In this document: in pieces, positions 1 to 64,000 of the stretch
How the letters are laid out: every line of letters begins with the position of its first letter
Position numbering within the stretch: position 1 is the first letter of the stretch
Source of the DNA: a virus
Strand: one strand, 5' to 3'
DNA length: 64,000 bases
IMG/VR virus record: IMGVR_UViG_3300027749_000102
Coordinates: 1-64,000 of that record
Notes under the pieces: model-generated
Databases searched by the model: none
What the model saw: only the letters and a program-made list of their open reading frames with translations
Told to the model about the DNA's origin: nothing
Position numbers and translations under genes: made by a program

Positions 1-202
1 AGTTACCTGAAAATTGTACTTCACCTCCGTAGTATAGCGTATCAGCAGGAATTGTCCAATTTAAGTCAGATAAACTCCATACTTCCATATAACCTCCGAT
101 ACTGTCGACACTAAAATTAGTTCCAGTAGCACTTTCACGAAGAACTGATGTTGGTGATGTCACTAACGAACCTGATGTTGGATTTTTATAATTAAAACTC
201 AT
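1..202 (-). CDS. Partial tail/fibre-like structural protein (5' end only)
   Basis: The ATG at 202 opens a frame that runs off the left edge of the window, giving about 67 residues beginning MSFNYKNPTSGSLVTSP. The visible part is rich in Ser, Thr, Gly and Asn with short beta-type stretches and no catalytic motif. It is the last visible gene of a long minus-strand run of tail and adhesin genes, so a virion surface role is inferred from context only. The TATTTAT motif found before many neighbours is not seen upstream, so it is probably co-transcribed with the Thr/Pro-stalk gene 27 bp upstream. Confidence 0.6.
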   Translation of the reverse strand, partial: MSFNYKNPTSGSLVTSPTSVLRESATGTNFSVDSIGGYMEVWSLSDLNWTIPADTLYYGGEVQFSGN

Positions 203-229
203 TTTTTTATTTTATTTGTTATATATTAT

Positions 230-1279
230 CTATGTTAATGTTCCTCCTTGAAAATATTGAGGTAAATTACCCACCCCAACATTAAAGTTTGTACCAACAA
301 AAGATGTATACATTTTATAAACTCCTGCAGGTATTGTACTTCCTGTGTAATTTATAGTTAATCCTAAATAAGTGCTTGGTAATGTCACTGCAGGCATAGA
401 ACCAGGAGAACTTCCTTGATTTATTGTTGAATATGTTTGACCGTTTGTTGCAGCTGTCGATACAAACCAAGTAACCCAACTTGTTGCTGAGAATGTTCCT
501 GCAGGAATGACAGCTGTTTGGAATTTATAGGCCTGAATTGAATTACCAAACTTATCATTTCCACCTGAAGTTGATGTAATTCCTGTCATTATAACTGATG
601 GCTCATAAACACCCCATCCTGTGTAACTTATATAAGCATTCATTTGAGAGTTAAATATTGTAGCATTTGTAGAAGGAGAACCTATTTGAGTAAATCCTTT
701 CCACGTACTTCCTTGAGATGTCATCCAAGAGGCTAAATTAATTCTTGGAATACCAGAGTTTTGGTCAATAAATGCATATGCAAATAATGGTTGATTTGTT
801 GGTGTTGGTGTTTGAGTTAATGTTGGTGTTGGTGTTGGTGTCTGAGTTGAAGTTTTAGTTTGTGTCGGAGTATTTGTTGGAGTTACTGAAGTTGTATTTG
901 TTGGCGTTGGCGTTTGAGTTTGAGTTGCAGTAGGAGTCAATCCTAAAGTCGCACTTGGAGTCGGAGTATTAGTTAAAGTTATTGTTGGTGTTGGTGTTGG
1001 CGTTGGAGTAACAGGCGTTACTGACGGTGTTGGCGTTGGAGTTGGAGTAGTACAATTGAATGTAACAACAACCCCATTTAACATTTCCGTTCTTGTTTGT
1101 GCAGAATAAACTGGAGTTGACCCTGTAGTATCAATATATACATTAAACGGACCAATCGCGTTAGAAGTTGAAGCTAATCTTACTATATAAGAAGAGCATC
1201 CTGATACAGATATTTGTTGAGCAATTTCATTATTACAACCAGAAGCAGTATTTGTTACAATTATTGAATATGTTGACAT
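230..1279 (-). CDS. Virion adhesin-like protein with Thr/Pro-rich stalk
   Basis: 349 residues in three parts. Residues 1-76 form a small Cys-containing beta-type head (SGCNN, SGCSS). Residues 77-164 are almost entirely Thr-Pro, Thr-Gln and Thr-Asn repeats. Residues 165-349 form a globular C-terminal domain with no match I recognise. TP-rich linkers are typical extended stalks in surface proteins and are possible O-glycosylation substrates; that role is inferred. The gene lies at the distal end of the tail/adhesin operon, after the SprB-repeat gene, and has its own TATTTAT promoter candidate 16 bp before the ATG. I assign a receptor-binding or decoration role on position and composition only. 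Confidence 0.6.
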
Positions 1280-1295
1280 CCGCGGATTTTATTTA

Positions 1296-1302
1296 ATAAA
1301 TA
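1296..1302 (-). promoter_or_regulatory. Candidate late-promoter motif (GGTATTTATTA)
   Basis: TATTTAT core in gene sense, 16 bp upstream of the Thr/Pro-stalk gene start at 1279. Confidence 0.4.
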
Positions 1303-1364
1303 CCACAGATATAATATTTGATTCCAATTATTTAATTAAATTATTAGGAAAATATTTTTTACAC

Positions 1365-1739
1365 CTAAATCGTAAAAATTGAGTAATTACAGGAAGCGTC
1401 TTCTACGTTTAAACTAAATGAACAACTTGCATCTTGAATAGTAATATCAACAACACAAGAAACAAGATTAACAGTGATTTCAAACGAGCAACCAAAAGTA
1501 CAATCAAGAATTTTAAACACTTGACATCCATTCGCATCAGTTAAAATTAACATGATTTGAGGTGCAGTATTAAAAATTGTTGGTATGGTTGTATTACCTG
1601 AATTATAAGTTTCTGTTGGCGGTACAGGTCCTGATGTAATTGTGGCAATATTAGTCAAATTATTACCGTAAACATCAGCAATACTAACTGTAATAGGGTA
1701 AGTACCCCCCGATATCATATCAATTCTTATCTGGGTCAT
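1365..1739 (-). CDS. Small Cys-rich beta protein, adhesin operon
   Basis: I place the start at the ATG at 1739 (MTQIRIDMISGG), because it forms an ATGA overlap with the stop of the preceding 710-residue gene. An ATG three codons further upstream is also possible. The 124-residue product ends in a run of short Cys-containing repeats (CSFEITVN, CVVDITIQ, CSFSLNVE, CNYSIFTI) that look like successive beta strands, each carrying a cysteine. No family is recognised. Coupling to the SprB-repeat gene suggests it is a partner or tip component of the same virion adhesin. Confidence 0.6.
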   Translation of the reverse strand: MTQIRIDMISGGTYPITVSIADVYGNNLTNIATITSGPVPPTETYNSGNTTIPTIFNTAPQIMLILTDANGCQVFKILDCTFGCSFEITVNLVSCVVDITIQDASCSFSLNVEDASCNYSIFTI

Positions 1740-3868
1740 GTTAAACACATTATATCATAGACAATATTCAATTTAATGATTATTTCTTGTCCGTTTAATG
1801 AAAAATTACTAGTACTTGTTTGTATTGTTATTTGGTTATTAAGTTGGTCAATAATAACACCACTAACACCATTAATTCCTATTAATATACTTCTAATTGT
1901 ATTATACCATAAATTATCACTTGGTCCAACATTCAATGTTGTTGCCGTAAAGAACGGTACACTTACTGAAGTTCCTAATGGGTTAACAAGAACTTGGGCG
2001 GTATATACCGCTGTTATTAAATCACAATTTGTATTACCTGATGTAAGGTCAGCAAAACCTTCATTCATCATTTGAAGTAATCCGTATTTAGTTGGTGATT
2101 GTACTTGGAATATTTCCGATCCCATTGCATAACTTTCATAAGAAACATATGATGTTGCACAATTTATTGAAGTTGATCTTTTTAATGTACATCCTGTTGA
2201 ATCCGTTATAACAACACTGTATGTTCCTGCAGTTAACGCCGAAACTTGTATTTGTTGTGGATTACCTGAAACGTTATTTGACCATTGATATGTGAATGGT
2301 GGCGTTCCTGAAGTTATAAATGCTGTTATAGTTCCACTTGTACCTCCCCCACAAGATGTGCTATAAAGTGAGTAATCAAGTTGTTCACTTGATGCAACAT
2401 ATACATTTGCAGTTTGAGTACAACCTGTTGCATCATTAACTGTAATAATATGTTGTCCTGAAGCAACATTTGAGAATGTAACGGCAGTTAAAGTTGTATC
2501 TATAAAATTGGTTACTCCATCTAAAGAAAAATCAAATGGTTCTGTTCCACCTGATGTTCTGGTAACTGTAATTTTTCCATTTCTTTGATTACAGGATGTT
2601 CCTACAACACTTGTTGAAATTGTGAATGTATTTTCTGCATATATTGTTTTTTCATCCATATAATAACAACCAGAAGAATCACTTACAGCCACAGTATAAG
2701 TTCCTGTTGTTAATTTTGGGAAAATAATACTTGTTTGAGAATTAGTAGTTGCGCTCGTACTACCATCGGGTTTAACTAATGTGTATGTGTATGGTAATGT
2801 TCCACCAACTACTGTTATTTGAATAGAACCATCGGTACTTGAGCATGTTGAATTTAGGGCGTTAACTGAAACACTTGAAATTCCTTGTGGTGTTTGTAAT
2901 GTTGTTCCAGCATTAAGAGTACAAAATCCCGCATCTGTAACTAAGAAATTATATTGTCCAGCTGTTAAACCACTAATTGTGTATTGTTGAGAATACGATA
3001 TTAAAACATCTCCTGTTGACGCAGAATAATAATATGGTGAAGTTCCTCCTGTAATAATAAGAGTAATACTTCCATTTTGTTCTAAACAACTTGGTGTTGT
3101 TGCAGTAAATGAACCAAATCCAATTGGATCTACTTTTGTTACTTCAGCCGAATGAGTTACTTGGCAATTTTTAGAATCGGTAATTTGGACAGAATAAGAC
3201 CCAACAGTCAATCCTGTAATCGTACTACCCGTTGTCCCATTACTCCAAAGATAAGTGTAAGGAGATACTCCTGTCATTCCTGTAACCAATACCTTACCTA
3301 TAGGAGTACCTCCGCAACTTGAGTTTGGCACCGCATATAGTCCAAAATCAAATTGTGGTGATTGCTCAATGATAAAACTCTCACTTCTTCCTGTACATCC
3401 ACCCAAATCTTGAGCCACCATGTAATAAGTTGCCGCAGATAAATTACTAAACACAACATTTGATACATTTGTAACCGCAGAACTTATTAAATTATCAGAA
3501 TTATTATATAAATAATAATTTGTTGAAGAATAATCTGACGTTGACGTTCCTGTAACCGCGCCATTATTAAGTTCACAGGTCGTATTAGATATTCCAATAA
3601 CACTAGTACAAACCCCGTCTGAAACAGGAATATTAATATAAAATTGTTGGTTTGTCGGTAATGTAGAATCATTAACTCTAACAACATAAGTGTTAGCCAC
3701 TAAACCACTCCTATATGATGATGAAACTGCTTGGTCTTCCCCTAAATCAGGAGTTGTCCATTGAATGGTATATGGTGATGTTCCTCCTGTAGGTATTAAA
3801 TTAATTGCTCCGGCTCCTACCGATTGACAATCTCCAGTTATCTGCAATATGTAATTAAAAGCTGCCAT
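1736..3868 (-). CDS. SprB-like repeat adhesin / tail fibre protein
   Basis: 710 residues. About seven degenerate units of 75-85 residues fill residues 5-570, each with a GGTxPYTYxW-type start, an LTAGTYSVxITDSxGC-type end, and paired cysteines (for example around 200-235, 274-316, 355-401, 440-483 and 520-560). This pattern is that of the SprB repeat, known from Flavobacterium gliding adhesins and other Bacteroidota surface proteins. Residues 570-710 form a distinct C-terminal domain. The gene lies among tail genes, with a TAATG start overlap with the preceding 1000-residue gene, so the inferred role is a side fibre or receptor-binding protein. No signal peptide or type IX secretion sorting domain is apparent, in keeping with a virion rather than a secreted protein. 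Confidence 0.75.
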   Translation of the reverse strand: MAAFNYILQITGDCQSVGAGAINLIPTGGTSPYTIQWTTPDLGEDQAVSSSYRSGLVANTYVVRVNDSTLPTNQQFYINIPVSDGVCTSVIGISNTTCELNNGAVTGTSTSDYSSTNYYLYNNSDNLISSAVTNVSNVVFSNLSAATYYMVAQDLGGCTGRSESFIIEQSPQFDFGLYAVPNSSCGGTPIGKVLVTGMTGVSPYTYLWSNGTTGSTITGLTVGSYSVQITDSKNCQVTHSAEVTKVDPIGFGSFTATTPSCLEQNGSITLIITGGTSPYYYSASTGDVLISYSQQYTISGLTAGQYNFLVTDAGFCTLNAGTTLQTPQGISSVSVNALNSTCSSTDGSIQITVVGGTLPYTYTLVKPDGSTSATTNSQTSIIFPKLTTGTYTVAVSDSSGCYYMDEKTIYAENTFTISTSVVGTSCNQRNGKITVTRTSGGTEPFDFSLDGVTNFIDTTLTAVTFSNVASGQHIITVNDATGCTQTANVYVASSEQLDYSLYSTSCGGGTSGTITAFITSGTPPFTYQWSNNVSGNPQQIQVSALTAGTYSVVITDSTGCTLKRSTSINCATSYVSYESYAMGSEIFQVQSPTKYGLLQMMNEGFADLTSGNTNCDLITAVYTAQVLVNPLGTSVSVPFFTATTLNVGPSDNLWYNTIRSILIGINGVSGVIIDQLNNQITIQTSTSNFSLNGQEIIIKLNIVYDIMCLT

Positions 3869-6800
3869 TAATTTTTGTTACAATTTATGTCTATCATTAT
3901 ACCAGCATTTAAACTAACTAATTCATTTAAATTTTTTGGTTCACAAGTTAAACTTGTAATTCTTAAGTTATTTCCATTAAGGAAATAAGTAAACCCATAA
4001 TCATATAATTTTGGCAAGGATTCAATTAATGCATTTCTCCATTGTCTATTTGTTGGTACATCTGTACTTCCATATCCCACATAAAATAATGTATTAATTA
4101 TTGTATCAGTTCCAATAGTTAAATTAACATACCAATCTGATTGAATCGAATCAGCAATACATTGTGTTGATGATAAGTTATTTTGAGTTAATAAAGCATT
4201 AACTCTATTGTTTAATATCGCACTAAAATTAGACACATTTGTATCACCATTTAACCAAGGGTATATATAAAAATCAACATACTCGGTGGAACAATTATAT
4301 TGGAATATGTTTCCAATAATATAACAAGGGTCTATCGGTACAGGAACAAATTGACATCCTCTCTGTCTTCTATAAACAAATTTTTGTTTTTGTAATATAG
4401 AATTTTCATATCTAATACCTCCATTCCAAATTGTTGTGGCAGGAACCATTTGTTCCACCAATTTCAACCAATAAGGTCCAATACCTTCAACATAATCAAT
4501 TAGTTTTTGATAGGTATATTTGTTGTTTGGTATTCCAACAGTTGCCTCAGATTCAATATATTTCCACCAAAGTGATTGTAACGTTGGATATCCTCCTGTT
4601 TTACCATCACTGATATATTGTCTATTTCTTGTATTAATCATATTCTCCCAAAAAGTTTGTGAGAATTCAAAGAATGTTTTCTTTTTTGGTTGTGGGTCAA
4701 CAAAAGTCCAATCAACACCACCAGGAACAGGATAACCAACAGTTAATCCTGATTCAGGAATAGGATAGTCATATTTAACTGATGAATCCCAAATACCATA
4801 AGCCAATCCTTGTCCAGGATTCATAAAAATATCTACATTCTTAACATTTAAAACAAGTTTTTCATTATCAACAAAATAATAAGCATTATAATCCCCTTGA
4901 GTAGATACTCTTATTTTATCATCGTCTTTTAACCAACTCTTATTATTATCAACTACCTTACTTAATTTAAATCCTTCTGTCATGTAAGGAAAATTTCTAA
5001 ACCTATCTAAATATGTCTGTCCATAAGTGAACGGTAGAAGTTGAGTTTGTATATCATAATTCTGTCCTGTATAAACTCTACCATTAATCTGAACATTATC
5101 AGGACTTCTATGTTGTGGTGTTGTTTCATACCAACCAGAACCTATTTGGAAAAAGAATTTCTCAGTATCGATAGGTGCTCTTGGATACCCTTCAAAATCC
5201 ATAGGATAATCTTCCAATCTTATAGTTGTATCTTCATAAACTGAACTTGATGTAAACGCAGTAAATGTTTGTCCTTTTATTTTATAAGTGTCACCAGGAA
5301 TATATGCCGGTGAAGTATTAACATATGTTCCTCCTGATATTTGGGCGTATTGTGTATAAAATTGGTCGAGATTTATTTTTTGATCAGCCAAATAAACATA
5401 CTCATTGTATTCAATTAAAGAATCTGGTGCTCCAATCAATCTCATAATAAATTCAACTGACCTTCTTGTTCCTTTTGATTTAAACAAATACGCAGCATTT
5501 AAAATAAGATTCCTATAAAAATTATAATTTATTTCTGTTGGAGTAAGCGCTCTAGCATAACCCGGATATGTTGGTGTGTTTGTATTACCAAAAATAGAAC
5601 CTAAAAAATCTTCGTTAGTTATGGGTGAAAAATTGGAAGTCCATCCCAACGTTTGAGCCAAATTAACCAATAATTGTGAAGGAATATCATTCTCAGGATT
5701 ATAATTTACTGAGTTCATATACGCCAACGCATCAATAAATTGTTTTACCTGGTCAAAACTTCTACCATATATTTGTAAAACTTTTTCAACTTTTCTACCA
5801 AGAGTATCAAATTCTTTTAGTGAATCACTTACCAAAAATCTGGATATTAAATTTGTTTTAAATTCATCCAAATTAACCGCAATTACTTGAAGTTGTTCCA
5901 AATAACTATCAAAATTAAATGACCTAATATCTAAATTCCATATACCATCTTTAGGCCATGTAACCTGTTCATTATTGGTATAATATTGACCCGCCTCATT
6001 TTGTTGCGGTACTTGAAATACTGCGGTATATTCAGGTCTGACTAATCTATTAATCAAAAACTTTTCTACTTCATCAAAATTTTCCGAGAATGCTTTATCA
6101 ACAATGTAATCATTTGGTCTAATTAGATAGTTTAAATAAACTTCAGTATTTCCTGTTCCAAACGGTGACCCTTGAACATAAAATTCTAAATAACCACTTG
6201 TAAGACTAACTGATGGAGAAAATCCAAGTACTTTAAATATATTATTTTCACCTTGGTCATTTGTAAACGCAATACAATAATCAAGATATGTATCATACAA
6301 ATTTCTATATGGAGATACGGTTATTTCTCTTGCACTTAAATTAGTTGATGCGCTGTATGAATAATCAATATCAAATGGATTTTTAAACCTATCCACATTT
6401 ACTTTGAAATAAGTTTCATTTTGTACAGAATTATATGATATATCGTATGCGGTTGATGCAGTAACAAAAGACATGTTATTAAACATTACATCAATTGCTG
6501 CTGGAAAATAATTTATAATATGTAGTACAGAAACACTAAACCTTTTAGATAGTGCACCATACATTGAAAAATTAAGAACTTGAGAAACATCATAATTTGG
6601 ATAGACCCTAAATTGAGTCGCCATAATACGTCTACTTTCTGCCAAATCCTCAATATTCATACTATCAAGCGTCATAGGTTCAGAAAAAGATCCTACATTA
6701 AATTTTCTATTAACCTTTTCAGTTACTCCAGTAGTAAATTCAAAATTACCTTGAGTAAGACCACCACCTTGCACAGTTTGTAACCCGACAATATTATCAG

Positions 6801-6870
6801 AAAAAGTCCCTGCACCACTACCAGGAGCTGGAGGATAAAAATATTTTGTATTTTTTATCGTTGTTGCCAT
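3868..6870 (-). CDS. Large baseplate/tail structural protein (1000 aa)
   Basis: 1000 residues, aromatic- and Asn-rich, without enzyme motifs. Around residues 463-495 there is a segment reading KGTRRSVEFIMRLIGAP, followed by a Tyr-rich stretch. In my experience this resembles a module of phage tail proteins that sit between the baseplate wedge and the fibres, but I cannot name the family. The start overlaps the stop of the preceding 302-residue gene by one base, and the stop overlaps the next start (TAATG), so translation of the three genes is probably coupled. Inferred role: baseplate periphery or fibre-attachment protein. Confidence 0.6.
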   Translation of the reverse strand: MATTIKNTKYFYPPAPGSGAGTFSDNIVGLQTVQGGGLTQGNFEFTTGVTEKVNRKFNVGSFSEPMTLDSMNIEDLAESRRIMATQFRVYPNYDVSQVLNFSMYGALSKRFSVSVLHIINYFPAAIDVMFNNMSFVTASTAYDISYNSVQNETYFKVNVDRFKNPFDIDYSYSASTNLSAREITVSPYRNLYDTYLDYCIAFTNDQGENNIFKVLGFSPSVSLTSGYLEFYVQGSPFGTGNTEVYLNYLIRPNDYIVDKAFSENFDEVEKFLINRLVRPEYTAVFQVPQQNEAGQYYTNNEQVTWPKDGIWNLDIRSFNFDSYLEQLQVIAVNLDEFKTNLISRFLVSDSLKEFDTLGRKVEKVLQIYGRSFDQVKQFIDALAYMNSVNYNPENDIPSQLLVNLAQTLGWTSNFSPITNEDFLGSIFGNTNTPTYPGYARALTPTEINYNFYRNLILNAAYLFKSKGTRRSVEFIMRLIGAPDSLIEYNEYVYLADQKINLDQFYTQYAQISGGTYVNTSPAYIPGDTYKIKGQTFTAFTSSSVYEDTTIRLEDYPMDFEGYPRAPIDTEKFFFQIGSGWYETTPQHRSPDNVQINGRVYTGQNYDIQTQLLPFTYGQTYLDRFRNFPYMTEGFKLSKVVDNNKSWLKDDDKIRVSTQGDYNAYYFVDNEKLVLNVKNVDIFMNPGQGLAYGIWDSSVKYDYPIPESGLTVGYPVPGGVDWTFVDPQPKKKTFFEFSQTFWENMINTRNRQYISDGKTGGYPTLQSLWWKYIESEATVGIPNNKYTYQKLIDYVEGIGPYWLKLVEQMVPATTIWNGGIRYENSILQKQKFVYRRQRGCQFVPVPIDPCYIIGNIFQYNCSTEYVDFYIYPWLNGDTNVSNFSAILNNRVNALLTQNNLSSTQCIADSIQSDWYVNLTIGTDTIINTLFYVGYGSTDVPTNRQWRNALIESLPKLYDYGFTYFLNGNNLRITSLTCEPKNLNELVSLNAGIMIDINCNKN

Positions 6871-7778
6871 TATGCTGTTATATTTGTAAAGTTTTTACTA
6901 AAATCAATATTACCGCCTCTACTTTGTCTAACCTCATATAACAATGCGTTAAATTGGTCTCTAATTTCGTATAAGTTGTATTGCCTATAAATATTATTTT
7001 GAGAATCATAGATTGTGTACACACCATCATCAATTGATTTGGTTTGATTACCGTAAAGAGCAATCGCAAGGGATGATATATCGTACTCGACCATCTCCAC
7101 TTCTATTGAAATAGGATTAAAATATGTATTTGAAATAATAATACCTTGACTTGGCTGTCCAATATATGGAGTAGCATTTGGTTTGTTTGAAGGTGATGAT
7201 GAAGGCGATAGTGTTAAAAACAATAAATTAGCACTTCCATCAACGTATCTATATCTAACAGATTTTTGAGTTGTATTAACTTCATTGGTAACAACTGGTT
7301 CACAAAAGAAGCACGAAGTTACTACTCTAAAAAAGTTTGGTATTTTTGAACCATCAGCATTTAAGTATTCTACTCTAAATCCAACAAGTCCTTGTGATAC
7401 AAACTTATTTTGATATTGAACGGGAACATTTGTTAAATCAATAACAATCCCTTTTACATTGGGTAATGCGCTCAGGACTCCGCAATCTGTGATTGTTGTT
7501 CTAATCTGGGCCGGTCTTACATATAAAGTATAAATTCCAAGAGCATTAAATTGTTGTGCCGGTAGAGTGAGATTATATAACCCGCCCAATACTTCAACTC
7601 CGGCATTTCCACCTGTTTCAGAATTATTAAAGTATGGTTTTAAAATACTTTGAGCGTCAAGTGATGTCAAGACATAGTTATCTGTAATATCACGGGATGG
7701 TGTGTAAACCATTTGGATTTCAACATCTTGTGGTGATACATCTGATGGTCTAATTGTACCGTATGAACCTATTGACAT
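6870..7778 (-). CDS. Structural protein of the baseplate operon (302 aa), unrecognised
   Basis: 302 residues beginning MSIGSYGTIRPSDVSPQDV. Predominantly beta-type, with one close Cys pair (SCFFCEP, near residue 155) and a Ser/Pro-rich turn (SPSSSPSNKP) near residue 190. The C-terminal part (YNLYEIRDQFNALLYEVRQSRGG) looks helical. I do not recognise the family. A TATTTAT promoter candidate lies 14 bp upstream, so this gene probably begins a transcription unit continuing through the 1000-residue and SprB-repeat genes. Virion role inferred from context. Confidence 0.55.
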   Translation of the reverse strand: MSIGSYGTIRPSDVSPQDVEIQMVYTPSRDITDNYVLTSLDAQSILKPYFNNSETGGNAGVEVLGGLYNLTLPAQQFNALGIYTLYVRPAQIRTTITDCGVLSALPNVKGIVIDLTNVPVQYQNKFVSQGLVGFRVEYLNADGSKIPNFFRVVTSCFFCEPVVTNEVNTTQKSVRYRYVDGSANLLFLTLSPSSSPSNKPNATPYIGQPSQGIIISNTYFNPISIEVEMVEYDISSLAIALYGNQTKSIDDGVYTIYDSQNNIYRQYNLYEIRDQFNALLYEVRQSRGGNIDFSKNFTNITA

Positions 7779-7792
7779 AATTTAGTTTTTTA

Positions 7793-7799
7793 ATAAATA
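7793..7799 (-). promoter_or_regulatory. Candidate late-promoter motif (CTATTTATTA)
   Basis: TATTTAT core in gene sense, 14 bp upstream of the start at 7778, in a 25-bp gap between two structural genes. Confidence 0.4.
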
Positions 7800-7803
7800 G
7801 TTT

Positions 7804-8883
7804 TTAATTACTTTTTCTAATTTGGAAGAAACCATACCCATAGTTCAGAAGGTCCCCTAAATTATCCACTTCTCCAAGCCTTTGTACTCTCTCATAAGCA
7901 GAGTTCTTGCCGCGTTCCAAAAATACATCCGTTTGTATCTGTGGTTGATCCATAACTTTCAATAATGCTTCCAATTTAGTGATTGGGACCGCTGTTAAAT
8001 TACTATCTGTAAACCCTGAAGATTCTTGAAAGAAAATACTTGTTCCGTCAGCATAATCATAAAAGTTTATTCCTGTAATGGTATAGGCGGTATAAATCAC
8101 ACTAATATCTGTTATTGACCCCCATATTTGACCGTTCTTGATTACAGGCACTCCAACTTGGTATTTCGGATTTCCATATAATGCTAACTCATTTACCCTT
8201 GATGTTGTTATTCCAGAAACAATAAATGGAACACTAACAAAATTATTTGATGTTTGCGCAGATACAACGTTAACCGCATCACCCGAAAATATGTAATCAT
8301 AACTGATTGGTGTTCCGAACCAATTACCTCCCGCTGGAGTAAAATATGCTGTACCTTGTTGATTATAAATTGTAACCGAAGAATAGGGTAAAGTAACGGT
8401 CTTTTTAACTTTTGTAATTCCCCACGGGTTAATTTGTTCCAACATTATCTCATATGTCTTATCGGCTGAAGGATATACGTGAGATATTGAATTAGGAGTA
8501 TAGGTTGTAACATCTTGCAATTGTGAACCATCTCCCCAACTGATAACATATTTTGATAAGTCCAAAAACTTTTGAAACTCACTTGAGGTATTGTAGACAT
8601 AAACTTTATATGGTTCGTCTGTTGTAGATGAAAATATAAAATTTGATACAACATCTTTCTGAAGAACAGCCCCATCAAATTGTGTATAATATCCCGCATC
8701 AATTGCTGTTTGGGTAAGAAGTATATTAACAGTAAGTCCTGTTAATAATGAAGTACCATAGGTATTACCACTCAATATTTGAGACATCCCTGAATAAACA
8801 CCAACAGTTTCACCTCTCCAATCTACGGTGGTTAAATCTGTTTTAATAGTCTCCGGTGATATTATAAAATTATAATCTGCCAT
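7804..8883 (-). CDS. Structural protein with PKD-like domain
   Basis: 359 residues. Residues about 88-168 show the hallmarks of a PKD fold: a VYVYN strand, then SWGDGS (116-119 WGDG), HVYP (from 135), and a Tyr-x-Ile-x-Leu strand followed by an Asn-Pro-Trp-Gly turn and a final KKTVTL strand. PKD domains are common in extracellular and virion adhesion proteins. The rest is beta-rich and unassigned; the C-terminus (RGKNSAYERVQRLGEVDNLGDL) is probably helical. The ATG overlaps the stop of the 263-residue gene by one base. Likely a baseplate or fibre component. Confidence 0.6.
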   Translation of the reverse strand: MADYNFIISPETIKTDLTTVDWRGETVGVYSGMSQILSGNTYGTSLLTGLTVNILLTQTAIDAGYYTQFDGAVLQKDVVSNFIFSSTTDEPYKVYVYNTSSEFQKFLDLSKYVISWGDGSQLQDVTTYTPNSISHVYPSADKTYEIMLEQINPWGITKVKKTVTLPYSSVTIYNQQGTAYFTPAGGNWFGTPISYDYIFSGDAVNVVSAQTSNNFVSVPFIVSGITTSRVNELALYGNPKYQVGVPVIKNGQIWGSITDISVIYTAYTITGINFYDYADGTSIFFQESSGFTDSNLTAVPITKLEALLKVMDQPQIQTDVFLERGKNSAYERVQRLGEVDNLGDLLNYGYGFFQIRKSN

Positions 8884-9674
8884 TATGGGTTAACATATTC
8901 ATACCATTTTATGGGAAGTGGAGTTCCCTCTCTATTTCCTGTTATTGTATTAAAAACTTGATAAGTCCTTTTATCATAATCCAATTTAACTTGATAATAG
9001 AAATATGTTAAATTATCAAAATTATGCTCACCACTAATTTTTGATTGCGGTACATTCATCATTTTGGTATAAGTCCCAGTCATTGCATTATAAAACTTAG
9101 CAGACATATAAAAGGTATCAATATCCAAAAAAGTTCTTTTCTTTAGCCAATAAATAAAAAACCCTTCTTTATCACCAACATAATCTAATACAAAATCAGG
9201 CTTTTTAATTGTTACAGGAGTTCTTTGCATTATCGCATCTTTTTTCAATCCTTGTTGTGTTGGTATTATTATAGTTACATAATTCTTTTGTTTTTTATCG
9301 TCTGTTGAATCATATAAATCCAATTTAAAGAACGAATTGGCAAAATTCTTATCATAATAATATATGTTTCCTGTAGTAAACCCTTCACTTCTATAATCCA
9401 ATCTCCAATTTGATTGATCAGTTAAAGTTCCACCCGAATAAAAATAAAATTGATATTTAATTGCAGTTTCTTGTGATGTTCCCGTAAAAGGCGCATTCGC
9501 AAATCTATCAATTTCAAAATCTCTTCCAACCCCAATTACCTCAGTAATAACCTCTTTCTCATATTCATCAACACTTTGGTCCAATCCCAAATAATCCCAA
9601 TCTAACTGAATAGGGATATTAATCTGTTTTGTAGTTAAAGTATTCTGCCTAATAAAAAATTTACTCACATCCAT
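8883..9674 (-). CDS. Baseplate-operon structural protein (263 aa), unrecognised
   Basis: 263 residues, rich in Tyr, Phe, Lys and Asp, with no signal peptide, membrane segment or catalytic motif. It overlaps the end of the 565-residue gene by 14 bp and abuts the PKD-like gene, so it belongs to the run of co-translated wedge/periphery genes following gp25 and gp6. No homologue is recognised by eye. Confidence 0.55.
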   Translation of the reverse strand: MDVSKFFIRQNTLTTKQINIPIQLDWDYLGLDQSVDEYEKEVITEVIGVGRDFEIDRFANAPFTGTSQETAIKYQFYFYSGGTLTDQSNWRLDYRSEGFTTGNIYYYDKNFANSFFKLDLYDSTDDKKQKNYVTIIIPTQQGLKKDAIMQRTPVTIKKPDFVLDYVGDKEGFFIYWLKKRTFLDIDTFYMSAKFYNAMTGTYTKMMNVPQSKISGEHNFDNLTYFYYQVKLDYDKRTYQVFNTITGNREGTPLPIKWYEYVNP

Positions 9675-11358
9675 CTATCAACGGTTTAATAGGATAATCA
9701 ACTCCAAGTAATGAAGAATTGAAATTTATTCCTTCCGGAATCAATCTAAACACAACATCCGCGAACGGATATTGAGCAGTGTTAAAGAACGGATAGTCAA
9801 CCCCTCTCTTTAAATTATCTTTAAATCCAAAAGTATATAAATCTCTCCACCTGAACTGTTGATCAGATTTTGAAAAATAAGAATATGATGGAACTTGGTC
9901 TATTGAATTAAGTTCTCCTGTTTCAACATAATCCGAAAATACCCTTAAAGTCATCTTGTTATGTGGTGTATAATAAAATCCTGGTGAATTTTGATCCGTT
10001 GTTCTTGTTGTTTGAAAAATATTTTGATTATATTTTATTTTTTGATAATAAGGTGAAACAACTCTTTCCAATTGTTCATAGTCATTCCACTCACAAAAAT
10101 CACCATCAATAATATCATCTTTCTTTAAATCTTGATTAAAGTAAAAAGTATATGTTTTCCCATTTTCAGTCCTTGTATATGATGATACTGGTATATTAGA
10201 ACTAGAAAGATCATTTGTTGTACTCCAATAACTATTTGATACTTTTGTTAGGTTAAATTCCCATCCTTGTTTTAATCCAACACCATTAAAAGGATTATTA
10301 AAATACCCCGTATACCCTTTATTTATCACAGTTAAATATAATTCACTAATTGGTCTTTTTTGATTATCTAATAATGTTGTAAAATCTAAATCATAGTTTA
10401 CCGTCACATTATAAGCATTACTACTTGTTAATTGAGATATTCTTGTAACTTGATTTGGGGTAATAGAACTGTATTCTAATTTTTTCGTCTCATTAAATAC
10501 ATTCTTCTCAAAACCAATTTTGGTCATCACACTATCTTCCAAATTTGTTAATATCTTATGTTTTCTAACATAATATTTTGATTTTGTTTCTTCTAAATTA
10601 TTAGGATTTACAACTCTCTTAAATGTTCCTACAATACCATTTTGAAATGTTGTACCTGTGTATCCAATGTTATAGACATTAAATATATGTGTAGAACTAT
10701 CCAATAAATTATTACCTAAAGAATATACTTGAAATAAATTTGTTTTATTATAAAAAAATGACAATTCAACATATTCTCCAACTGTAAGTCCATGCGGAGC
10801 AATACATTCAAATGAAATTATTGGATCCCCATTTTGTTGATTATTTTTAATAATAAATGGAATACCTGTTGATGCTGTCCAAGTCAAATTTGAATTATTT
10901 AAATTAAAATATAATTTTTTATTATAATCATTTTCATATCCATAACTTAAATAATATGTCCAATTATAAGTATAAGCACTTTTTGCTTTATAAGTAATAT
11001 GTTGGTCATTTATATCAGGTCTAAAAAAATCAAATTCATAATATTGCGGTAATCCTTTCCATGTTCCACTTGACATTGAAACTTCCGGCTGAGTATAATA
11101 AAGATTATATTGGAATGGCGTATATGTTGTTGTTCCTGTATATGAATTACCATATATGTATGTAAGTTTAAATGTTGGTCTGAATATTAAACAAGCTTGT
11201 CTTTCATCGTCATACACTTGAGCCAAGTTAACAGTACTATTTCTATCATATTCAATTATAGATTGGCTTTTTTCTTCTAAAGAAATTGGTATCTCTTGGT
11301 CAATAGATGGTGCTGATTGATACTTTAATCTACTCGGTATGATTTTATAGTTATTCAA
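9661..11358 (-). CDS. Baseplate-operon structural protein (565 aa), unrecognised
   Basis: 565 residues, Tyr/Asn-rich and beta-dominated (many TYxYxxSYT-type strands), ending with a Cys two residues from the C-terminus. The start overlaps the end of the 1580-residue gene by 8 bp. The order gp25, gp6, very large protein, this gene parallels the wedge gene run of T4-like phages, where gp7 and gp8 follow gp6. I cannot assign it to a specific wedge protein from sequence alone. Confidence 0.55.
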   Translation of the reverse strand: MNNYKIIPSRLKYQSAPSIDQEIPISLEEKSQSIIEYDRNSTVNLAQVYDDERQACLIFRPTFKLTYIYGNSYTGTTTYTPFQYNLYYTQPEVSMSSGTWKGLPQYYEFDFFRPDINDQHITYKAKSAYTYNWTYYLSYGYENDYNKKLYFNLNNSNLTWTASTGIPFIIKNNQQNGDPIISFECIAPHGLTVGEYVELSFFYNKTNLFQVYSLGNNLLDSSTHIFNVYNIGYTGTTFQNGIVGTFKRVVNPNNLEETKSKYYVRKHKILTNLEDSVMTKIGFEKNVFNETKKLEYSSITPNQVTRISQLTSSNAYNVTVNYDLDFTTLLDNQKRPISELYLTVINKGYTGYFNNPFNGVGLKQGWEFNLTKVSNSYWSTTNDLSSSNIPVSSYTRTENGKTYTFYFNQDLKKDDIIDGDFCEWNDYEQLERVVSPYYQKIKYNQNIFQTTRTTDQNSPGFYYTPHNKMTLRVFSDYVETGELNSIDQVPSYSYFSKSDQQFRWRDLYTFGFKDNLKRGVDYPFFNTAQYPFADVVFRLIPEGINFNSSLLGVDYPIKPLIDGCE

Positions 11359-14300
11359 TTATAGAATATTTTGTTTTAAATTTATCTAGCGCTGTTTGAC
11401 CTTTAATAGTACCAAAATAAAAATGAAAGGGAGCTCCAACTATGAATTTATCACTTGTTGCTCCAACTGTAGAATAGACGCCATTTGAATCCACACTGAA
11501 AATGTACCCTCTTGCATATAGGTCATTAACACTTGACGTTGATGGTCTAAAATAGTTTGGTTGAGTTAAACTTGTTCTATCTAAACTTTGGAATCTTTTG
11601 TTTTGTACAATGTCTCCAGAGTCTGTTGCCCAACTATTCATTTGACTACCAAAAATTGTTGTAGTATTAGCCAATTTCCATTGATAGAATGGAGTAACTT
11701 GTGATTTAATACCATATGGATAAGGGTAATAATTCGTGTTATCGTTAGTTCTGAAATCAATTCTTCCTGGTGTTAAATAATCTTTAAATTGAATATCATT
11801 TGTTGTTGATGAAAACCAAACACACATAACAGGATCTAAAGAAGTACCTAAAATGTTTACAGGGTCGGTTGTTGAACCCTGAACTGTTTCATAATACTCA
11901 GGTGAAAATTTAATAACTCCCTCTTCAGAATTTATTGAAAATAATTGAGCTAAATCCCCATCAATTCTTAGTGACTGATTAAATAAACTTTTATTACCTC
12001 TACTAAATAATTGATTTAAAGAATTATCACCCACCACTAGAATTTGTCTTAAAAATCCTTCGTCTGTAATTCTTGAAATAACAAATAAGTTAACTAAATC
12101 AGATGTATCACCATAACTAGTTGAATCTAAATTAGGTATTACATACCCTTTTGTTTCAGGATTAAAAGTTATCTCTTGATAAAAATAATCTTTCATTCCT
12201 AAATTCATAATTGTTGTTGGGAAAAGTAAGTTTCTTACGTTTACCGATGTATTGTTAGGTGCCGGTATTCCAACAAATTTAGCAGAACTTGTATTATAAG
12301 GACTACTTCTATAATAAAAATTGTTTGTTTCAGACTCAAAGTATGCCAAATCACTACAGTAAAGAGAATATGCTTGGTTCTTATTATTATATCTTGTGTC
12401 AACTTGTATTGGGAACATGTATAAACTACCACTAATCCAGTTATTCATAAATGATTGAGACAATACCCCTCGGCATAATCCATAAAAAAATCTAAACCTG
12501 AAACTCCATTCTGAGTATGTCGCAAAATCATCTTTAATAGTTAATAAATTTACAGGGTTCTTCATAAACACATAACACCCTTTTTCAACAGGGTCTTCCT
12601 GTGTACATTGTTGGTTTATTTGGAAATTTGTCCCCAATCCTTCATAACATCCTAATCCAACCATACTTTCACAGTTAAAACTTTCAAGTACATTTGTAAC
12701 ACCTGGTAAACCGTTTATAGGGTCTCCTAAATCAGGTGTAACTTGAGACGCCCCTAAAGTATTACTTGAGGTACTAATATCTTCACTATCAGTATTAATT
12801 AGGTAAAATGTAAAGAAATTATTTTGTTGTAATATTGACGGATTTGTTGAAAAACTACCACCGTCCAACACATCAGAAGTCGGTAATCTATCAGTTCTAA
12901 CAATATTATTAACGTTATTATTAATTAAAAGTGATGGTCCATTTAAGTTATTTGTTGAAAAGAAACTTGGGGTATAGTAGTAATAACCCAAATCCGCAAC
13001 ACTCGAAGAGTATTCCCCAAAATCATTACAACCCATAAAAGATAATCCTGAAACATCTTCACTATTATCGTATTTTGCAGCATTTGCACCATTATCATAA
13101 AATCCGTTTGAGGTCTTACTAACAACCGCAGAATTAAATATTTGTTCTTGTGTTGAGTTTGCAAACAATGATGATTGTGCACCATAGTACGCCAAATTAG
13201 TTGTATTGAATCCAGTAAAAGAACCTCCAGGATCAGTACTACCTGAAATTCCTGGTTTGAAAAAATATGACCGATAATACATGTCATTAGTAGTATACGG
13301 TTGGATTGTTGTTGACGAATCATTTACCGCTTGTATAGGTATATTAATTCTTGTGTCTGCAGTTATAGTAAACTTAGGGTCATCTATATTACTACCAAAT
13401 AATCTACCTAAATTATAAACATTCTTATACTTCGGTGAGTACGGGTCAACTCCTCTTTGTAATATTAAAATATATTGTTTTTCTATGTTATCAAACACAT
13501 TGAAAATTGTTGTCGATAAAAATTCTGAATTTTTAAATAATTCTCCATTATATTGTTTATAAACGGTAAATTCTAATGGTGTCGATAAAACATTTGGAAA
13601 AGATTGTGTGGTACCACTATTCCAAATTTTTACAGCGTCCGCAATTGTTATTGCAGTAACCACTTGAAAATACTCAATGTCCGCAGGGAATTTATAATTT
13701 GTTATTTCTGAACCATAAGGTAAATTATAAGATATTTGTTGTGAATTAGTATATTGTGATTTTGCATATGTTACATTAATAGTTGTTGCCCCACTACCAT
13801 TATAAGTTTCACCACTAATACCAGTTTCTATTCCTGTAGCAGTTGTTGCTGTATAGGTCCAGTTAATGTCTGTCGAACCTGTTATACAAACACTACTTAA
13901 TAGGTCACCAGGATTATACTGTTGATTAGCCAACACAATAATTGTGTTATCCATGTGGAATTTATTTATGTTTGAATCTCCCGCAAAACTAACTTTAACC
14001 GAATTTAAACCCGTAAAATAGTTGGCTCTTTGATTAAACAAATTGATTCTTTCACCCATAGGTAATGACTTTGACAAAGCAAACCGATTTTTACTATCAC
14101 TAAATCCTAAAATTTCAGATAATGGAAGTTTATATCTTGTTGGGTCTGACACAACAGCCAATGCACCAAAACCTGCTACCGCTTGAGAAGATATTGTTGC
14201 CCACTTTGAAATATTTTCAGAAATGTCTTCAGAGTTCCTTGCGATGAAATATTCTTCAAATTTTGTTTGGTAGTCCAACGCCACCGAAAAATAACTCAAA

Positions 14301-16093
14301 GTTCCTGTAGGTATTGCGCTAACACCACCTGTGGTTTGTGGTCTAACTTGAGATTCTTGTTTACAATCACATGCCTGACATTCAGGATAAGTTATCATGG
14401 GTAATCTGAAAGTGTAATTTCTTTCGTCACAATTCAAATTGAATAAATTTCTAATCCAACCGAACGGTCTAACACAAAATTTCCAAACACAAATTTCAAA
14501 TCTTGCAAGTGCACAAAGGAAATTAATTATTGTTAAATAAATCCATAAAACTATATGCATTGCAAAAAGAATTGCAAGAGCCAATGGCGTTATTAACGTC
14601 ATTAAAATTGAAAATATAAAAAATAACAAATCAAAATTTCTAAATCCGTCATTTACGGGAAACTTATTAGTAGTGCTTTCACAATCACTACTATCAATTT
14701 CTTTAATTCCAATAAATCTACCTTTAGCACCGTTTTTATACTCATCAATTAATCCCGATACAGTATAAACCTTATTAAAGTTAAATTCATAGAATGTATC
14801 TTCACAATCTATAACTTCATTTAATCTATTTGTTTTTTGATATCCAACAAAACCATTTGTATATCCACTCCAAGCCAATCCAAAATAATAAGAACTTTTT
14901 GTTTGTAGGGGATCCGGCCCATACTCTTTAACATTTGGAACCAAATAATTAGGTCTTCTAGTTTGAGTTGTTAATGCCGCAGGTTGTTGCCATTTAATTT
15001 TAAATCTGTACTTAGCTTTAGTTGGAATACCAATTGTTGGGTCATTTGATATTACTTTTTCTCCGTATTGGTTTGTTACTAAGTAATCTAAATTCATTGG
15101 TAACTCAGTCAACCATACTCCATTTCCATCAATAACATTACCCGCCTGTTCTAATTGATATTGTTCTAATATCGGATTTCCATCAGAATCTTGTTGTATT
15201 GTTTGTCTTAAGGCTAATATTTGTCCAGGACCTGACGATAAAGAACAAAGGTTTCCCATATCATCTCTTGGTTTACAATTTTTTCTAACTCTATATGCAT
15301 CAGTTGTTGAATAAACAGAACCCATAAATGTTGAGGTTGGCTGTATATCTATATTAGCACTATTTCTTAAATCAAAATCAACTCTATTAATTGCAATTTG
15401 ACATAAATCAGGATCACCCCATAATGGAGATACTTCAGTATTAACTGATAGATTAACAATTTGTGGTAATGAATTAAGGTCAGTTGAAGTTCTGAATTGA
15501 TTTCCCGCAACTTGAGCTTCAGTTGCAATACCCATTCTAATTAAATCTTGAGGAGTTAAAGAAAATTCACCAATATCAGATAAATCAACATCCATAACTA
15601 AAGTTTGTTCTCCTAATGGAACTCCCATAATCATGTAATCACCACTCTCATTTGTTTTAGCAGTAAACCTATAATATTTGTCATATATTTCTACAACAGT
15701 ACTTGCTGTTAATACATCATTTCTTGAAGGTAATGTTCCTGTTGCCGCATGTTTTGAATATGATTTTTCGTAAGGTAATAAATTGTATCTATATCCATCT
15801 GAATTCTTATCAGATATAGATTTATAGGGATATATACTTTGAATAATAGGATTTGATTCATCAACACTTTCAATCGGAATGAATATGGAAACTCTTGCAT
15901 TTGGTAACCCAAATCCACCATTAGCTGTTATTCTACCAACAACTACACCATAGTCTGCACAACTTCTAGTATAGATATCTGATTGTTGAATCTTTAATGA
16001 AAGAATTTCAAGAAATTCAAACTCTTGGTCTAATTGAACATTAATAGTTTTATTAATCCCGAGCTCTGTTTGTATCCTATATGATTGACCCAT
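11351..16093 (-). CDS. Giant baseplate wedge-like protein with carboxypeptidase-regulatory-like domain and internal hydrophobic segment
   Basis: 1580 residues. Residues about 48-172 resemble a carboxypeptidase-regulatory/CarboxypepD_reg-like beta-sandwich (VVVGRITANGGFGLPNARVSI, later TNESGDYMIMGVPLG), split by a roughly 55-residue insertion. Residues about 486-545 are strongly hydrophobic, long enough for two membrane passes. They are followed by a cluster of seven Cys up to about residue 577, ending ECQACDC. The remaining roughly 1000 residues are beta-rich. Immediately downstream of gp6 in transcription order, it occupies the position of T4 gp7 (about 1030 residues), but I see no direct sequence support for that identity. 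Its own TATTTAT motif lies 15 bp upstream. Confidence 0.65.
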   Translation of the reverse strand: MGQSYRIQTELGINKTINVQLDQEFEFLEILSLKIQQSDIYTRSCADYGVVVGRITANGGFGLPNARVSIFIPIESVDESNPIIQSIYPYKSISDKNSDGYRYNLLPYEKSYSKHAATGTLPSRNDVLTASTVVEIYDKYYRFTAKTNESGDYMIMGVPLGEQTLVMDVDLSDIGEFSLTPQDLIRMGIATEAQVAGNQFRTSTDLNSLPQIVNLSVNTEVSPLWGDPDLCQIAINRVDFDLRNSANIDIQPTSTFMGSVYSTTDAYRVRKNCKPRDDMGNLCSLSSGPGQILALRQTIQQDSDGNPILEQYQLEQAGNVIDGNGVWLTELPMNLDYLVTNQYGEKVISNDPTIGIPTKAKYRFKIKWQQPAALTTQTRRPNYLVPNVKEYGPDPLQTKSSYYFGLAWSGYTNGFVGYQKTNRLNEVIDCEDTFYEFNFNKVYTVSGLIDEYKNGAKGRFIGIKEIDSSDCESTTNKFPVNDGFRNFDLLFFIFSILMTLITPLALAILFAMHIVLWIYLTIINFLCALARFEICVWKFCVRPFGWIRNLFNLNCDERNYTFRLPMITYPECQACDCKQESQVRPQTTGGVSAIPTGTLSYFSVALDYQTKFEEYFIARNSEDISENISKWATISSQAVAGFGALAVVSDPTRYKLPLSEILGFSDSKNRFALSKSLPMGERINLFNQRANYFTGLNSVKVSFAGDSNINKFHMDNTIIVLANQQYNPGDLLSSVCITGSTDINWTYTATTATGIETGISGETYNGSGATTINVTYAKSQYTNSQQISYNLPYGSEITNYKFPADIEYFQVVTAITIADAVKIWNSGTTQSFPNVLSTPLEFTVYKQYNGELFKNSEFLSTTIFNVFDNIEKQYILILQRGVDPYSPKYKNVYNLGRLFGSNIDDPKFTITADTRINIPIQAVNDSSTTIQPYTTNDMYYRSYFFKPGISGSTDPGGSFTGFNTTNLAYYGAQSSLFANSTQEQIFNSAVVSKTSNGFYDNGANAAKYDNSEDVSGLSFMGCNDFGEYSSSVADLGYYYYTPSFFSTNNLNGPSLLINNNVNNIVRTDRLPTSDVLDGGSFSTNPSILQQNNFFTFYLINTDSEDISTSSNTLGASQVTPDLGDPINGLPGVTNVLESFNCESMVGLGCYEGLGTNFQINQQCTQEDPVEKGCYVFMKNPVNLLTIKDDFATYSEWSFRFRFFYGLCRGVLSQSFMNNWISGSLYMFPIQVDTRYNNKNQAYSLYCSDLAYFESETNNFYYRSSPYNTSSAKFVGIPAPNNTSVNVRNLLFPTTIMNLGMKDYFYQEITFNPETKGYVIPNLDSTSYGDTSDLVNLFVISRITDEGFLRQILVVGDNSLNQLFSRGNKSLFNQSLRIDGDLAQLFSINSEEGVIKFSPEYYETVQGSTTDPVNILGTSLDPVMCVWFSSTTNDIQFKDYLTPGRIDFRTNDNTNYYPYPYGIKSQVTPFYQWKLANTTTIFGSQMNSWATDSGDIVQNKRFQSLDRTSLTQPNYFRPSTSSVNDLYARGYIFSVDSNGVYSTVGATSDKFIVGAPFHFYFGTIKGQTALDKFKTKYSIIE

Positions 16094-16108
16094 CTAATGG
16101 TTTTAACT

Positions 16109-16115
16109 ATAAATA
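16109..16115 (-). promoter_or_regulatory. Candidate late-promoter motif (ACTATTTATAGT)
   Basis: TATTTAT core in gene sense, 15 bp upstream of the 1580-residue gene, in the 89-bp gap after gp6. The 12-mer is itself nearly palindromic. Confidence 0.45.
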
Positions 16116-16182
16116 GTTTATGTGGACTTTTATAAAAAAATACACCACTTTAAATTATAGTTTAAAGATGTTAAAAATAAAC

Positions 16183-18021
16183 TTATGAGAATGTAACTGA
16201 TTGGAAGTTTTTAACAGATACTCTAATATCTTTATTTGGATATCTAATTTGATATACTTGTGATGGTTGTGCAAATATTGTATCATCTACAGGTCCAATT
16301 AATTTTGTTTCAGGGTTAGAATAAACCATTGAAGTTTCAGCTGAAGAATATTGTCCACCTACTTCATTATAAATGTCCAATCCAGCAACAGTTAACACTC
16401 CATTAAGATTTTGAATTATACTTCTAATTTCAGATAGATATACATTTTGTCCAAGTTGTCTTGTTTGTGGATTAAAATATGTTGAAATTGCATCAATTAC
16501 TGATGAAATAATTTGACCTGAATTTTGAGCAGCATCTAATACAATTGAAACATCCACACTTACATCAATAACTTCTGCAGTAAAAATTGAAATATAATCA
16601 TTCATCATTCTATAGTTAGATAGATAATTAGCAATATTTTGTTTTAAAGTATTTGAAACAACATTAGTTAACTTACCTGAAGTATCATATGATAATATTT
16701 GAATCATTATTTTATTATCATTTTCAGTTATTGATACTTTAGCTGGTGCCCCAAATTGAGCTGGCATATTTCTAATAATTGATTCATAATCCTGAACAGT
16801 TACCGCTCTTTTTTGTGCTGAGAAATTAAACGACACATAATTTCTAATTTCTTCTATTGTTGGAAGTCCTGAACCTCCAATCGCTGCGGTTACGTTATTA
16901 CATCTTAAAGAACTAACTACAGATGAGTTTGTTGCCTCAGAAGGTCCATTAACAAAGAATGATACAGTTCCAATTTGATTAATTACATTAGTTCCTAAAT
17001 TAGTTTGTAATCCGCCACCTACTCTATATTGAATAAACAATGTTGAGTTAGCCTTTAATGCCGATCCTAAAGAAAAATTATTTGAATATTTTTGTAGTTC
17101 TAATGTTGTACCATAAGTTGTAAATTGGTCTAAGGCATCTTGAGCGGTATTTGTACCTCCCCCAAATGTTAATTTTTTAAACCCTTCGCCAGTATATTCA
17201 CTAATAAATCTATCTTGAGTTTGAATATATCTACCAACTTTAATTCCTGGTTTATCAGAAGCCTTTGTTGGGTCTTCAATAAAAACTCTATCTTCTGCCA
17301 AAGCATCTACTTCATACCATCTATTATTTAATCCCATGAATTCTGCAGATGTTGGTACATTTGTATATTGTGTTCCATCTTTTAATAAAACACTTGTAAT
17401 ACCTAACACATTTTTTTCAGGTAAAAATAATTCAAAGAATGGTTTTACATCATTAGGGCTTATAGTCCTTTTAAAGACTTTGGTAATACCATTAACAACA
17501 ATTTCTCTTTTAGTAATTGTATAATTTAATAAAATCCCATTAGAATTAAAATTTGGTATTTTTAATCTATTTGGAAATCCTTGGGCATTATATGGAGAAA
17601 AAAAGTCAATATCATATATGTTTTCAAAAACCAATCCTGCTCCAACAACTTGAGACCCTCTTAATAAAGTTCCAAGATATCTTTCATCTTCTTTATCACC
17701 ATATGCAGGTACTGTAATTGAAAAATCAACTAAAGAAACTGATGGTCTTTGTCCTGGTAATTTTAAACCATAAGTTCTTGCTATGTTATAAACTGAAGAT
17801 TTTTGTTGTGCATATTGAAGTACTGTCTCTTGAATACTTCTATCAATATGATAGTGTAAGTTATCTGCAACAGCAGCATTTAAATCCAAGAATACTGAAA
17901 ATACAGAAGCGTCATTAAAATCTTGTATTAATTCAGGATAATAAGTTCTAACGTAATTTTGTAATTCCGTTCTTATTGCCTGAAAATCTCTGGTAGTATA
18001 TGGTATTTGATTGCTAGCCAT
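16183..18021 (-). CDS. 6: Baseplate wedge protein, gp6-like (baseplate J family)
   Basis: 612 residues (T4 gp6 is about 660). The N-terminus (YTTRDFQAIRTELQNYV, then DFNDASVFSVFLDLNAAVADNLHYHIDR) is the characteristic start of gp6/baseplate-J proteins. It is followed by QQKSSVYNIARTYGLKLPG and, near residue 400, the SAQKRAVTVQDYESIIRNMP segment typical of the family's C-terminal half. gp6 forms the inner baseplate ring that clamps the wedges around the hub. The gene follows gp25 by 5 bp, the same pairing as in T4-like and P2-like phages (W-J). Confidence 0.93.
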   Translation of the reverse strand: MASNQIPYTTRDFQAIRTELQNYVRTYYPELIQDFNDASVFSVFLDLNAAVADNLHYHIDRSIQETVLQYAQQKSSVYNIARTYGLKLPGQRPSVSLVDFSITVPAYGDKEDERYLGTLLRGSQVVGAGLVFENIYDIDFFSPYNAQGFPNRLKIPNFNSNGILLNYTITKREIVVNGITKVFKRTISPNDVKPFFELFLPEKNVLGITSVLLKDGTQYTNVPTSAEFMGLNNRWYEVDALAEDRVFIEDPTKASDKPGIKVGRYIQTQDRFISEYTGEGFKKLTFGGGTNTAQDALDQFTTYGTTLELQKYSNNFSLGSALKANSTLFIQYRVGGGLQTNLGTNVINQIGTVSFFVNGPSEATNSSVVSSLRCNNVTAAIGGSGLPTIEEIRNYVSFNFSAQKRAVTVQDYESIIRNMPAQFGAPAKVSITENDNKIMIQILSYDTSGKLTNVVSNTLKQNIANYLSNYRMMNDYISIFTAEVIDVSVDVSIVLDAAQNSGQIISSVIDAISTYFNPQTRQLGQNVYLSEIRSIIQNLNGVLTVAGLDIYNEVGGQYSSAETSMVYSNPETKLIGPVDDTIFAQPSQVYQIRYPNKDIRVSVKNFQSVTFS

Positions 18022-18026
18022 TTATG

Positions 18027-18497
18027 TTAAATATTGATAATTAGAAAATCGCTCTGTGCAAATGTTTGTCCATTTGTAGAATAATCTATTTTTATTTTTG
18101 CTGTATACTCTGATGTTCCTTTACCAGGAAGTCTATAAATTGAAGATTCATTAGTCCCTACAAAATTTTGTCCTGTTGCAATATCAACTTCATCTTGAAC
18201 ATCTGCTGGTGTAATTGTTATCCCATTAATTAAAAGATTTGGCATAAAGTTTTGAACTGCATCTCTAATATCAGATTGAATTGCATCAAATGTTAAACCA
18301 TCAAATGGTTCAAAAAGAAATTCATACAATCTTGTTCCAAATGTTGGTAAATAATATCTTGAACCTTTTCTAGTTAATAAAAGATGTAATAAGTCTGATT
18401 TGATTTCATCTTTTTGAAATTGTGTAAGCTCTAAGTAATCTCCACGAATAGAATCATTAAAAGGAAACGCAAGACCATATGTTGTACCATTTGCCAT
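18027..18497 (-). CDS. 25: Baseplate wedge protein, gp25-like
   Basis: 156 residues (T4 gp25 is 132). The GPW/gp25 family is recognised from the central segment QFQKDEIKSDLLHLLLTRKG followed by SRYYLPTFGTRLYEFLFEP, with IQSDIRDAVQNFMP after it. gp25 connects the wedge core to the sheath initiator and is not an active lysozyme despite older naming. It is immediately followed by gp6. A TATTTAT motif ends 5 bp before the ATG, which would leave an extremely short or no leader. Confidence 0.9.
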   Translation of the reverse strand: MANGTTYGLAFPFNDSIRGDYLELTQFQKDEIKSDLLHLLLTRKGSRYYLPTFGTRLYEFLFEPFDGLTFDAIQSDIRDAVQNFMPNLLINGITITPADVQDEVDIATGQNFVGTNESSIYRLPGKGTSEYTAKIKIDYSTNGQTFAQSDFLIINI

Positions 18498-18502
18498 ATA
18501 AC

Positions 18503-18509
18503 ATAAATA
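18503..18509 (-). promoter_or_regulatory. Candidate late-promoter motif (TATATTTATG)
   Basis: TATTTAT core only 5 bp upstream of the gp25 ATG. If this is a -10-type element the transcript would be nearly leaderless. Confidence 0.4.
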
Positions 18510-18517
18510 TACTTGGA

Positions 18518-18706
18518 TTATTTTTTTATTAAAGTAGTAATTCCTTTTTGTGCTCTTGGTTCATACGCACAATGTCTACATTTATTACCACAACAATATC
18601 CTCTCTTAATATGATACTCTTCAGTAAAAACCATTCTACCATCTTCTTCATAAAAATCAGAAGGGAGAAGTTTTGGCTTCTCCCTTTTAATATTTTGTTT
18701 TTCCAT
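18518..18706 (-). CDS. DUF5522-like Cys-rich small protein
   Basis: 62 residues. The sequence DGRMVFTEEYHIKRGYCCGNKCRHCAYEP matches what I recall of the DUF5522 family, short bacterial proteins with an invariant GYCCGxxCRHCPY-type motif that probably binds metal through its four cysteines. Function is unknown. It starts one base after the ribonucleotide reductase stop codon, so it is probably co-transcribed with it, and its position just before gp25 marks the boundary between replication and tail genes. A strong inverted repeat (18661-18686) lies inside its first codons. Phage-borne copies are not something I can place in the literature. Confidence 0.8.
   Translation of the reverse strand: MEKQNIKREKPKLLPSDFYEEDGRMVFTEEYHIKRGYCCGNKCRHCAYEPRAQKGITTLIKK
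18661..18686 (-). other. Inverted repeat inside the 5' coding end of the DUF5522-like gene
   Basis: Ten-base perfect arms (18661-18670 and 18677-18686, AAGGGAGAAG/CTTCTCCCTT) with a 6-base loop. In the minus-strand transcript it starts about 22 nt after the nrdJ stop and is followed by CTGATTTTTATG, a poor U-tract. It may attenuate readthrough from nrdJ into tail genes. The opposite strand has a better T-tract, but no plus-strand gene precedes it. Confidence 0.5.
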
Positions 18707-18707
18707 A

Positions 18708-20570
18708 TTATACTAATGTTACTTCGCAAGTTCCGCCAGCACAAGCGACTTCACCACTTAAATTTGTATCATCATCCATCTCAACAATTTTTGATAAATC
18801 AACATCATTTAACGTTTTCATCAATTTTTCATACTCTTCTTTATCACAATCAGTAAAAGGAGCCTGGATGTAACTGCCTCCATCATAAGGTAAAACTGAT
18901 AAACCATTATATGCATCTTTATTTTCCCACATCCATTCACCAACTGCAGGCCATTCATGTTCTCTAATTGAAATAGTTGCAGATACGTTATGAGCATTTG
19001 AACCATTTCTATGTCCAGGTTTAATCCATTCTTGTTGAACTTTTTTAACTCTCTCTAATAATTGAATTGGTGACTCGTTTCTTAAGATTGACCCTTCAGG
19101 TGCTTTTTGTGGTATTCCAATAACAGCCGTATCGTGTGGTCTAAAATATTCATCTTCAACTAATTCAGGGTGATTGTTCTTCAAGTGTGAATAAATTGCT
19201 TCATTCTTACCAACCCTAACTCTTCTAACATAATAGTCATTGTGCCAAGCGTGAATACCTGAAGATGTACCTAATGTTAATGATGTTGTTCCCGCAGGTT
19301 TAACTGTTGTTGTTCTTGCTGCTGGATTAATGTGTAATAATTCAGCAACTCTTTTGTTTTCTTCTTTAACTACTTTAGCAGCTGATTTCATATTCAAACC
19401 TAAAACAGCTCCTGAACCGATACCTGTCATTGAGATTCCAATTAACGCATCTTTTTCAGTTGTTCTCTGCCATATTGGTCTTAAATAGTGGAAATTAGTG
19501 TATCCAGCTTGTAGTGTTCCAATGAAAGATGCTGCTCTAACTCTATCTTCATAATCTTCTTGTGATACAACATTAGATACGTTAACCTCTGTGAGGTTAC
19601 AGAATTGGAATGGTCTTAAAGCAATTTCACAACAAGGATTAGTTCCCCAATCTTTATCATTACTTAGGTAGATACCAGGTTCTCCTGCCCCACTTGCTTC
19701 AATTCTCTTCCATAATTCCATGAAGTATTCTTTGGTAATTTTGTGTCTCATCAAAACTGCAGAGTTATTAGCTCTACCTCTTTGTGGATTTGTTTCCCAC
19801 CATGCTCCACTCTTACATCCAATCATTTCTTCGTCAGTTGCTGAGAATAATGAAATAAGTGCTGCTCTTCTGATACCACCAGCTAATACTGCATCTGCAA
19901 TATGACAAACAATATCATGTACTTCAATTGGTTTCAATCTTTCACCATCTTGTCTTGAATCCAAGATACCTTCAACTTTAATTAAACATTCTTTCAATGG
20001 TTGTGGGCCAGGAGCTTTACCACCTGATGTGATAAGTCTTGCACCTTTTGGTCTGATGTCACTGAAGTCGAATTCAATTTTTGAACCACCGAAGAAATAT
20101 GATTTAACTAATACTTTAACAGCGTCAGCCCATCCTTCGATTGAATCTGCCACTAACCATCTTCTTCCTCTGTCTTTATTTGGTTTCCTGATTTCAGGTA
20201 AAGCATCAACGTGATGTTTTTGAACTGAATAACCAACACCCGTTCCACCTAAAAGTAAGAACATGATTTCAGAGAATACTCTCCAATCATCAATCGGTGC
20301 GAAGGCACAGTTATAAATTCTATTTGGTGAGATTTCAATTGGTTTTCCTGCGAACTGCATTGACCTCATTGAGGGTAATACTTGCTTTCTGAAAACATAC
20401 ATGTAATTCTCACGAATTTCTTTTTCTAATTGAGGATAATGCTTAATATGCATCTCCATGTTTCTTGTGACTAATTCTTGCCACGTTTCTCTTCTCTTTA
20501 GTTCAGGAATGTACTTTGAATATTTCATATACACAGTTATGTCGCTGAGTATTCGGTTAGATATGTCCAT
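18708..20570 (-). CDS. nrdJ: Class II adenosylcobalamin-dependent ribonucleotide reductase
   Basis: 620 residues. Reduces ribonucleotides to deoxyribonucleotides using a B12-generated thiyl radical. Landmarks align with monomeric Lactobacillus leichmannii RTPR: Cys88 (RIYNCAF, redox Cys), TNPCCEI at 310-316 with radical Cys313 between Asn311 and Glu315, partner redox Cys324 (FCNLTEV, exactly 11 residues after Cys313 as in RTPR), the TTVKPAGTTSLTLG loop, and a C-terminal CAGGTC thioredoxin-reducible pair. It is about 120 residues shorter than RTPR; much of the deficit lies between Cys88 and Cys313, where the RTPR effector-site insertion sits. The start at 20570 overlaps the upstream small ORF by 34 bp; Met15 (20528) is an alternative. 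The DUF5522-like gene follows. Confidence 0.92.
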   Translation of the reverse strand: MDISNRILSDITVYMKYSKYIPELKRRETWQELVTRNMEMHIKHYPQLEKEIRENYMYVFRKQVLPSMRSMQFAGKPIEISPNRIYNCAFAPIDDWRVFSEIMFLLLGGTGVGYSVQKHHVDALPEIRKPNKDRGRRWLVADSIEGWADAVKVLVKSYFFGGSKIEFDFSDIRPKGARLITSGGKAPGPQPLKECLIKVEGILDSRQDGERLKPIEVHDIVCHIADAVLAGGIRRAALISLFSATDEEMIGCKSGAWWETNPQRGRANNSAVLMRHKITKEYFMELWKRIEASGAGEPGIYLSNDKDWGTNPCCEIALRPFQFCNLTEVNVSNVVSQEDYEDRVRAASFIGTLQAGYTNFHYLRPIWQRTTEKDALIGISMTGIGSGAVLGLNMKSAAKVVKEENKRVAELLHINPAARTTTVKPAGTTSLTLGTSSGIHAWHNDYYVRRVRVGKNEAIYSHLKNNHPELVEDEYFRPHDTAVIGIPQKAPEGSILRNESPIQLLERVKKVQQEWIKPGHRNGSNAHNVSATISIREHEWPAVGEWMWENKDAYNGLSVLPYDGGSYIQAPFTDCDKEEYEKLMKTLNDVDLSKIVEMDDDTNLSGEVACAGGTCEVTLV

Positions 20571-20725
20571 ATTTTTTCTTTTTTTTTATAATTTATTGAT
20601 TTTTTTATGTTTTCTTGCCAAGGTATGAATTGTAAATTTTCAATACTCCCAATTATTTCAGGTTCAATATTATTAAACACTTTAGTTTTGTATAATTCTG
20701 ATAAATTTTTTAATTTTCTTCCCAT
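20537..20725 (-). CDS. Small Lys-rich hypothetical protein upstream of nrdJ
   Basis: 62 residues from the ATG at 20725 (MGRKLKNLSELYKTKVF). A longer frame starting at 20791 would read through the 20767-20787 inverted repeat and add a hydrophobic, unlikely leader, so I prefer the internal start. No family is recognised. It overlaps nrdJ by 34 bp if nrdJ starts at 20570, or ends 8 bp before it if nrdJ starts at 20528. Reality of the gene is moderately supported by its charged composition and tight packing. Confidence 0.45.
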   Translation of the reverse strand: MGRKLKNLSELYKTKVFNNIEPEIIGSIENLQFIPWQENIKKSINYKKKEKIWTYLTEYSAT

Positions 20726-20766
20726 AATTAAAAATAAAAAAAAAGGGTATTTTATTATTAAATATG

Positions 20767-20787
20767 TGGTCGAACACCAATCGACCA
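20767..20787 (-). promoter_or_regulatory. Inverted repeat between helicase and nrdJ units
   Basis: Perfect 7-base arms TGGTCGA/TCGACCA around a 7-base loop, in the 113-bp gap between the helicase stop and the small ORF before nrdJ. In the minus-strand RNA it forms a GC-containing hairpin, but the nearest T-run is about 25 bases further on, so an operator or leader hairpin is as likely as a terminator. Confidence 0.4.
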
Positions 20788-20838
20788 ACAATTTAGATTA
20801 AAAAAATAAGTTTTTTTTTTAAAAAAGTAGATATTTAA

Positions 20839-22221
20839 TTAAATGGTTTTTTGAGAAAATTCTCTCTCCTTTCTCCTATCTAAGAGTTCCTTAACCCTAT
20901 CTCTTTTTCTTTCTTCTTGTTGTTCTTCAAAACCTAAGAACGTTACCGATGTTTCGGTATCTATTTCAAGTAGTTCATTGTTGAACTTGCAGTTCTCAAA
21001 TACGACACCATCTTTACCAATTCTTGACTTGGTAATTGCTATTGTTGCCAAATTCATTTCTTTTTGTTGTAATGATTTTGCAACAGTTATAATAACGTGA
21101 CCAACTTGAGCCTTTTTAATTGACCCACCCATTTGGTCTGTAGTAACAACATCTGATGAGATTGAACTTCTATTACCTTGTGTTGCCGTCCAACCAACAA
21201 GATTTAATTCATGACACATTGATTCAAATCCTCTCATAACCGATCCTTCGGCTTTCCATTCATCTTTACTTGAACTTTCAGGTAATACACAATCAATGTA
21301 ATCCAAAAGGATTAAATCAATTCTAGTACCATCTGCAATTATTTTCCTAACCTGATTCTTAATCTGATTCATAGTCATACTATCAGACGATAACTTCTTT
21401 AAAATCAATTCATTCTTCATAGTCTCATGAACCTCATTGATTTTAGACATCACCTCTTCTTTATGAAGAACAAGATCATCAGGAGCAATACCTGTCCAAA
21501 GGGTAAAGTGTTTTCTTTGTACAATCTTTGGATTGTCCTCAAAAAATACTTGAAGAACATTATACCCAAGATTAAATGCTGTATTTGCAATCTTTGTTAA
21601 GATGGTAGTTTTACCAACACCCGTAGGAGCAAGTATAACCCCTATTTCACCCTTTGCCAACCCACCCTTAAGTAAGTTGTCAATTCCTGTTATACCTATT
21701 GGTATTGGGTGTCTAAAGTCCTCATCAAGGACTGTATCAAGATTTGCAAAGATATCTGTAATTCCTGTATCTCTTTCTCCTACTTGTAACGCTTCTCTAA
21801 CAAGACCTTCAACCTTATCATAAGATTCGAAGTCTCCTTCATTAATAATCTTCTGAGCCTTGTCCATCGCCTTCTGAAGTTCTTGTTGTTTACAAAACTT
21901 CAAAGCTTTTTCCTGAACAAAAAGAGTTCCCTCTAAAGGTGCGTTCTGAATTTGTTTGATTGTATCAACAACAATTTTAGCAACAAGTTCTTGCGAAATT
22001 TCTGACTTAACAATTTGATCTAAAGTTTCAAAGTTAGGAGTAGATTCATACTTCTTATAATACTCCTTAGTCATCTGTAAGATGATTTTAAAGTACTTGT
22101 TATCAAAATAAGAACTCTCAATAACATCCATAATAGATGATGAAAACTCCCTATCCACTACTATCTGATTCAATAACTGCAACTGGAAAGTGTTTCCTAA
22201 ATACTCAAAATTCTTATTCAT
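20839..22221 (-). CDS. 41: Replicative DNA helicase, DnaB/gp41-like
   Basis: 460 residues, close to T4 gp41. The N-terminal helical domain (1-150) is followed by the RecA-fold helicase domain opening GITGIDNLLKGGLAKGEIGVI. Walker A is APTGVGKTT at 198-206 and Walker B LILLDYID at about 303-310. A Gln/Asn-rich WTATQGNRSS sensor segment and an AITKSRIGKDG arginine-bearing segment complete the DnaB C-domain. It should unwind the lagging-strand template 5' to 3' as a hexamer. No primase gene is visible nearby. It sits directly downstream of a 150-residue unknown and the 5' nuclease in one minus-strand unit. Confidence 0.9.
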   Translation of the reverse strand: MNKNFEYLGNTFQLQLLNQIVVDREFSSSIMDVIESSYFDNKYFKIILQMTKEYYKKYESTPNFETLDQIVKSEISQELVAKIVVDTIKQIQNAPLEGTLFVQEKALKFCKQQELQKAMDKAQKIINEGDFESYDKVEGLVREALQVGERDTGITDIFANLDTVLDEDFRHPIPIGITGIDNLLKGGLAKGEIGVILAPTGVGKTTILTKIANTAFNLGYNVLQVFFEDNPKIVQRKHFTLWTGIAPDDLVLHKEEVMSKINEVHETMKNELILKKLSSDSMTMNQIKNQVRKIIADGTRIDLILLDYIDCVLPESSSKDEWKAEGSVMRGFESMCHELNLVGWTATQGNRSSISSDVVTTDQMGGSIKKAQVGHVIITVAKSLQQKEMNLATIAITKSRIGKDGVVFENCKFNNELLEIDTETSVTFLGFEEQQEERKRDRVKELLDRRKEREFSQKTI

Positions 22222-22256
22222 AATTGTTTTAAATTCTCCCTCTATTAATTAAATAC

Positions 22257-22709
22257 TTACTTACTTAAATCAAATTCCAAATACTCGTAACTTAATTTGC
22301 TTTCTGAAAAAATGTCAGTTAATTCCCTTAACACATCTTTTAGAAATGGTCGTACGTCTACTGTATAACGAACCTTTGGTGGAAATAATTTTCCATCAAA
22401 TTGTCTATGACAAATTGTCTGTTCTCCAAACTTAACAAAAATGTTAAAAACTTCCGCATCATCAGTAAATGATGTGTTCATAATGGTTTGGTCATGCTCA
22501 ATCGCATCCCTGTTATCCATCATATAGATAACCGTCTTCATTTTTAAATAATACTGCAATTCTTCCTTGAGTGTTTTAATATACTCATAAAGGTCTACAG
22601 AGTTTTTAGCCTTCGGGTTATACCCTCTAACATTGAAAAATCTTTGAACTACAATATTGTCGTTTAACGTCAATAAGAATTCCATCTTTGTGCTGTCCTG
22701 CTCTTTCAT
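22257..22709 (-). CDS. Conserved-looking hypothetical protein in replication module
   Basis: 150 residues, mixed alpha/beta, with an internal Met start possible at residue 9 (MEFLLTLNDNIVVQRFFNVRG). No motif is recognised, and I see no resemblance to the gp59 loader. It lies between the 5' nuclease (3-bp gap) and the helicase (35-bp gap), so a replication accessory role such as helicase loading or nuclease partner is plausible from position alone. Confidence 0.6.
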   Translation of the reverse strand: MKEQDSTKMEFLLTLNDNIVVQRFFNVRGYNPKAKNSVDLYEYIKTLKEELQYYLKMKTVIYMMDNRDAIEHDQTIMNTSFTDDAEVFNIFVKFGEQTICHRQFDGKLFPPKVRYTVDVRPFLKDVLRELTDIFSESKLSYEYLEFDLSK

Positions 22710-22712
22710 AAT

Positions 22713-23714
22713 TTAAGTTTTGTTTGTGTTTCTTTTTTCTTTTCTTATTAATTTCATAAATGGTTTGAGGAAATTTACCCAAGCTTCATCGTTCTTGGGA
22801 AGATACTTAAAGAGACCATCTTCCATCATCATTCTCATTAAGTTCTTATACCCCCTATCGGTAGGGTCAATTGTGTCGTTATAAACTTCTTCTACAAATT
22901 GTTTGGATTCTTCTGTTAGTAATGGGGTTGCTAAATCAACTATTTTTTTGTTTGTAATATAAAACTCTTCACCAAGTATACCGCTTTTTGTTTTACCAGT
23001 CAAAATATTTGATAAACTTTTAATAGGTTTTTTTTGCGGGATATTTCGGGCATTATCTAATATTTCCTCAACAGTGCAGGATTTAGACTGCATTTCAGGG
23101 AAAAACTTAACTAAAGTTTTTTCTCCTAATCCCTGAATCCCATCAATATTATCTGACTTGTCCCCAACAAAAATTTTACATACCGCAACATTATAGTGTG
23201 GTATCTCAATCTTGTTTAACATAATCATATCACCATTCTTAAAGTATTGTTTAGATACTGGTGAATAAATCGTTACTCGTTCTGATATTAATTGGGTGAG
23301 GTCTTTATCACCTGAGAAGATGATAATCTGTTCGTCTTTTGCTATTTTACAGTACTGAGATATTAAATCGTCAGCCTCAACTCCAACAGCCTCAATCTGT
23401 CTAACAAATACCTCTTCAAGATATTGTTTAATCCGATTAATTTGATATGATGTTGATTCAACCTCATCCTCATTAATAAACCTATTACGATTTTGTTTAT
23501 ATTGGGGATATATTAATTTTCTTGCAGACGAATTTTCTTCTCCGTCCCATACAGCAATAACTTTATCATAGTTATACTCTTCAAGAAATTTACGAATAGT
23601 ATTGATAAAGTGGTAGATTCCACCAATCCTTCCTCCATCCTTATAAATTTCTTTTACTCCAAAGAAGCCAATTTTGAATAGATTATGAGAATCTATTAGT
23701 AGTGTTTTGGTCAC
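22713..23714 (-). CDS. rnh: 5'-3' exonuclease / RNase H (flap endonuclease family)
   Basis: 333 residues (T4 RNase H is 305). It carries the 5' nuclease metal-site series: Asp8 (LLIDSHNLF), Asp57 (AVWDGEEN), Glu-Ala-Asp-Asp at 113-116, SGDKDLTQL at 134-142, GDKSDNI at 184-190, and the helix-hairpin-helix GLGEKT at 195-200. It should remove RNA primers and 5' flaps during lagging-strand maturation. It is flanked upstream by the inserted RHH+HNH cassette, separating it from uvsX. Confidence 0.9.
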   Translation of the reverse strand: MTKTLLIDSHNLFKIGFFGVKEIYKDGGRIGGIYHFINTIRKFLEEYNYDKVIAVWDGEENSSARKLIYPQYKQNRNRFINEDEVESTSYQINRIKQYLEEVFVRQIEAVGVEADDLISQYCKIAKDEQIIIFSGDKDLTQLISERVTIYSPVSKQYFKNGDMIMLNKIEIPHYNVAVCKIFVGDKSDNIDGIQGLGEKTLVKFFPEMQSKSCTVEEILDNARNIPQKKPIKSLSNILTGKTKSGILGEEFYITNKKIVDLATPLLTEESKQFVEEVYNDTIDPTDRGYKNLMRMMMEDGLFKYLPKNDEAWVNFLKPFMKLIRKEKRNTNKT

Positions 23715-23723
23715 TTTATTTAT

Positions 23724-24425
23724 TTAATTCGTGAATAAAATTTTGTTTCCTTTTTTCAAATTATCCTCAGCCCATAGTGGTTGAAGATTTGTATAATGGC
23801 ATAACCTATAAAGTTCGTCTTCTGTTTTTGCCGATGATAATGGAATGATATGGTCAATATGCCACTCGCCCCTGTTATTCCAACTCATACCTTCTGTAAA
23901 TTGTTTTTCTAAATATTCTTTGAGTAATACTGGTGAGCAACCTATAATGTTAAAAGTTTTGTTTGATTTTTCCATTTCATTTTTTTTAACATATGAACTC
24001 ATTCTACTTCTAACCCTATTACTTAAATTGACAATAATATCTGTTTGTCTCCTAATTTTGGATTGTTCGCTAATAATTTGTCTATTTTTTTTCCTATATT
24101 CTTTTAATTTGTTTTTATTGGATTTTCTCCAATTTCTATTTAATTCTTTAACAAATTCATTTTTATTTTCATAATAGGATTTATTATATTCAGGATTATT
24201 TTTTCTCCAATTTTGTCTTTTTTCTCGTTCAATGTCAATATTATTTTCATAATATTTTTTCATTCTTTTTGAATGTTTTTCCAAATTTTCAGAATGATAT
24301 TTTTTTCCTCTTTTTTTATTACATTCTTTACAGCAATATAACAATCCGTCTTTAGATGATTTTGATTTACCAAAATCACAAACAGATTTGTTTTCAGAAC
24401 ACTTACTACAAACTTTTGTCTCCAT
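23724..24425 (-). CDS. HNH endonuclease with N-terminal zinc ribbon (cassette A)
   Basis: 233 residues. Residues 6-35 form a likely zinc ribbon (Cys6-x2-Cys9 and Cys32-x2-Cys35). Residues 40-130 are very Lys/Arg/Asn-rich with repeated Tyr-Tyr-Glu-Asn and Trp-Arg-Lys-x-Asn units. Residues 158-186 (FNIIGC, EYLEKQFTEGMSW) precede the HNH core HIDHIIPLSSAK (from 189) and HYTNLQPLWAEDNLKKG, which carries the Asn residues of the motif. Free-standing HNH enzymes of this type are usually homing endonucleases. Its first 20 bases overlap the end of the RHH gene, and its closest visible relative is the copy at 58841. Confidence 0.88.
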   Translation of the reverse strand: METKVCSKCSENKSVCDFGKSKSSKDGLLYCCKECNKKRGKKYHSENLEKHSKRMKKYYENNIDIEREKRQNWRKNNPEYNKSYYENKNEFVKELNRNWRKSNKNKLKEYRKKNRQIISEQSKIRRQTDIIVNLSNRVRSRMSSYVKKNEMEKSNKTFNIIGCSPVLLKEYLEKQFTEGMSWNNRGEWHIDHIIPLSSAKTEDELYRLCHYTNLQPLWAEDNLKKGNKILFTN

Positions 24426-24567
24426 TTTTTATATAATCTTTTAATAGTTTATTAACAAGAGAAGATAAGTTTATAGATTTATCTTTAAAGTATTGAGGTA
24501 ATTCAGGGTCAATGGACACCGCTAACTTTACTTTCTTTTTTTCATCTTCAACTTTTTTTCTTCCCAT
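24406..24567 (-). CDS. Ribbon-helix-helix small protein (cassette A)
   Basis: 53 residues: a Lys-rich N-terminus, a strand KVKLAVSIDP, then helices ELPQYFKDK and SSLVNKLLKDYIKN. This is the layout of Arc/CopG-type RHH DNA-binding proteins. Aligned with the gene at 58708, both share an R/K-rich start, K(V/I)K(L/F)A(V/I)S(I/L)DP, and S-x-L-(V/I)-x-K-L-L. It overlaps the HNH gene by 20 bp, and a TATTTAT motif lies 4 bp upstream. Probably a repressor or DNA-targeting partner of the endonuclease; inference. Confidence 0.75.
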   Translation of the reverse strand: MGRKKVEDEKKKVKLAVSIDPELPQYFKDKSINLSSLVNKLLKDYIKNGDKSL

Positions 24568-24571
24568 ATTA

Positions 24572-24578
24572 ATAAATA
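24572..24578 (-). promoter_or_regulatory. Candidate promoter of RHH+HNH cassette A (GATATTTAT)
   Basis: TATTTAT core 4 bp upstream of the RHH ATG. The 9-mer GATATTTAT at the same spacing also precedes the second cassette at 58708, and ACTTTT lies about 15-20 bases further upstream in both. Confidence 0.45.
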
Positions 24579-24615
24579 TCAACAAATATTGTAAAAGTAT
24601 AATTATTTATATTTT

Positions 24616-25605
24616 TTATTCTGTAATCTCGTCTTCAGTTTCATCAAGTTTAATTTCACCATCACCACTAAGTATTCCATTCCAATATTGGGAATATTCT
24701 TTCTTATAGATTTCCAATGCCTCCTTAGTATCTTCAATGTATCCTTGTGGTACTGCAATTAATTTACCATCAGAATAACCCAATCCATTAACATGATTTT
24801 TTAATATTGATATTTTAGTTCTAATCGCATATCTAATAGTTCTTCCTCCTTTAGTTGCTGTGATATGATTAATACCAGCACTTGCTTGATTACCAAAAAG
24901 GAATACTAATGAGGATGCTAACCATACGGCTTCACCACCCTTACTCTTAATGGTTGGTTGACCAAATGGATTATCAGGTAAAGCCACCCAAGGTTGGTTA
25001 ACCACAACTAAAGTATTATAATACGCATATTCTTCTTTTTTTGATTTGGATATCCTTGAATGAATCCCCATACCTATCTTATCAGCAAGAGCCGCTGCCG
25101 AATGCATTTTTCCACCTTTACCTTCAAAAGTCATTTTACAAGGAATAGAACCAACTGAATCCCAAAGGAATAAAATAGATTGTTGTATATCTCCTTTCTC
25201 TTGAGCATCCAATACTTCATTGATGAAGTCGGTAACTTGTTCAATATAATCGAATCCATCATTAAAGATGAAGTCACCATCCCACTCACCATCTGAGTTC
25301 TTTTTAGCATCCAATCCTAATTCAACAGCATGTTCCCAACTCCATTTCTTTTCAGTAATAATAAAGACAGGTAAATGACCTTTCTTCTGAGCATCTGCCG
25401 CAGCTAAAATCATAGCGGTTGTTTTAGAACTATTACTATGTCCCAAGAACATATTAATACCTCCCATAACAGGACCTGGTAATCCACTTGCACTTAAGAA
25501 TGCTTCACCACAATTATAGTAATTTGTTTCTTTATACTTTGTTTTTGTTGAGAACTTATCTTTAAATCCCCCTCCAACACCTTCTTTTTTCTTAATGGCC
25601 GCCAT
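24616..25605 (-). CDS. uvsX: UvsX-like RecA recombinase
   Basis: 329 residues (T4 UvsX is 391). The RecA core is visible: GPVMGGINMFLGHSNSSKTT with a relaxed Walker A (55-63, Ser in place of the second Gly, as T4 UvsX also departs from consensus), FIITEKKWSWEHA, Walker B ILFLWDSVGSI (144-153), a loop-region GKGGKMHSAAALADKIG, NTLVVVNQPW, and KGGEAVWLASSLVFLF. It catalyses strand exchange in recombination-dependent replication and repair. The start overlaps the preceding 98-residue gene by 14 bp. Confidence 0.92.
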   Translation of the reverse strand: MAAIKKKEGVGGGFKDKFSTKTKYKETNYYNCGEAFLSASGLPGPVMGGINMFLGHSNSSKTTAMILAAADAQKKGHLPVFIITEKKWSWEHAVELGLDAKKNSDGEWDGDFIFNDGFDYIEQVTDFINEVLDAQEKGDIQQSILFLWDSVGSIPCKMTFEGKGGKMHSAAALADKIGMGIHSRISKSKKEEYAYYNTLVVVNQPWVALPDNPFGQPTIKSKGGEAVWLASSLVFLFGNQASAGINHITATKGGRTIRYAIRTKISILKNHVNGLGYSDGKLIAVPQGYIEDTKEALEIYKKEYSQYWNGILSGDGEIKLDETEDEITE

Positions 25606-25888
25606 TTTCTATTTTTTTAATATTTGGTAACTTATTTATTTTGTTTGGTCCATAGAACATACTATCTTCTTCATATAAGGTACCAACTTCTTCTTCGTGA
25701 AAAGTTATTAATTTAAGACCTAATTCTCCATCTTCTTTTTCTTCTCTTAACATACCAAATAAAACGGTATCACCAATTTGTTTTGCTCTGCCAGAAAAAT
25801 ATCCCTTATCTTTTAATTGACTCAATATCTCATAAGATACTGTTTTATTATCTCTTGATTGTAATTCAATTTCTTCTTTAAATGTCAT
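25592..25888 (-). CDS. Small acidic hypothetical protein before uvsX
   Basis: 98 residues from the ATG at 25888 (MTFKEEIELQSRDN). A longer frame to 25927 would have to translate through the terminator hairpin at 25904-25925, so I reject that extension. No family is recognised. It is acidic, Glu/Lys-rich, and ends GGH in a frame overlapping the uvsX start (ATGGCGGCCATTAA). Tight coupling to uvsX and location downstream of gp32 suggest a recombination accessory, but nothing in the sequence identifies it as UvsY. Confidence 0.6.
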   Translation of the reverse strand: MTFKEEIELQSRDNKTVSYEILSQLKDKGYFSGRAKQIGDTVLFGMLREEKEDGELGLKLITFHEEEVGTLYEEDSMFYGPNKINKLPNIKKIENGGH

Positions 25889-25903
25889 AATAGTATAATA
25901 AAA

Positions 25904-25925
25904 GGGTGGAGTTAATACTCCACCC
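25904..25925 (-). terminator. Intrinsic terminator after gp32
   Basis: Nine-base perfect stem GGGTGGAGT/ACTCCACCC with a 4-base loop, followed in minus sense by TTTTATTAT. It lies 9 bp after the gp32 stop and before the 98-residue gene, separating gp32 from uvsX. Confidence 0.8.
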
Positions 25926-25933
25926 AATATAGT

Positions 25934-26791
25934 TTAGAATGGTAATTCTGTATCGATTTCAGCGTGTTCTTGTGGGTCAACCATCTTAGTAGCGGTTTTC
26001 TTACCTCCACCAAAAGTATCAGAAGAAACGGTTGAGTCTCCATAAGCATATCCACCTTTTTCATTATCCCATTTTGGAGTTTCTCCACGAGCAATCGCTT
26101 CAAGATATTCAACAGGTTTTTTAGAATATACATCTAACCAAGTCAATTCGTCATTAACCCATGCTTTTAATTGAGCATCTTCGGTATGAAGAGGAGTTGG
26201 GTCATCATGCATAATTGTTGATACCGCAGTATACTCTTTACCATTTGGATTTTTTGATTTGTTTAACTCAATGATAAGGTCACGTCCTTTTTCAGGGTCA
26301 GTGATATCACCTTTGTTTCTCCAAATTGGAATGATTTTATCCAAAATACCATCATTCTTATAATTGTGTTTGAATCTCCAAAACTTTGGTCCATCTTGTT
26401 CGTTATCTCTATCCATAACCTTAACGATATAAAACTTGCGAGATTTATATTGTTTCGCCAATTCTTTATCAGAATCTTTACCCGTAGCCATCAACTCTTC
26501 ATAAACCTCATTTAAAGGTGAACGTTCGTTGTCATTTTTTGCTGGGTCATAAAACTTTTGCCATTGTCCACCAACTTGAATTTCGTGGTACCAAGCTTCT
26601 TTAAATGGTGAAGAACCATCTGTTGTTGGAAGAATTCTAATTCTTCTTTGTCCTGACTTCTCTTTATCACTAAGGATTAATGCGAAATACTTTTTCATTC
26701 TTTCGTCTTGTGACATTTTGAACTGTGGGCCCGCCCCTTGTTGTTTCGTTTTTTCATACTGCGCCAATACGGCATCTAATACATTACTCAT
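25934..26791 (-). CDS. 32: gp32-like single-stranded DNA-binding protein
   Basis: 285 residues (T4 gp32 is 301). Residues 46-82 (SGQRRIRILPTTDGSSPFKEAWYHEIQVGG, then FYDPAKN) and the stretch KFYIVKVMDRDNEQDGPKFWRFKHNYKN match the gp32 OB-fold core. There is no cysteine anywhere, so the zinc finger of T4 gp32 is absent. The extreme C-terminus (EIDTELPF) resembles the acidic, Pro-Phe-ending tip of bacterial SSB proteins that recruits partners. Transcription is set off by a consensus-type promoter upstream and a terminator downstream, implying independent, probably strong, early expression. Confidence 0.88.
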   Translation of the reverse strand: MSNVLDAVLAQYEKTKQQGAGPQFKMSQDERMKKYFALILSDKEKSGQRRIRILPTTDGSSPFKEAWYHEIQVGGQWQKFYDPAKNDNERSPLNEVYEELMATGKDSDKELAKQYKSRKFYIVKVMDRDNEQDGPKFWRFKHNYKNDGILDKIIPIWRNKGDITDPEKGRDLIIELNKSKNPNGKEYTAVSTIMHDDPTPLHTEDAQLKAWVNDELTWLDVYSKKPVEYLEAIARGETPKWDNEKGGYAYGDSTVSSDTFGGGKKTATKMVDPQEHAEIDTELPF

Positions 26792-26815
26792 ATTTATATG
26801 TTTTTTTGTCTTATA

Positions 26816-26844
26816 AGTATAATTGATAATAGGCCGTATGTCAA
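26816..26844 (-). promoter_or_regulatory. Sigma70-type promoter for gp32
   Basis: In gene sense, TTGACA (26839-26844), a 17-base spacer, and TATACT (26816-26821), ending 24 bp before the gp32 ATG. The -35 is embedded in TTTGACA, so it also offers the TTTG used by Bacteroidota primary sigma factors. It begins directly after the terminator of the upstream gene. Confidence 0.65.
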
Positions 26845-26849
26845 ATAAA

Positions 26850-26873
26850 AAAGGTCATCTTCCGATGACCTTT
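26850..26873 (-). terminator. Intrinsic terminator after the Pro/Ala-rich gene
   Basis: Ten-base perfect stem AAAGGTCATC/GATGACCTTT with loop TTCC; in minus sense the stem runs into TTTTTTATTT. It lies 17 bp after the stop at 26890 and just upstream of the gp32 promoter. Confidence 0.85.
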
Positions 26874-26889
26874 ACTATTTTATTTTTTG

Positions 26890-27564
26890 TTACATTAAAT
26901 CGTCTTCCGTTGGCTGGAAAGATTTTTTAATATCATTTTGATTAATATCTGAAACTTGATCTGAAGTTAAAACATAATCATGTTTTCCCGTTTTTTCCAT
27001 CTCATCTTGCTTATCAGTAAAAAAATCTGATAACTTTTGATTGAACGGATATGAATCATAAGTTCTTAACTCTAATTTTTCTTGTGGAGTTTTCTCTCTG
27101 TATTTCTCAATCTTAGCCTCAAGAGTATTAAGTTTAGACATAATTTGATCCATCTCACCTAATCTTGACTCTAACTTATTTAATTGACCAAATAGATTTT
27201 CAAAATATTCATCTTGTTTTGTTCCAATATTTTTTTGAGAATCAACTAATTCTGTAATATCTAATTCTCCTGAATCATCACCTGACTCATCACCCTCATC
27301 TTTTTTTTCTTCAGACTCACCATCATCATCAATCTTTTCAACATCAGGGTCATTTGCAACATCAATAGGTTGAGGTGCCGTTGGCGCCGCTGGCGCTCCT
27401 GGTGCTGCCGGTGGAGCTGTTGCCGCATCGGGTGGAGGTGGTGCTATCGCACCTAAACCAGCTGTTGGATCCTCAGGTGGTGGTGGGGCATCTTGCTCCA
27501 TAATATATTTGTTGATATTTTTATATCTCTGTATTTCGCTAATAATTTTTCTATCTAAGCTCAT
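26890..27564 (-). CDS. Pro/Ala-rich, acidic coiled-coil protein
   Basis: 224 residues. The N-terminal helix (SLDRKIISEIQRYKNINKYIMEQ) is followed by a Pro/Ala linker (about 25-67), a strongly acidic segment (about 68-105) and a predicted coiled coil (about 115-160, QLNKLESRLGEMDQIMSKLNTLEAKIEKY). No family is recognised. It lies at the distal end of the hub gene unit, 4 bp after a 74-residue gene, and is followed by a strong terminator. Composition resembles scaffold, core or tail-associated proteins; that is inference. Confidence 0.6.
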   Translation of the reverse strand: MSLDRKIISEIQRYKNINKYIMEQDAPPPPEDPTAGLGAIAPPPPDAATAPPAAPGAPAAPTAPQPIDVANDPDVEKIDDDGESEEKKDEGDESGDDSGELDITELVDSQKNIGTKQDEYFENLFGQLNKLESRLGEMDQIMSKLNTLEAKIEKYREKTPQEKLELRTYDSYPFNQKLSDFFTDKQDEMEKTGKHDYVLTSDQVSDINQNDIKKSFQPTEDDLM

Positions 27565-27568
27565 ATTT

Positions 27569-27793
27569 TTATCCGTTTAAAAGTTGTTTTATTCCTTTTG
27601 ATGTTTCAACTCTAACTTTTCTGTTAGCTGTTGTTTGATGTCCCGCTCTTTCAATTAGTCCATCTCTTTCTCTTACTGTATAACAATCGCCAGTATCCAA
27701 ATCACAAACTTGTTTACTTCCGTCACCGTTATCTTCCTCAGAATATCTTACAGATTTTCCAAGATAATTGTTTAATGCTGATTTTATGTCCAT
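27569..27793 (-). CDS. Small hypothetical protein between hub and coiled-coil genes
   Basis: 74 residues, charged, with two Cys (QVCDLDTGDCYTVRERDG) in a tight beta-turn arrangement reminiscent of a small SH3-like or zinc-less knuckle. No family is recognised. A TATTTAT motif sits 15 bp upstream, making it the probable first gene of a two-gene late unit with the coiled-coil protein. Confidence 0.55.
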   Translation of the reverse strand: MDIKSALNNYLGKSVRYSEEDNGDGSKQVCDLDTGDCYTVRERDGLIERAGHQTTANRKVRVETSKGIKQLLNG

Positions 27794-27808
27794 AAAAATC
27801 TTTTTATA

Positions 27809-27815
27809 TAAATAT
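27809..27815 (-). promoter_or_regulatory. Candidate late-promoter motif (GTATATTTATAT)
   Basis: TATTTAT core 15 bp upstream of the 74-residue gene, in the 39-bp gap before the hub gene stop. Confidence 0.4.
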
Positions 27816-27832
27816 ACGAATACATACTTAAA

Positions 27833-30800
27833 TTAACTCTTTAACATTGTGAACTGGTATGTTGAATTTAATTGTTGTTTATTTTGGTTATCAGGTACTG
27901 TAATTAAAGATATATTCCCATCTATCTTCTTTGTTTTTTTCAACTGTTCAGATGTAATACCGCTATTACTGATTATTGTATCAATATCTGAAGAATTAAT
28001 ATAAAAAGACTGAAAGTCTGCTGAAACATATCCAATACCAACTGAACTAATTTCTTTTATTATTTCATCTTTAGGTGTATTATTACCAGTATTTATAATA
28101 CCGATAAATTGAAGTTTAATTATTACTTTTTCATTTATTTTCCAAACGCCAGATTTAGGATTAACCGTTATTGTCATATTTTCAAATGATCCATATCCAT
28201 TAAGATATGTATTTGTAACTATTTTATCTAATAATACCTTTGGTCCTATTGGATTTCTTGTAGAACTTTCAACTTTGGAAACTTCTGTTAGTGTTTTTGT
28301 ACTTACGTTCTTTGTATCTATTGGGTTCGCAGAAGCATTTGTATTTGTTGTTGCCGGATTATAAATAAACTTATCAGTACTTGTTGCATCACCATTTTGA
28401 CTCTTAATCAAAATTACATCAGTTCCTGGTACTGGAGTTTGAGGCACTGTTACTGTAAGTTGAGTTCCATCTGCAGATTTAATAATACCACTAATGACTT
28501 CTTTTCCACTAATTGTAATTGAAGTTGTTGATTCAAGGTATTTTCCTTTGATAGTTAAAATAGTATTATATCCTCCAAATGTTGGTGTAAATGAATTAAT
28601 TATTGGTGTGAAACAAATAACGGTTCCTTTTGTTACATATGAGTATGATACAATGTTAGAATCATTATGACCACCTGTTGTACAATTTTGAATTAATTTA
28701 AAATACCAAGTTTTTGTTGCATCTTTAGTATCAATTTGTCTACCTGTACTACATCCACCAGTATCATAAACCCAATTAACTTTGTCTCTAGAATACGCCA
28801 AAATTAATGAAAGACAATTTGTTGGTGTTGCATAATTGTAAGTAAATAAAGAACCTGAAACTAAAGTAACTCCACTAAGTACTGGTACAGTACATGTTGA
28901 AGTTATAGTTGTTGTAGAAACAGCAGGAACACCATTAAGATAAACTCCATCTAATCCAGGTAATCCTAAAGTACGTGCAGAATCAATTGCCACTTTAAAA
29001 TTTGCAAGTAGTTTTTCAAACTCAGTATCTTTATTTTTTTCATAATATTCAGGAGTTAAATTTGTTATTGGCCAATAACACACATAATATTTTGGTAATC
29101 CAAGTTCTTGTATTCTTGATACATTTGATGATAATTTAGATATCATGAAATCAATAAACTTATCAATAGTTGCAAAGTTTGCAATAGGTAATATGTTTGT
29201 AGTACTTTTTGCTGTTGATTCTCCAGCTTGGACATCTAAACATGAATACGTTTTATTAAAATAGATATTATTACTACCATAGTCTAAATCTAAAGTAACC
29301 GCTGCAAAATTATTATTATATCCCGCAAATAAAGGTTTATTTTTATCCCCTTGAAAACTTCTAACATAACAAATTGTATAAATAATTGTTTGAAGAACTC
29401 CATTTGATGTTTTTTTAATTATTGCGTTCTTAAATAGTTCTGGTGAAAGTGATGTTAAAGTTGTTCCTTTAGAAATCCACCCTTGAGTATCATAAATTGG
29501 ATTAAGTTTTAACTTACAAGCGTTTTCCGCTTGTTTAGTACCTTTTGCATCTTGGACTATTTTTGCAGCTTTTGTTATCTCTGTGGTTGCATTAATTGCC
29601 GGTGTTTCATCTTTCTTATTAAGAACCGCTTGTTCAATTTTAGTTAATAAATTTTTATTAAGACTTTGTAAAAAACTATCAATTTTAGGTAAATCAAATA
29701 TACCTTGTCTTACACCTGTAATTGTTGTTTCAAAATTACCTGCACTAATATTATGTGAAATATCGGTAATCATATATGGACCATTAAACATTGGTACATG
29801 TTGTAAATTGAAATACATTGTTGGTTGTAGTAAAGCATTTCCAAGACATTGTATAGTACAAGTATAACTTCTATTTTTATATAAATTGTAAAGACTTACA
29901 TTTTGAGTTGATACATTTCTACCATTTGCTTGTTTAATCATATTTAATTGTGCTTCAATTGATTCTGAAGTCGCATTACCAGAATCTTGTGATACACTGA
30001 ATGAATAGAATACATTTTGATTTCTAATACCAATATCAACATTAAAACCAACACATCTATTTGATAGTGAATAATCTTTTTTGTTTGCTTGGTCTTCAAT
30101 TAACGGATTTTCAGAAGCTCGTCTCATTTCAAAACTATCATCTCTAAATCTGAAATTTCCTTTAGGTAAAGCCAAATACTCCGAAGGTTTCCCCGCATAA
30201 AAACAAATCATTTTTGGTCCTGAATTTCTATAATCAACATTTAAAAATGTTCCCCACATACTATTGGCAAATTCAAGTGAACCTTCTGATTTTTGTGTTG
30301 CGATACCTGACACATCTTGAACATTATAAAAATTAACATAAGCTGGAAGTGACATGACATTAAAGTTATTCTTAATAAGAATTCCACTTATTAAGGTGAA
30401 TACACTCATTCGTTCATTATATGCATTTTCACTAAGAACATTTTGTAAATCAAATATATCTATGATAACTGTATCTCCAATATTTCTTGACGCTCTATCT
30501 AAGAACATCATATCCTCAAATAGTGTTTTGGTTTTATAATCTCCCCCGGCTATCCATTTGTCATTAAGGGCTTTAAAGACTTCATAGTTTTCTACTTTAG
30601 ATTGTTGTCCATCTATTACCGATTGGATTGTTCTTTCAGGTAATTGTGATTGTTTTGGAAGGCTAGCTCTTAAAGCCTCCATAGTTTTATTTAAAATAAT
30701 GTTTTGTAAGTTTGTACCATCTGAAATAAAAGTATTTATCTGTGATTTAAAATTTGTGGTAGTTATGGATGGGTTCAATAATTTTCTTGTTGCATAAATC

Positions 30801-33800
30801 TTAATTAATTGATTATATAACGTAATATTTTGAACAGAGAATTCAATATTATTGTCAACAAAGAAATCTGTTATATATGAACCTTGGTCAGTGTATGTTA
30901 AATTAAGTATGGTTGAAAATCCGACTTCTGTTTGTAATGCAACCCATTCTTGTGGGTAGTTTGCCTTACTTTGAGACAAACTTGTTTTACCTTTTAATGT
31001 CGGTAAACTTCCTTGTACATACGGATTAGATTTAATAGGATCAATTGCTGTTCCTACAAATGAACCGAATATTCTTCTATTATAATTTCCAGGATTACCA
31101 TTTCTTAAAACAACATCATATTCCATAAAGTTTTTTACATTAGAAGAAAAAACTTGTAATTGACTATCAATCGTATCTAAAAAATATTGATTGGTATCTT
31201 TACCTGTCATTGCGGGAACTGTCATTGCAATCCTCATAAAAGATTGAAAATTCTTAAAATTTGCATTAATATCTAAAGGACTCTCTCCTATTCCAACAAC
31301 ATCTTTTGATGCATTTAATGTATTAATTGGTTTACAAAAGTTTAAAAATTCTTTTTCAAATTGATTCAATACAGATTTATCAAATACTGAAAATATTTCT
31401 TCAATTTTAGAATAAGTATCTCCCGATAAAAAACTAACCGGTGATTGATTTGAAGATAATGGGTTAATATAATTTAAATAAGAATCTGGTTTTGGTTTTA
31501 CTCTCGTATTCGTATCAAAATATCCGTAATTAGGTGTTGACCATAGTAATCTAACACTACCATTATACATTGATTGATTATAAGTTAAATCAACTATTGT
31601 ACCTCCTGTTGTATTAATACATTGTGAGTTTGTTTGATTAATAGTATTACCAAATGATGGCATTACATAGTATTCAGTTCCTTTAGTATTATCTGATGGA
31701 ACACATACCGATTGATTATTATTTGATGTATCCATTAAATGGGGTATTACCACACTATAGGGATCAACTGTTATATTTTTATTTTTTTGTTTTGCATTAA
31801 TTCTTCCTTTTGCCAACGAAGTTATCTTCATTCCATTAACAATACTAGCCTGAATTTCATCATTACTATATGTTTGATAAAGATCATATCCATTATAAAA
31901 TACATTGAAGTCATTTATAACTTTTGGATAAAACCCATTTTGTATTGTAACTTTATCGGTTGTTTCACTCTGTAAAATAATATTTGTTGTTCCTATAAAA
32001 CCATCAATACGAGTATCATAACTATATTTGTGATTAATATTATTTGTTATAGGGTCATAATTTGTAACATAATCAAAATCTTTCCAACAATCATCTAATA
32101 TATCAACATTAGTTTCAATATATTTTTTATACCTATACCAAATAGATCCCATTTTAAGAACCCACGCATATGGTACTTTATGAATCGCTCCAAACTTTTT
32201 AAATACCGATGCAACATAATCCAAATCAGTTGTAACACCATTTGAATATGTTTTATACCTCTCTCTTAAAGTATCTAATGGTAATGAGTTAATAAACAAG
32301 TATGCTGCTTGTACATACGGATATGGATCTGAAGTTCTTGACGTATAAACACCATTTTGAATTGCATTAATAAAATATGGTGTATTCAACATTGATGTTG
32401 TTGTTTGTGTAGGAAAAAGTGTAACTGGTGATGGAAAATAACAATATCCTTCTGTTGGTACAAATTCTTGTGGTTTTCTTGCAGTATAGAATACATTTAA
32501 ATCATCATTAGTTACTGTAGTATATGGATTACTTACTTTTAAGTACGAAAAATTTGTAACAGGTCTATTGGTAAGATAATCTGTAAGTGTATCAAAATTG
32601 GCAATTACATTATTTTGAGAAAATATCTTATATGTTTTACTAGTATTATATACAAGTTCACCTGTATTTTTTAATGAACTATCCATATTTGTTGCACACC
32701 ATTTCGGATCAGTAAACGGATAAGTATCCAATAACATTGGCGTATTATATGGCGTCTTTATTATTTCCTGTAAAGCTTTTGAGTCTTGCGCAGATACCGG
32801 AATTTTACCAGTATCATTTAATTTTAATATCGAAAAAGGAGAATCTGTTAATGCTTTAATATATGGTGTAACATAAAAATCTCTAATAAAATCTTGATAT
32901 GATCTGCCAGTTCCTTGATTTGAAATTGTTTGAAGTGTACTTACATAGTTATTAGAATTCAAATCAAAATTTTTTAATTTAACAGTTAAAAATGGTGAAC
33001 TAACACCTAAACTATCTTTAAGATTTTGTGTTTCAACTTTCATAGAATAATCTGAAAAACCTCCAGTTCCATTATTATTACCACCTAATCTAACATATCC
33101 TGAATAAAAAGATGTCAAATATTGTCTTTCCCAAATTTCATAAAAGAATTTAATTTCTTCTTTATTAACATACGCAATACCTACATTTGGATATTCAATA
33201 GCATTAACATTTGTTATCAATGTTTTTGATTCAGCATCCAATGATGGCTGACTTAAAGATGCCTGAAACTTTACAGTTAACCCTTTCATATATTCCTCAA
33301 CAAATTCAACCTCAGGCCATTTATCATATAGATAACCTTTAGTAAGGTTAACAACTGATGGGTCTGCAATATATTTTAATTGAAACCTTCCTTGTTTATC
33401 TTCAGGAGTCTCAACAAAAAACTGTGGCCAAGGATATACAGGTATTTGTGATGTAGATAATCCTTGATTAGATTGTTGAGCTTTCACAGAAATTGGAACT
33501 TTATCTCTTGTATCTGAACCAGGAGCCGATGATGGATTGTCTAATATAGCATTTTTTCTAATAGGATCATATTTAACATTCCAAGCGTTTGTATGAACAT
33601 CATCAAGAAGTCTTATAAACGCCTCTGTTGATGCCATAATAACAGCAATAATATTTCTTACTGTTGGTTTAAAACCTAAACCAGTTGCCCTATCTTCAAT
33701 TTTTCTAGCCAAATCTGCAGATAAAATACCTTCAACTTCAGAAAGTTTTGCATTAGTCTGAGTTTCCATATTAGCAACATTTTTATCAAATTTTTTGTCA

Positions 33801-35350
33801 CCTTCAAATATTAAAAATTTGGGAAATACAACTGTTTTTGGTATAGCAACACCAAGAACTGTTATAACTTCAACACTAGGTGCTGATTGTTTCTTTACAT
33901 TAGTTTTTATAGTTGAGATTTGTTCAGTTGTTGGTAATACCGTACCTGTTTGATATCTAACAGTCTCTACCCAATTTATATCGGAATCATTAACAAGTTT
34001 AAAAAAGTCATCATATTTTATTGGATTTTCAATTGGAGATGATCCAGATTTTCCTAAAGTTTTATTTTCTGCTAACTCTAAATTATATTTGGCAACCAAA
34101 TCTGATAATTTAGATAGAGCATCTTGTTTTGCCGTTTCATCTAAATTCTCTTTAAACGTATACACTAATTGTCCATCATTAAGTATTATAGGTTTAATAT
34201 TACAATATGTATTAAACCAAGATGTATTAGAACCTCTAACATTTGCAAAATAATCAGCCAATTTTTGTTTATAAGTTCTAATATTTGTTAATGGTTCAAC
34301 ATTAGATTTTTTATATGAATTAACAATTGCTTGTTCAAAGTTTTGAAGTTTATTCATTAATTGATGGACAGTTAATTCTGGAAAATCAGGAGCGACTAAA
34401 CCTTTGGCTTTATATTCACTATAAATTTCAACTACTTTTTGATACCCTCTTTCAGATATAATTTCGGTTGTAACATTATTTGTACTATTTGTTCCTTGCC
34501 CTGTTTTACCTGCTAACGCAACTCCTTTTGTGTTACTAGTTGTTTGTGATTCTGTTGGTGATTGTGTTATTTGAAATGTTTGAGCATACATGTGTGGTGC
34601 TGCAAGAAGATGTCCAAAAGAAATTTCATTTAATATATTAAATTTATATCCTTTAAAGTCTAAAGTTACTTGATAATTACCACTAACCGAATTAAATCTA
34701 GCGGCAAATTTTTCTAAATTTAATTGGTACCTAATTGCTTGTCCGTAATAACCTTTTAAGGTTAAATAAAATGGACAATATGGTAAATTAAAAAATGCAG
34801 CATACGGAGAATTATTACCAAGTTCAAATAATGCTTTACCTTGAATATCTTCAAGTTCAATAGTCACACTTGGGATAAATGAAGTACTAGTTTTAATGCT
34901 AATATTTGTTATTCCAAGTAACCCTGTATCAATAATATTTGTCTCATCTGCAACAGTATTTATCACATAGGGTTTTTCACCAAATCCAGGATTAATCGGT
35001 ACTTGTTTTGGTTGGTTAATTCCCTGATATTTGGTGGAATTTTTTCCAGTTAATTCATCATAATAACCAGCGCCCAAATAACTATTTTTTGTTGGTTTTA
35101 AAAAATTAATCTTGGCAACTGATATAGTTCTAATTCTATCTTCAGGACTACCTCCTACAGATAATTTTGTTCTTGGTATTACTTCAGCTTCAAGATTAAC
35201 ATACATTACCAAATTCTCATGGTCAATAATTCTTTCTCTGATTTTACCAAATGAATCTATTGTCTTATTAGGATCAACCACAATAAGATTGTTATAATCA
35301 AAATCAACCAATATATTTCCGCTGTTATCAGCTTGTAAGTTACCTGCCAT
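27833..35350 (-). CDS. Giant baseplate hub protein with C-terminal TIG/Ig-like domains
   Basis: 2505 residues. The N-terminal region (around 125-250: FIPSVTIELEDIQGKALFELG, PYCPFYLTLKGYYGQ, YQVTLDFKGYKFNIL) and the segment about 1780-1890 (SYTCTIQCLGNALLQPTMYFNL, VPMFNGPYMITDISHNI, TGVRQGIFDLP) look like the split tube-like domains of phage hub proteins (gp27/gpD type). Residues about 2150-2330 contain an Ig/fn3-like unit and a TIG/IPT domain (PIINSFTPTFGGYNTILTIKG). No lysozyme motif is evident. It is about five times the size of T4 gp27, apparently through large insertions. It overlaps the gp53-like gene by 11 bp. Confidence 0.75.
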   Translation of the reverse strand: MAGNLQADNSGNILVDFDYNNLIVVDPNKTIDSFGKIRERIIDHENLVMYVNLEAEVIPRTKLSVGGSPEDRIRTISVAKINFLKPTKNSYLGAGYYDELTGKNSTKYQGINQPKQVPINPGFGEKPYVINTVADETNIIDTGLLGITNISIKTSTSFIPSVTIELEDIQGKALFELGNNSPYAAFFNLPYCPFYLTLKGYYGQAIRYQLNLEKFAARFNSVSGNYQVTLDFKGYKFNILNEISFGHLLAAPHMYAQTFQITQSPTESQTTSNTKGVALAGKTGQGTNSTNNVTTEIISERGYQKVVEIYSEYKAKGLVAPDFPELTVHQLMNKLQNFEQAIVNSYKKSNVEPLTNIRTYKQKLADYFANVRGSNTSWFNTYCNIKPIILNDGQLVYTFKENLDETAKQDALSKLSDLVAKYNLELAENKTLGKSGSSPIENPIKYDDFFKLVNDSDINWVETVRYQTGTVLPTTEQISTIKTNVKKQSAPSVEVITVLGVAIPKTVVFPKFLIFEGDKKFDKNVANMETQTNAKLSEVEGILSADLARKIEDRATGLGFKPTVRNIIAVIMASTEAFIRLLDDVHTNAWNVKYDPIRKNAILDNPSSAPGSDTRDKVPISVKAQQSNQGLSTSQIPVYPWPQFFVETPEDKQGRFQLKYIADPSVVNLTKGYLYDKWPEVEFVEEYMKGLTVKFQASLSQPSLDAESKTLITNVNAIEYPNVGIAYVNKEEIKFFYEIWERQYLTSFYSGYVRLGGNNNGTGGFSDYSMKVETQNLKDSLGVSSPFLTVKLKNFDLNSNNYVSTLQTISNQGTGRSYQDFIRDFYVTPYIKALTDSPFSILKLNDTGKIPVSAQDSKALQEIIKTPYNTPMLLDTYPFTDPKWCATNMDSSLKNTGELVYNTSKTYKIFSQNNVIANFDTLTDYLTNRPVTNFSYLKVSNPYTTVTNDDLNVFYTARKPQEFVPTEGYCYFPSPVTLFPTQTTTSMLNTPYFINAIQNGVYTSRTSDPYPYVQAAYLFINSLPLDTLRERYKTYSNGVTTDLDYVASVFKKFGAIHKVPYAWVLKMGSIWYRYKKYIETNVDILDDCWKDFDYVTNYDPITNNINHKYSYDTRIDGFIGTTNIILQSETTDKVTIQNGFYPKVINDFNVFYNGYDLYQTYSNDEIQASIVNGMKITSLAKGRINAKQKNKNITVDPYSVVIPHLMDTSNNNQSVCVPSDNTKGTEYYVMPSFGNTINQTNSQCINTTGGTIVDLTYNQSMYNGSVRLLWSTPNYGYFDTNTRVKPKPDSYLNYINPLSSNQSPVSFLSGDTYSKIEEIFSVFDKSVLNQFEKEFLNFCKPINTLNASKDVVGIGESPLDINANFKNFQSFMRIAMTVPAMTGKDTNQYFLDTIDSQLQVFSSNVKNFMEYDVVLRNGNPGNYNRRIFGSFVGTAIDPIKSNPYVQGSLPTLKGKTSLSQSKANYPQEWVALQTEVGFSTILNLTYTDQGSYITDFFVDNNIEFSVQNITLYNQLIKIYATRKLLNPSITTTNFKSQINTFISDGTNLQNIILNKTMEALRASLPKQSQLPERTIQSVIDGQQSKVENYEVFKALNDKWIAGGDYKTKTLFEDMMFLDRASRNIGDTVIIDIFDLQNVLSENAYNERMSVFTLISGILIKNNFNVMSLPAYVNFYNVQDVSGIATQKSEGSLEFANSMWGTFLNVDYRNSGPKMICFYAGKPSEYLALPKGNFRFRDDSFEMRRASENPLIEDQANKKDYSLSNRCVGFNVDIGIRNQNVFYSFSVSQDSGNATSESIEAQLNMIKQANGRNVSTQNVSLYNLYKNRSYTCTIQCLGNALLQPTMYFNLQHVPMFNGPYMITDISHNISAGNFETTITGVRQGIFDLPKIDSFLQSLNKNLLTKIEQAVLNKKDETPAINATTEITKAAKIVQDAKGTKQAENACKLKLNPIYDTQGWISKGTTLTSLSPELFKNAIIKKTSNGVLQTIIYTICYVRSFQGDKNKPLFAGYNNNFAAVTLDLDYGSNNIYFNKTYSCLDVQAGESTAKSTTNILPIANFATIDKFIDFMISKLSSNVSRIQELGLPKYYVCYWPITNLTPEYYEKNKDTEFEKLLANFKVAIDSARTLGLPGLDGVYLNGVPAVSTTTITSTCTVPVLSGVTLVSGSLFTYNYATPTNCLSLILAYSRDKVNWVYDTGGCSTGRQIDTKDATKTWYFKLIQNCTTGGHNDSNIVSYSYVTKGTVICFTPIINSFTPTFGGYNTILTIKGKYLESTTSITISGKEVISGIIKSADGTQLTVTVPQTPVPGTDVILIKSQNGDATSTDKFIYNPATTNTNASANPIDTKNVSTKTLTEVSKVESSTRNPIGPKVLLDKIVTNTYLNGYGSFENMTITVNPKSGVWKINEKVIIKLQFIGIINTGNNTPKDEIIKEISSVGIGYVSADFQSFYINSSDIDTIISNSGITSEQLKKTKKIDGNISLITVPDNQNKQQLNSTYQFTMLKS

Positions 35351-35663
35351 AATAATAAAAATGATTTTCTAATGCCGCTTTATAGTCTTGTAATGAAGAT
35401 ATTAATGGGAAAGGTATTATTAAAACAGCACCATCATAAATATTATTTTCTAGTCCACCAAATTGTGGATTGGCTTGTAATATTAACCAACTAAAGTAAG
35501 GAGAACTATAAAATTCTTGAGATACTTTATCTAATCTACTTTGAGCAACTTTATAAATATAAGTTTGGTCAGTAGGTTTTGGATATAAATAAACAAAAGG
35601 CACAACAGTTTGCTCACCATTAATAATAAACTCATCATAACGATTATAATATTGATACGCCAT
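35340..35663 (-). CDS. 53: Baseplate wedge gp53-like / LysM-like protein
   Basis: 107 residues (T4 gp53 is 196, so this is a short form). The core YKVAQSRLDKVSQEFYSSPYFSWLI, LQANPQFGG and DGAVLIIPFPL has the LysM-like arrangement seen in gp53-type baseplate proteins and in the short LysM proteins near tail hubs of many contractile phages. It probably attaches at the hub-wedge or tube-hub junction. Start and stop overlap both neighbours (1 and 11 bp), indicating translational coupling with the two giant baseplate proteins. Confidence 0.7.
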   Translation of the reverse strand: MAYQYYNRYDEFIINGEQTVVPFVYLYPKPTDQTYIYKVAQSRLDKVSQEFYSSPYFSWLILQANPQFGGLENNIYDGAVLIIPFPLISSLQDYKAALENHFYYYGR

Positions 35664-38600
35664 TAATTAAGTTTTAGTTTTGAAACATATGCCAAAGGTT
35701 TATCAAAATTATTCCAAGTAGTTTTATCAGTATTTGCTAACACTCTACCTAATCCTGTTATTACACTAGTTTGACTTACTGTTGGTGATGTAGTTTTTTC
35801 AAAAGTAAATAATCTATCTTTGGATGCAAATGGAGTATAATTTACATATTTTTTTAATTTATCTTTTTCAAGATTATCTAAAAATGCAGTTGTTATTGAG
35901 TTCTCTTTGGTAAATTTAGGTTTTGCGGTTCCTAACCAATAAGCATCAAATTGTTCACTAACATCAGTACTTCCGCCGCTATCAAGAATATCTTTACTCT
36001 TAATAATACCACCAATTATCTCATTTTTAAAGGTTTGATATCTTTTATCATCTAATATTTCAGGAGATAAAATCATATACATTCTTTTAAACGAAAGAAA
36101 TTGAAAATCATCATCTTTATTAAAAGCATTAAATACTATTGGTTTTAAATCTTTTTGTGTCGTTTTTTCACTATTAACTCCATACAAAGCAATTCCATCA
36201 TATGAATTAGAATCATATGTAAATTTATTTGATTTTACTATTATATCATAAAATGAACTAATGTTATAACCAATTGTTCTAATATCATCCTGTATTTCAA
36301 GAAATGTATTTGTGGTATTAGAAGAAGGATAAACATTGGTTGTACCACTAATGTTATAAATCACAACATTACCATTTTTTTCTTGTAATCCGTCAGTACC
36401 TGTAGGTCCGACTACGCCACTTTGACATAAAGGTATCACATTAGCCCTTGTTAAATATTGAATATATTTTTGTTGTTGTGTAACAATATCTTGATTTAAT
36501 TGAGTTATTGCATTTTGATATGAACTTTTTCTATTCGTAACAGCATTCTTCATATTCATTTTTAAAGCTCTAATTACTTTAGGATTAAAGTTTTTTTGTT
36601 GTCCTGACATAAAATTAATAAACCTATCTTGTGTTAATTTATTATCACTTTCTATATCCGCAAGATAATCAGTAAACACACCATCCACTATTTGTTGAAT
36701 ACTATCAGGTTTACCTATAATTAAAACTTCTTTACCCGCACTTGTATCTACCAAGAAAGTTCCTGTTATATAATTTCTACTTGAAGTCCAATTTTGTAAC
36801 ATAGCATTATTATATTGTTTAACACATTCTCTACTTTTGTTAACAAAAGTTTGAAAATAAGTTTGTGTTTCAGTAACAAAACTATTCATAAATTTCTTAT
36901 AACTAATTGTTCCTGTTGTTCCTGAAGTAGATAAAATATCTCCAATAGTCGCTTCGTTTGACTGTGGATTATTATCTTGTGTTTGATTAAGTGTTGGTCC
37001 TGGTGGTTGAGGTCCTGCATTAATCCAAGCTTTATCAATTACTTTATAACTTAAATCAGTAACATCCGCCCTATCATCATACATTTCAGTATTAGCATAA
37101 TAGTTAAATGTTAATGCGTTTTGTAATTTATCTACAGATTCTTTTAATCCACTACCTCCAACAAAATTAAAACTCATTGTAACATTGGCAATCATTGGTT
37201 GAATACCAATACCTTCAGGGTTAATATCTAACTCTTCATATGCTAATTGCAAACCTGTTGGAATAATTTTTGTATTATAAAAATCACCAATTCTTAATAC
37301 TAATACTGGTGGCGCTCCAAACGCAGTGTTAGTTGCATTATTATACTGAAGTTCATTTGTTTGTCCAACTGTCTTAATTGTAGGTATTGTATCACCAGGT
37401 CTCATACATTGTTGAAGAAATGTTAATCTAGTATTTAATCCTTCTGGTGTCATTGAATGAAATCCAGGTTGAAAAAACTTTAATTTTTCTTTCAAATTAT
37501 CATATACCATTGGAGAATCTTCTTTAATACTTTCAAAGTAATTACATTCAGAAAGTAAAGACCTCAATACTCTTTTAGTTATATTATCTCTTTCTACATA
37601 TTTTTGCTCAACTTGTTGTACTGTTGTTGTTACCGGTGTCAATACTCCATGTATAACATTTGTTGTTTGTTGTTGTACAGGTTGAGCATTTGGTTGTGGT
37701 TGTGTTTGATTGAGTTTTGAATCATCTATTGTAATATATGCTCTTCTACAAGCCATCGCATTTGTTGTATAAACTTCAGTTGACGACATACTATCTCCAC
37801 CTTTAGTATTTGGATTGTCTGTACATTTTACTTTAGTACCTTTTGTAAAATCTTTCGTTTGTTCATCATATTGTAATACGCTTGATTCTTCACCAAAGTT
37901 GGTACCTGATTTAATAAGTAATCTATTATTATAATATTTTGCAGTATTTATATTTGTAGCAAAGTATTGTATTGCTGCATTAATTCTTCTTGTTGCTAGT
38001 AGTTTATTATATGAACTAGTTGCAGGTGCAGAACAAGTGGCATCAATTATTATTGAAATATTTCCATCGTTATTTTTTAATGCCATTCCAATTTCCACAC
38101 ATAATTTTTGAATTTTTTCATAATTAGATTTGACTACTGAATTAAAAAATGATTGTGTTACCGCAGCAGTGCCTTGTTTTGTATAATTACCGCTTAAAAC
38201 ATTGCCACTATATGATGTGTATTCAGAAGAATAATTTAAAACATTTTCGTCTTGTTTTGGTATATCATTATCAAAATAAAATGCTAAATTATTAAAATCA
38301 CTAAATTGGATTTTTGTATTATTTGGTGCAATTGGTTGAATACCTGATGTGGATTTTGCCCCACTAGTAAGTGTTTCAACTGTATATGTTAATTGTTCTT
38401 TTGTCATTTCCTTAGATGATATCATTTGTTGAAGTTCATACAAATCATTAGGATTTATGGTGACATATTTTTTGGCTAATTCATATAAATCATATGTTCT
38501 ACATCCGGCAAAAAATGAATCAATGATACTATCAATTCTTGTTTTGTTTGTTTCATTTTTTAAAACTTTATCAACGAGAACATTCAAAACAGAAGGATGG

Positions 38601-40666
38601 TCAACAACTATTTTCCAAGTAAGACTACCTGTTCTACTTGTATTATTGTAAGTATATATTGGTTCAGGTCTTCCAATAAAATCAGTATTTTTCCAATTGG
38701 CACTAACCGATTCTGAAAATGTTAAACCATATGGTGGAAACCACATTACTCTACCACCATTAGGTCCTCTTTCACAAACAGCTAAATCTGAAACAGAATA
38801 TCCAGGTGTATTAGATGTTCTCCAAGCAAGATTCTCCAATGAAAACATATATTTTTTAGCATAAGCAGTGCTATTTGTTCCGATAAGATTCGTTGAATCT
38901 TGTCCACCTTCTTGTTTGTTTGGATAGATATTTAAGTTCCAAGTTTTATCCATAACAGAATATGCAAACTTTCTACCTTCAGTTGTCATACCATTTCTTT
39001 TTTGAAGGTCATTGTATTGTAAATAAGGAACGTCTTTGGTAAACACACGACAGTACTCAGTACCCACTTCTTGTCCAATGGAACCAATATACTTCAACAC
39101 TCTAGAACCCTTTGTAATCTCTCTATAACCATCATTGAAGACCTTACTAACTTGGTCTATAGCATTACCAACATGTTGTAATCTTCTTCCCCCTGCAGGT
39201 TGGCTATTAATTAATCTTTGTGTGTCATCAAGGATTGAACCTTCAGTATATGTTTGATTTGTTGATTCAGTCTTATCATATGATGATGGTCTAAAATCTG
39301 AATCTTGTCTAATAATTTCTCCACCAATACCAACATACTTTCCAGCATTACCTTTATATTTTGGGGATACCCATGTAAAGCCACCTTCGATTCCTCCACC
39401 ATTACCATATGTAGGTCCGTTAGCACCAAGTTTACTTTCTTTATCAGGACCTTCATATAGTGCCGCAAGCTCACTAGGACCATAAACAGGTGATTGAACT
39501 TCTTGTCCGAATTGATTTACAGGTACATCACCTCCTGGTGAAAATACTCTTGATGGGTCTGATGTTCTTGACCCTACATAAAAATTACTATTATTAGTTG
39601 TAGAACCAACTAAGGCACCACCAACTCTATCAAATAAAGTTCTTTGATAATCTGGCTTAAATTTATTGTAATCAATGTTTCCAAATAATCTAGATTTTTG
39701 ACCACCACCTGTATTGTTTAAGAATAGTTGTGAACCCGTTTTATCACCTCCTAATAATCTACTAAATCCTTTACCTATAGATGTTTTAAGAAATGCAGAA
39801 CTTAATTGTTGAATTGTTGTTGGTTGTCCAGAATTGATACTTGCATCAAAATAAGAACCAGGTATTGTTGATGTTGGTATGGTACTACCGGCTAGTCTTA
39901 ATGCAAAGTCTGTTGCGGCAAGTATTGGATTGGATGGTGCAGTAATGGTATAGTTAGGTTCAATTAACGGAACCCTACCTGTTACTAAATTCAATACATC
40001 TGTACCACTTCTTACATTAAATGCATTAGCTCTTCCAACTGTTTGTTGATATATTCCTGTTGCAATTCTTTCTTCAAATCCTTTTCTTAATCTTGATGCT
40101 CCTAAACGAGCAAGATATGAATCAGAACTTAAAGATCCATTACTTCCTTGTGGGTCAGGACTTAATAATATTGAAACTGGTCCATAAGATGAAGGGTTAT
40201 AGTTTGGGTATGGTTGGTTGTTATAATATCTTGAACTACCATTAGCATCAATTGTTTCTAATGATTGTACAAATTGTGCACTATCATATAATTGTTCACC
40301 ACCATTACCAAAAGCATTAATTTTTCTCCAATTTTTAGATTCGGGTTCTGCCTCACTTAAAATGTTTGCATCTTGAAATCCATATTCTCCTTCATTTGAT
40401 TTAGAATTAGTATTACCTACGAGATCTGGAACTTGAGAATATCCACCTTCATTACCCCACCTATTAAGTGGATACAATTTATTTGCAAAGGATGGTTCGT
40501 CAATTAATTGGTCAGGACTATCAATTACTGAAGTGTCGGATTGAATGTATTCGTAGTTAGTTGGTGGCGTAGCTCTATTAGGAGACTTGGCATAAGGTGT
40601 CAAGTTTCTTGTAATAAGTTTCTTTCTAAAAACTTCGGAATTAACTAAATCTAATGGACTCCCCAT
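35663..40666 (-). CDS. Large baseplate protein (1667 aa) with possible OmpA-like domain
   Basis: 1667 residues between the tape measure and gp53-like genes, where contractile phages encode tube-terminal and hub components. Around residues 850-910 the sequence NISIIIDATCSAPATSSYNKLLATRRINAAIQYF resembles the OmpA-like peptidoglycan-binding fold (strand, turn, then N-x-x-L-x-x-R-R helix). A C-terminal helical part (about 1250-1420) is Gln/Asn-rich. The Gly/Ser/Pro-rich first 500 residues are probably extended. Overall identity with a named T4 protein is not clear; gp48/gp54-like function is a guess from position. TATTTAT lies 13 bp upstream. Confidence 0.6.
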   Translation of the reverse strand: MGSPLDLVNSEVFRKKLITRNLTPYAKSPNRATPPTNYEYIQSDTSVIDSPDQLIDEPSFANKLYPLNRWGNEGGYSQVPDLVGNTNSKSNEGEYGFQDANILSEAEPESKNWRKINAFGNGGEQLYDSAQFVQSLETIDANGSSRYYNNQPYPNYNPSSYGPVSILLSPDPQGSNGSLSSDSYLARLGASRLRKGFEERIATGIYQQTVGRANAFNVRSGTDVLNLVTGRVPLIEPNYTITAPSNPILAATDFALRLAGSTIPTSTIPGSYFDASINSGQPTTIQQLSSAFLKTSIGKGFSRLLGGDKTGSQLFLNNTGGGQKSRLFGNIDYNKFKPDYQRTLFDRVGGALVGSTTNNSNFYVGSRTSDPSRVFSPGGDVPVNQFGQEVQSPVYGPSELAALYEGPDKESKLGANGPTYGNGGGIEGGFTWVSPKYKGNAGKYVGIGGEIIRQDSDFRPSSYDKTESTNQTYTEGSILDDTQRLINSQPAGGRRLQHVGNAIDQVSKVFNDGYREITKGSRVLKYIGSIGQEVGTEYCRVFTKDVPYLQYNDLQKRNGMTTEGRKFAYSVMDKTWNLNIYPNKQEGGQDSTNLIGTNSTAYAKKYMFSLENLAWRTSNTPGYSVSDLAVCERGPNGGRVMWFPPYGLTFSESVSANWKNTDFIGRPEPIYTYNNTSRTGSLTWKIVVDHPSVLNVLVDKVLKNETNKTRIDSIIDSFFAGCRTYDLYELAKKYVTINPNDLYELQQMISSKEMTKEQLTYTVETLTSGAKSTSGIQPIAPNNTKIQFSDFNNLAFYFDNDIPKQDENVLNYSSEYTSYSGNVLSGNYTKQGTAAVTQSFFNSVVKSNYEKIQKLCVEIGMALKNNDGNISIIIDATCSAPATSSYNKLLATRRINAAIQYFATNINTAKYYNNRLLIKSGTNFGEESSVLQYDEQTKDFTKGTKVKCTDNPNTKGGDSMSSTEVYTTNAMACRRAYITIDDSKLNQTQPQPNAQPVQQQTTNVIHGVLTPVTTTVQQVEQKYVERDNITKRVLRSLLSECNYFESIKEDSPMVYDNLKEKLKFFQPGFHSMTPEGLNTRLTFLQQCMRPGDTIPTIKTVGQTNELQYNNATNTAFGAPPVLVLRIGDFYNTKIIPTGLQLAYEELDINPEGIGIQPMIANVTMSFNFVGGSGLKESVDKLQNALTFNYYANTEMYDDRADVTDLSYKVIDKAWINAGPQPPGPTLNQTQDNNPQSNEATIGDILSTSGTTGTISYKKFMNSFVTETQTYFQTFVNKSRECVKQYNNAMLQNWTSSRNYITGTFLVDTSAGKEVLIIGKPDSIQQIVDGVFTDYLADIESDNKLTQDRFINFMSGQQKNFNPKVIRALKMNMKNAVTNRKSSYQNAITQLNQDIVTQQQKYIQYLTRANVIPLCQSGVVGPTGTDGLQEKNGNVVIYNISGTTNVYPSSNTTNTFLEIQDDIRTIGYNISSFYDIIVKSNKFTYDSNSYDGIALYGVNSEKTTQKDLKPIVFNAFNKDDDFQFLSFKRMYMILSPEILDDKRYQTFKNEIIGGIIKSKDILDSGGSTDVSEQFDAYWLGTAKPKFTKENSITTAFLDNLEKDKLKKYVNYTPFASKDRLFTFEKTTSPTVSQTSVITGLGRVLANTDKTTWNNFDKPLAYVSKLKLN

Positions 40667-40679
40667 TTAATGTTTTATT

Positions 40680-40686
40680 ATAAATA
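40680..40686 (-). promoter_or_regulatory. Candidate late-promoter motif (CCTATTTATAA)
   Basis: TATTTAT core 13 bp upstream of the 1667-residue gene, in the 48-bp gap after the tape measure stop. Confidence 0.45.
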
Positions 40687-40714
40687 GGTTAATAGGTATT
40701 TTTCTGATAATGAA

Positions 40715-42559
40715 TTACTTTGTCTTTTCATTTTTCACGGTTTCCCAACCTTTATAAACGGCTTGCTGAAATTCTTTTGTGTTAACATACGCTTGGAGAG
40801 ATTTTGTATCAATGTTTGGTGGAGCATCAATTTTAAACGTAACGGTTCCTGTATGACTATATTCAATATTTTGGTCTACAGCAGATGTTAATGTTTGATT
40901 TGGATTGGCATATCTATTTAATCCTTCTGTCCCATATAAACTAACCTCAACTGATTTTGCATTTGCAGTTTTTGCCGCATTTTTTGTTGCAGTAGTAACC
41001 CCTGATTTAGTTTTTTCTGATTTACCTTTAACAAGATCTTTTACTCCATTCCAAGCAGATGTGGCTAACTTACCAGTTATTGCATCATGATATCCTAAAT
41101 TTTTACTATCTATTTCTTTACCGACTTGACTAGCCGTGCTTTGAAGCACCATCTTAAATGATTCACTCTGGTCTTTAAATTTGTCTCCAAGTTCTTGAAA
41201 TACTTGAGCCGGTGTTTTATTTTTATCACCTAATCCATTTACAGCCTTTGTAATTGCATCTATTACTTTATCTGCTGGTTGTCTAATAATTTCAGTTTTT
41301 GCTGCAGCATTACTTAATGCACCAATTGGTACAGTAATTGATCTTCTTATAGACTCCATATTGTCTTTAACAAATGAAGTTGATACTAAACCTCTAACTA
41401 CAGCATCTTTAATTGCTCCAACATCATTTTTAATAATATCGCTAGTTTTCATTCCTGCCCTTGCAATATCCTCCATTGATTTTGGAGCCTCTTTTTGTTC
41501 TTTAATTAAATTATCAAATTCTTGTTGTGTTACATCACTTAATTTTTTAGTTGCATCTACTCCAGATGCATCTCTTATTTTAACAACATATTCACCTGAC
41601 GCATTCATTTCAGACAAATTAGATAAAAATTGTTTATCTGAATCATCTTTAAATTTAAGACTTGGGCTAATTTGTGATAATCTTTTATCAAGTTCGGCAG
41701 CCGCTAACCCCATTTTACTTAATTCAGCAGCACTAACTCCTGTTTGTTTTTGCATTTCTTTTAAGGTAAGAATACCTTGAGGATTAATTTTAAATGTTTT
41801 TGATTTCTCATCAAAATATGTAAACTGTTGTGCCGCTTTAGCTAAACTATCTTGTAAAGCCCCTGGATCATTAATTGACGCATTCATTAACGCAAATGGA
41901 TCTGCAAGAGCCCCTACCGATACACCAAGTCTTTGAAATGCCGATGCTGTTTTAATTGCATCTTCAGGATCCATCATTTTATCCGCAAAGTCAAGAGCAA
42001 CACTCATGTCAACTCTAAGCATTGAAGCTCTTGCAGCCATTTTAGTTAGTCCTTGAACACCTCCCTCAAAATTAAATTTATTAAGAGCTGAAGCATTTTG
42101 AACAACTTTCTCCATCACTTCTTTGGTATTTAACCCTAAATCACTTACAGTTCTAACTGATTTTTCTAATTCTCCACCAACAACTCCAAATTGAATACCT
42201 ACATCTGTAAACTTGGTAACAATTGATCCAATATTTTCACCAATAACTTGACTTGTTGCATATAATTTAGCAACACTATCACTAGACGCTAATGTTTGTT
42301 TTTGAGTTGCTTTAGCAATATCAACCATTGCCTGAGTAGTTGTTTGAAAGTCAGCACCAAGTCTTTTCATTCTTGGAGCCGCATCACTAACTGCAGTCAT
42401 CATTTCACCAACCCTTGCCCTTGAACCAGCAAAAGCCAATGTCATTTCATTAGCTGCTTGAGCCATTTGCTGTGCAGCACCAATAAATGTATCAGTACTA
42501 ACTTTAGCTTCCTCAGTTATTCTTTTATTATATTCGTCAGTTGTTTCTTTATCAGCCAT
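40715..42559 (-). CDS. Tail tape measure protein (gp29-like position)
   Basis: 614 residues, almost entirely helical and Ala/Lys/Asp-rich (for example AAQQMAQAANEMTLAFAGSRARVGEMMTAVSDAAPRM), with few aromatic residues until the C-terminal 70 residues, which are beta-type and end in a Lys-rich tail. It follows the chaperone/frameshift gene, as tape measure genes do in nearly all tailed phages, and its size is close to T4 gp29 (590), predicting a tail of roughly T4 length. No lytic domain is visible. It has its own TATTTAT motif directly behind the chaperone terminator. Confidence 0.8.
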   Translation of the reverse strand: MADKETTDEYNKRITEEAKVSTDTFIGAAQQMAQAANEMTLAFAGSRARVGEMMTAVSDAAPRMKRLGADFQTTTQAMVDIAKATQKQTLASSDSVAKLYATSQVIGENIGSIVTKFTDVGIQFGVVGGELEKSVRTVSDLGLNTKEVMEKVVQNASALNKFNFEGGVQGLTKMAARASMLRVDMSVALDFADKMMDPEDAIKTASAFQRLGVSVGALADPFALMNASINDPGALQDSLAKAAQQFTYFDEKSKTFKINPQGILTLKEMQKQTGVSAAELSKMGLAAAELDKRLSQISPSLKFKDDSDKQFLSNLSEMNASGEYVVKIRDASGVDATKKLSDVTQQEFDNLIKEQKEAPKSMEDIARAGMKTSDIIKNDVGAIKDAVVRGLVSTSFVKDNMESIRRSITVPIGALSNAAAKTEIIRQPADKVIDAITKAVNGLGDKNKTPAQVFQELGDKFKDQSESFKMVLQSTASQVGKEIDSKNLGYHDAITGKLATSAWNGVKDLVKGKSEKTKSGVTTATKNAAKTANAKSVEVSLYGTEGLNRYANPNQTLTSAVDQNIEYSHTGTVTFKIDAPPNIDTKSLQAYVNTKEFQQAVYKGWETVKNEKTK

Positions 42560-42573
42560 TAAAATGTTTTCTT

Positions 42574-42580
42574 ATAAATA
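42574..42580 (-). promoter_or_regulatory. Candidate late-promoter motif (CTATTTATAAG)
   Basis: TATTTAT core 14 bp before the tape measure ATG, abutting the terminator stem that ends the chaperone gene. Confidence 0.45.
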
Positions 42581-42581
42581 G

Positions 42582-42609
42582 AAGAAGGACTAATTTTTTA
42601 GTCCTTCTT
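42582..42609 (-). terminator. Terminator at the end of the chaperone frameshift ORF
   Basis: Twelve-base perfect stem AAGAAGGACTAA/TTAGTCCTTCTT with a 4-base loop. In minus sense it is followed by CTATTTATAAG, a weak U-tract. The last codons and stop of the frameshifted ORF lie inside the stem. Confidence 0.65.
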
Positions 42610-42753
42610 GTTATCTTCAACCCATTTGTCTAATAGATATTTCCTTACAAATATGGGCATTCGTTCAAAATCTTGCCATGTAATCTTGAGTAGCGTATTT
42701 AAATAAAAAAACTCATCAAGTTGTCCTTTTCTATAATCAGAAGAAAGGACGAA
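42598..42753 (-). CDS. Out-of-frame C-terminal extension of the tail assembly chaperone
   Basis: An open frame of about 50 codons, in the +1 frame relative to the 247-residue gene, ends DKWVEDNKKD-stop exactly in the terminator stem. It encodes SSDYRKGQLDEFFYLNTLL then KITWQDFERMPIFVRKYLLDKW, a W/MP-x(3)-R-K pattern I recognise from short tail-chaperone and hub-assembly proteins. There is no ATG, GTG or TTG before the internal Met of MPIF, and a stop (TAG) bounds the frame upstream at 42760-42762. Ribosomes could enter by +1 slippage on TTT-TTT-CGT (or a -2 shift), giving a 293-residue fusion. It parallels the G/GT pair located before tape measure genes in other phages. Confidence 0.7.
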   Translation of the reverse strand, partial: FVLSSDYRKGQLDEFFYLNTLLKITWQDFERMPIFVRKYLLDKWVEDNKKD

Positions 42754-43480
42754 AAAATTCTACCCCAAAACCGACGTTAACTGTCAGTCTATCTCCTGAT
42801 GGGGTTGTTACTACTCTATTCATATCTAATCTTGGTTCGTTTTCATCCATAAAGTTTCTGATGAATTTTGAATCCATAATTGGCATTTGTTCAATAAATT
42901 TAGCGATATCTCCTTTGTTTGTATTTCCATCAACATCAACAATTTGTTTTTCAAGTCTCCAAGTTATTTTAGGTACTGTTCTTCCTTGTGGATATGATTC
43001 ACTCATTTTATTTATATCCATAATTTCACCGTAAGTCATTGGTCTTAACTTAACAACACTATTTGATTTTGGAAGTGTTACAAGAAATGTTCCATCTTCT
43101 AGTGGTTCTTGACCTTTAACAATATTAAGTTCATCTAAAACAACTGTTGTTTGAAATAATTTTTTTGTTGTTGGATCCGTTACATTAACAGTTAATTCAG
43201 GACCAAAAGAAGTATTTCTTAAAAATATAAGAATTGCTTCAACATCCCCTTCTAATAAATCTTCAACTCTAATATCTGGTTCATATAACTTACTCTTAAT
43301 TAAATTGGTAGTTATATCATCTCCTCCTGCCATTAAAATATTTTCATCAGATGCGGTTAAATAACCAATCTTAACTGATTTTTTTTTATTTTTGTAAAAA
43401 ATTCCTTGTGATGGCAATGGAACCACATCGTGAGGAAGTGTGAAATTCTGTTGTGCGTAATTTTGTGTTTGATTGTCCAT
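42737..43480 (-). CDS. Tail assembly chaperone / gp26-like baseplate hub protein
   Basis: 247 residues. The opening FTLPHDVVPLPSQGIFYKNKKKSVKIGYLTASDENIL, followed by a KSKLYEPDIRVEDLLEGDVEAILIFLRNTSFG segment and KLRPMTYGEIMDI, is the pattern of the T4 gp26/hub-assembly family found in many T4-like phages. It lies between tail tube and tape measure, the position of the tail assembly chaperone. Its last codons include TTT-TTT-CGT followed by the stop TGA, and an ORF without a start codon continues in the +1 frame. A terminator separates it from the tube gene upstream. Confidence 0.75.
   Translation of the reverse strand: MDNQTQNYAQQNFTLPHDVVPLPSQGIFYKNKKKSVKIGYLTASDENILMAGGDDITTNLIKSKLYEPDIRVEDLLEGDVEAILIFLRNTSFGPELTVNVTDPTTKKLFQTTVVLDELNIVKGQEPLEDGTFLVTLPKSNSVVKLRPMTYGEIMDINKMSESYPQGRTVPKITWRLEKQIVDVDGNTNKGDIAKFIEQMPIMDSKFIRNFMDENEPRLDMNRVVTTPSGDRLTVNVGFGVEFFRPFF
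42749..42757 (-). other. Putative programmed frameshift site TTT-TTT-CGT
   Basis: Zero-frame codons are Phe-Phe-Arg. A Phe tRNA on the second TTT can re-pair perfectly with TTC one base forward, and a CGT codon (likely uncommon in this AT-rich genome) waits in the A site. A -2 slip on the six-T run gives the same frame. Confidence 0.5.
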
Positions 43481-43489
43481 ATAAAAAAA

Positions 43490-43518
43490 TAACCGTAAAG
43501 TTTATGTCTTTACGGTTA
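43490..43518 (-). terminator. Intrinsic terminator after the tail tube gene
   Basis: Eleven-base stem TAACCGTAAAG/CTTTACGGTTA with a 7-base loop, followed in minus sense by TTTTTTTAT. It lies 38 bp after the tube stop and 9 bp before the chaperone ATG. Confidence 0.8.
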
Positions 43519-43556
43519 AATATAGTTGAAATTTGTTTCTTATAAAGATTAAAAAA

Positions 43557-44045
43557 CTAGTAAACTAAAACACAACGATCCATACGAAGTGAAGCGGTAA
43601 TATCAGCCAAAGCATCTGTTGAATATCCAAGAGCACCAAAATCCACACTTGTTAAGAAAGTTCCGTAAAGAATCCACTTTTCAACAACTACTCCTGTTGG
43701 GTCTAACATCTCCAAATCAATATCCTTCTTATAACCTGCAGCATATCCCATACGACCTGTTACAGACTCAGCGTGTAAACGAACCCACTCCATAAGAGCT
43801 TGAGCCGCTGAAGGTCCAATTGGGTCTCTAAATTTAACTGAAATTTCATCCCAATTAAATCTACCTGCAACAAATGTTGATGTATTCAAAAATTGTATTT
43901 CTGTTGAAGCAATTTTGATAGATGGTCTTTTCGCACTTTCCACGAACCACTCATTTATTCCTAAGCTTGAAGGAAACCTCAAGATGAATCGGTTCTGACG
44001 TTTCGGTTCGTAAGGAATCGGCATTTTCATTAGTAAATCAGCCAT
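43557..44045 (-). CDS. 19: Tail tube protein (gp19-like)
   Basis: 162 residues, matching T4 gp19 (163). The pattern PKRQNRFILRFPSSLGI, FNWDEISVKFRDPIGPSAAQALMEWVR, AAGYKKDIDLEMLDPTGVVVEKW and a C-terminal LGYSTDALADITASLRMDRCVLVY is typical of the myovirus tube family. It should polymerise around the tape measure to form the DNA conduit. The gene is bracketed by an upstream HAD gene and its own downstream terminator, with a TATTTAT motif 36 bp upstream, consistent with high independent expression of an abundant subunit. Confidence 0.93.
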   Translation of the reverse strand: MADLLMKMPIPYEPKRQNRFILRFPSSLGINEWFVESAKRPSIKIASTEIQFLNTSTFVAGRFNWDEISVKFRDPIGPSAAQALMEWVRLHAESVTGRMGYAAGYKKDIDLEMLDPTGVVVEKWILYGTFLTSVDFGALGYSTDALADITASLRMDRCVLVY

Positions 44046-44081
44046 GTTATTTAAATTTTGTTTTTTTTTATTTTATATCTT

Positions 44082-44088
44082 ATAAATA
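44082..44088 (-). promoter_or_regulatory. Candidate late-promoter motif (CTATATTTATAAG)
   Basis: TATTTAT core 36 bp upstream of the tube ATG, giving it room for a real leader. Confidence 0.45.
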
Positions 44089-44108
44089 TAGTCTTCTTAA
44101 AAATATTT

Positions 44109-44978
44109 CTATTTACTTTTTTTTAAAAAATAATATTCATTATATATATTCTTATTTATATTCTTGCTTGTTCCTCCAGCAGTAGAATAGGTTTTCACTA
44201 TATTATCTGGTTTACCTTTAAAATGCTTACTTATTGTTTCAACATTTTTTAAATCATCATCTGAAAATCCTATTTTAGGTTGCGTTGGTATAAAATTATT
44301 ACTAATATCTTTTTTCAGAAATGCTTTTTTATTAAGAAATGCTGCAAGACCTTTAACATAATTCACAAATTCGTCCATTGCCATAACTTTTAATTCCTCA
44401 GGACTAGCGGCACCATTATTAGTTCCAAAAGATACAGGATGATATTTGTTAAGATCTAAATATGACCTAATTAAATCATCATCAGACATGTCTTCTTCAT
44501 CCGAAAATGTTCTATACTTTCTAAGATTTTTAACTAATTGGTTTTTATCTATACCACCAAAACCATTTATAATATAATTATAAACTGCTTGTTTTAGGGT
44601 ATTTGGATTATGACCTCTAGCTGTGATGATAGAAAAAATAGACCCATTATCTATCGCCTCTTTAAAATCATCAAACGCAGGACCTTTTTTAGCAGTCATT
44701 GCATCTATTAAAAAATCTTTATCACCTTTAGTTTTAAAATTCCTAAATGCATCATCAGCATATCCAATAATTTTTTCACCTTTATAGTTTACAGGTTTTT
44801 TTCCTATGTCGTGTCTATATTCCGCAAAATCATCAGTACTCATTCCAACCTCATCACCATCTTCAGTCTTTAAGATAATTTTAGTTGGCATATGAACAAT
44901 ATTATCATCCCAATCAAATGCATAATATTTCATATCCGGTGTATGTTCTGACTTGAATCCTTCTATTATTCTTTTCAT
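44109..44978 (-). CDS. HAD-superfamily phosphatase-like protein
   Basis: 289 residues. Motif I is FDWDDNIV (Asp22 and Asp24), and motif II is IITARG (Thr119). The Lys and acidic motifs III/IV are less clear by eye; PVSFGTNNGAASPEELK may lie near them. HAD enzymes act on phosphoesters, including DNA/RNA 3' ends in phage end-repair enzymes. The C-terminal 100 residues are Lys/Asn-rich and unassigned. It lies between sheath and tube genes, behind the sheath terminator, an unusual site for an enzyme in the tail module. No TATTTAT is seen directly upstream. Confidence 0.75.
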   Translation of the reverse strand: MKRIIEGFKSEHTPDMKYYAFDWDDNIVHMPTKIILKTEDGDEVGMSTDDFAEYRHDIGKKPVNYKGEKIIGYADDAFRNFKTKGDKDFLIDAMTAKKGPAFDDFKEAIDNGSIFSIITARGHNPNTLKQAVYNYIINGFGGIDKNQLVKNLRKYRTFSDEEDMSDDDLIRSYLDLNKYHPVSFGTNNGAASPEELKVMAMDEFVNYVKGLAAFLNKKAFLKKDISNNFIPTQPKIGFSDDDLKNVETISKHFKGKPDNIVKTYSTAGGTSKNINKNIYNEYYFLKKSK

Positions 44979-44991
44979 ATTGGCAAATAAA

Positions 44992-45010
44992 GGGGAAGAT
45001 TAACTTCCCC
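44992..45010 (-). terminator. Intrinsic terminator after the tail sheath gene
   Basis: Seven-base GC-rich stem GGGGAAG/CTTCCCC with a 5-base loop, followed in minus sense by TTTATTTG. It lies 10 bp after the sheath stop. Confidence 0.75.
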
Positions 45011-45020
45011 CGTATATATT

Positions 45021-48000
45021 TTAAATATTCTCAAACGAAGCACCTGTTGGAGTTATGAAGAATTCAATATCTATGAACTCTAAAGCCTTCGTTGGTTTAA
45101 GGTATATTTTACCTACTAATCTATTTGCATCTAAGTCTTCAGGTGTTGAAGAAACTGTTACACGGAAATCGTATAAACCTCTATCTCTTCTAATTGAATC
45201 TAAGATTGGATTAACACTATCTAAGAATTGTTGTCTTACGATTTGGTCGTTTTGTTCAAACAATAATCTAACAGCGACAGCAGATATTAACTTACGAGCT
45301 TGTAATAATAATCTTCTTACATTTAATCTATTCAAAGCTGAATCAGCAACTTGTAATGTTTTATTACCCCAAATTACAGTACCAACATCAGAGAAAGTAG
45401 CGATAGGGTTAATTCTACCTTGATACAATGTATCTCTATTTTCTTGTGTTAATTTTTGTCTAGCTTTAATTGAATTTACAAGACCTCTTGTGTAACCCGC
45501 TGATGCGAACCAAGGGAATGCAATATTATCTGTTAGAGCTAAGTTTCTACAAACTTCACCTGTAGCTGGTAAATAAATTTGTGTATTATTTACAGTATCT
45601 CTTGTTAAAATCCAAGGATAATAAGTTGCAGTATAGTTAGAATCAATTCCTGTATTATTTAAGTTATCAACAGCCTCTTGTGAGTAGATAACATCATACT
45701 GATTTGAAGCATCTGGAACAAACATATTATAGTCAGGAGTTGTTACAATATAAACTGAGTCAGCTCTTGAATATTGAATCATATCAATAGCTTCTTCACA
45801 TAAGTTAGAGTTATTAACGTAATCAATACTTGCAGTTGCAAAAATATTTATGTTTGTAGATTCAGGATTTGCGAAACTAAGAATACCAAGTAAGTAAGCA
45901 TAGTAGTCAGTATTTCCAAAGTCTTGAGTATTATTTTGTACAACAATTCTTTTGAATAAACCATCTCCTGTTGCGTTTGGATATCTTGAAGAAGGATAAG
46001 CACCAGCTAAATAACCACTTGATCCTAATTGGAAATTATCCGTATTTGTTCTGTGTTCTCTGTATATATCCCATCCATCAAATCCACCCGCAAAACATAC
46101 TGTGTATTTTCTAGCATAAATAAAGTAATAAGGATTTTCTTGAGACTCAGGGTCAAATCTAAAATCTGCTGTACCACATTCAAAAGCTGTTTGACCACTT
46201 GTTTGATAAGTATTTGCAATTGTTACAACCGTTGCCCCAGAATCCATATGGAAACCTTTACTTTGAATATTCCAAGGTTCTGCTGCTTGAGTTGGGTTTG
46301 AAATCCAATTAGCTGGTGTTTGTTTTCCTTTATAAGTTAAGAATGACTCATCAACACCATATTGAGTTGAGAAACCTAAATAAGATCTTCTAACAATATC
46401 TCCCGCAGATTCTGTTGTGTTTGCAGAACCACCAAATGGAGGATCAGTAATTGTTTCACCTGGATAAAAATATTTTGTTTTATATTGAATATATGGTGAT
46501 GGATACTCAGAAACATTATCATATTCTCTTTGAATATATCCACGGAATCCACAAGGAATTGCATCTATAGGTGCTCCGTCAGCTAATTCAACCATAATAT
46601 ATTTTGAAATCAACGCATATTCACCATTTGAAGTACCAATTTTAACACCAATAAAGTTGTTAGAACCTGGATCCATATTACAATTGGTGAATTTTTCAAT
46701 TACAACAGGAGCTGAATCAGTATCGTAGAAGTTTCTAACTAATACATCAAATGACATATTATTAAATGAAAGATTAGCAATTGAAACTTTAACTTCCATA
46801 TTTGCAGAATCACCATCAGAAATTGATATAAACTTAAATAAATTATAAACTTTATTACCTCTTAATTCTGAAACCAAAAATGGTGTTTCAGGTGATTGGT
46901 ATTTTTCCAAATTATAAGCAATCGATGTATTATTTTCACTTCTAGCATCTGGAAGACTAATTAAAAAACAATTCAATCCTTTAATGTAACCTTTTTGATA
47001 AGCAATATTTAATGATGATTGATAAGATTCTTCAACAAATACAGGTACTGAATATCTTGATTTACCAAAATTATCTTCACCAAATACTTTTGTAATATAT
47101 TTTGAAGAAGAAGCTAATAATGAAGTTTCAAATTGGAATGTTGTATTATCTTTAGTTGCCCCTGATAATAAAAATGTTCCATAAGGATTTGTACTTACAC
47201 CAGAATATGAACCATCACAAACCATAGTTAATCCCGTTGTTTCATATTTAGGTCCATGATTTTCAGAATCAGCGTTGTTAGTATATTCTGAAATACCTCT
47301 TGAACGTAAAGTAGCAACAACCATATTATTATATTCACTATATGCAGTTCCTGAGAAAGTATATATTGTACCTGATATTGATCCTGAATATGAATCATTA
47401 GATCCTGATACTATAGAACTAACAATATAATCAAAAGAATAACCTGAATAGTTATCACCACGTGGTTCAGTAAGAATATTATCAAAATTTGCATAATACC
47501 AAGGGTCATTTGAACCTGAACTTAAATCATTATATTCAATATCACCACTTCCTGGTACACCATAAACATTTTTTACATTTGGATATGCATTTACCAATGA
47601 ATACCAATCCTCAGCAGGTATTGACCCATAAATTACACAAGTATTACCTGAAGCACCTGAAGTATCAGCAATATTACTAATGTAATTATTAAAATCAGTC
47701 TCTAAAGTTGAAACACTACCATCACTTAATCTATATTGATTAGTGTAACTATCTTGGATTGTAGCAGGTAAAGTTGAAGTATTTAATGTAACCGTATTTG
47801 CAGAATTACTACCTGTAAAAGTAGCGGTAAATACAGTTCCCGCAGAAGCTTCAGTAAACCCAATTGTTAAAGGGTCAACATTCGCAGATACGGTGATTGT
47901 CCAAGAAGGACCCGCATCGTATCCCGATAACCCTAATACTCTTGTTACAAAAAGTTGGTTTGATTGTTGCAAATATGATTTAGCAATATAAGCCGCCTCA

Positions 48001-48233
48001 TATTTTGGAATTTGTGTATTTACAAATTTAACAGGTTCCGTTCCACCAAAATAGGCTTGAAACTCATCATAGTTAGTTATGAAAATTGGTTCAAAAGCTG
48101 GACCTTTAATTGTTTCTCCAACTATACCCAACGTCGTTACACCGACACTCTGAGCTACGAATGATAAATCCGTTTCGGATGTATATACTCCAGGTGATAC
48201 GAATACTTTTTTGTTTGCTTGTGCTGTTGCCAT
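45021..48233 (-). CDS. 18: Contractile tail sheath protein (gp18-like)
   Basis: 1070 residues, far longer than T4 gp18 (659). The N-terminus (VFVSPGVYTSETDLSFVAQSVGVTTLGIVGETIKGPAFEP, then TNYDEFQAYFGG) and C-terminus (LNRLNVRRLLLQARKLISAVAVRLLFEQND, FRVTVSSTPEDLDANRLVGKIYLKP) are clear sheath signatures. They form the conserved core, where neighbouring subunits exchange strands. The extra residues are in the middle (about 110-800), Ser/Asn/Tyr-rich, and probably form surface domains on the tail. A TATTTAT motif is 34 bp upstream, and a terminator follows the stop. Confidence 0.93.
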   Translation of the reverse strand: MATAQANKKVFVSPGVYTSETDLSFVAQSVGVTTLGIVGETIKGPAFEPIFITNYDEFQAYFGGTEPVKFVNTQIPKYEAAYIAKSYLQQSNQLFVTRVLGLSGYDAGPSWTITVSANVDPLTIGFTEASAGTVFTATFTGSNSANTVTLNTSTLPATIQDSYTNQYRLSDGSVSTLETDFNNYISNIADTSGASGNTCVIYGSIPAEDWYSLVNAYPNVKNVYGVPGSGDIEYNDLSSGSNDPWYYANFDNILTEPRGDNYSGYSFDYIVSSIVSGSNDSYSGSISGTIYTFSGTAYSEYNNMVVATLRSRGISEYTNNADSENHGPKYETTGLTMVCDGSYSGVSTNPYGTFLLSGATKDNTTFQFETSLLASSSKYITKVFGEDNFGKSRYSVPVFVEESYQSSLNIAYQKGYIKGLNCFLISLPDARSENNTSIAYNLEKYQSPETPFLVSELRGNKVYNLFKFISISDGDSANMEVKVSIANLSFNNMSFDVLVRNFYDTDSAPVVIEKFTNCNMDPGSNNFIGVKIGTSNGEYALISKYIMVELADGAPIDAIPCGFRGYIQREYDNVSEYPSPYIQYKTKYFYPGETITDPPFGGSANTTESAGDIVRRSYLGFSTQYGVDESFLTYKGKQTPANWISNPTQAAEPWNIQSKGFHMDSGATVVTIANTYQTSGQTAFECGTADFRFDPESQENPYYFIYARKYTVCFAGGFDGWDIYREHRTNTDNFQLGSSGYLAGAYPSSRYPNATGDGLFKRIVVQNNTQDFGNTDYYAYLLGILSFANPESTNINIFATASIDYVNNSNLCEEAIDMIQYSRADSVYIVTTPDYNMFVPDASNQYDVIYSQEAVDNLNNTGIDSNYTATYYPWILTRDTVNNTQIYLPATGEVCRNLALTDNIAFPWFASAGYTRGLVNSIKARQKLTQENRDTLYQGRINPIATFSDVGTVIWGNKTLQVADSALNRLNVRRLLLQARKLISAVAVRLLFEQNDQIVRQQFLDSVNPILDSIRRDRGLYDFRVTVSSTPEDLDANRLVGKIYLKPTKALEFIDIEFFITPTGASFENI

Positions 48234-48267
48234 TATTAATTAATTCTATTGCAGATTTATTTTAATG

Positions 48268-48274
48268 ATAAATA
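48268..48274 (-). promoter_or_regulatory. Candidate late-promoter motif (CTAATATTTATCA)
   Basis: TATTTAT core 34 bp upstream of the sheath ATG, in the 120-bp gap that also carries the start region of the opposite-strand RHH gene. Confidence 0.45.
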
Positions 48275-48323
48275 TTAGGAAGGCTGTGAAAAAACTTGAC
48301 TTTTAGATATGTATTTGTAAACG

Positions 48324-48352
48324 GTATGAAATTATTCTACCTTTTTTCATAC
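48324..48352 (+). promoter_or_regulatory. Inverted repeat / possible operator before orphan RHH gene
   Basis: Eight-base arms GTATGAAA/TTTCATAC spaced by 13 bases, ending one base before the RHH ATG at 48354. The right arm lies in TTTTCATACT (48344-48353), a 10-mer also found at 58678-58687 before the other plus-strand RHH gene. Autoregulation by the RHH protein is plausible. Confidence 0.5.
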
Positions 48353-48353
48353 T

Positions 48354-48515
48354 ATGAAAACAAAGAAGGAAATAAAGAACATAAAGATATCACCTGAATC
48401 ACATAATATATTGAAAATATACTGTGATAAAAGAGGAATTAAAATTTATAAATTTCTTGAGAACTTAATTATAGAAAAGTGTAAAGAGAAGAAAGATATT
48501 TATGGTGAAGGTTAA
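48354..48515 (+). CDS. Orphan ribbon-helix-helix small protein in the tail operon
   Basis: 53 residues: MKTKKEIKNIKISPESHNIL, then KIYCDKRGIKIYKFLENLIIEKC and a charged tail. The IKIS strand, a helix to Tyr23-Cys24, a Lys/Gly turn and a second helix LENLII give an RHH layout. Unlike the genes at 24406 and 58708, no HNH gene follows; the frame ends by overlapping four bases of the oppositely oriented 346-residue gene. It is the only plus-strand gene within the minus-strand tail module, which suggests insertion. The operator-like repeat directly upstream supports expression. Confidence 0.65.
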   Translation: MKTKKEIKNIKISPESHNILKIYCDKRGIKIYKFLENLIIEKCKEKKDIYGEG

Positions 48516-49552
48516 ATAAGTTTGTTCTCAAACTGAATTACTGACTGTAAAGTATTGTCTATTTTTGTAACTTCTATCCTTAAAGTATCATTAGTTGTTA
48601 TTTGTATAAGATTAACATCACTACCATAATAATCATTATTGATATACACATCATAACTTTCAACATTATCTGTATCAATCAAGCTCATATTTGCGGTAAA
48701 CTCAATAACATCAACTAGTGTGGTAACACCAGAAACAAAAAGAAAATTAAAATCAAATTCATCAGGATTTTTTGGAAACTTATTTCTTTTTTTATTTGGA
48801 ACTCTTGTATCAACTTCAAATAATTGTGTAACTCTTTGAATTGCTGGTTTAACTTGAAATTCTTCTTCATCAATCAAATAACCTAACATTGTAAAATCAT
48901 AAGATTGGACATAATATTTTCTTGATTCGGTTCCCATTTGAGATTCATCTGAAACATTATTCATAATGATTGGAACATATTGTCCTTTAATGAATGTATA
49001 TGCCTGTCTTGATGAAAACTTTTGCATCACAATTTTATTAAGTTGATTCAATTCTCTCATTCTATTACAAACAATCTTAACACTATAATTGATATCAACG
49101 GGGACGGGTTGAGGGATAGTGTAGATATCCATACCTTGTTCATTACCGTTCCAAGTTGGAACTGAGGCATAATAAAATTGTTTTCTATTTGGTATTGTAT
49201 ATTGAAGTGATGGATTTGTACCATATTTAACTTCGGGGCTTCTAACAACTGTAATAAATGGCGGTTCAGGATTATTATCCATATCAACAAATTGTGCTGT
49301 TTCAACATACTGTGACCAGTTTTGTGTTGTAATTAAAATATCCAACATCGGAACAATTTTTCCTGCAGTTACAACTTGTAAATCCCCTTTAACAAAATCT
49401 AACATACCTCTATCCAAATCAGCATGCAAAACTGACTTAGGTAAATAAGTACCATCTTTGTTGATGTATTCCAATAATTGCTCTCTACGAGAATATAATG
49501 TTTTTTTTGGAACTAATGGTAATGTTTTTTTTATTTGTTTTGGAAATGGCAT
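48512..49552 (-). CDS. Neck/tail structural protein (346 aa), unrecognised
   Basis: 346 residues beginning with a Lys/Pro-rich tract (MPFPKQIKKTLPLVPKKTL), then mixed alpha/beta with repeated VTTL, VDVIEFT and VESYDVYINND beta-type segments at the C-terminus that resemble an Ig-like end domain. It lies directly upstream of the sheath gene, where T4-like phages encode tail terminator and neck proteins (gp13-gp15), but I see no diagnostic motif. TATTTAT is 14 bp upstream, overlapping the end of the next gene. Confidence 0.55.
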   Translation of the reverse strand: MPFPKQIKKTLPLVPKKTLYSRREQLLEYINKDGTYLPKSVLHADLDRGMLDFVKGDLQVVTAGKIVPMLDILITTQNWSQYVETAQFVDMDNNPEPPFITVVRSPEVKYGTNPSLQYTIPNRKQFYYASVPTWNGNEQGMDIYTIPQPVPVDINYSVKIVCNRMRELNQLNKIVMQKFSSRQAYTFIKGQYVPIIMNNVSDESQMGTESRKYYVQSYDFTMLGYLIDEEEFQVKPAIQRVTQLFEVDTRVPNKKRNKFPKNPDEFDFNFLFVSGVTTLVDVIEFTANMSLIDTDNVESYDVYINNDYYGSDVNLIQITTNDTLRIEVTKIDNTLQSVIQFENKLI

Positions 49553-49553
49553 C

Positions 49554-49967
49554 TTATTTCTTTACTATAAATATTTTATTATCGGAATTAACCATATCAA
49601 CTTCTTTTGCATGATATATCGGTGTTTTGTCGTTCTTATAAACAAATGAATCGTATTTGTATGGATTATATGTTATCACATGTTCTCCGTTCGGTCTTGG
49701 AATATCATAACAAGGATATTCACAATAATCTAATAACCTTCCAATAACAAATGCATGAACATTCTTACTTTTATCCGATCTAACTTTTAATTTACCACCT
49801 TGTCTAACTCTAAATTCAACATCTTCAAGTTTAACATAATCTGCATGCATAATAACTTTACTATCATATGTAACTGAAAAAGTATGTTTGTGTAAATTAT
49901 AATACACCATAACTTTCTTACCAATAAATAATGAATCAAATTGTGATTCTGTTATAATAACTTTCAT
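49554..49967 (-). CDS. Hypothetical protein (137 aa) in the neck region
   Basis: 137 residues starting MKVIITESQFDSLFIGKKV. The rest is basic and beta-rich with a Cys pair (DYCEYPCYDIP, around residues 82-86). No family is recognised. The ATG overlaps the stop of the 170-residue gene by one base, so both are co-translated. Position between two putative neck genes suggests a virion assembly role, without sequence evidence. Confidence 0.55.
   Translation of the reverse strand: MKVIITESQFDSLFIGKKVMVYYNLHKHTFSVTYDSKVIMHADYVKLEDVEFRVRQGGKLKVRSDKSKNVHAFVIGRLLDYCEYPCYDIPRPNGEHVITYNPYKYDSFVYKNDKTPIYHAKEVDMVNSDNKIFIVKK
49567..49573 (-). promoter_or_regulatory. Candidate late-promoter motif (ATATTTATAGT)
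   Basis: TATTTAT core 14 bp upstream of the 346-residue gene, inside the 3' coding end of the 137-residue gene. Confidence 0.4.
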
Positions 49968-50479
49968 TATATTCCTCTAAATTCGTTAGTACTGGCCCAT
50001 GTAGCCGTTATTGTGCGATAGAATGGTTTAACACCACCATAGGTATGTTTATTATCGGAAACAACAAGACCGTCATCAATTACGGTATAGTATCTAACTC
50101 TACTTTCAGTTTCATAATATCCAATATAATCTCCCATAAAAATATTCACACTAAGGTCATCCAAAGTTTTTTGATAAATGGAAAATTTCATATTACCTGG
50201 TTCATCTTGTTTAACTTTTGAGTTACCCAATAATTTGTTTGTTGGAGCCATTATTTGAACAAGACCCTTTAATTCAACAGGTGCCAAAAATTGAATCCCA
50301 TCTTCAAGAACTTCACCATAGACATCATCTGTTTTTGTTTTATACCTATCAATACGATAAAGAATAACTGTGAAATTCATATCACCGAGAAGCCATTCTT
50401 CTCCCATACCAATATCAAGTGAGAGATCTTCCCCACCAAAGAATTTTCCTAAACGAGTTATAGGTACTAAATTTTCCAT
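49967..50479 (-). CDS. Probable connector/neck protein (170 aa)
   Basis: 170 residues, beta-rich, beginning MENLVPITRLGKFFGGEDLSLDIGMGEEW. The C-terminal half alternates short strands (NIFMGDYIGYYETESRVRYYTVIDDGLVVSDN, then YRTITATWA). It is the first gene of the minus-strand tail module and faces the SNF2 helicase gene across a 52-bp divergent gap. A tail-terminator or head-tail joining role fits the location, but I do not recognise the family. TATTTAT lies 4 bp before the ATG. Confidence 0.55.
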   Translation of the reverse strand: MENLVPITRLGKFFGGEDLSLDIGMGEEWLLGDMNFTVILYRIDRYKTKTDDVYGEVLEDGIQFLAPVELKGLVQIMAPTNKLLGNSKVKQDEPGNMKFSIYQKTLDDLSVNIFMGDYIGYYETESRVRYYTVIDDGLVVSDNKHTYGGVKPFYRTITATWASTNEFRGI

Positions 50480-50483
50480 ATTG

Positions 50484-50490
50484 ATAAATA
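50484..50490 (-). promoter_or_regulatory. Candidate late-promoter motif in divergent gap (CTATTTATC)
   Basis: TATTTAT core 4 bp upstream of the 170-residue gene. The same 52-bp divergent gap carries CTATATTTAAT in plus sense before the helicase gene, a weaker variant. Confidence 0.4.
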
Positions 50491-50531
50491 GTCAAAAGAT
50501 AACTATATTTAATACAAACATTTTTTAATAG

Positions 50532-52283
50532 ATGGAAATAAGTTTAGAATCAAGAGCAATGTCCTTATTGGAAACATATGAGGGTGCAAATAACTATTTG
50601 CTTGAGATAAAAAGAAAATCCCAAATTAATAAAAAATTCTACCCAACAAGAAGTCAATCCGAATATATTATTGCCAATTATAATAAGACACCCAAGGTTG
50701 CCAAAAAGTGGGTTATACTTGACGCTTACTTCGCACAAAAACTTGCTGATGATAAATTATTAACTGTAGTTCCTGAAAAGATATGGGTTGAAAAGTTATT
50801 GGTTGAAAAGGAAACATCGTTTCATATTTGGGGTAAGATAACTGAAAAACAAGAACTCCATGATTTTTGGTTACCGAAAGCGGCAATTATAAAAGATAAT
50901 ACCGTTAAAAATGTTGTAATTAATTATGAAAAATATTCTCACCGTCCACCATTATCTCACCAAAAAGAGGCAATCCAAAAATTGGTTGAAAATAAAAAGT
51001 TTATACTTGCCGACGATATGGGTCTTGGAAAAACTACTTCAACTATTATTGCTGCTATAGAATCCAACTCAAAAAAAGTTTTAATTATTTGTCCGGCAAC
51101 ACTTAAAATTAACTGGAAACGAGAAATTGAAAACTACTCCGATAAATCTGTCTACATTGCTGAAGGAAAGAATTTTAGTTCAGATGCTGACTATGTTATC
51201 ATAAATTACGACATTATAAAAAATTTCCATGAAATTAAGAAAAAAGATGACTCGAAAATTCTTAACTCCAATTTTGATTTGGTTATCGTTGACGAAGCAC
51301 ACTATATCAAAAATGGTTCCGCCCAAAGAACAAAACTAATAAATGACCTTGTAAAAAAAGTTGATAGACTTTGGTTATTATCAGGAACTCCAATGACCTC
51401 AAGACCAATGGATTATTTTAATCTATTAAGTTTAGTTGATTCACCCGTAGCCAAAAACTGGTTAGCTTACGCAGTAAGATATTGTAGTGGGTATCAATTT
51501 AATGCTGGTGGTAAAAAGATATGGAATGTAACAGGTGCTAGTAATCTTGAAGAATTAAGAGACCGAACATCAGGAACAATATTAAGAAGATTGAAAGAAG
51601 ATGTTCTTGAGCTTCCTGATAAAATTATAACTCCAGTATATTTGAGATTAAAATCAAAAAATTATGAGGAAGTTATGGGAGAATACTATGATTGGTATGA
51701 TAAAAATCCTAATGAATCCAAATCATTAACAGTTCAGTTTACCAAACTAACCAAGATAAGACAAATTATTGCTGATGAAAAAATTTCACAGACAATTGAA
51801 TTGGCAGAAAATATTATAGAGCAAGGTAAAAAAGTTATTATATTTTGTAATTTTACTGACTCACTTAATAAAATCGCAGAACATTTTGGAAAAATTGCAG
51901 TTAAACTTGATGGGTCTATGTCTAAACCAAACAGACAACATAGCGTAGATGAGTTCCAAGATAATGAAAAGGTAAAAGTATTTGTTGGAAACATTAAAGC
52001 CGCAGGAGTCGGTATCACCTTAACCGCTGCTGAAGCAGTTATCATGAATGACTTATCATTTGTACCTTCAGACCATGCCCAAGCAGAAGACAGAGCTTAT
52101 AGATACGGGCAGAAAAACAACGTCTTAGTATATTATCCCATCTTTGAAAATACTATTGAAGGAATTATCTACGACATATTAAACAATAAAAAACAAGTGA
52201 TTGCCACTGTGATGGGGGACAATCAAGACAGCGGTGATGTTGCTGAAGAAATCTTAAAGAGAATTAATGAAATGCGTCGTTAA
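50532..52283 (+). CDS. SNF2-family (SMARCAL1-like) DNA helicase/translocase
   Basis: 583 residues. An N-terminal 130-residue unassigned domain precedes a full SF2/SNF2 motor: Walker A DDMGLGKT (161-168), ICPATLKINWKREIE, DEAH (254-257), LLSGTPM, later KVIIFCNFTDSLNKIAEHFG, VKLDGSMS, AAGVGITLTAAEAVIMND and the arginine-finger motif EDRAYRYGQ. This layout is that of the annealing-helicase/SMARCAL1 branch and bacterial homologues. In a T4-like phage it may play the UvsW role of fork regression and Holliday junction processing; that is inference. It begins the plus-strand island. Confidence 0.88.
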   Translation: MEISLESRAMSLLETYEGANNYLLEIKRKSQINKKFYPTRSQSEYIIANYNKTPKVAKKWVILDAYFAQKLADDKLLTVVPEKIWVEKLLVEKETSFHIWGKITEKQELHDFWLPKAAIIKDNTVKNVVINYEKYSHRPPLSHQKEAIQKLVENKKFILADDMGLGKTTSTIIAAIESNSKKVLIICPATLKINWKREIENYSDKSVYIAEGKNFSSDADYVIINYDIIKNFHEIKKKDDSKILNSNFDLVIVDEAHYIKNGSAQRTKLINDLVKKVDRLWLLSGTPMTSRPMDYFNLLSLVDSPVAKNWLAYAVRYCSGYQFNAGGKKIWNVTGASNLEELRDRTSGTILRRLKEDVLELPDKIITPVYLRLKSKNYEEVMGEYYDWYDKNPNESKSLTVQFTKLTKIRQIIADEKISQTIELAENIIEQGKKVIIFCNFTDSLNKIAEHFGKIAVKLDGSMSKPNRQHSVDEFQDNEKVKVFVGNIKAAGVGITLTAAEAVIMNDLSFVPSDHAQAEDRAYRYGQKNNVLVYYPIFENTIEGIIYDILNNKKQVIATVMGDNQDSGDVAEEILKRINEMRR

Positions 52284-52296
52284 ACAAAAACTGGAT

Positions 52297-52303
52297 TATT
52301 TAT
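52297..52303 (+). promoter_or_regulatory. Candidate late-promoter motif (GATTATTTATATG)
   Basis: TATTTAT core 22 bp upstream of the SOD-fusion ATG, in the 42-bp gap after the SNF2 gene. Confidence 0.4.
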
Positions 52304-52325
52304 ATGAAATGAATAGTCCAAAAAT

Positions 52326-53864
52326 ATGAAAAAAATAGAAGAAAAAATTATACAACTTGAAACACAAATACTTGAGACCCAAATCATACAAGAAAAAGAG
52401 TTGTTATTAACCGAAATGAAAAAGATTGGGATTGAAAAACTTCCTTACTCTTACTCCGCCCTCAAAACATTTATTGATCCACAGACAATGAAATTACATT
52501 ACACAAAGCATTATTTTGGCTATGTGGATAAATTAAATGACGCATTGTCTAAAAAGAAATATGGCGATTTAGAGTTAGAACAAATTATCAAAAACATAAG
52601 TCGTTATGATAAAACAATCAGAAACAATGCCGGTGGGGCCTTTAATCATGCGTTGTTTTGGAATTTTTTAACCCCAACACCAAAAAAATTAGGAGGTGAA
52701 CTCTACAAAAAACTCACAAAACAATACGGGACATTTACGGCATTCAAAAAAGAATTTGATAAAGTTGCCAAAGAAAGATTTGGTTCTGGGTGGGTTTGGT
52801 TGGTATTAACTGCAAAGAACACATTCAAGATTATGTCTACACCAAATCAGGATAATCCGTTAATGAATGTTATTGAAGGTGGCGGATTCCCATTATTGGG
52901 ATTAGATGTTTGGGAACATGCTTATTATTTGAAATATCATAACAAGAGAGATGAATATATCACAAACTTTTGGAAGGTAGTAAATTGGGATTTTGTTTCC
53001 AAGATGTATGAAATGAAAACTGAAACAAAATTAATGGAATCCGTTAATTTTGAAAAATTATTGACCGAGTCTGTTGAAGCAAAATTCTGTGAACCTAAAG
53101 AAGTTTTATTTTATAAAGAATTAATAAACAATTCTCAAATTAAGAAAATATATCAAAACGGAGTTACAGATTCATTAAAACAAGTATTCCACCAATTTTG
53201 GGTAGATGGAACAAGTAGTGAAATGGCAGGATTTTATGGTGTTGAATCAAAAGAAGGTAGGTCAATATTAAATAATCTTAATACAAACTTTAATACGTTT
53301 TGTCTTCTTGTTAAAGCAGTTAACAAAGAAATTATAAAAATTGGAAAAGAAGAAAAAATGTTTGATTTTTCTAAAAAAGAAAAAAGAACAGTATCTGAAA
53401 TCACAAGATTTGTTAAAGCATTAGACCATTTCAAAAAAAATATTTTTACCAAAAATAATGAAGATTTTCTTAATATTATTAGAGTATTAAAGAAACTATG
53501 GGATAGAGGTCAAAAATCTGAAGATAATGTATTAAATAAAGTAGAAGATTATTTTGAAGGAAATGCCAAATTAATTAAAGTTGGAGGACATGGACAAAAA
53601 AATGACGCCATTAAAGGTATTGATTTGAAAATAGAAATGGATGGAAAAATCCATACCGCACAAGTAAAACCATATTCAAATACATCACTTGATGGTGATA
53701 AAGTTAAAATATATGATACTGGAAATGTTAAACCATATAATGTAGATTGGTTAATTTTTATTCAAACTAAAACAAAGAAAATTTTAATATTTAAAAATAA
53801 TCCAATAAGTAATGAGAATGTTTATGTATTTAAGATAAATTCTCTATTATACGAAATAGAATAG
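52326..53864 (+). CDS. Mn/Fe superoxide dismutase domain fused to a nuclease-like C-terminal region
   Basis: 512 residues. A short coiled N-terminus (1-35) is followed by a complete Fe/Mn SOD domain (about 36-230). All four metal ligands are present: His58 (LHYTKHY), His108 (AFNHALFW), Asp194 and His198 (GLDVWEHAYY), plus RFGSGWVWLV and FWKVVNWDFV. Gln175 in STPNQDNPLM suggests the Mn-type active site. Residues 230-512 are unrelated to SOD. They are helical to about 400, then carry VEDYFEG, GIDLKIEMDG (Asp433) and TAQVK (Gln446, Lys448), an arrangement like a PD-(D/E)xK nuclease with Gln replacing Glu. This second assignment is tentative. Preceded by a TATTTAT motif; the connector-like gene follows. 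Confidence 0.85.
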   Translation: MKKIEEKIIQLETQILETQIIQEKELLLTEMKKIGIEKLPYSYSALKTFIDPQTMKLHYTKHYFGYVDKLNDALSKKKYGDLELEQIIKNISRYDKTIRNNAGGAFNHALFWNFLTPTPKKLGGELYKKLTKQYGTFTAFKKEFDKVAKERFGSGWVWLVLTAKNTFKIMSTPNQDNPLMNVIEGGGFPLLGLDVWEHAYYLKYHNKRDEYITNFWKVVNWDFVSKMYEMKTETKLMESVNFEKLLTESVEAKFCEPKEVLFYKELINNSQIKKIYQNGVTDSLKQVFHQFWVDGTSSEMAGFYGVESKEGRSILNNLNTNFNTFCLLVKAVNKEIIKIGKEEKMFDFSKKEKRTVSEITRFVKALDHFKKNIFTKNNEDFLNIIRVLKKLWDRGQKSEDNVLNKVEDYFEGNAKLIKVGGHGQKNDAIKGIDLKIEMDGKIHTAQVKPYSNTSLDGDKVKIYDTGNVKPYNVDWLIFIQTKTKKILIFKNNPISNENVYVFKINSLLYEIE

Positions 53865-53870
53865 TCAATA

Positions 53871-53877
53871 TATTTAT
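53871..53877 (+). promoter_or_regulatory. Candidate late-promoter motif (ATATATTTATAG)
   Basis: TATTTAT core 19 bp upstream of the gp13-like gene. Confidence 0.45.
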
Positions 53878-53896
53878 AGATAATATAGTTATAATT

Positions 53897-55021
53897 ATGG
53901 CAGTTATACCAGAACCAGAAAGGTCAAAAATTTATACGAGAATCAAACATCTCTTAGGTGCACCACTTAGAAGTGTGGAGGTTGAAGATGAAATGATGGA
54001 TTCTTTAATGGAATTATCTATTCAAGATTACGAAGAATATATTCTACAATGGCTAATTGATAGTCAATGGGTTAACCTTGTTAATTTGAATATGAGCGAG
54101 AAATCTGTTGCTAAAGCATTGGTAACAAGAACAATGGATTTTGAACAACAATTTTCATACTCATACTCTAAAATTGTAGGTCTTCAAACTATGGGTCCTT
54201 GGGTACTTAAAAAAGATTATTTTACTTTAAGTGCTAACACACAAAACTATGAAATTCCTGCAGGAAGAGAGGTTAATGAATTATTATGGTTTAGTGACCA
54301 AGCTTGGACGGCATTTGGATTAGGTGGAGTTTCTGGATTTGGAGCTGGTGTAGGACTTGGTGCTGAACAACCAGGATTTGCTCAAATGGGTAATCAAGGT
54401 TCTTATTATATGATGTCAGGATTTGATTATTTAATTAGAATGCAAGAAGCCAACATTCTTAATAGAATATTAGGTGGATCTTTAACTTATAGAATTACAG
54501 GATTACCTGATGGTAAAAAAAATATTTTCTTATATAATACTCCAGGTGGTAAATTTAGTTGGAGCACTTATAGCAACTACGTAGGAAAGGCTGTTTGGTA
54601 TTGGTATTATGATGTCGGTCCTGATGATAGAGCAGCATGTTTAAAGGCAAATAAAGACATTATTTTATTACCTACTGATGTTCCTCTTGATGAATTATCG
54701 TGGGAAGATTTGAATGTCCCTGCTAAACAATGGGTTAGAAGATGGTTTACGGCATACGTGAAAGAAACTTTGGCGAGAGTGAGAGGAAAATATAGTGGAA
54801 ACTTAAAAACTCCTGATTCTGAAATAACAATGGATTACCAAAGTTTATTAACTGAAGCTAAAGATGAAAAATCAAAATTGTTGGAAGAATTAACTGGCGC
54901 TGAAGGTTGGTTAACAAGGTTAAGACCAGAAAAGGTCATGGAACGCGAAGCCCTTATTGCGGAAAATCTAAATAAACAAATGAAGTTCAGAGCAATGCCT
55001 CGTCAAATATATGTAATCTAA
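53897..55021 (+). CDS. Probable neck/head-completion protein (gp13-like)
   Basis: 374 residues. The N-terminus (RIKHLLGAPLRSVEVEDEMMDSLMELSIQDYEEYI) looks like a connector-type helical bundle. A Gly-rich loop (about 138-160) follows, then aromatic beta segments, and the C-terminal LARVRGKYSGNL, LLTEAKDEKSKLLEEL section resembles T4-like gp13 neck proteins (T4 gp13 is 309). I consider this likely rather than certain. It has its own TATTTAT motif and is followed 4 bp later by a small protein, presumably a neck partner. Confidence 0.6.
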   Translation: MAVIPEPERSKIYTRIKHLLGAPLRSVEVEDEMMDSLMELSIQDYEEYILQWLIDSQWVNLVNLNMSEKSVAKALVTRTMDFEQQFSYSYSKIVGLQTMGPWVLKKDYFTLSANTQNYEIPAGREVNELLWFSDQAWTAFGLGGVSGFGAGVGLGAEQPGFAQMGNQGSYYMMSGFDYLIRMQEANILNRILGGSLTYRITGLPDGKKNIFLYNTPGGKFSWSTYSNYVGKAVWYWYYDVGPDDRAACLKANKDIILLPTDVPLDELSWEDLNVPAKQWVRRWFTAYVKETLARVRGKYSGNLKTPDSEITMDYQSLLTEAKDEKSKLLEELTGAEGWLTRLRPEKVMEREALIAENLNKQMKFRAMPRQIYVI

Positions 55022-55025
55022 TTTT

Positions 55026-55361
55026 ATGGCAATAGTAAAAACAATACCCTCAAGAAGAATTATTAACGGAATGGCAATTGATACATCAGAAGTTTCAATG
55101 GTGTCTGAATTAGATTATCGTACAAATGGAGAAGAATGTATAATTGTTAGAGGTATTCCATTTTCTGTAATTATTCTTGACTCAAGAACTACTGACCATG
55201 TTGTAATTAAATCAATGACTCATCTAACAATCAAACCAGATGTTGGTAAGATTGATGAAGATTATGATGAATTAGTTATGGATAGATTCGCTTGTGTTGA
55301 ATTTAGATATGTTGGAGGTAACTGGTACATACTTTCCAGTGACGGATTGAAAGGTTCTTAA
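55026..55361 (+). CDS. Small virion-associated protein downstream of neck gene
   Basis: 111 residues, beta-rich. The segment VVIKSMTHLTIKPDVGKIDEDYDELVMDRFACVEFRYVGGNWYILSSDGLK is a pattern I associate with short structural proteins of large Bacteroidota phages, but I cannot name a family. It is coupled to the gp13-like gene (4-bp gap) and converges with the DNA polymerase gene, whose stop lies 15 bp away. Confidence 0.6.
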   Translation: MAIVKTIPSRRIINGMAIDTSEVSMVSELDYRTNGEECIIVRGIPFSVIILDSRTTDHVVIKSMTHLTIKPDVGKIDEDYDELVMDRFACVEFRYVGGNWYILSSDGLKGS

Positions 55362-55376
55362 AGTATTTTATCTCCT

Positions 55377-58154
55377 TTAAATATATTTTTCCCACCCTTC
55401 TTCAGCCAAATGATACATATAAAAAGGATTTAATCCTCTTTTTACCCAATAACTTAATTCCTGTTCGGTAATATCCAAAACATCTTTTTGTAAATCATCT
55501 TGGTCTCCATCACCTAATGGATGTCCATTAATTAATTCACATTGTGCTGTTGTAAAAATACCTCTTTGTTCTGGATCCGTAACAAGTAATCCGTTTCTAA
55601 CATCATCTTGAAACACAACCATTAAAGGTTCCATTCTTTTATTAAATGTTGCTATTGCTTTTGGAACATTATAATCACCTGTTAAATTAGGATTTTTATC
55701 TAAAATATCTTTATCCAACATATAACAATTAATCTGAATCCCTGCTTCTACAATAGTAGGTTTACGAGTAGTTTCAAATAAAAATTCTGATTGATTTGTT
55801 ACATTAACTTTTTTTTCTACGGCTTTCACAACGTCACCTTGTGATGCCTTTGTTCCATTATTAACATAAAATATAACATCTCCTAAATTAACATTTAACT
55901 TATTTTGTATTGCCAATTCCATATGAGCCATGCGACTCATACTATTCCCTGACTTAGTTTTTGTATTTAATCTCGCCTTATAATCTTCAATACTTAATTT
56001 AACTTTTGCTCTTTGAGCAATCTTACTTAACGCAATTTCTTTATCAAATATCTTTTGAAGATATTCATAATAATATTCCACAAATGCTTTTCCATTACCT
56101 TCCAATAACAACTTAACACCCTTATCCAAAAATTCTTCAATATACAATGGAAGTTTTTTAGATTTTATACTATTGCCAGTTAACTTTATCTTTCCTTTAG
56201 CATCCATAACGGCATAATTTTTTCTGGCAAGATTTATACATGACGGCCATACACCATCGGTATCTAACGCCATTTCGCCGCGCATGAATACATCATTATA
56301 TTCTGCAACATCTGCCTCAGGTCCATAATACTCCTTACCCTCTTTAACTTTCCAATTTAATCCACGACCAACATAAACTCGGTCTTTGGCTTCATCGGGA
56401 GTAGAAAAGTTTACACCGTCAGTGTCCATTACTAACGGAACATATCCTTTTTTCATAAAGAATTTTAACATCTGCCTTAAGTATTGTCTCGCAGTACAGG
56501 TAATTTGTTCACCCATAAACATATCACCCCAAGCATAAACCTGTGGTGCGGACAATGCTCCAAACATACTGTTTATAAAAATCTTAATAGGTAACTGTTT
56601 GTTTCCATATGATGCTGATTTATCTGGATCGGTTACATAATACTTCTCTGCAAGTTCTTTATATTTGATACGAGTATTACGGAAATAACTTAACATACCT
56701 TTCATCGCGCCTGTTACATCACAATCAGGGAAAACATCATGTACAAGTTGAATAGAGGGGTATAGAGAGGAGAAATCCAGTTTAAGTACATTCTTACTAT
56801 AACCAACCTTAAGTAGTCTGGAAAGACCTCCTACGAAGTCTGTCTTTGATTCTTTGGCGGGTATTGCTAATCCATGTTTATGAGAAAACGCTAACATTAG
56901 CATTTTCCAGAGGGTAGCTGTGCCCATTGTTGATACCCTTTCATATGTTGTTGGAATCATCGCAGCCAACAAGAATGAACCCTGATTAAATTCTTGGTCA
57001 ACTTTTAATGTTTCATCCAAATCATCATCAAGGTACATTTCAACCAACTTATCACCAGTAATCTTCTTATATACACCAGGAAACTTTATATCCAAATCTT
57101 GATAATCTACCGCCTTCTTATATTTTCCGTTATTAATATTTAACCAATATTCTTCTCTATTTAAGAACATCTTACCAATATTCTCGTGGTCAATATAAAC
57201 ACGGTCAGCAGCCTCAGCGTTAATATATTTTGTAATGTATTTTAAACCCGCGGCTTTAATACTTGAGTTAATTGCTTGTGCTCTCCGAACGGCATGGATA
57301 ATATCAATTACATTATAACCCCAAATTGAAGTTTGGGTAAAACTCTCAACTTCATTTGCGAGTTTTAACATACTATCCTTTCTTGTAAATGAATGTTGTG
57401 GATGTAATGACCTACAAATCTTTTTTGGGTCAAGATTTAAAATTCTACACCTTTCAAATATCCAATGCCAATCAAAGTTTGCCGAATTATATCCACCAAT
57501 AATACTTGGTTTAAGTTCGTCAATAACTCTGAAGAATTCAATGATAGCATTTCTTTCTTCGGATTCATCCATACACTCAATCACTCTATGATATCCTTTA
57601 TTTGTTTTAATTCCAATCATAAAGATACGTCCGTCCTTTGGGTCAAGAGCAGTAGTCTCCAAATCATAAACAAGTCTTGTGACTTCATTATAATTCTCAA
57701 ATCCTTTGAATAATCTTTTTTCTTTTGAAATTAAATATTGTTCTACAGGAGGTAGAACAATTATCTTATCTTTTGTCTTTTCACCCCACGGATCACAACC
57801 ACCATCTCTAAAAAATTGAATAAGTTCTCTATAACCATTTAGGGATCTAACCATGAAGGTCATACCTTTTTGTAATCTTTCATTACCATGAGTTTCTAAC
57901 TTATCTATGGTAATACCATATTTTGTCATGGCAATTTTTTGGGCTTCTTTAGAATCTCCATAAAACTTTATACCACGTAAATCTCCCACCCATGCGAATG
58001 CTATAAATGAGTCCTTTCGGATTTCTTTTCCTTTACCGGGTATTTCTTTTATTTTAAAAATGGAATTTGATGCATAGTCATACTCAATTGCAACTATAAA
58101 TTCTTCAGGATCATTTCCGTGAAGGAAAGATTCTATATCTTCATTAGATATCAT
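55377..58154 (-). CDS. 43: Family B DNA polymerase (gp43-like)
   Basis: 925 residues (T4 gp43 is 898). The 3'-5' exonuclease motifs are Exo I YDLETT (Asp164, Glu166), Exo II GYNSANFDWHWI (221-232) and Exo III around VDYQDLDI. The polymerase has motif A DFSSLYPS (460-467), motif B KIFINSMFGAL (about 523-533) and motif C MDTDGVNF (Asp577, Asp579). Motif C has Gly where DTDS is usual; both catalytic Asp are intact. The C-terminus lacks an obvious sliding-clamp peptide. Upstream lie a palindrome (58183-58199) and a TATTTAT motif. The gene converges with the plus-strand neck genes. Confidence 0.93.
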   Translation of the reverse strand: MISNEDIESFLHGNDPEEFIVAIEYDYASNSIFKIKEIPGKGKEIRKDSFIAFAWVGDLRGIKFYGDSKEAQKIAMTKYGITIDKLETHGNERLQKGMTFMVRSLNGYRELIQFFRDGGCDPWGEKTKDKIIVLPPVEQYLISKEKRLFKGFENYNEVTRLVYDLETTALDPKDGRIFMIGIKTNKGYHRVIECMDESEERNAIIEFFRVIDELKPSIIGGYNSANFDWHWIFERCRILNLDPKKICRSLHPQHSFTRKDSMLKLANEVESFTQTSIWGYNVIDIIHAVRRAQAINSSIKAAGLKYITKYINAEAADRVYIDHENIGKMFLNREEYWLNINNGKYKKAVDYQDLDIKFPGVYKKITGDKLVEMYLDDDLDETLKVDQEFNQGSFLLAAMIPTTYERVSTMGTATLWKMLMLAFSHKHGLAIPAKESKTDFVGGLSRLLKVGYSKNVLKLDFSSLYPSIQLVHDVFPDCDVTGAMKGMLSYFRNTRIKYKELAEKYYVTDPDKSASYGNKQLPIKIFINSMFGALSAPQVYAWGDMFMGEQITCTARQYLRQMLKFFMKKGYVPLVMDTDGVNFSTPDEAKDRVYVGRGLNWKVKEGKEYYGPEADVAEYNDVFMRGEMALDTDGVWPSCINLARKNYAVMDAKGKIKLTGNSIKSKKLPLYIEEFLDKGVKLLLEGNGKAFVEYYYEYLQKIFDKEIALSKIAQRAKVKLSIEDYKARLNTKTKSGNSMSRMAHMELAIQNKLNVNLGDVIFYVNNGTKASQGDVVKAVEKKVNVTNQSEFLFETTRKPTIVEAGIQINCYMLDKDILDKNPNLTGDYNVPKAIATFNKRMEPLMVVFQDDVRNGLLVTDPEQRGIFTTAQCELINGHPLGDGDQDDLQKDVLDITEQELSYWVKRGLNPFYMYHLAEEGWEKYI

Positions 58155-58182
58155 AATATATTTTTTAGATTGACCTATTTGC

Positions 58183-58199
58183 TTTCACAATATGTGAAA
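58183..58199 (-). promoter_or_regulatory. Palindrome in the DNA polymerase leader
   Basis: TTTCACA-ATA-TGTGAAA, perfect 7-base arms, located 29-45 bp upstream of the polymerase ATG and downstream of the promoter candidate. It could be an operator or, in RNA, a leader hairpin. T4 gp43 is known to repress its own translation through a leader hairpin. Confidence 0.5.
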
Positions 58200-58212
58200 T
58201 TTGTCTTCCTCT

Positions 58213-58219
58213 ATAAATA
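58213..58219 (-). promoter_or_regulatory. Candidate promoter motif for DNA polymerase (TATATTTATAG)
   Basis: TATTTAT core 58 bp upstream of the polymerase ATG, the longest gap of the set. Confidence 0.35.
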
Positions 58220-58244
58220 TAAAATTTATTGTTTAATAATCAAA

Positions 58245-58625
58245 TTAGCAACAAGCACTTTCTGAAATAAAACTATCTTGGATATTGATAAATAACTCTT
58301 CTCTGATAGGTAAAATTAAACTACCCTCATCATTCTTAATTAAAAATTGTCCCTGAAACCTACCAACAGTATTTGTATCTCTTGAGTTAAACTGATAATA
58401 AATGTAATATTCTGGTTGAGCCCCATCTTCAGCAAAAATAAGTGGAACAATATAACAAGGTGCCGAAACAATTTTCGGAATACCGTTATAAACATCCACC
58501 ATTGAGAAAAAAATCTTGGATACTTCTAAGTCTTGCATTAATTGGATATAACCCGCTCGCCCATCTCGAACTATTTGCATTTTCAAAACTGGTAACGTTG
58601 CATTCTTCTTAATGTACCACTCCAT
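58245..58625 (-). CDS. Conserved-looking small protein upstream of DNA polymerase
   Basis: 126 residues, beta-rich, ending in a Cys pair (ISESACC). The central part CYIVPLIFAEDGAQPEYYIYYQFNSRDTNTVGRFQGQFLI looks like an immunoglobulin-like or jelly-roll strand series. I do not recognise a named family. A TATTTAT motif lies 16 bp upstream, so it is probably a late, possibly virion, protein despite adjacency to the polymerase. Confidence 0.6.
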   Translation of the reverse strand: MEWYIKKNATLPVLKMQIVRDGRAGYIQLMQDLEVSKIFFSMVDVYNGIPKIVSAPCYIVPLIFAEDGAQPEYYIYYQFNSRDTNTVGRFQGQFLIKNDEGSLILPIREELFINIQDSFISESACC

Positions 58626-58641
58626 ATTTTCTTGTTTATTA

Positions 58642-58648
58642 ATAAATA
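58642..58648 (-). promoter_or_regulatory. Candidate late-promoter motif (ATATATTTATTA)
   Basis: TATTTAT core 16 bp upstream of the 126-residue gene, in the divergent gap with the RHH+HNH cassette B. Confidence 0.4.
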
Positions 58649-58677
58649 TATTGTAAATTTGTTTTATAGAGTATAAC

Positions 58678-58702
58678 TTTTCATACTTTATACGATATTT
58701 AT
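58678..58702 (+). promoter_or_regulatory. Promoter/operator region of RHH+HNH cassette B
   Basis: Contains TTTTCATACT (58678-58687), the 10-mer shared with the orphan RHH gene, and GATATTTAT (core 58696-58702), 5 bp before the RHH ATG, the same element and nearly the same spacing as cassette A. Confidence 0.45.
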
Positions 58703-58707
58703 AGTAT

Positions 58708-58860
58708 ATGAAACCAAGAAAAAAAGAAGAAGATAAAAAAATTAAATTTGCGATTAGTTTAGACCCTAAATTATTTAAACGAATGGAAGAAGATATTACT
58801 AATAAATCAGGGCTTATTGAAAAATTACTTAGAGAACACTATGGAAAAAAAGATTTGTAG
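58708..58860 (+). CDS. Ribbon-helix-helix small protein (cassette B)
   Basis: 50 residues. A Lys/Arg/Glu-rich start, a strand KIKFAISLDP, a helix KLFKRMEEDI and a second helix SGLIEKLLREHYG give an RHH fold. It is clearly related to the product at 24406. The last 20 bases overlap the start of the HNH gene in a different frame, with the TAG stop inside the HNH codons for Cys-Ser-Lys-Cys, exactly as in cassette A. The cassette runs opposite to the flanking minus-strand genes. Confidence 0.75.
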   Translation: MKPRKKEEDKKIKFAISLDPKLFKRMEEDITNKSGLIEKLLREHYGKKDL

Positions 58861-59584
58861 TAAATGTAAAATTGAAAAAGATGTTTGTGAGTTTTATGTT
58901 GATAAAACAAAAATAGACGGGAAATATTCTTGTTGTAAATTATGTAAAAAATCTTATTCTAATACAAGAACTGACGAAATAAAAATATACTTAAAAAAAT
59001 GGAGGCTAGATAATCCTAATTTTGGTAAAGAGTATCGTAAAAAAAACCCTAATTATGTTAAAGAATATTACCAAGATAATAAAGATATTATGTTATCAAG
59101 AGTTAAAAAACATTATCACGATAATAAAGAAAAAAATTTGGACAAATTAAGAAAACGTAGTAAAGAATATTATGAAAATAATAAAAAAAACCGTTTAGAA
59201 TATAGTAAAATTTATCGTAAAAATAACCATAATAAACGCAATGAATATGTTAAAAATAGAAAGTTAACCGACCCCATTTATCGTCTATCGTCTATAGTAA
59301 GAAATAGAATAAGAACATTTCTTAAATTAAAAAACATAACAAAAAATAACCCCACATTTAATATTGTTGGTTGCCCGCCAGAATTTTTAAAAGAATATTT
59401 AGAGAAACAATTTACTGAAGGAATGACTTGGGAATTAATGGGTCAAGATATTCATATTGACCATATAATGCCTTTATCTTCCGCAAAAACTAAAGAAGAA
59501 ATTTATAAACTTTGTCATTATACAAATCTTCAGCCCTTATGGGCTGAAGATAATTTGAAAAAAGGAGCTAAGATAAAATCTTAA
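58841..59584 (+). CDS. HNH endonuclease with N-terminal zinc ribbon (cassette B)
   Basis: 247 residues from the ATG at 58841 (MEKKICSKCK). An upstream in-frame ATG at 58817 exists, but the start chosen matches cassette A. Zinc ribbon Cys6/Cys9 and Cys32/Cys35; Lys/Asn/Tyr-rich middle with repeated Lys-Glu-Tyr-Tyr-x-x-Asn units; then FNIVGCPP, EYLEKQFTEGMTW and the HNH core HIDHIMPLSSAK with HYTNLQPLWAEDNLKKG. The C-terminal third is nearly identical to cassette A while the middle has diverged. The stop overlaps the convergent HtrL-GT gene by 4 bp. Likely a homing-type endonuclease. Confidence 0.88.
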   Translation: MEKKICSKCKIEKDVCEFYVDKTKIDGKYSCCKLCKKSYSNTRTDEIKIYLKKWRLDNPNFGKEYRKKNPNYVKEYYQDNKDIMLSRVKKHYHDNKEKNLDKLRKRSKEYYENNKKNRLEYSKIYRKNNHNKRNEYVKNRKLTDPIYRLSSIVRNRIRTFLKLKNITKNNPTFNIVGCPPEFLKEYLEKQFTEGMTWELMGQDIHIDHIMPLSSAKTKEEIYKLCHYTNLQPLWAEDNLKKGAKIKS

Positions 59585-61254
59585 CTCTCTTTTCTTAATC
59601 CATCAGCATAAAATTCAAAACGGTCATGCTCTGTTGGTGTTAATAACAAAATACCTGGTTTAATATTACCTTTAACTGTTTCTTGATAACAATACGACAT
59701 AAGAGTTTGTTCGAATGGATGTGCCCATTTTGTTTCTAAATAACATTTATAATTACCTGGTTTACTTAACACAATTGGCCAGTTAGACAGATAGATTTCA
59801 CCGTCAACATATGGTAATCCTTGATGTATTTTAATGTTATTAAATTTAGTTCTTGGAGCGTTGGGGTCTAAACCTTGAACAGGTAAAGATGATTTTTCAG
59901 GAAATAATTCTACCCTAACATGTTGAGGCACATTATACCATGAAAATTGTATATCATTTGATCCATAAAATTCAGTAAAACTTAATTTTAAAAAATCAAA
60001 ATTTTCATTTTTCATGATTTGTAATGATTTTGAATATAAGTTTGGAACAAATCTATTAAAACCATTTCTACACACTTCACCTTTTTTAGGATAAAACGCC
60101 ATATCATCTTCAAACCAGTAACAGAAATCTAATCCTGTTTCATCAAAATGTTCTGCAACAAATACTCTACCACCAACAATTCCAATATTATCTTTTTTAA
60201 TATGTTCAAATCCATATTCTTCACAAAGTTCTTTATATCTTGGAGTTGTTGATAAATCGGTTGAATTGTCTAATAAAAATTTCTTAGGTTTAAGAATAAA
60301 ATCTTTATCATATTCTAACATTGATTGGATTAATGTTTGAAATTGATTTGGGCTATTAAATGTGATAACATATAGACCAACTTTATTGGTATCCAAAGTA
60401 TTTTCAAGAGATATTTTACCTTCAGATTTAACTTTTAAAGTATCATTTTTTAAATCTTCAAAAAACTTATTAATTAAACCATTTGATTCAATTTCAAAAT
60501 AATTAATTAAATCTGAATGTTTATAAGTCATAATGGAAAAAATACTTTCTTCAGTGCCCATATAACCTTCATCTAAAGTAGATTTTAATACACTATAATA
60601 TATTCCATTAATATCTGATATTGTATGTTTTGGACCACCGAAGAATCCTCCACGAGCAACTTTATTTACTTTATCACCAGCAATTGAATTTAATTTATTA
60701 TATTCAAATCCGTGAATTTCTGTTTCGGCATCATATGGAAAACATATAAAAGAAAATTTTGAAATGTATTTGGATAATTTATCTAAAACCTTATCATGCG
60801 TAAAATATCCTGGATGGACGGTATTGGATAATCCTCCGTCAATCCAAAACATATATTCAGAATCAAATTTATCCATTATCCTGGCGTCATTTAATAAGAA
60901 TAGTTTAGACATTACAAGTGGATTATAATTTTCCAATCTTGCTTGGGTAGATTCTTTTAACCACCCTGATCTGTTTAACCAATCTTCTTGGGTTCTTATT
61001 TTTTGAATCTTATCAAAAAATTCATTATCTCTGAACCAAGATAATGATCTTACAATGAATTGAGTGTTTGAATCACTTCTTCTATCAAAAACAAACTTTT
61101 TAAGTTCCTCATCACCAAAAATAATAAGATTATTATCAACTTCTAAAAGTTTCTCAAATTTATCTAAATAATGTTGGTATGATCTTGACCATCCTTCAGA
61201 TAATTCTCCTCTTCCAATATCCCAAATACCGGTTACTAATGTTATATTACTCAT
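59581..61254 (-). CDS. Two-domain glycosyltransferase: HtrL/YibB-like plus GT-A domain
   Basis: 557 residues. Residues 1-265 match the HtrL/YibB family (TLVTGIWDIGRGE at the start, YMFWIDGGLSNT at 134-145, RGGFFGGPKH at 201-210). Residues about 291-540 are a separate GT-A type domain (GLYVITFNSPNQFQTLIQSML opening strand-helix, FEDDM at 381-385 as metal-binding acidic motif). Fusion of the two suggests sequential or linked sugar additions. Substrate unknown. It leads into a second HtrL-like gene upstream with an 8-bp overlap. Confidence 0.8.
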   Translation of the reverse strand: MSNITLVTGIWDIGRGELSEGWSRSYQHYLDKFEKLLEVDNNLIIFGDEELKKFVFDRRSDSNTQFIVRSLSWFRDNEFFDKIQKIRTQEDWLNRSGWLKESTQARLENYNPLVMSKLFLLNDARIMDKFDSEYMFWIDGGLSNTVHPGYFTHDKVLDKLSKYISKFSFICFPYDAETEIHGFEYNKLNSIAGDKVNKVARGGFFGGPKHTISDINGIYYSVLKSTLDEGYMGTEESIFSIMTYKHSDLINYFEIESNGLINKFFEDLKNDTLKVKSEGKISLENTLDTNKVGLYVITFNSPNQFQTLIQSMLEYDKDFILKPKKFLLDNSTDLSTTPRYKELCEEYGFEHIKKDNIGIVGGRVFVAEHFDETGLDFCYWFEDDMAFYPKKGEVCRNGFNRFVPNLYSKSLQIMKNENFDFLKLSFTEFYGSNDIQFSWYNVPQHVRVELFPEKSSLPVQGLDPNAPRTKFNNIKIHQGLPYVDGEIYLSNWPIVLSKPGNYKCYLETKWAHPFEQTLMSYCYQETVKGNIKPGILLLTPTEHDRFEFYADGLRKES

Positions 61255-62128
61255 AAATTCTATTTAATTCTTCTAAAATTTTATAAAAACTTTTATTTTG
61301 TTCAAGTGTTTCATCCGATACTCCTTGTGGAGAATTACCTTTAAACCACCATATATCAAAATCTTTTCTTTCGAATAATTCTCTATGGTTTACACTCATT
61401 AAACTCATAATAACTTCTTCATGTAAAATTACTTTATCCTCACTTATAATCTTTTGAAGATAGTCTTCAAATATATTTACAACCTCATCCCACCTATCTC
61501 TATGACCTCCGAACAGTCCTCCGATAATATGAATATTTCTATCGTATTCTTTATACCATTTAGGGTCAACAGTTCCAGACCAAAAATTTCTATCATTTTC
61601 TTTACCAATAAGTAAAAATTTATCTCTTGTATCTTCAATTACATTATGTAAAAAATCATTATTAAATAAATTACTTTCATAATAACATCTCATTGGACCA
61701 ACCGCAGTTAAGTATTTATTAGGGATTAAACCACAATGAGATAATCCTGCATCAATCCAATAATAATAATCATAACTCTTATCTTCTTTCCACCACCAAT
61801 GAAATTTACTGTATTGTATTTCAACACATCTATCAGAGTGTTTTGCCTCATCAATATTTTTATATTGATTAATTAAATCTTTAAACTTGGTATTTGATAT
61901 ATCAAACACTTCAAATACTAATTTATCTGAAGATATGTTATGTTGGGTATAAAAAAAATCTTTTAAATCTTCAATTTCTCTATCTGAAGTATAACATAAA
62001 AAGTCCGCGTCACTCATTTTTAATAAGGATAATAAACTCCATTTGTAATGTCCCCCCCTACTTGGTCTTCCTCCAAATTCGGTTCCATGTAAATCACTAT
62101 AAATCGATGTTATAAATTTAATTTTCAT
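61247..62128 (-). CDS. HtrL/YibB-like glycosyltransferase
   Basis: 293 residues from the ATG at 62128 (MKIKFITSIYSDLHGTEFGG), which forms an ATGA overlap with the preceding stop. A longer frame to 62170 is less likely. Family marks: FITSIYSDLHGTEFGG, YYWIDAGLS (123-130) and IIGGLFGGHRD (201-211), paralleling the N-terminal half of the downstream fusion protein. HtrL proteins are associated with surface polysaccharide synthesis; donor and acceptor are not predictable here. Confidence 0.75.
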   Translation of the reverse strand: MKIKFITSIYSDLHGTEFGGRPSRGGHYKWSLLSLLKMSDADFLCYTSDREIEDLKDFFYTQHNISSDKLVFEVFDISNTKFKDLINQYKNIDEAKHSDRCVEIQYSKFHWWWKEDKSYDYYYWIDAGLSHCGLIPNKYLTAVGPMRCYYESNLFNNDFLHNVIEDTRDKFLLIGKENDRNFWSGTVDPKWYKEYDRNIHIIGGLFGGHRDRWDEVVNIFEDYLQKIISEDKVILHEEVIMSLMSVNHRELFERKDFDIWWFKGNSPQGVSDETLEQNKSFYKILEELNRIYE

Positions 62129-62850
62129 ATACTTTCTGTAAATCTTTGTGAATAATTTATATTTCCCCAATCCGAAAAATGTGGTAAATGAAATGGGGCA
62201 AAATTATTTGTTGGTTTAATTTTATGTGGAATTTCTGAATAGTAAACTCTATCCATCATATCTCCGTCTTCGGCGCCCCATCCAACATATTTTTCATTGA
62301 ATCCGCCTAAAGATGTTAATAAATTAGTGTCGGAAATATAAACGCCGCCTAATCCACCAGTATGGTGTCTTAATGGTCCATTTTCTTTAGCACCTGAATA
62401 TGCGTAAGACCAATCAGCTTTATCAATGATAAAAGTATCATCAACAATATAATCCGAAACATTGTCATTTAATTTTGCCAAATCAAAAGTGCAAACATCT
62501 CCTTTATTTAGGGATTTAATTAATTCCAAAAGTTTTTCATAATCTTGTTCGTGAAAAAATGCGTCACAATCTATAATCATAAAAAAATCATAATCTTGTT
62601 TATCTTTTAGAATTATGTTAGTTTTTTCTGCTTTTTTATAGACACCCAAGGGGTATGATATGTGAATTGCGTCAGAGATTATTTGTTCAGGGGAAAAATC
62701 GTATAGAGATGCTTTTGCGGTAATTCCGTTTGAGTTAAGATAATTTGATAATTTTTTTAATTCTTTCCAAGAAAAATTAACATTTCTTATTCTGGTTGAA
62801 TCAGGTTGACCATCATCCCAAAATTTCATATTTAAAGAGATACTATTCAT
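62125..62850 (-). CDS. GT-A glycosyltransferase (galactosyltransferase-like)
   Basis: 241 residues. Asp94-Cys-Asp96 in MIIDCDAFF is the DxD metal/sugar-nucleotide motif, and GWGAEDGDMMDR (190-201) matches the GWGxED motif of the galactosyltransferase C-terminal family. HHTGGLGGVY fits the acceptor loop. Cytoplasmic, no membrane segment. Overlaps both neighbours (4 and 8 bp), so translated as part of one glycosylation operon. Confidence 0.8.
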   Translation of the reverse strand: MNSISLNMKFWDDGQPDSTRIRNVNFSWKELKKLSNYLNSNGITAKASLYDFSPEQIISDAIHISYPLGVYKKAEKTNIILKDKQDYDFFMIIDCDAFFHEQDYEKLLELIKSLNKGDVCTFDLAKLNDNVSDYIVDDTFIIDKADWSYAYSGAKENGPLRHHTGGLGGVYISDTNLLTSLGGFNEKYVGWGAEDGDMMDRVYYSEIPHKIKPTNNFAPFHLPHFSDWGNINYSQRFTESI

Positions 62851-63778
62851 TTACTAATATTTTAATTGTTTCCCAAATATTATATTTAGGATTTATGAAA
62901 AAATCTTTTTTTAATTTTTTTATGTTATCAGAGTATTGTTCGTATAGTCCTGATTCATTTTCTACTATAGATTTAACTTTATTAACCATTTCATCCATAG
63001 TCATATTATTAAGAGAGATGTAACAATTATCGGGTATCAATTCATTAATGTTGGAACATCCTAAATAAATTGGAATGGTATTTGTTAAAACAGCGTCCCA
63101 AAATTTTTCACTAATATAATTTTTTTGAATGGTATTTTCGCAAGCCACGGAAAATTTATAGTCATCAAGACCAGCGTGTTTGTTCCACACCTCTCCTTTA
63201 ATATTTTCACCATTAGATTCCCAATAAGTTCCGTAAACATCAATCCTTTTATCTTTAGATAATTCAATACCTAAATTGGTTCTTTCTTCATAATTTATCT
63301 TATGAGTATTTGGATTCTGTAAATGATTGTAATGACTGGAATAATCTTTTCTAACTATGATTGAAACTGACTTGTTTTTTGAATAGTCTTTATCTTTTAA
63401 TTTAGAAGACCAATCCCACTCTTCTCTATGGTCATTCTCGCCTCGACCTGCATAAAACATTGGCAATAATGTTTCAATATATTCTTCTCTATCAGGGTAT
63501 TCTAATTTGTCCGATACTAATATTTTTGAACAGTAATCGTGTATACCATCTTTTGGCTGATTTGGAGACCATAAAGGTTCTTGTGAAACATAAAAAGTCC
63601 TTTCTTTTGGGGTCTCAATTTTATCCCAATCGGTTCTGCCAAAAACTATGGTAAAATCAGGGTTTTCTGTAACAAATGAATATTGATTTAAATCATCATT
63701 TGGTACAAATTGTCTTATCATTCTTGCATTTAACAAGGGTGTATTTGTCCACCAGCATTCTAATTTTATTTTAATCAT
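62843..63778 (-). CDS. GT10-type fucosyltransferase-like protein
   Basis: 311 residues. The C-terminal half carries the alpha-1,3-fucosyltransferase signature: YKFSVACENTIQKNYISEKFWDAVLTNTIPIYLGC, split as YKFSVACEN (208-215) and YISEKFWDAVLTNTIPIYLG (221-240), then IPDNCYI. The N-terminal half (EPLWSPN, ILVSDKL) fits the acceptor domain. It should transfer fucose or a related sugar from a GDP donor. No membrane anchor is visible. Donor synthesis genes are not in the window. Confidence 0.85.
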   Translation of the reverse strand: MIKIKLECWWTNTPLLNARMIRQFVPNDDLNQYSFVTENPDFTIVFGRTDWDKIETPKERTFYVSQEPLWSPNQPKDGIHDYCSKILVSDKLEYPDREEYIETLLPMFYAGRGENDHREEWDWSSKLKDKDYSKNKSVSIIVRKDYSSHYNHLQNPNTHKINYEERTNLGIELSKDKRIDVYGTYWESNGENIKGEVWNKHAGLDDYKFSVACENTIQKNYISEKFWDAVLTNTIPIYLGCSNINELIPDNCYISLNNMTMDEMVNKVKSIVENESGLYEQYSDNIKKLKKDFFINPKYNIWETIKILVNE

Positions 63779-63795
63779 AACTTATTTTATTTTAA

Positions 63796-64000
63796 TTATA
63801 TAATATCTAATGATAAACTGTTATATCTCACAAATTTATCAGGACAATATTTAAAAATATGGTCATTTTGTAATTGTCTAATATCTAAAGCATAATGTCC
63901 GTCGGCATTCCTATAACTAATATTATGTATACATGTTTTTTTTAACATACGATATCTCATCATACAAGATCCAATATCAAAAAGACCTAAATCAAATCTA
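63796..64000 (-). CDS. Partial protein at right edge (3' end only), glycosylation operon
   Basis: The last 67 codons of a minus-strand gene entering from the right edge, reading RFDLGLFDIGSCMMRYRMLKK and ending FVRYNSLSLDII before TAA at 63796-63798. It contains NADGHYALDIRQLQNDHIFKY. No family can be assigned from this fragment. Its position 17 bp ahead of the fucosyltransferase gene suggests another sugar-processing enzyme. Confidence 0.6.
   Translation of the reverse strand, partial: RFDLGLFDIGSCMMRYRMLKKTCIHNISYRNADGHYALDIRQLQNDHIFKYCPDKFVRYNSLSLDII

Follow-up and report, generated by a model that had tools for sequence, protein, structure and literature searches.

A small ribbon-helix-helix gene overlaps and appears to move with an HNH endonuclease gene in a putatively self-regulated phage cassette

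Results

Two RHH-HNH gene pairs in one virus genome

The window analyzed here is the whole stretch of 64,000 nucleotides at positions 1 to 64,000 of the IMG/VR virus record IMGVR_UViG_3300027749_000102. It contains a gene for a 53-aa CcdA/Arc-like ribbon-helix-helix (RHH) protein, a proposed autorepressor (24406..24567, minus strand), whose 3′ end overlaps the 5′ end of a gene for a 233-aa HNH endonuclease (23724..24425, minus strand). According to the ORF coordinates, the overlap spans 20 nt (24406..24425, minus strand), and it is a candidate site of translational coupling. The RHH stop codon TAG is formed by the third base of the HNH Cys6 codon together with bases 1 and 2 of codon 7. The pair is located between uvsX (25605-24616, minus strand) and a 5′ nuclease gene (23714-22713, minus strand). 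A second pair is encoded on the plus strand, where a 50-aa RHH gene (58708..58860; 38% identical to the first by alignment) overlaps a 247-aa HNH endonuclease gene (58841..59584; 49% identical to the first by alignment), again by 20 nt (58841..58860) and with the TAG at the equivalent position. This pair is flanked by minus-strand genes, one glycosyltransferase-like (61254-59581) and the other encoding 126 aa (58625-58245) and adjoining DNA polymerase. The uvsX, 5′ nuclease, polymerase, and glycosyltransferase genes are what we take them to be from reading their translations. The two HNH genes are the only HNH copies in the 69.9-kb virus record.

A promoter-like element, GATATTTAT, lies directly 5′ of the first RHH start (24572..24580, minus strand) and recurs ahead of the second (58694..58702, plus strand), 4–5 nt before both starts. 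Further upstream is an ACTTTT box, a candidate RHH operator, at −31 in the first cassette (24593..24598, minus strand) and at −32 in the second (58676..58681, plus strand), where it lies within the imperfect inverted repeat AGTAT..ATACT. These observations agree with an earlier note on this DNA, which had reported a 53-aa RHH ORF overlapping a zinc-ribbon HNH gene by 20 nt, an RHH stop within the codons for the first zinc-ribbon cysteines, and recurrence of the arrangement, the overlap length, and GATATTTAT at 58708-59584. Elsewhere in the window, an ORF of 349 aa that includes an extended Thr-Pro repeat was observed at 230-1279 (minus strand).

Properties of the RHH and HNH proteins

The RHH protein matched Pfam CcdA at 22.7 and 24.2 bits (cut-off 22.4), and its PHROG matches were Arc-like repressors; the second-site RHH alone gave no match in a Pfam search. 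Across 51 distinct coding sequences, the RHH frame had a pN/pS of 0.22, indicating purifying selection, with the lowest value (0.10) at codons 31–40, the start of the second helix, and a common residue pattern was kept across 30 aligned members. The AlphaFold monomer model was of low confidence (pLDDT 68.9) and contained two helices and no strand; a fold search with this low-confidence model returned two matches only, the RelB DNA-binding domain and CdbA, both RHH proteins and neither match significant. Apart from 2kel (E 0.97), the matches in a profile search of solved structures were mostly repeat artefacts. On this comparison of sequences, the RHH gene called in the earlier note is confirmed as a real, conserved protein-coding gene, its reading frame being conserved between close relatives.

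The HNH protein was assigned from its match to the PHROG 1035 'endonuclease VII' profile (4.8e-24), alignment, and a structure model; its Pfam HNH match was below threshold (18.3 vs 21.4 bits). By profile, both cassette HNH proteins belong to the zinc-ribbon HNH proteins of PHROG 1035, a group in which most of the distant members lack an RHH partner. The first comprises a zinc ribbon (residues 1–40), a variable helical repeat region (41–150), and a conserved HNH catalytic domain (155–228), and the catalytic motif is intact (invariant H189, D191-H192, N213, and N222 in P0002; the same in P0004). A look-up of solved structures with the HNH profile gave no match, and a fold search with the structure model gave nothing significant. 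Residues ~41–150, between the zinc ribbon and the catalytic domain, were modelled as a series of short helices. The lengths of this middle region among HNH relatives cluster at ~11- and 15-residue steps, matching sequence self-similarity in the first HNH at lags 11, 15, and 26. The region looks like a copy-number-variable repeat array and may set DNA recognition.

Pairing of the two genes among relatives

Relatives were collected using only the HNH proteins as scan queries, which leaves the frequency of RHH genes among them unbiased. Many of the loci are redundant metagenome contigs, and duplicates were removed where counts matter, with one exception indicated below. Upstream sequence was long enough for analysis in 94 HNH genes, of which 73 were preceded by a small ORF, or 32 of 38 once near-duplicates were removed; in this close family, therefore, most HNH genes do have the small gene upstream. 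As a chance control, we counted ORFs of 38–75 aa overlapping a gene start by 5–30 nt, which were present before 9 of 382 control genes, compared with 32 of the 38 distinct close HNH genes. The overlap in the paired close relatives was always 11, 20, or 23 nt; the 'exactly 20 nt' of the earlier note thus holds at both window sites but is not a constant. Also kept among relatives were the +1 frame of HNH relative to RHH and a start-to-start distance of 142, 136, or 133 nt. Given the constant frame, a programmed frameshift fusing RHH and HNH was considered, and was rejected because no slippery sequence common to the overlap classes and no fused ORF was seen among the loci.

In a wider sample of the HNH family, 16 of 45 genes had a small upstream ORF, comprising 11 RHH-like ORFs, three MerR-like helix-turn-helix (HTH) ORFs, and two that were neither. 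Ten of the 11 RHH-like ORFs were homologues of the window RHH by profile, the remaining one (L227) being assigned to RHH solely from weak matches in Pfam and PHROG. Association with an RHH- or MerR-like ORF is a minority pattern in the wider family (14/45). RHH-looking ORFs overlapping HNH genes by 14–20 nt were found in two huge-phage genomes (L199, L202, and L204), with profile support for RHH identity that was weak for L202 and absent for L199 and L204; a search of viral contigs for RHH relatives of this jumbo-phage type found none. An HTH regulator gene was also found in Rhizobium phage 16-3, where it overlaps an HNH gene by 47 nt. No RHH was recognised ahead of the HNH gene in bacterial and archaeal genome relatives. 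At six loci (L220, L223, L225, L226, L236, and L239), the HNH gene shares 14 nt with a MerR-like HTH ORF of 46–49 aa, and several of these loci have upstream regions with repeated AAAATATAGAAAA-like blocks.

Empty and occupied alleles

Next, we compared occupied with empty alleles at both sites. At the second site, 74 of 80 relatives of the adjoining gene were empty (duplicates not removed from this count), with the same 16-nt gap in all 25 empty alleles listed, while all six occupied relatives carried both RHH and HNH. At the first site, most near uvsX relatives were empty. Relative to the empty alleles L339-L346, the insert covers approximately 23747..24615 (minus strand), starting directly after the uvsX stop and ending at about ACAAAATTTTA in the last HNH codons, whose sequence matches the empty junction. 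The empty uvsX/nuclease junctions of these loci resemble the last HNH codons (23724-23746, minus strand), and the empty alleles are either deletion scars or the result of cassette insertion at a similar sequence. Related cassettes were located behind uvsX, and beside DNA polymerase, SmpB, and a helicase gene, and a decayed cassette was present in L337/L338. RHH and HNH thus constitute one unit that is present or absent at defined intergenic sites and recurs at several of them. The proposal of the earlier note that the RHH gene moves with the endonuclease as a compact mobile unit is borne out by the joint presence of both genes in the six occupied second-site alleles and by the 32/38 pairing.

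The flanks of the first cassette were unusually divergent. Identity to the nearest empty allele was 75.2% in the near flank and 91.3% in the far flank, a difference of 16.1. For 67 pairs of empty alleles at similar distance, which are not independent of one another, the difference was 2.4 ± 3.5 (maximum 11.1). In the left arm, formed by the 3′ half of uvsX (24616..25125, minus strand), identity to the nearest empty allele was about 75–85%, rising to 90–98% beyond; in the right arm, formed by the first ~360 nt of the 5′ nuclease gene (23355..23714, minus strand), it was 63–73%, then 82–97% beyond. Among the alleles compared, a strong divergent tract was seen only at the first cassette of the window; L035/L036 dip by just 4 points, and most other occupied alleles had no close empty partner or showed small dips. 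The first-site tract is co-conversion-like, resembling the trace expected of co-conversion from a divergent donor. Overall, mobility of the cassette is well supported.

A divergent tract of this kind could also stem from plain recombinational import, and sequence does not decide whether the nuclease is active. The cassette might then be an accessory gene spread by homologous recombination, its nuclease no longer homing. We consider this quite unlikely, in view of the intact catalytic residues in both HNH copies, the use of conserved-gene stop codons as insertion points at several sites, and the repeated alternation of empty and occupied alleles together with remnants.

Elements upstream of the RHH gene

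GATATTTAT occurs three times in the window against 3.05 expected, and was rejected as a cassette-specific word because its frequency is at expectation. TATTTAT is located 11–12 nt before the RHH start in the window cassettes and is present upstream of 63 of 64 distinct RHH genes. Since it is also found 5′ of many other window genes, it looks like a promoter element, and may be the late-type promoter element of this phage group. Among the other occurrences are those 11–26 nt before the starts at 7778, 16093, 18497, 40666, 42559, 49552, 50479, and 53897. ACTTT is present upstream of 58 of the 64 distinct RHH genes, and ACTTTT is nearly absent from the upstream regions of other window genes. The combination of TATTTAT and ACTTTT is consistent with a phage-type promoter that carries a box specific to the cassette. 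The candidate operator showed weak dyad symmetry, with 10% of sequences at p<0.05, and a strong palindromic operator was rejected on these weak dyad statistics in AT-rich DNA. Of the empty alleles, 11 of 23 had ACTTTT at the nuclease gene start, as did 13 of the 41 occupied ones; an RHH box at the homing site was also rejected, ACTTTT at this position being largely set by codons.

Loci in which the partner is lost or exchanged

The existence of RHH-less HNH genes indicates that RHH is dispensable. In 13 of 15 such genes, a stop codon lies no more than 11 nt ahead of the start, which makes the leader cistron of HNH look replaceable. The RHH-less HNH gene lies 2–11 nt behind the uvsX stop in L009, L015, L016, L022, L024-L027, L039, L071, L073, and L074. 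Several of these uvsX-adjoining loci share TTAAAAATGGAAAC with RHH-bearing loci, as if the RHH gene and its promoter had been deleted between short repeats. Exchange of the nuclease was also observed. In L125, L134, and L135, a NUMOD3/TnsA-like nuclease unrelated to HNH is located behind the same RHH lineage, and in L122, L123, L179, and L182, the RHH gene is followed by a cytosine-5 DNA methylase gene with no HNH between. Replacement of one class of phage homing gene by another at the same place, including exchange of the nuclease, has been reported (PMC10448857).

The position of most RHH-less HNH genes directly behind a host stop codon would suit a small ORF that is kept only as a translational leader for termination and reinitiation, the encoded protein being incidental. 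T4 homing endonuclease genes overlap upstream ORFs by 11–24 nt, and reinitiation has been proposed for them (PMC2988022). This explanation is rather improbable given the pN/pS of the RHH frame with its strongest constraint in the helices, the DNA-binding folds encoded by most small ORFs in this slot, and the conserved box upstream of RHH.

In type II toxin-antitoxin systems, an antitoxin-first gene order with gene overlap is typical. The cassette resembles such systems (CcdA, BrnA) in RHH family, gene order, overlap, and likely autoregulation, and its RHH has Pfam matches to both the CcdA and BrnA antitoxins, which would be in keeping with an RHH antitoxin that binds and inactivates the HNH nuclease and also controls its own operon. 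However, the RHH protein (50–54 aa) is almost without a C-terminal extension that could serve as a neutralising tail, the partner shows the behavior of a homing-type endonuclease at its sites, the cassette shows no sign of a toxin, a PADLOC search of it gave no match, and HNH genes persist without RHH. We therefore regard a toxin-antitoxin-like pair as highly improbable.

Another possibility is that RHH is a targeting or licensing subunit that binds DNA at or close to the homing site to recruit or gate HNH, both proteins being needed for cleavage. Strict co-inheritance of the two genes at the second site is compatible with such a role, as is the finding that other HNH lineages repeatedly have small DNA-binding proteins in this slot. 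In 67 first-type cassettes, the mean identity was 78% for RHH, 83% for the HNH catalytic domain, and 31% for the HNH middle region. A targeting subunit should track recognition, while a regulator need not; RHH similarity was uncorrelated with similarity of the middle region, the presumed recognition region (rho 0.09), and RHH pairs at least 95% identical had a median HNH middle identity of 28%, which disfavors targeting. The role is also argued against by the occurrence of the same RHH lineage before an unrelated nuclease and methylases, by the persistence of RHH-less HNH genes, and by the RHH box being neither clearly enriched nor depleted at the target between empty and occupied alleles. Overall, a targeting subunit appears unlikely. 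The earlier note had described RHH as a dedicated partner, either a repressor or a targeting subunit; its first option stands by inference, and its second is disfavored.

Discussion

We propose, with a probability of roughly 0.6, that the RHH-HNH pair is a self-contained homing cassette, in which RHH acts as the cassette's own autorepressor and the overlapping RHH gene throttles HNH translation. The HNH protein would cut cassette-free alleles near the insertion site, and repair of the break would copy the cassette and flanking DNA into the recipient. The cassette would be transcribed from its own phage-type promoter, with TATTTAT just before the RHH start, until enough RHH protein accumulates for the dimer to bind the promoter-proximal ACTTTT region and repress transcription. 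With the HNH start codon positioned within the RHH gene, most HNH translation would come from ribosomes reinitiating after termination on RHH, presumably yielding little nuclease relative to repressor. Control of the nuclease would thus be portable and independent of the genes beside the landing site, and in RHH-less HNH genes the uvsX stop a few nucleotides upstream could act as the leader instead. The most likely function of RHH is to keep the HNH nuclease turned down. A regulator role is suggested by the CcdA match above cut-off, the Arc-like PHROG matches, the position of the regulator gene first, the conserved upstream boxes, and the MerR-like or other HTH genes that occupy this position in other HNH lineages, and exchange of the nuclease behind RHH also favors the proposal; coupling is suggested by overlaps of 11, 20, and 23 nt, which match those of T4 segF, segC, and mobA, and by the RHH-less HNH genes that start near stops.

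Some of these elements have precedents in T4. As described in the available text of PMC2988022, segC, segF, mobA, and mobC begin 20, 11, 23, and 24 bp before the end of the upstream ORF, reinitiation is proposed to limit the nuclease in these cases, translational control is not obvious for most T4 free-standing homing endonucleases, and I-TevI represses its own late promoter. Like segC, segF, mobA, and mobC, the HNH genes reported here are free-standing, lie between conserved phage genes, and have a start codon inside an upstream ORF; co-conversion of flanks is a feature of T4 homing. By contrast, that text describes no dedicated DNA-binding partner for the T4 seg and mob genes, whereas in the present cassette the overlapped ORF is itself part of the mobile unit. 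The cassette resembles I-TevI in the putative lowering of endonuclease expression by binding at a promoter-overlapping operator; I-TevI, however, is its own repressor and is intron-encoded, while a separate small protein is proposed for this intron-less cassette. Another mobile element with its own small repressor is found in CvkR, the MerR-type repressor of CRISPR-associated transposons, which differs in element, mechanism, and regulator family as far as the available text of PMC9938897 describes it. The open-access literature searched contained no report of an RHH-homing endonuclease pairing or of a dedicated co-mobile regulator gene. The view of the earlier note that such a unit is not covered by standard homing-endonuclease descriptions can accordingly be kept in part: overlap coupling and autorepression are both described for T4 (PMC2988022), and what appears to be new is a dedicated, co-mobile small gene supplying both.

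It is largely an open question how free-standing homing endonucleases are restrained once they have arrived in a new genome, and a cassette with its own regulator and a reading-frame throttle would explain how it can land beside any gene. Unrelated phages have small DNA-binding ORFs of different folds before their HNH genes, which points to a shared solution and provides a simple search signature, and the two-gene unit is small enough for direct testing.

A broader and more speculative reading, on the unlikely side in our judgment, is a general two-part selfish element composed of an exchangeable endonuclease and a small DNA-binding protein, which is RHH in this lineage and MerR-like or another HTH elsewhere. 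Besides repressing the cassette, the small protein would act on copies that are incoming or resident, either licensing the nuclease at its target or giving the carrier phage immunity of the repressor type against cassettes that compete with its own. In L179 and L182, RHH genes have persisted although no nuclease is present, which would fit the immunity part of this reading. At the four loci where a methylase gene follows the RHH gene (L122, L123, L179, and L182), the methylase gene appears to contain an intein, and Pfam confirms an intein and a LAGLIDADG domain in L123.
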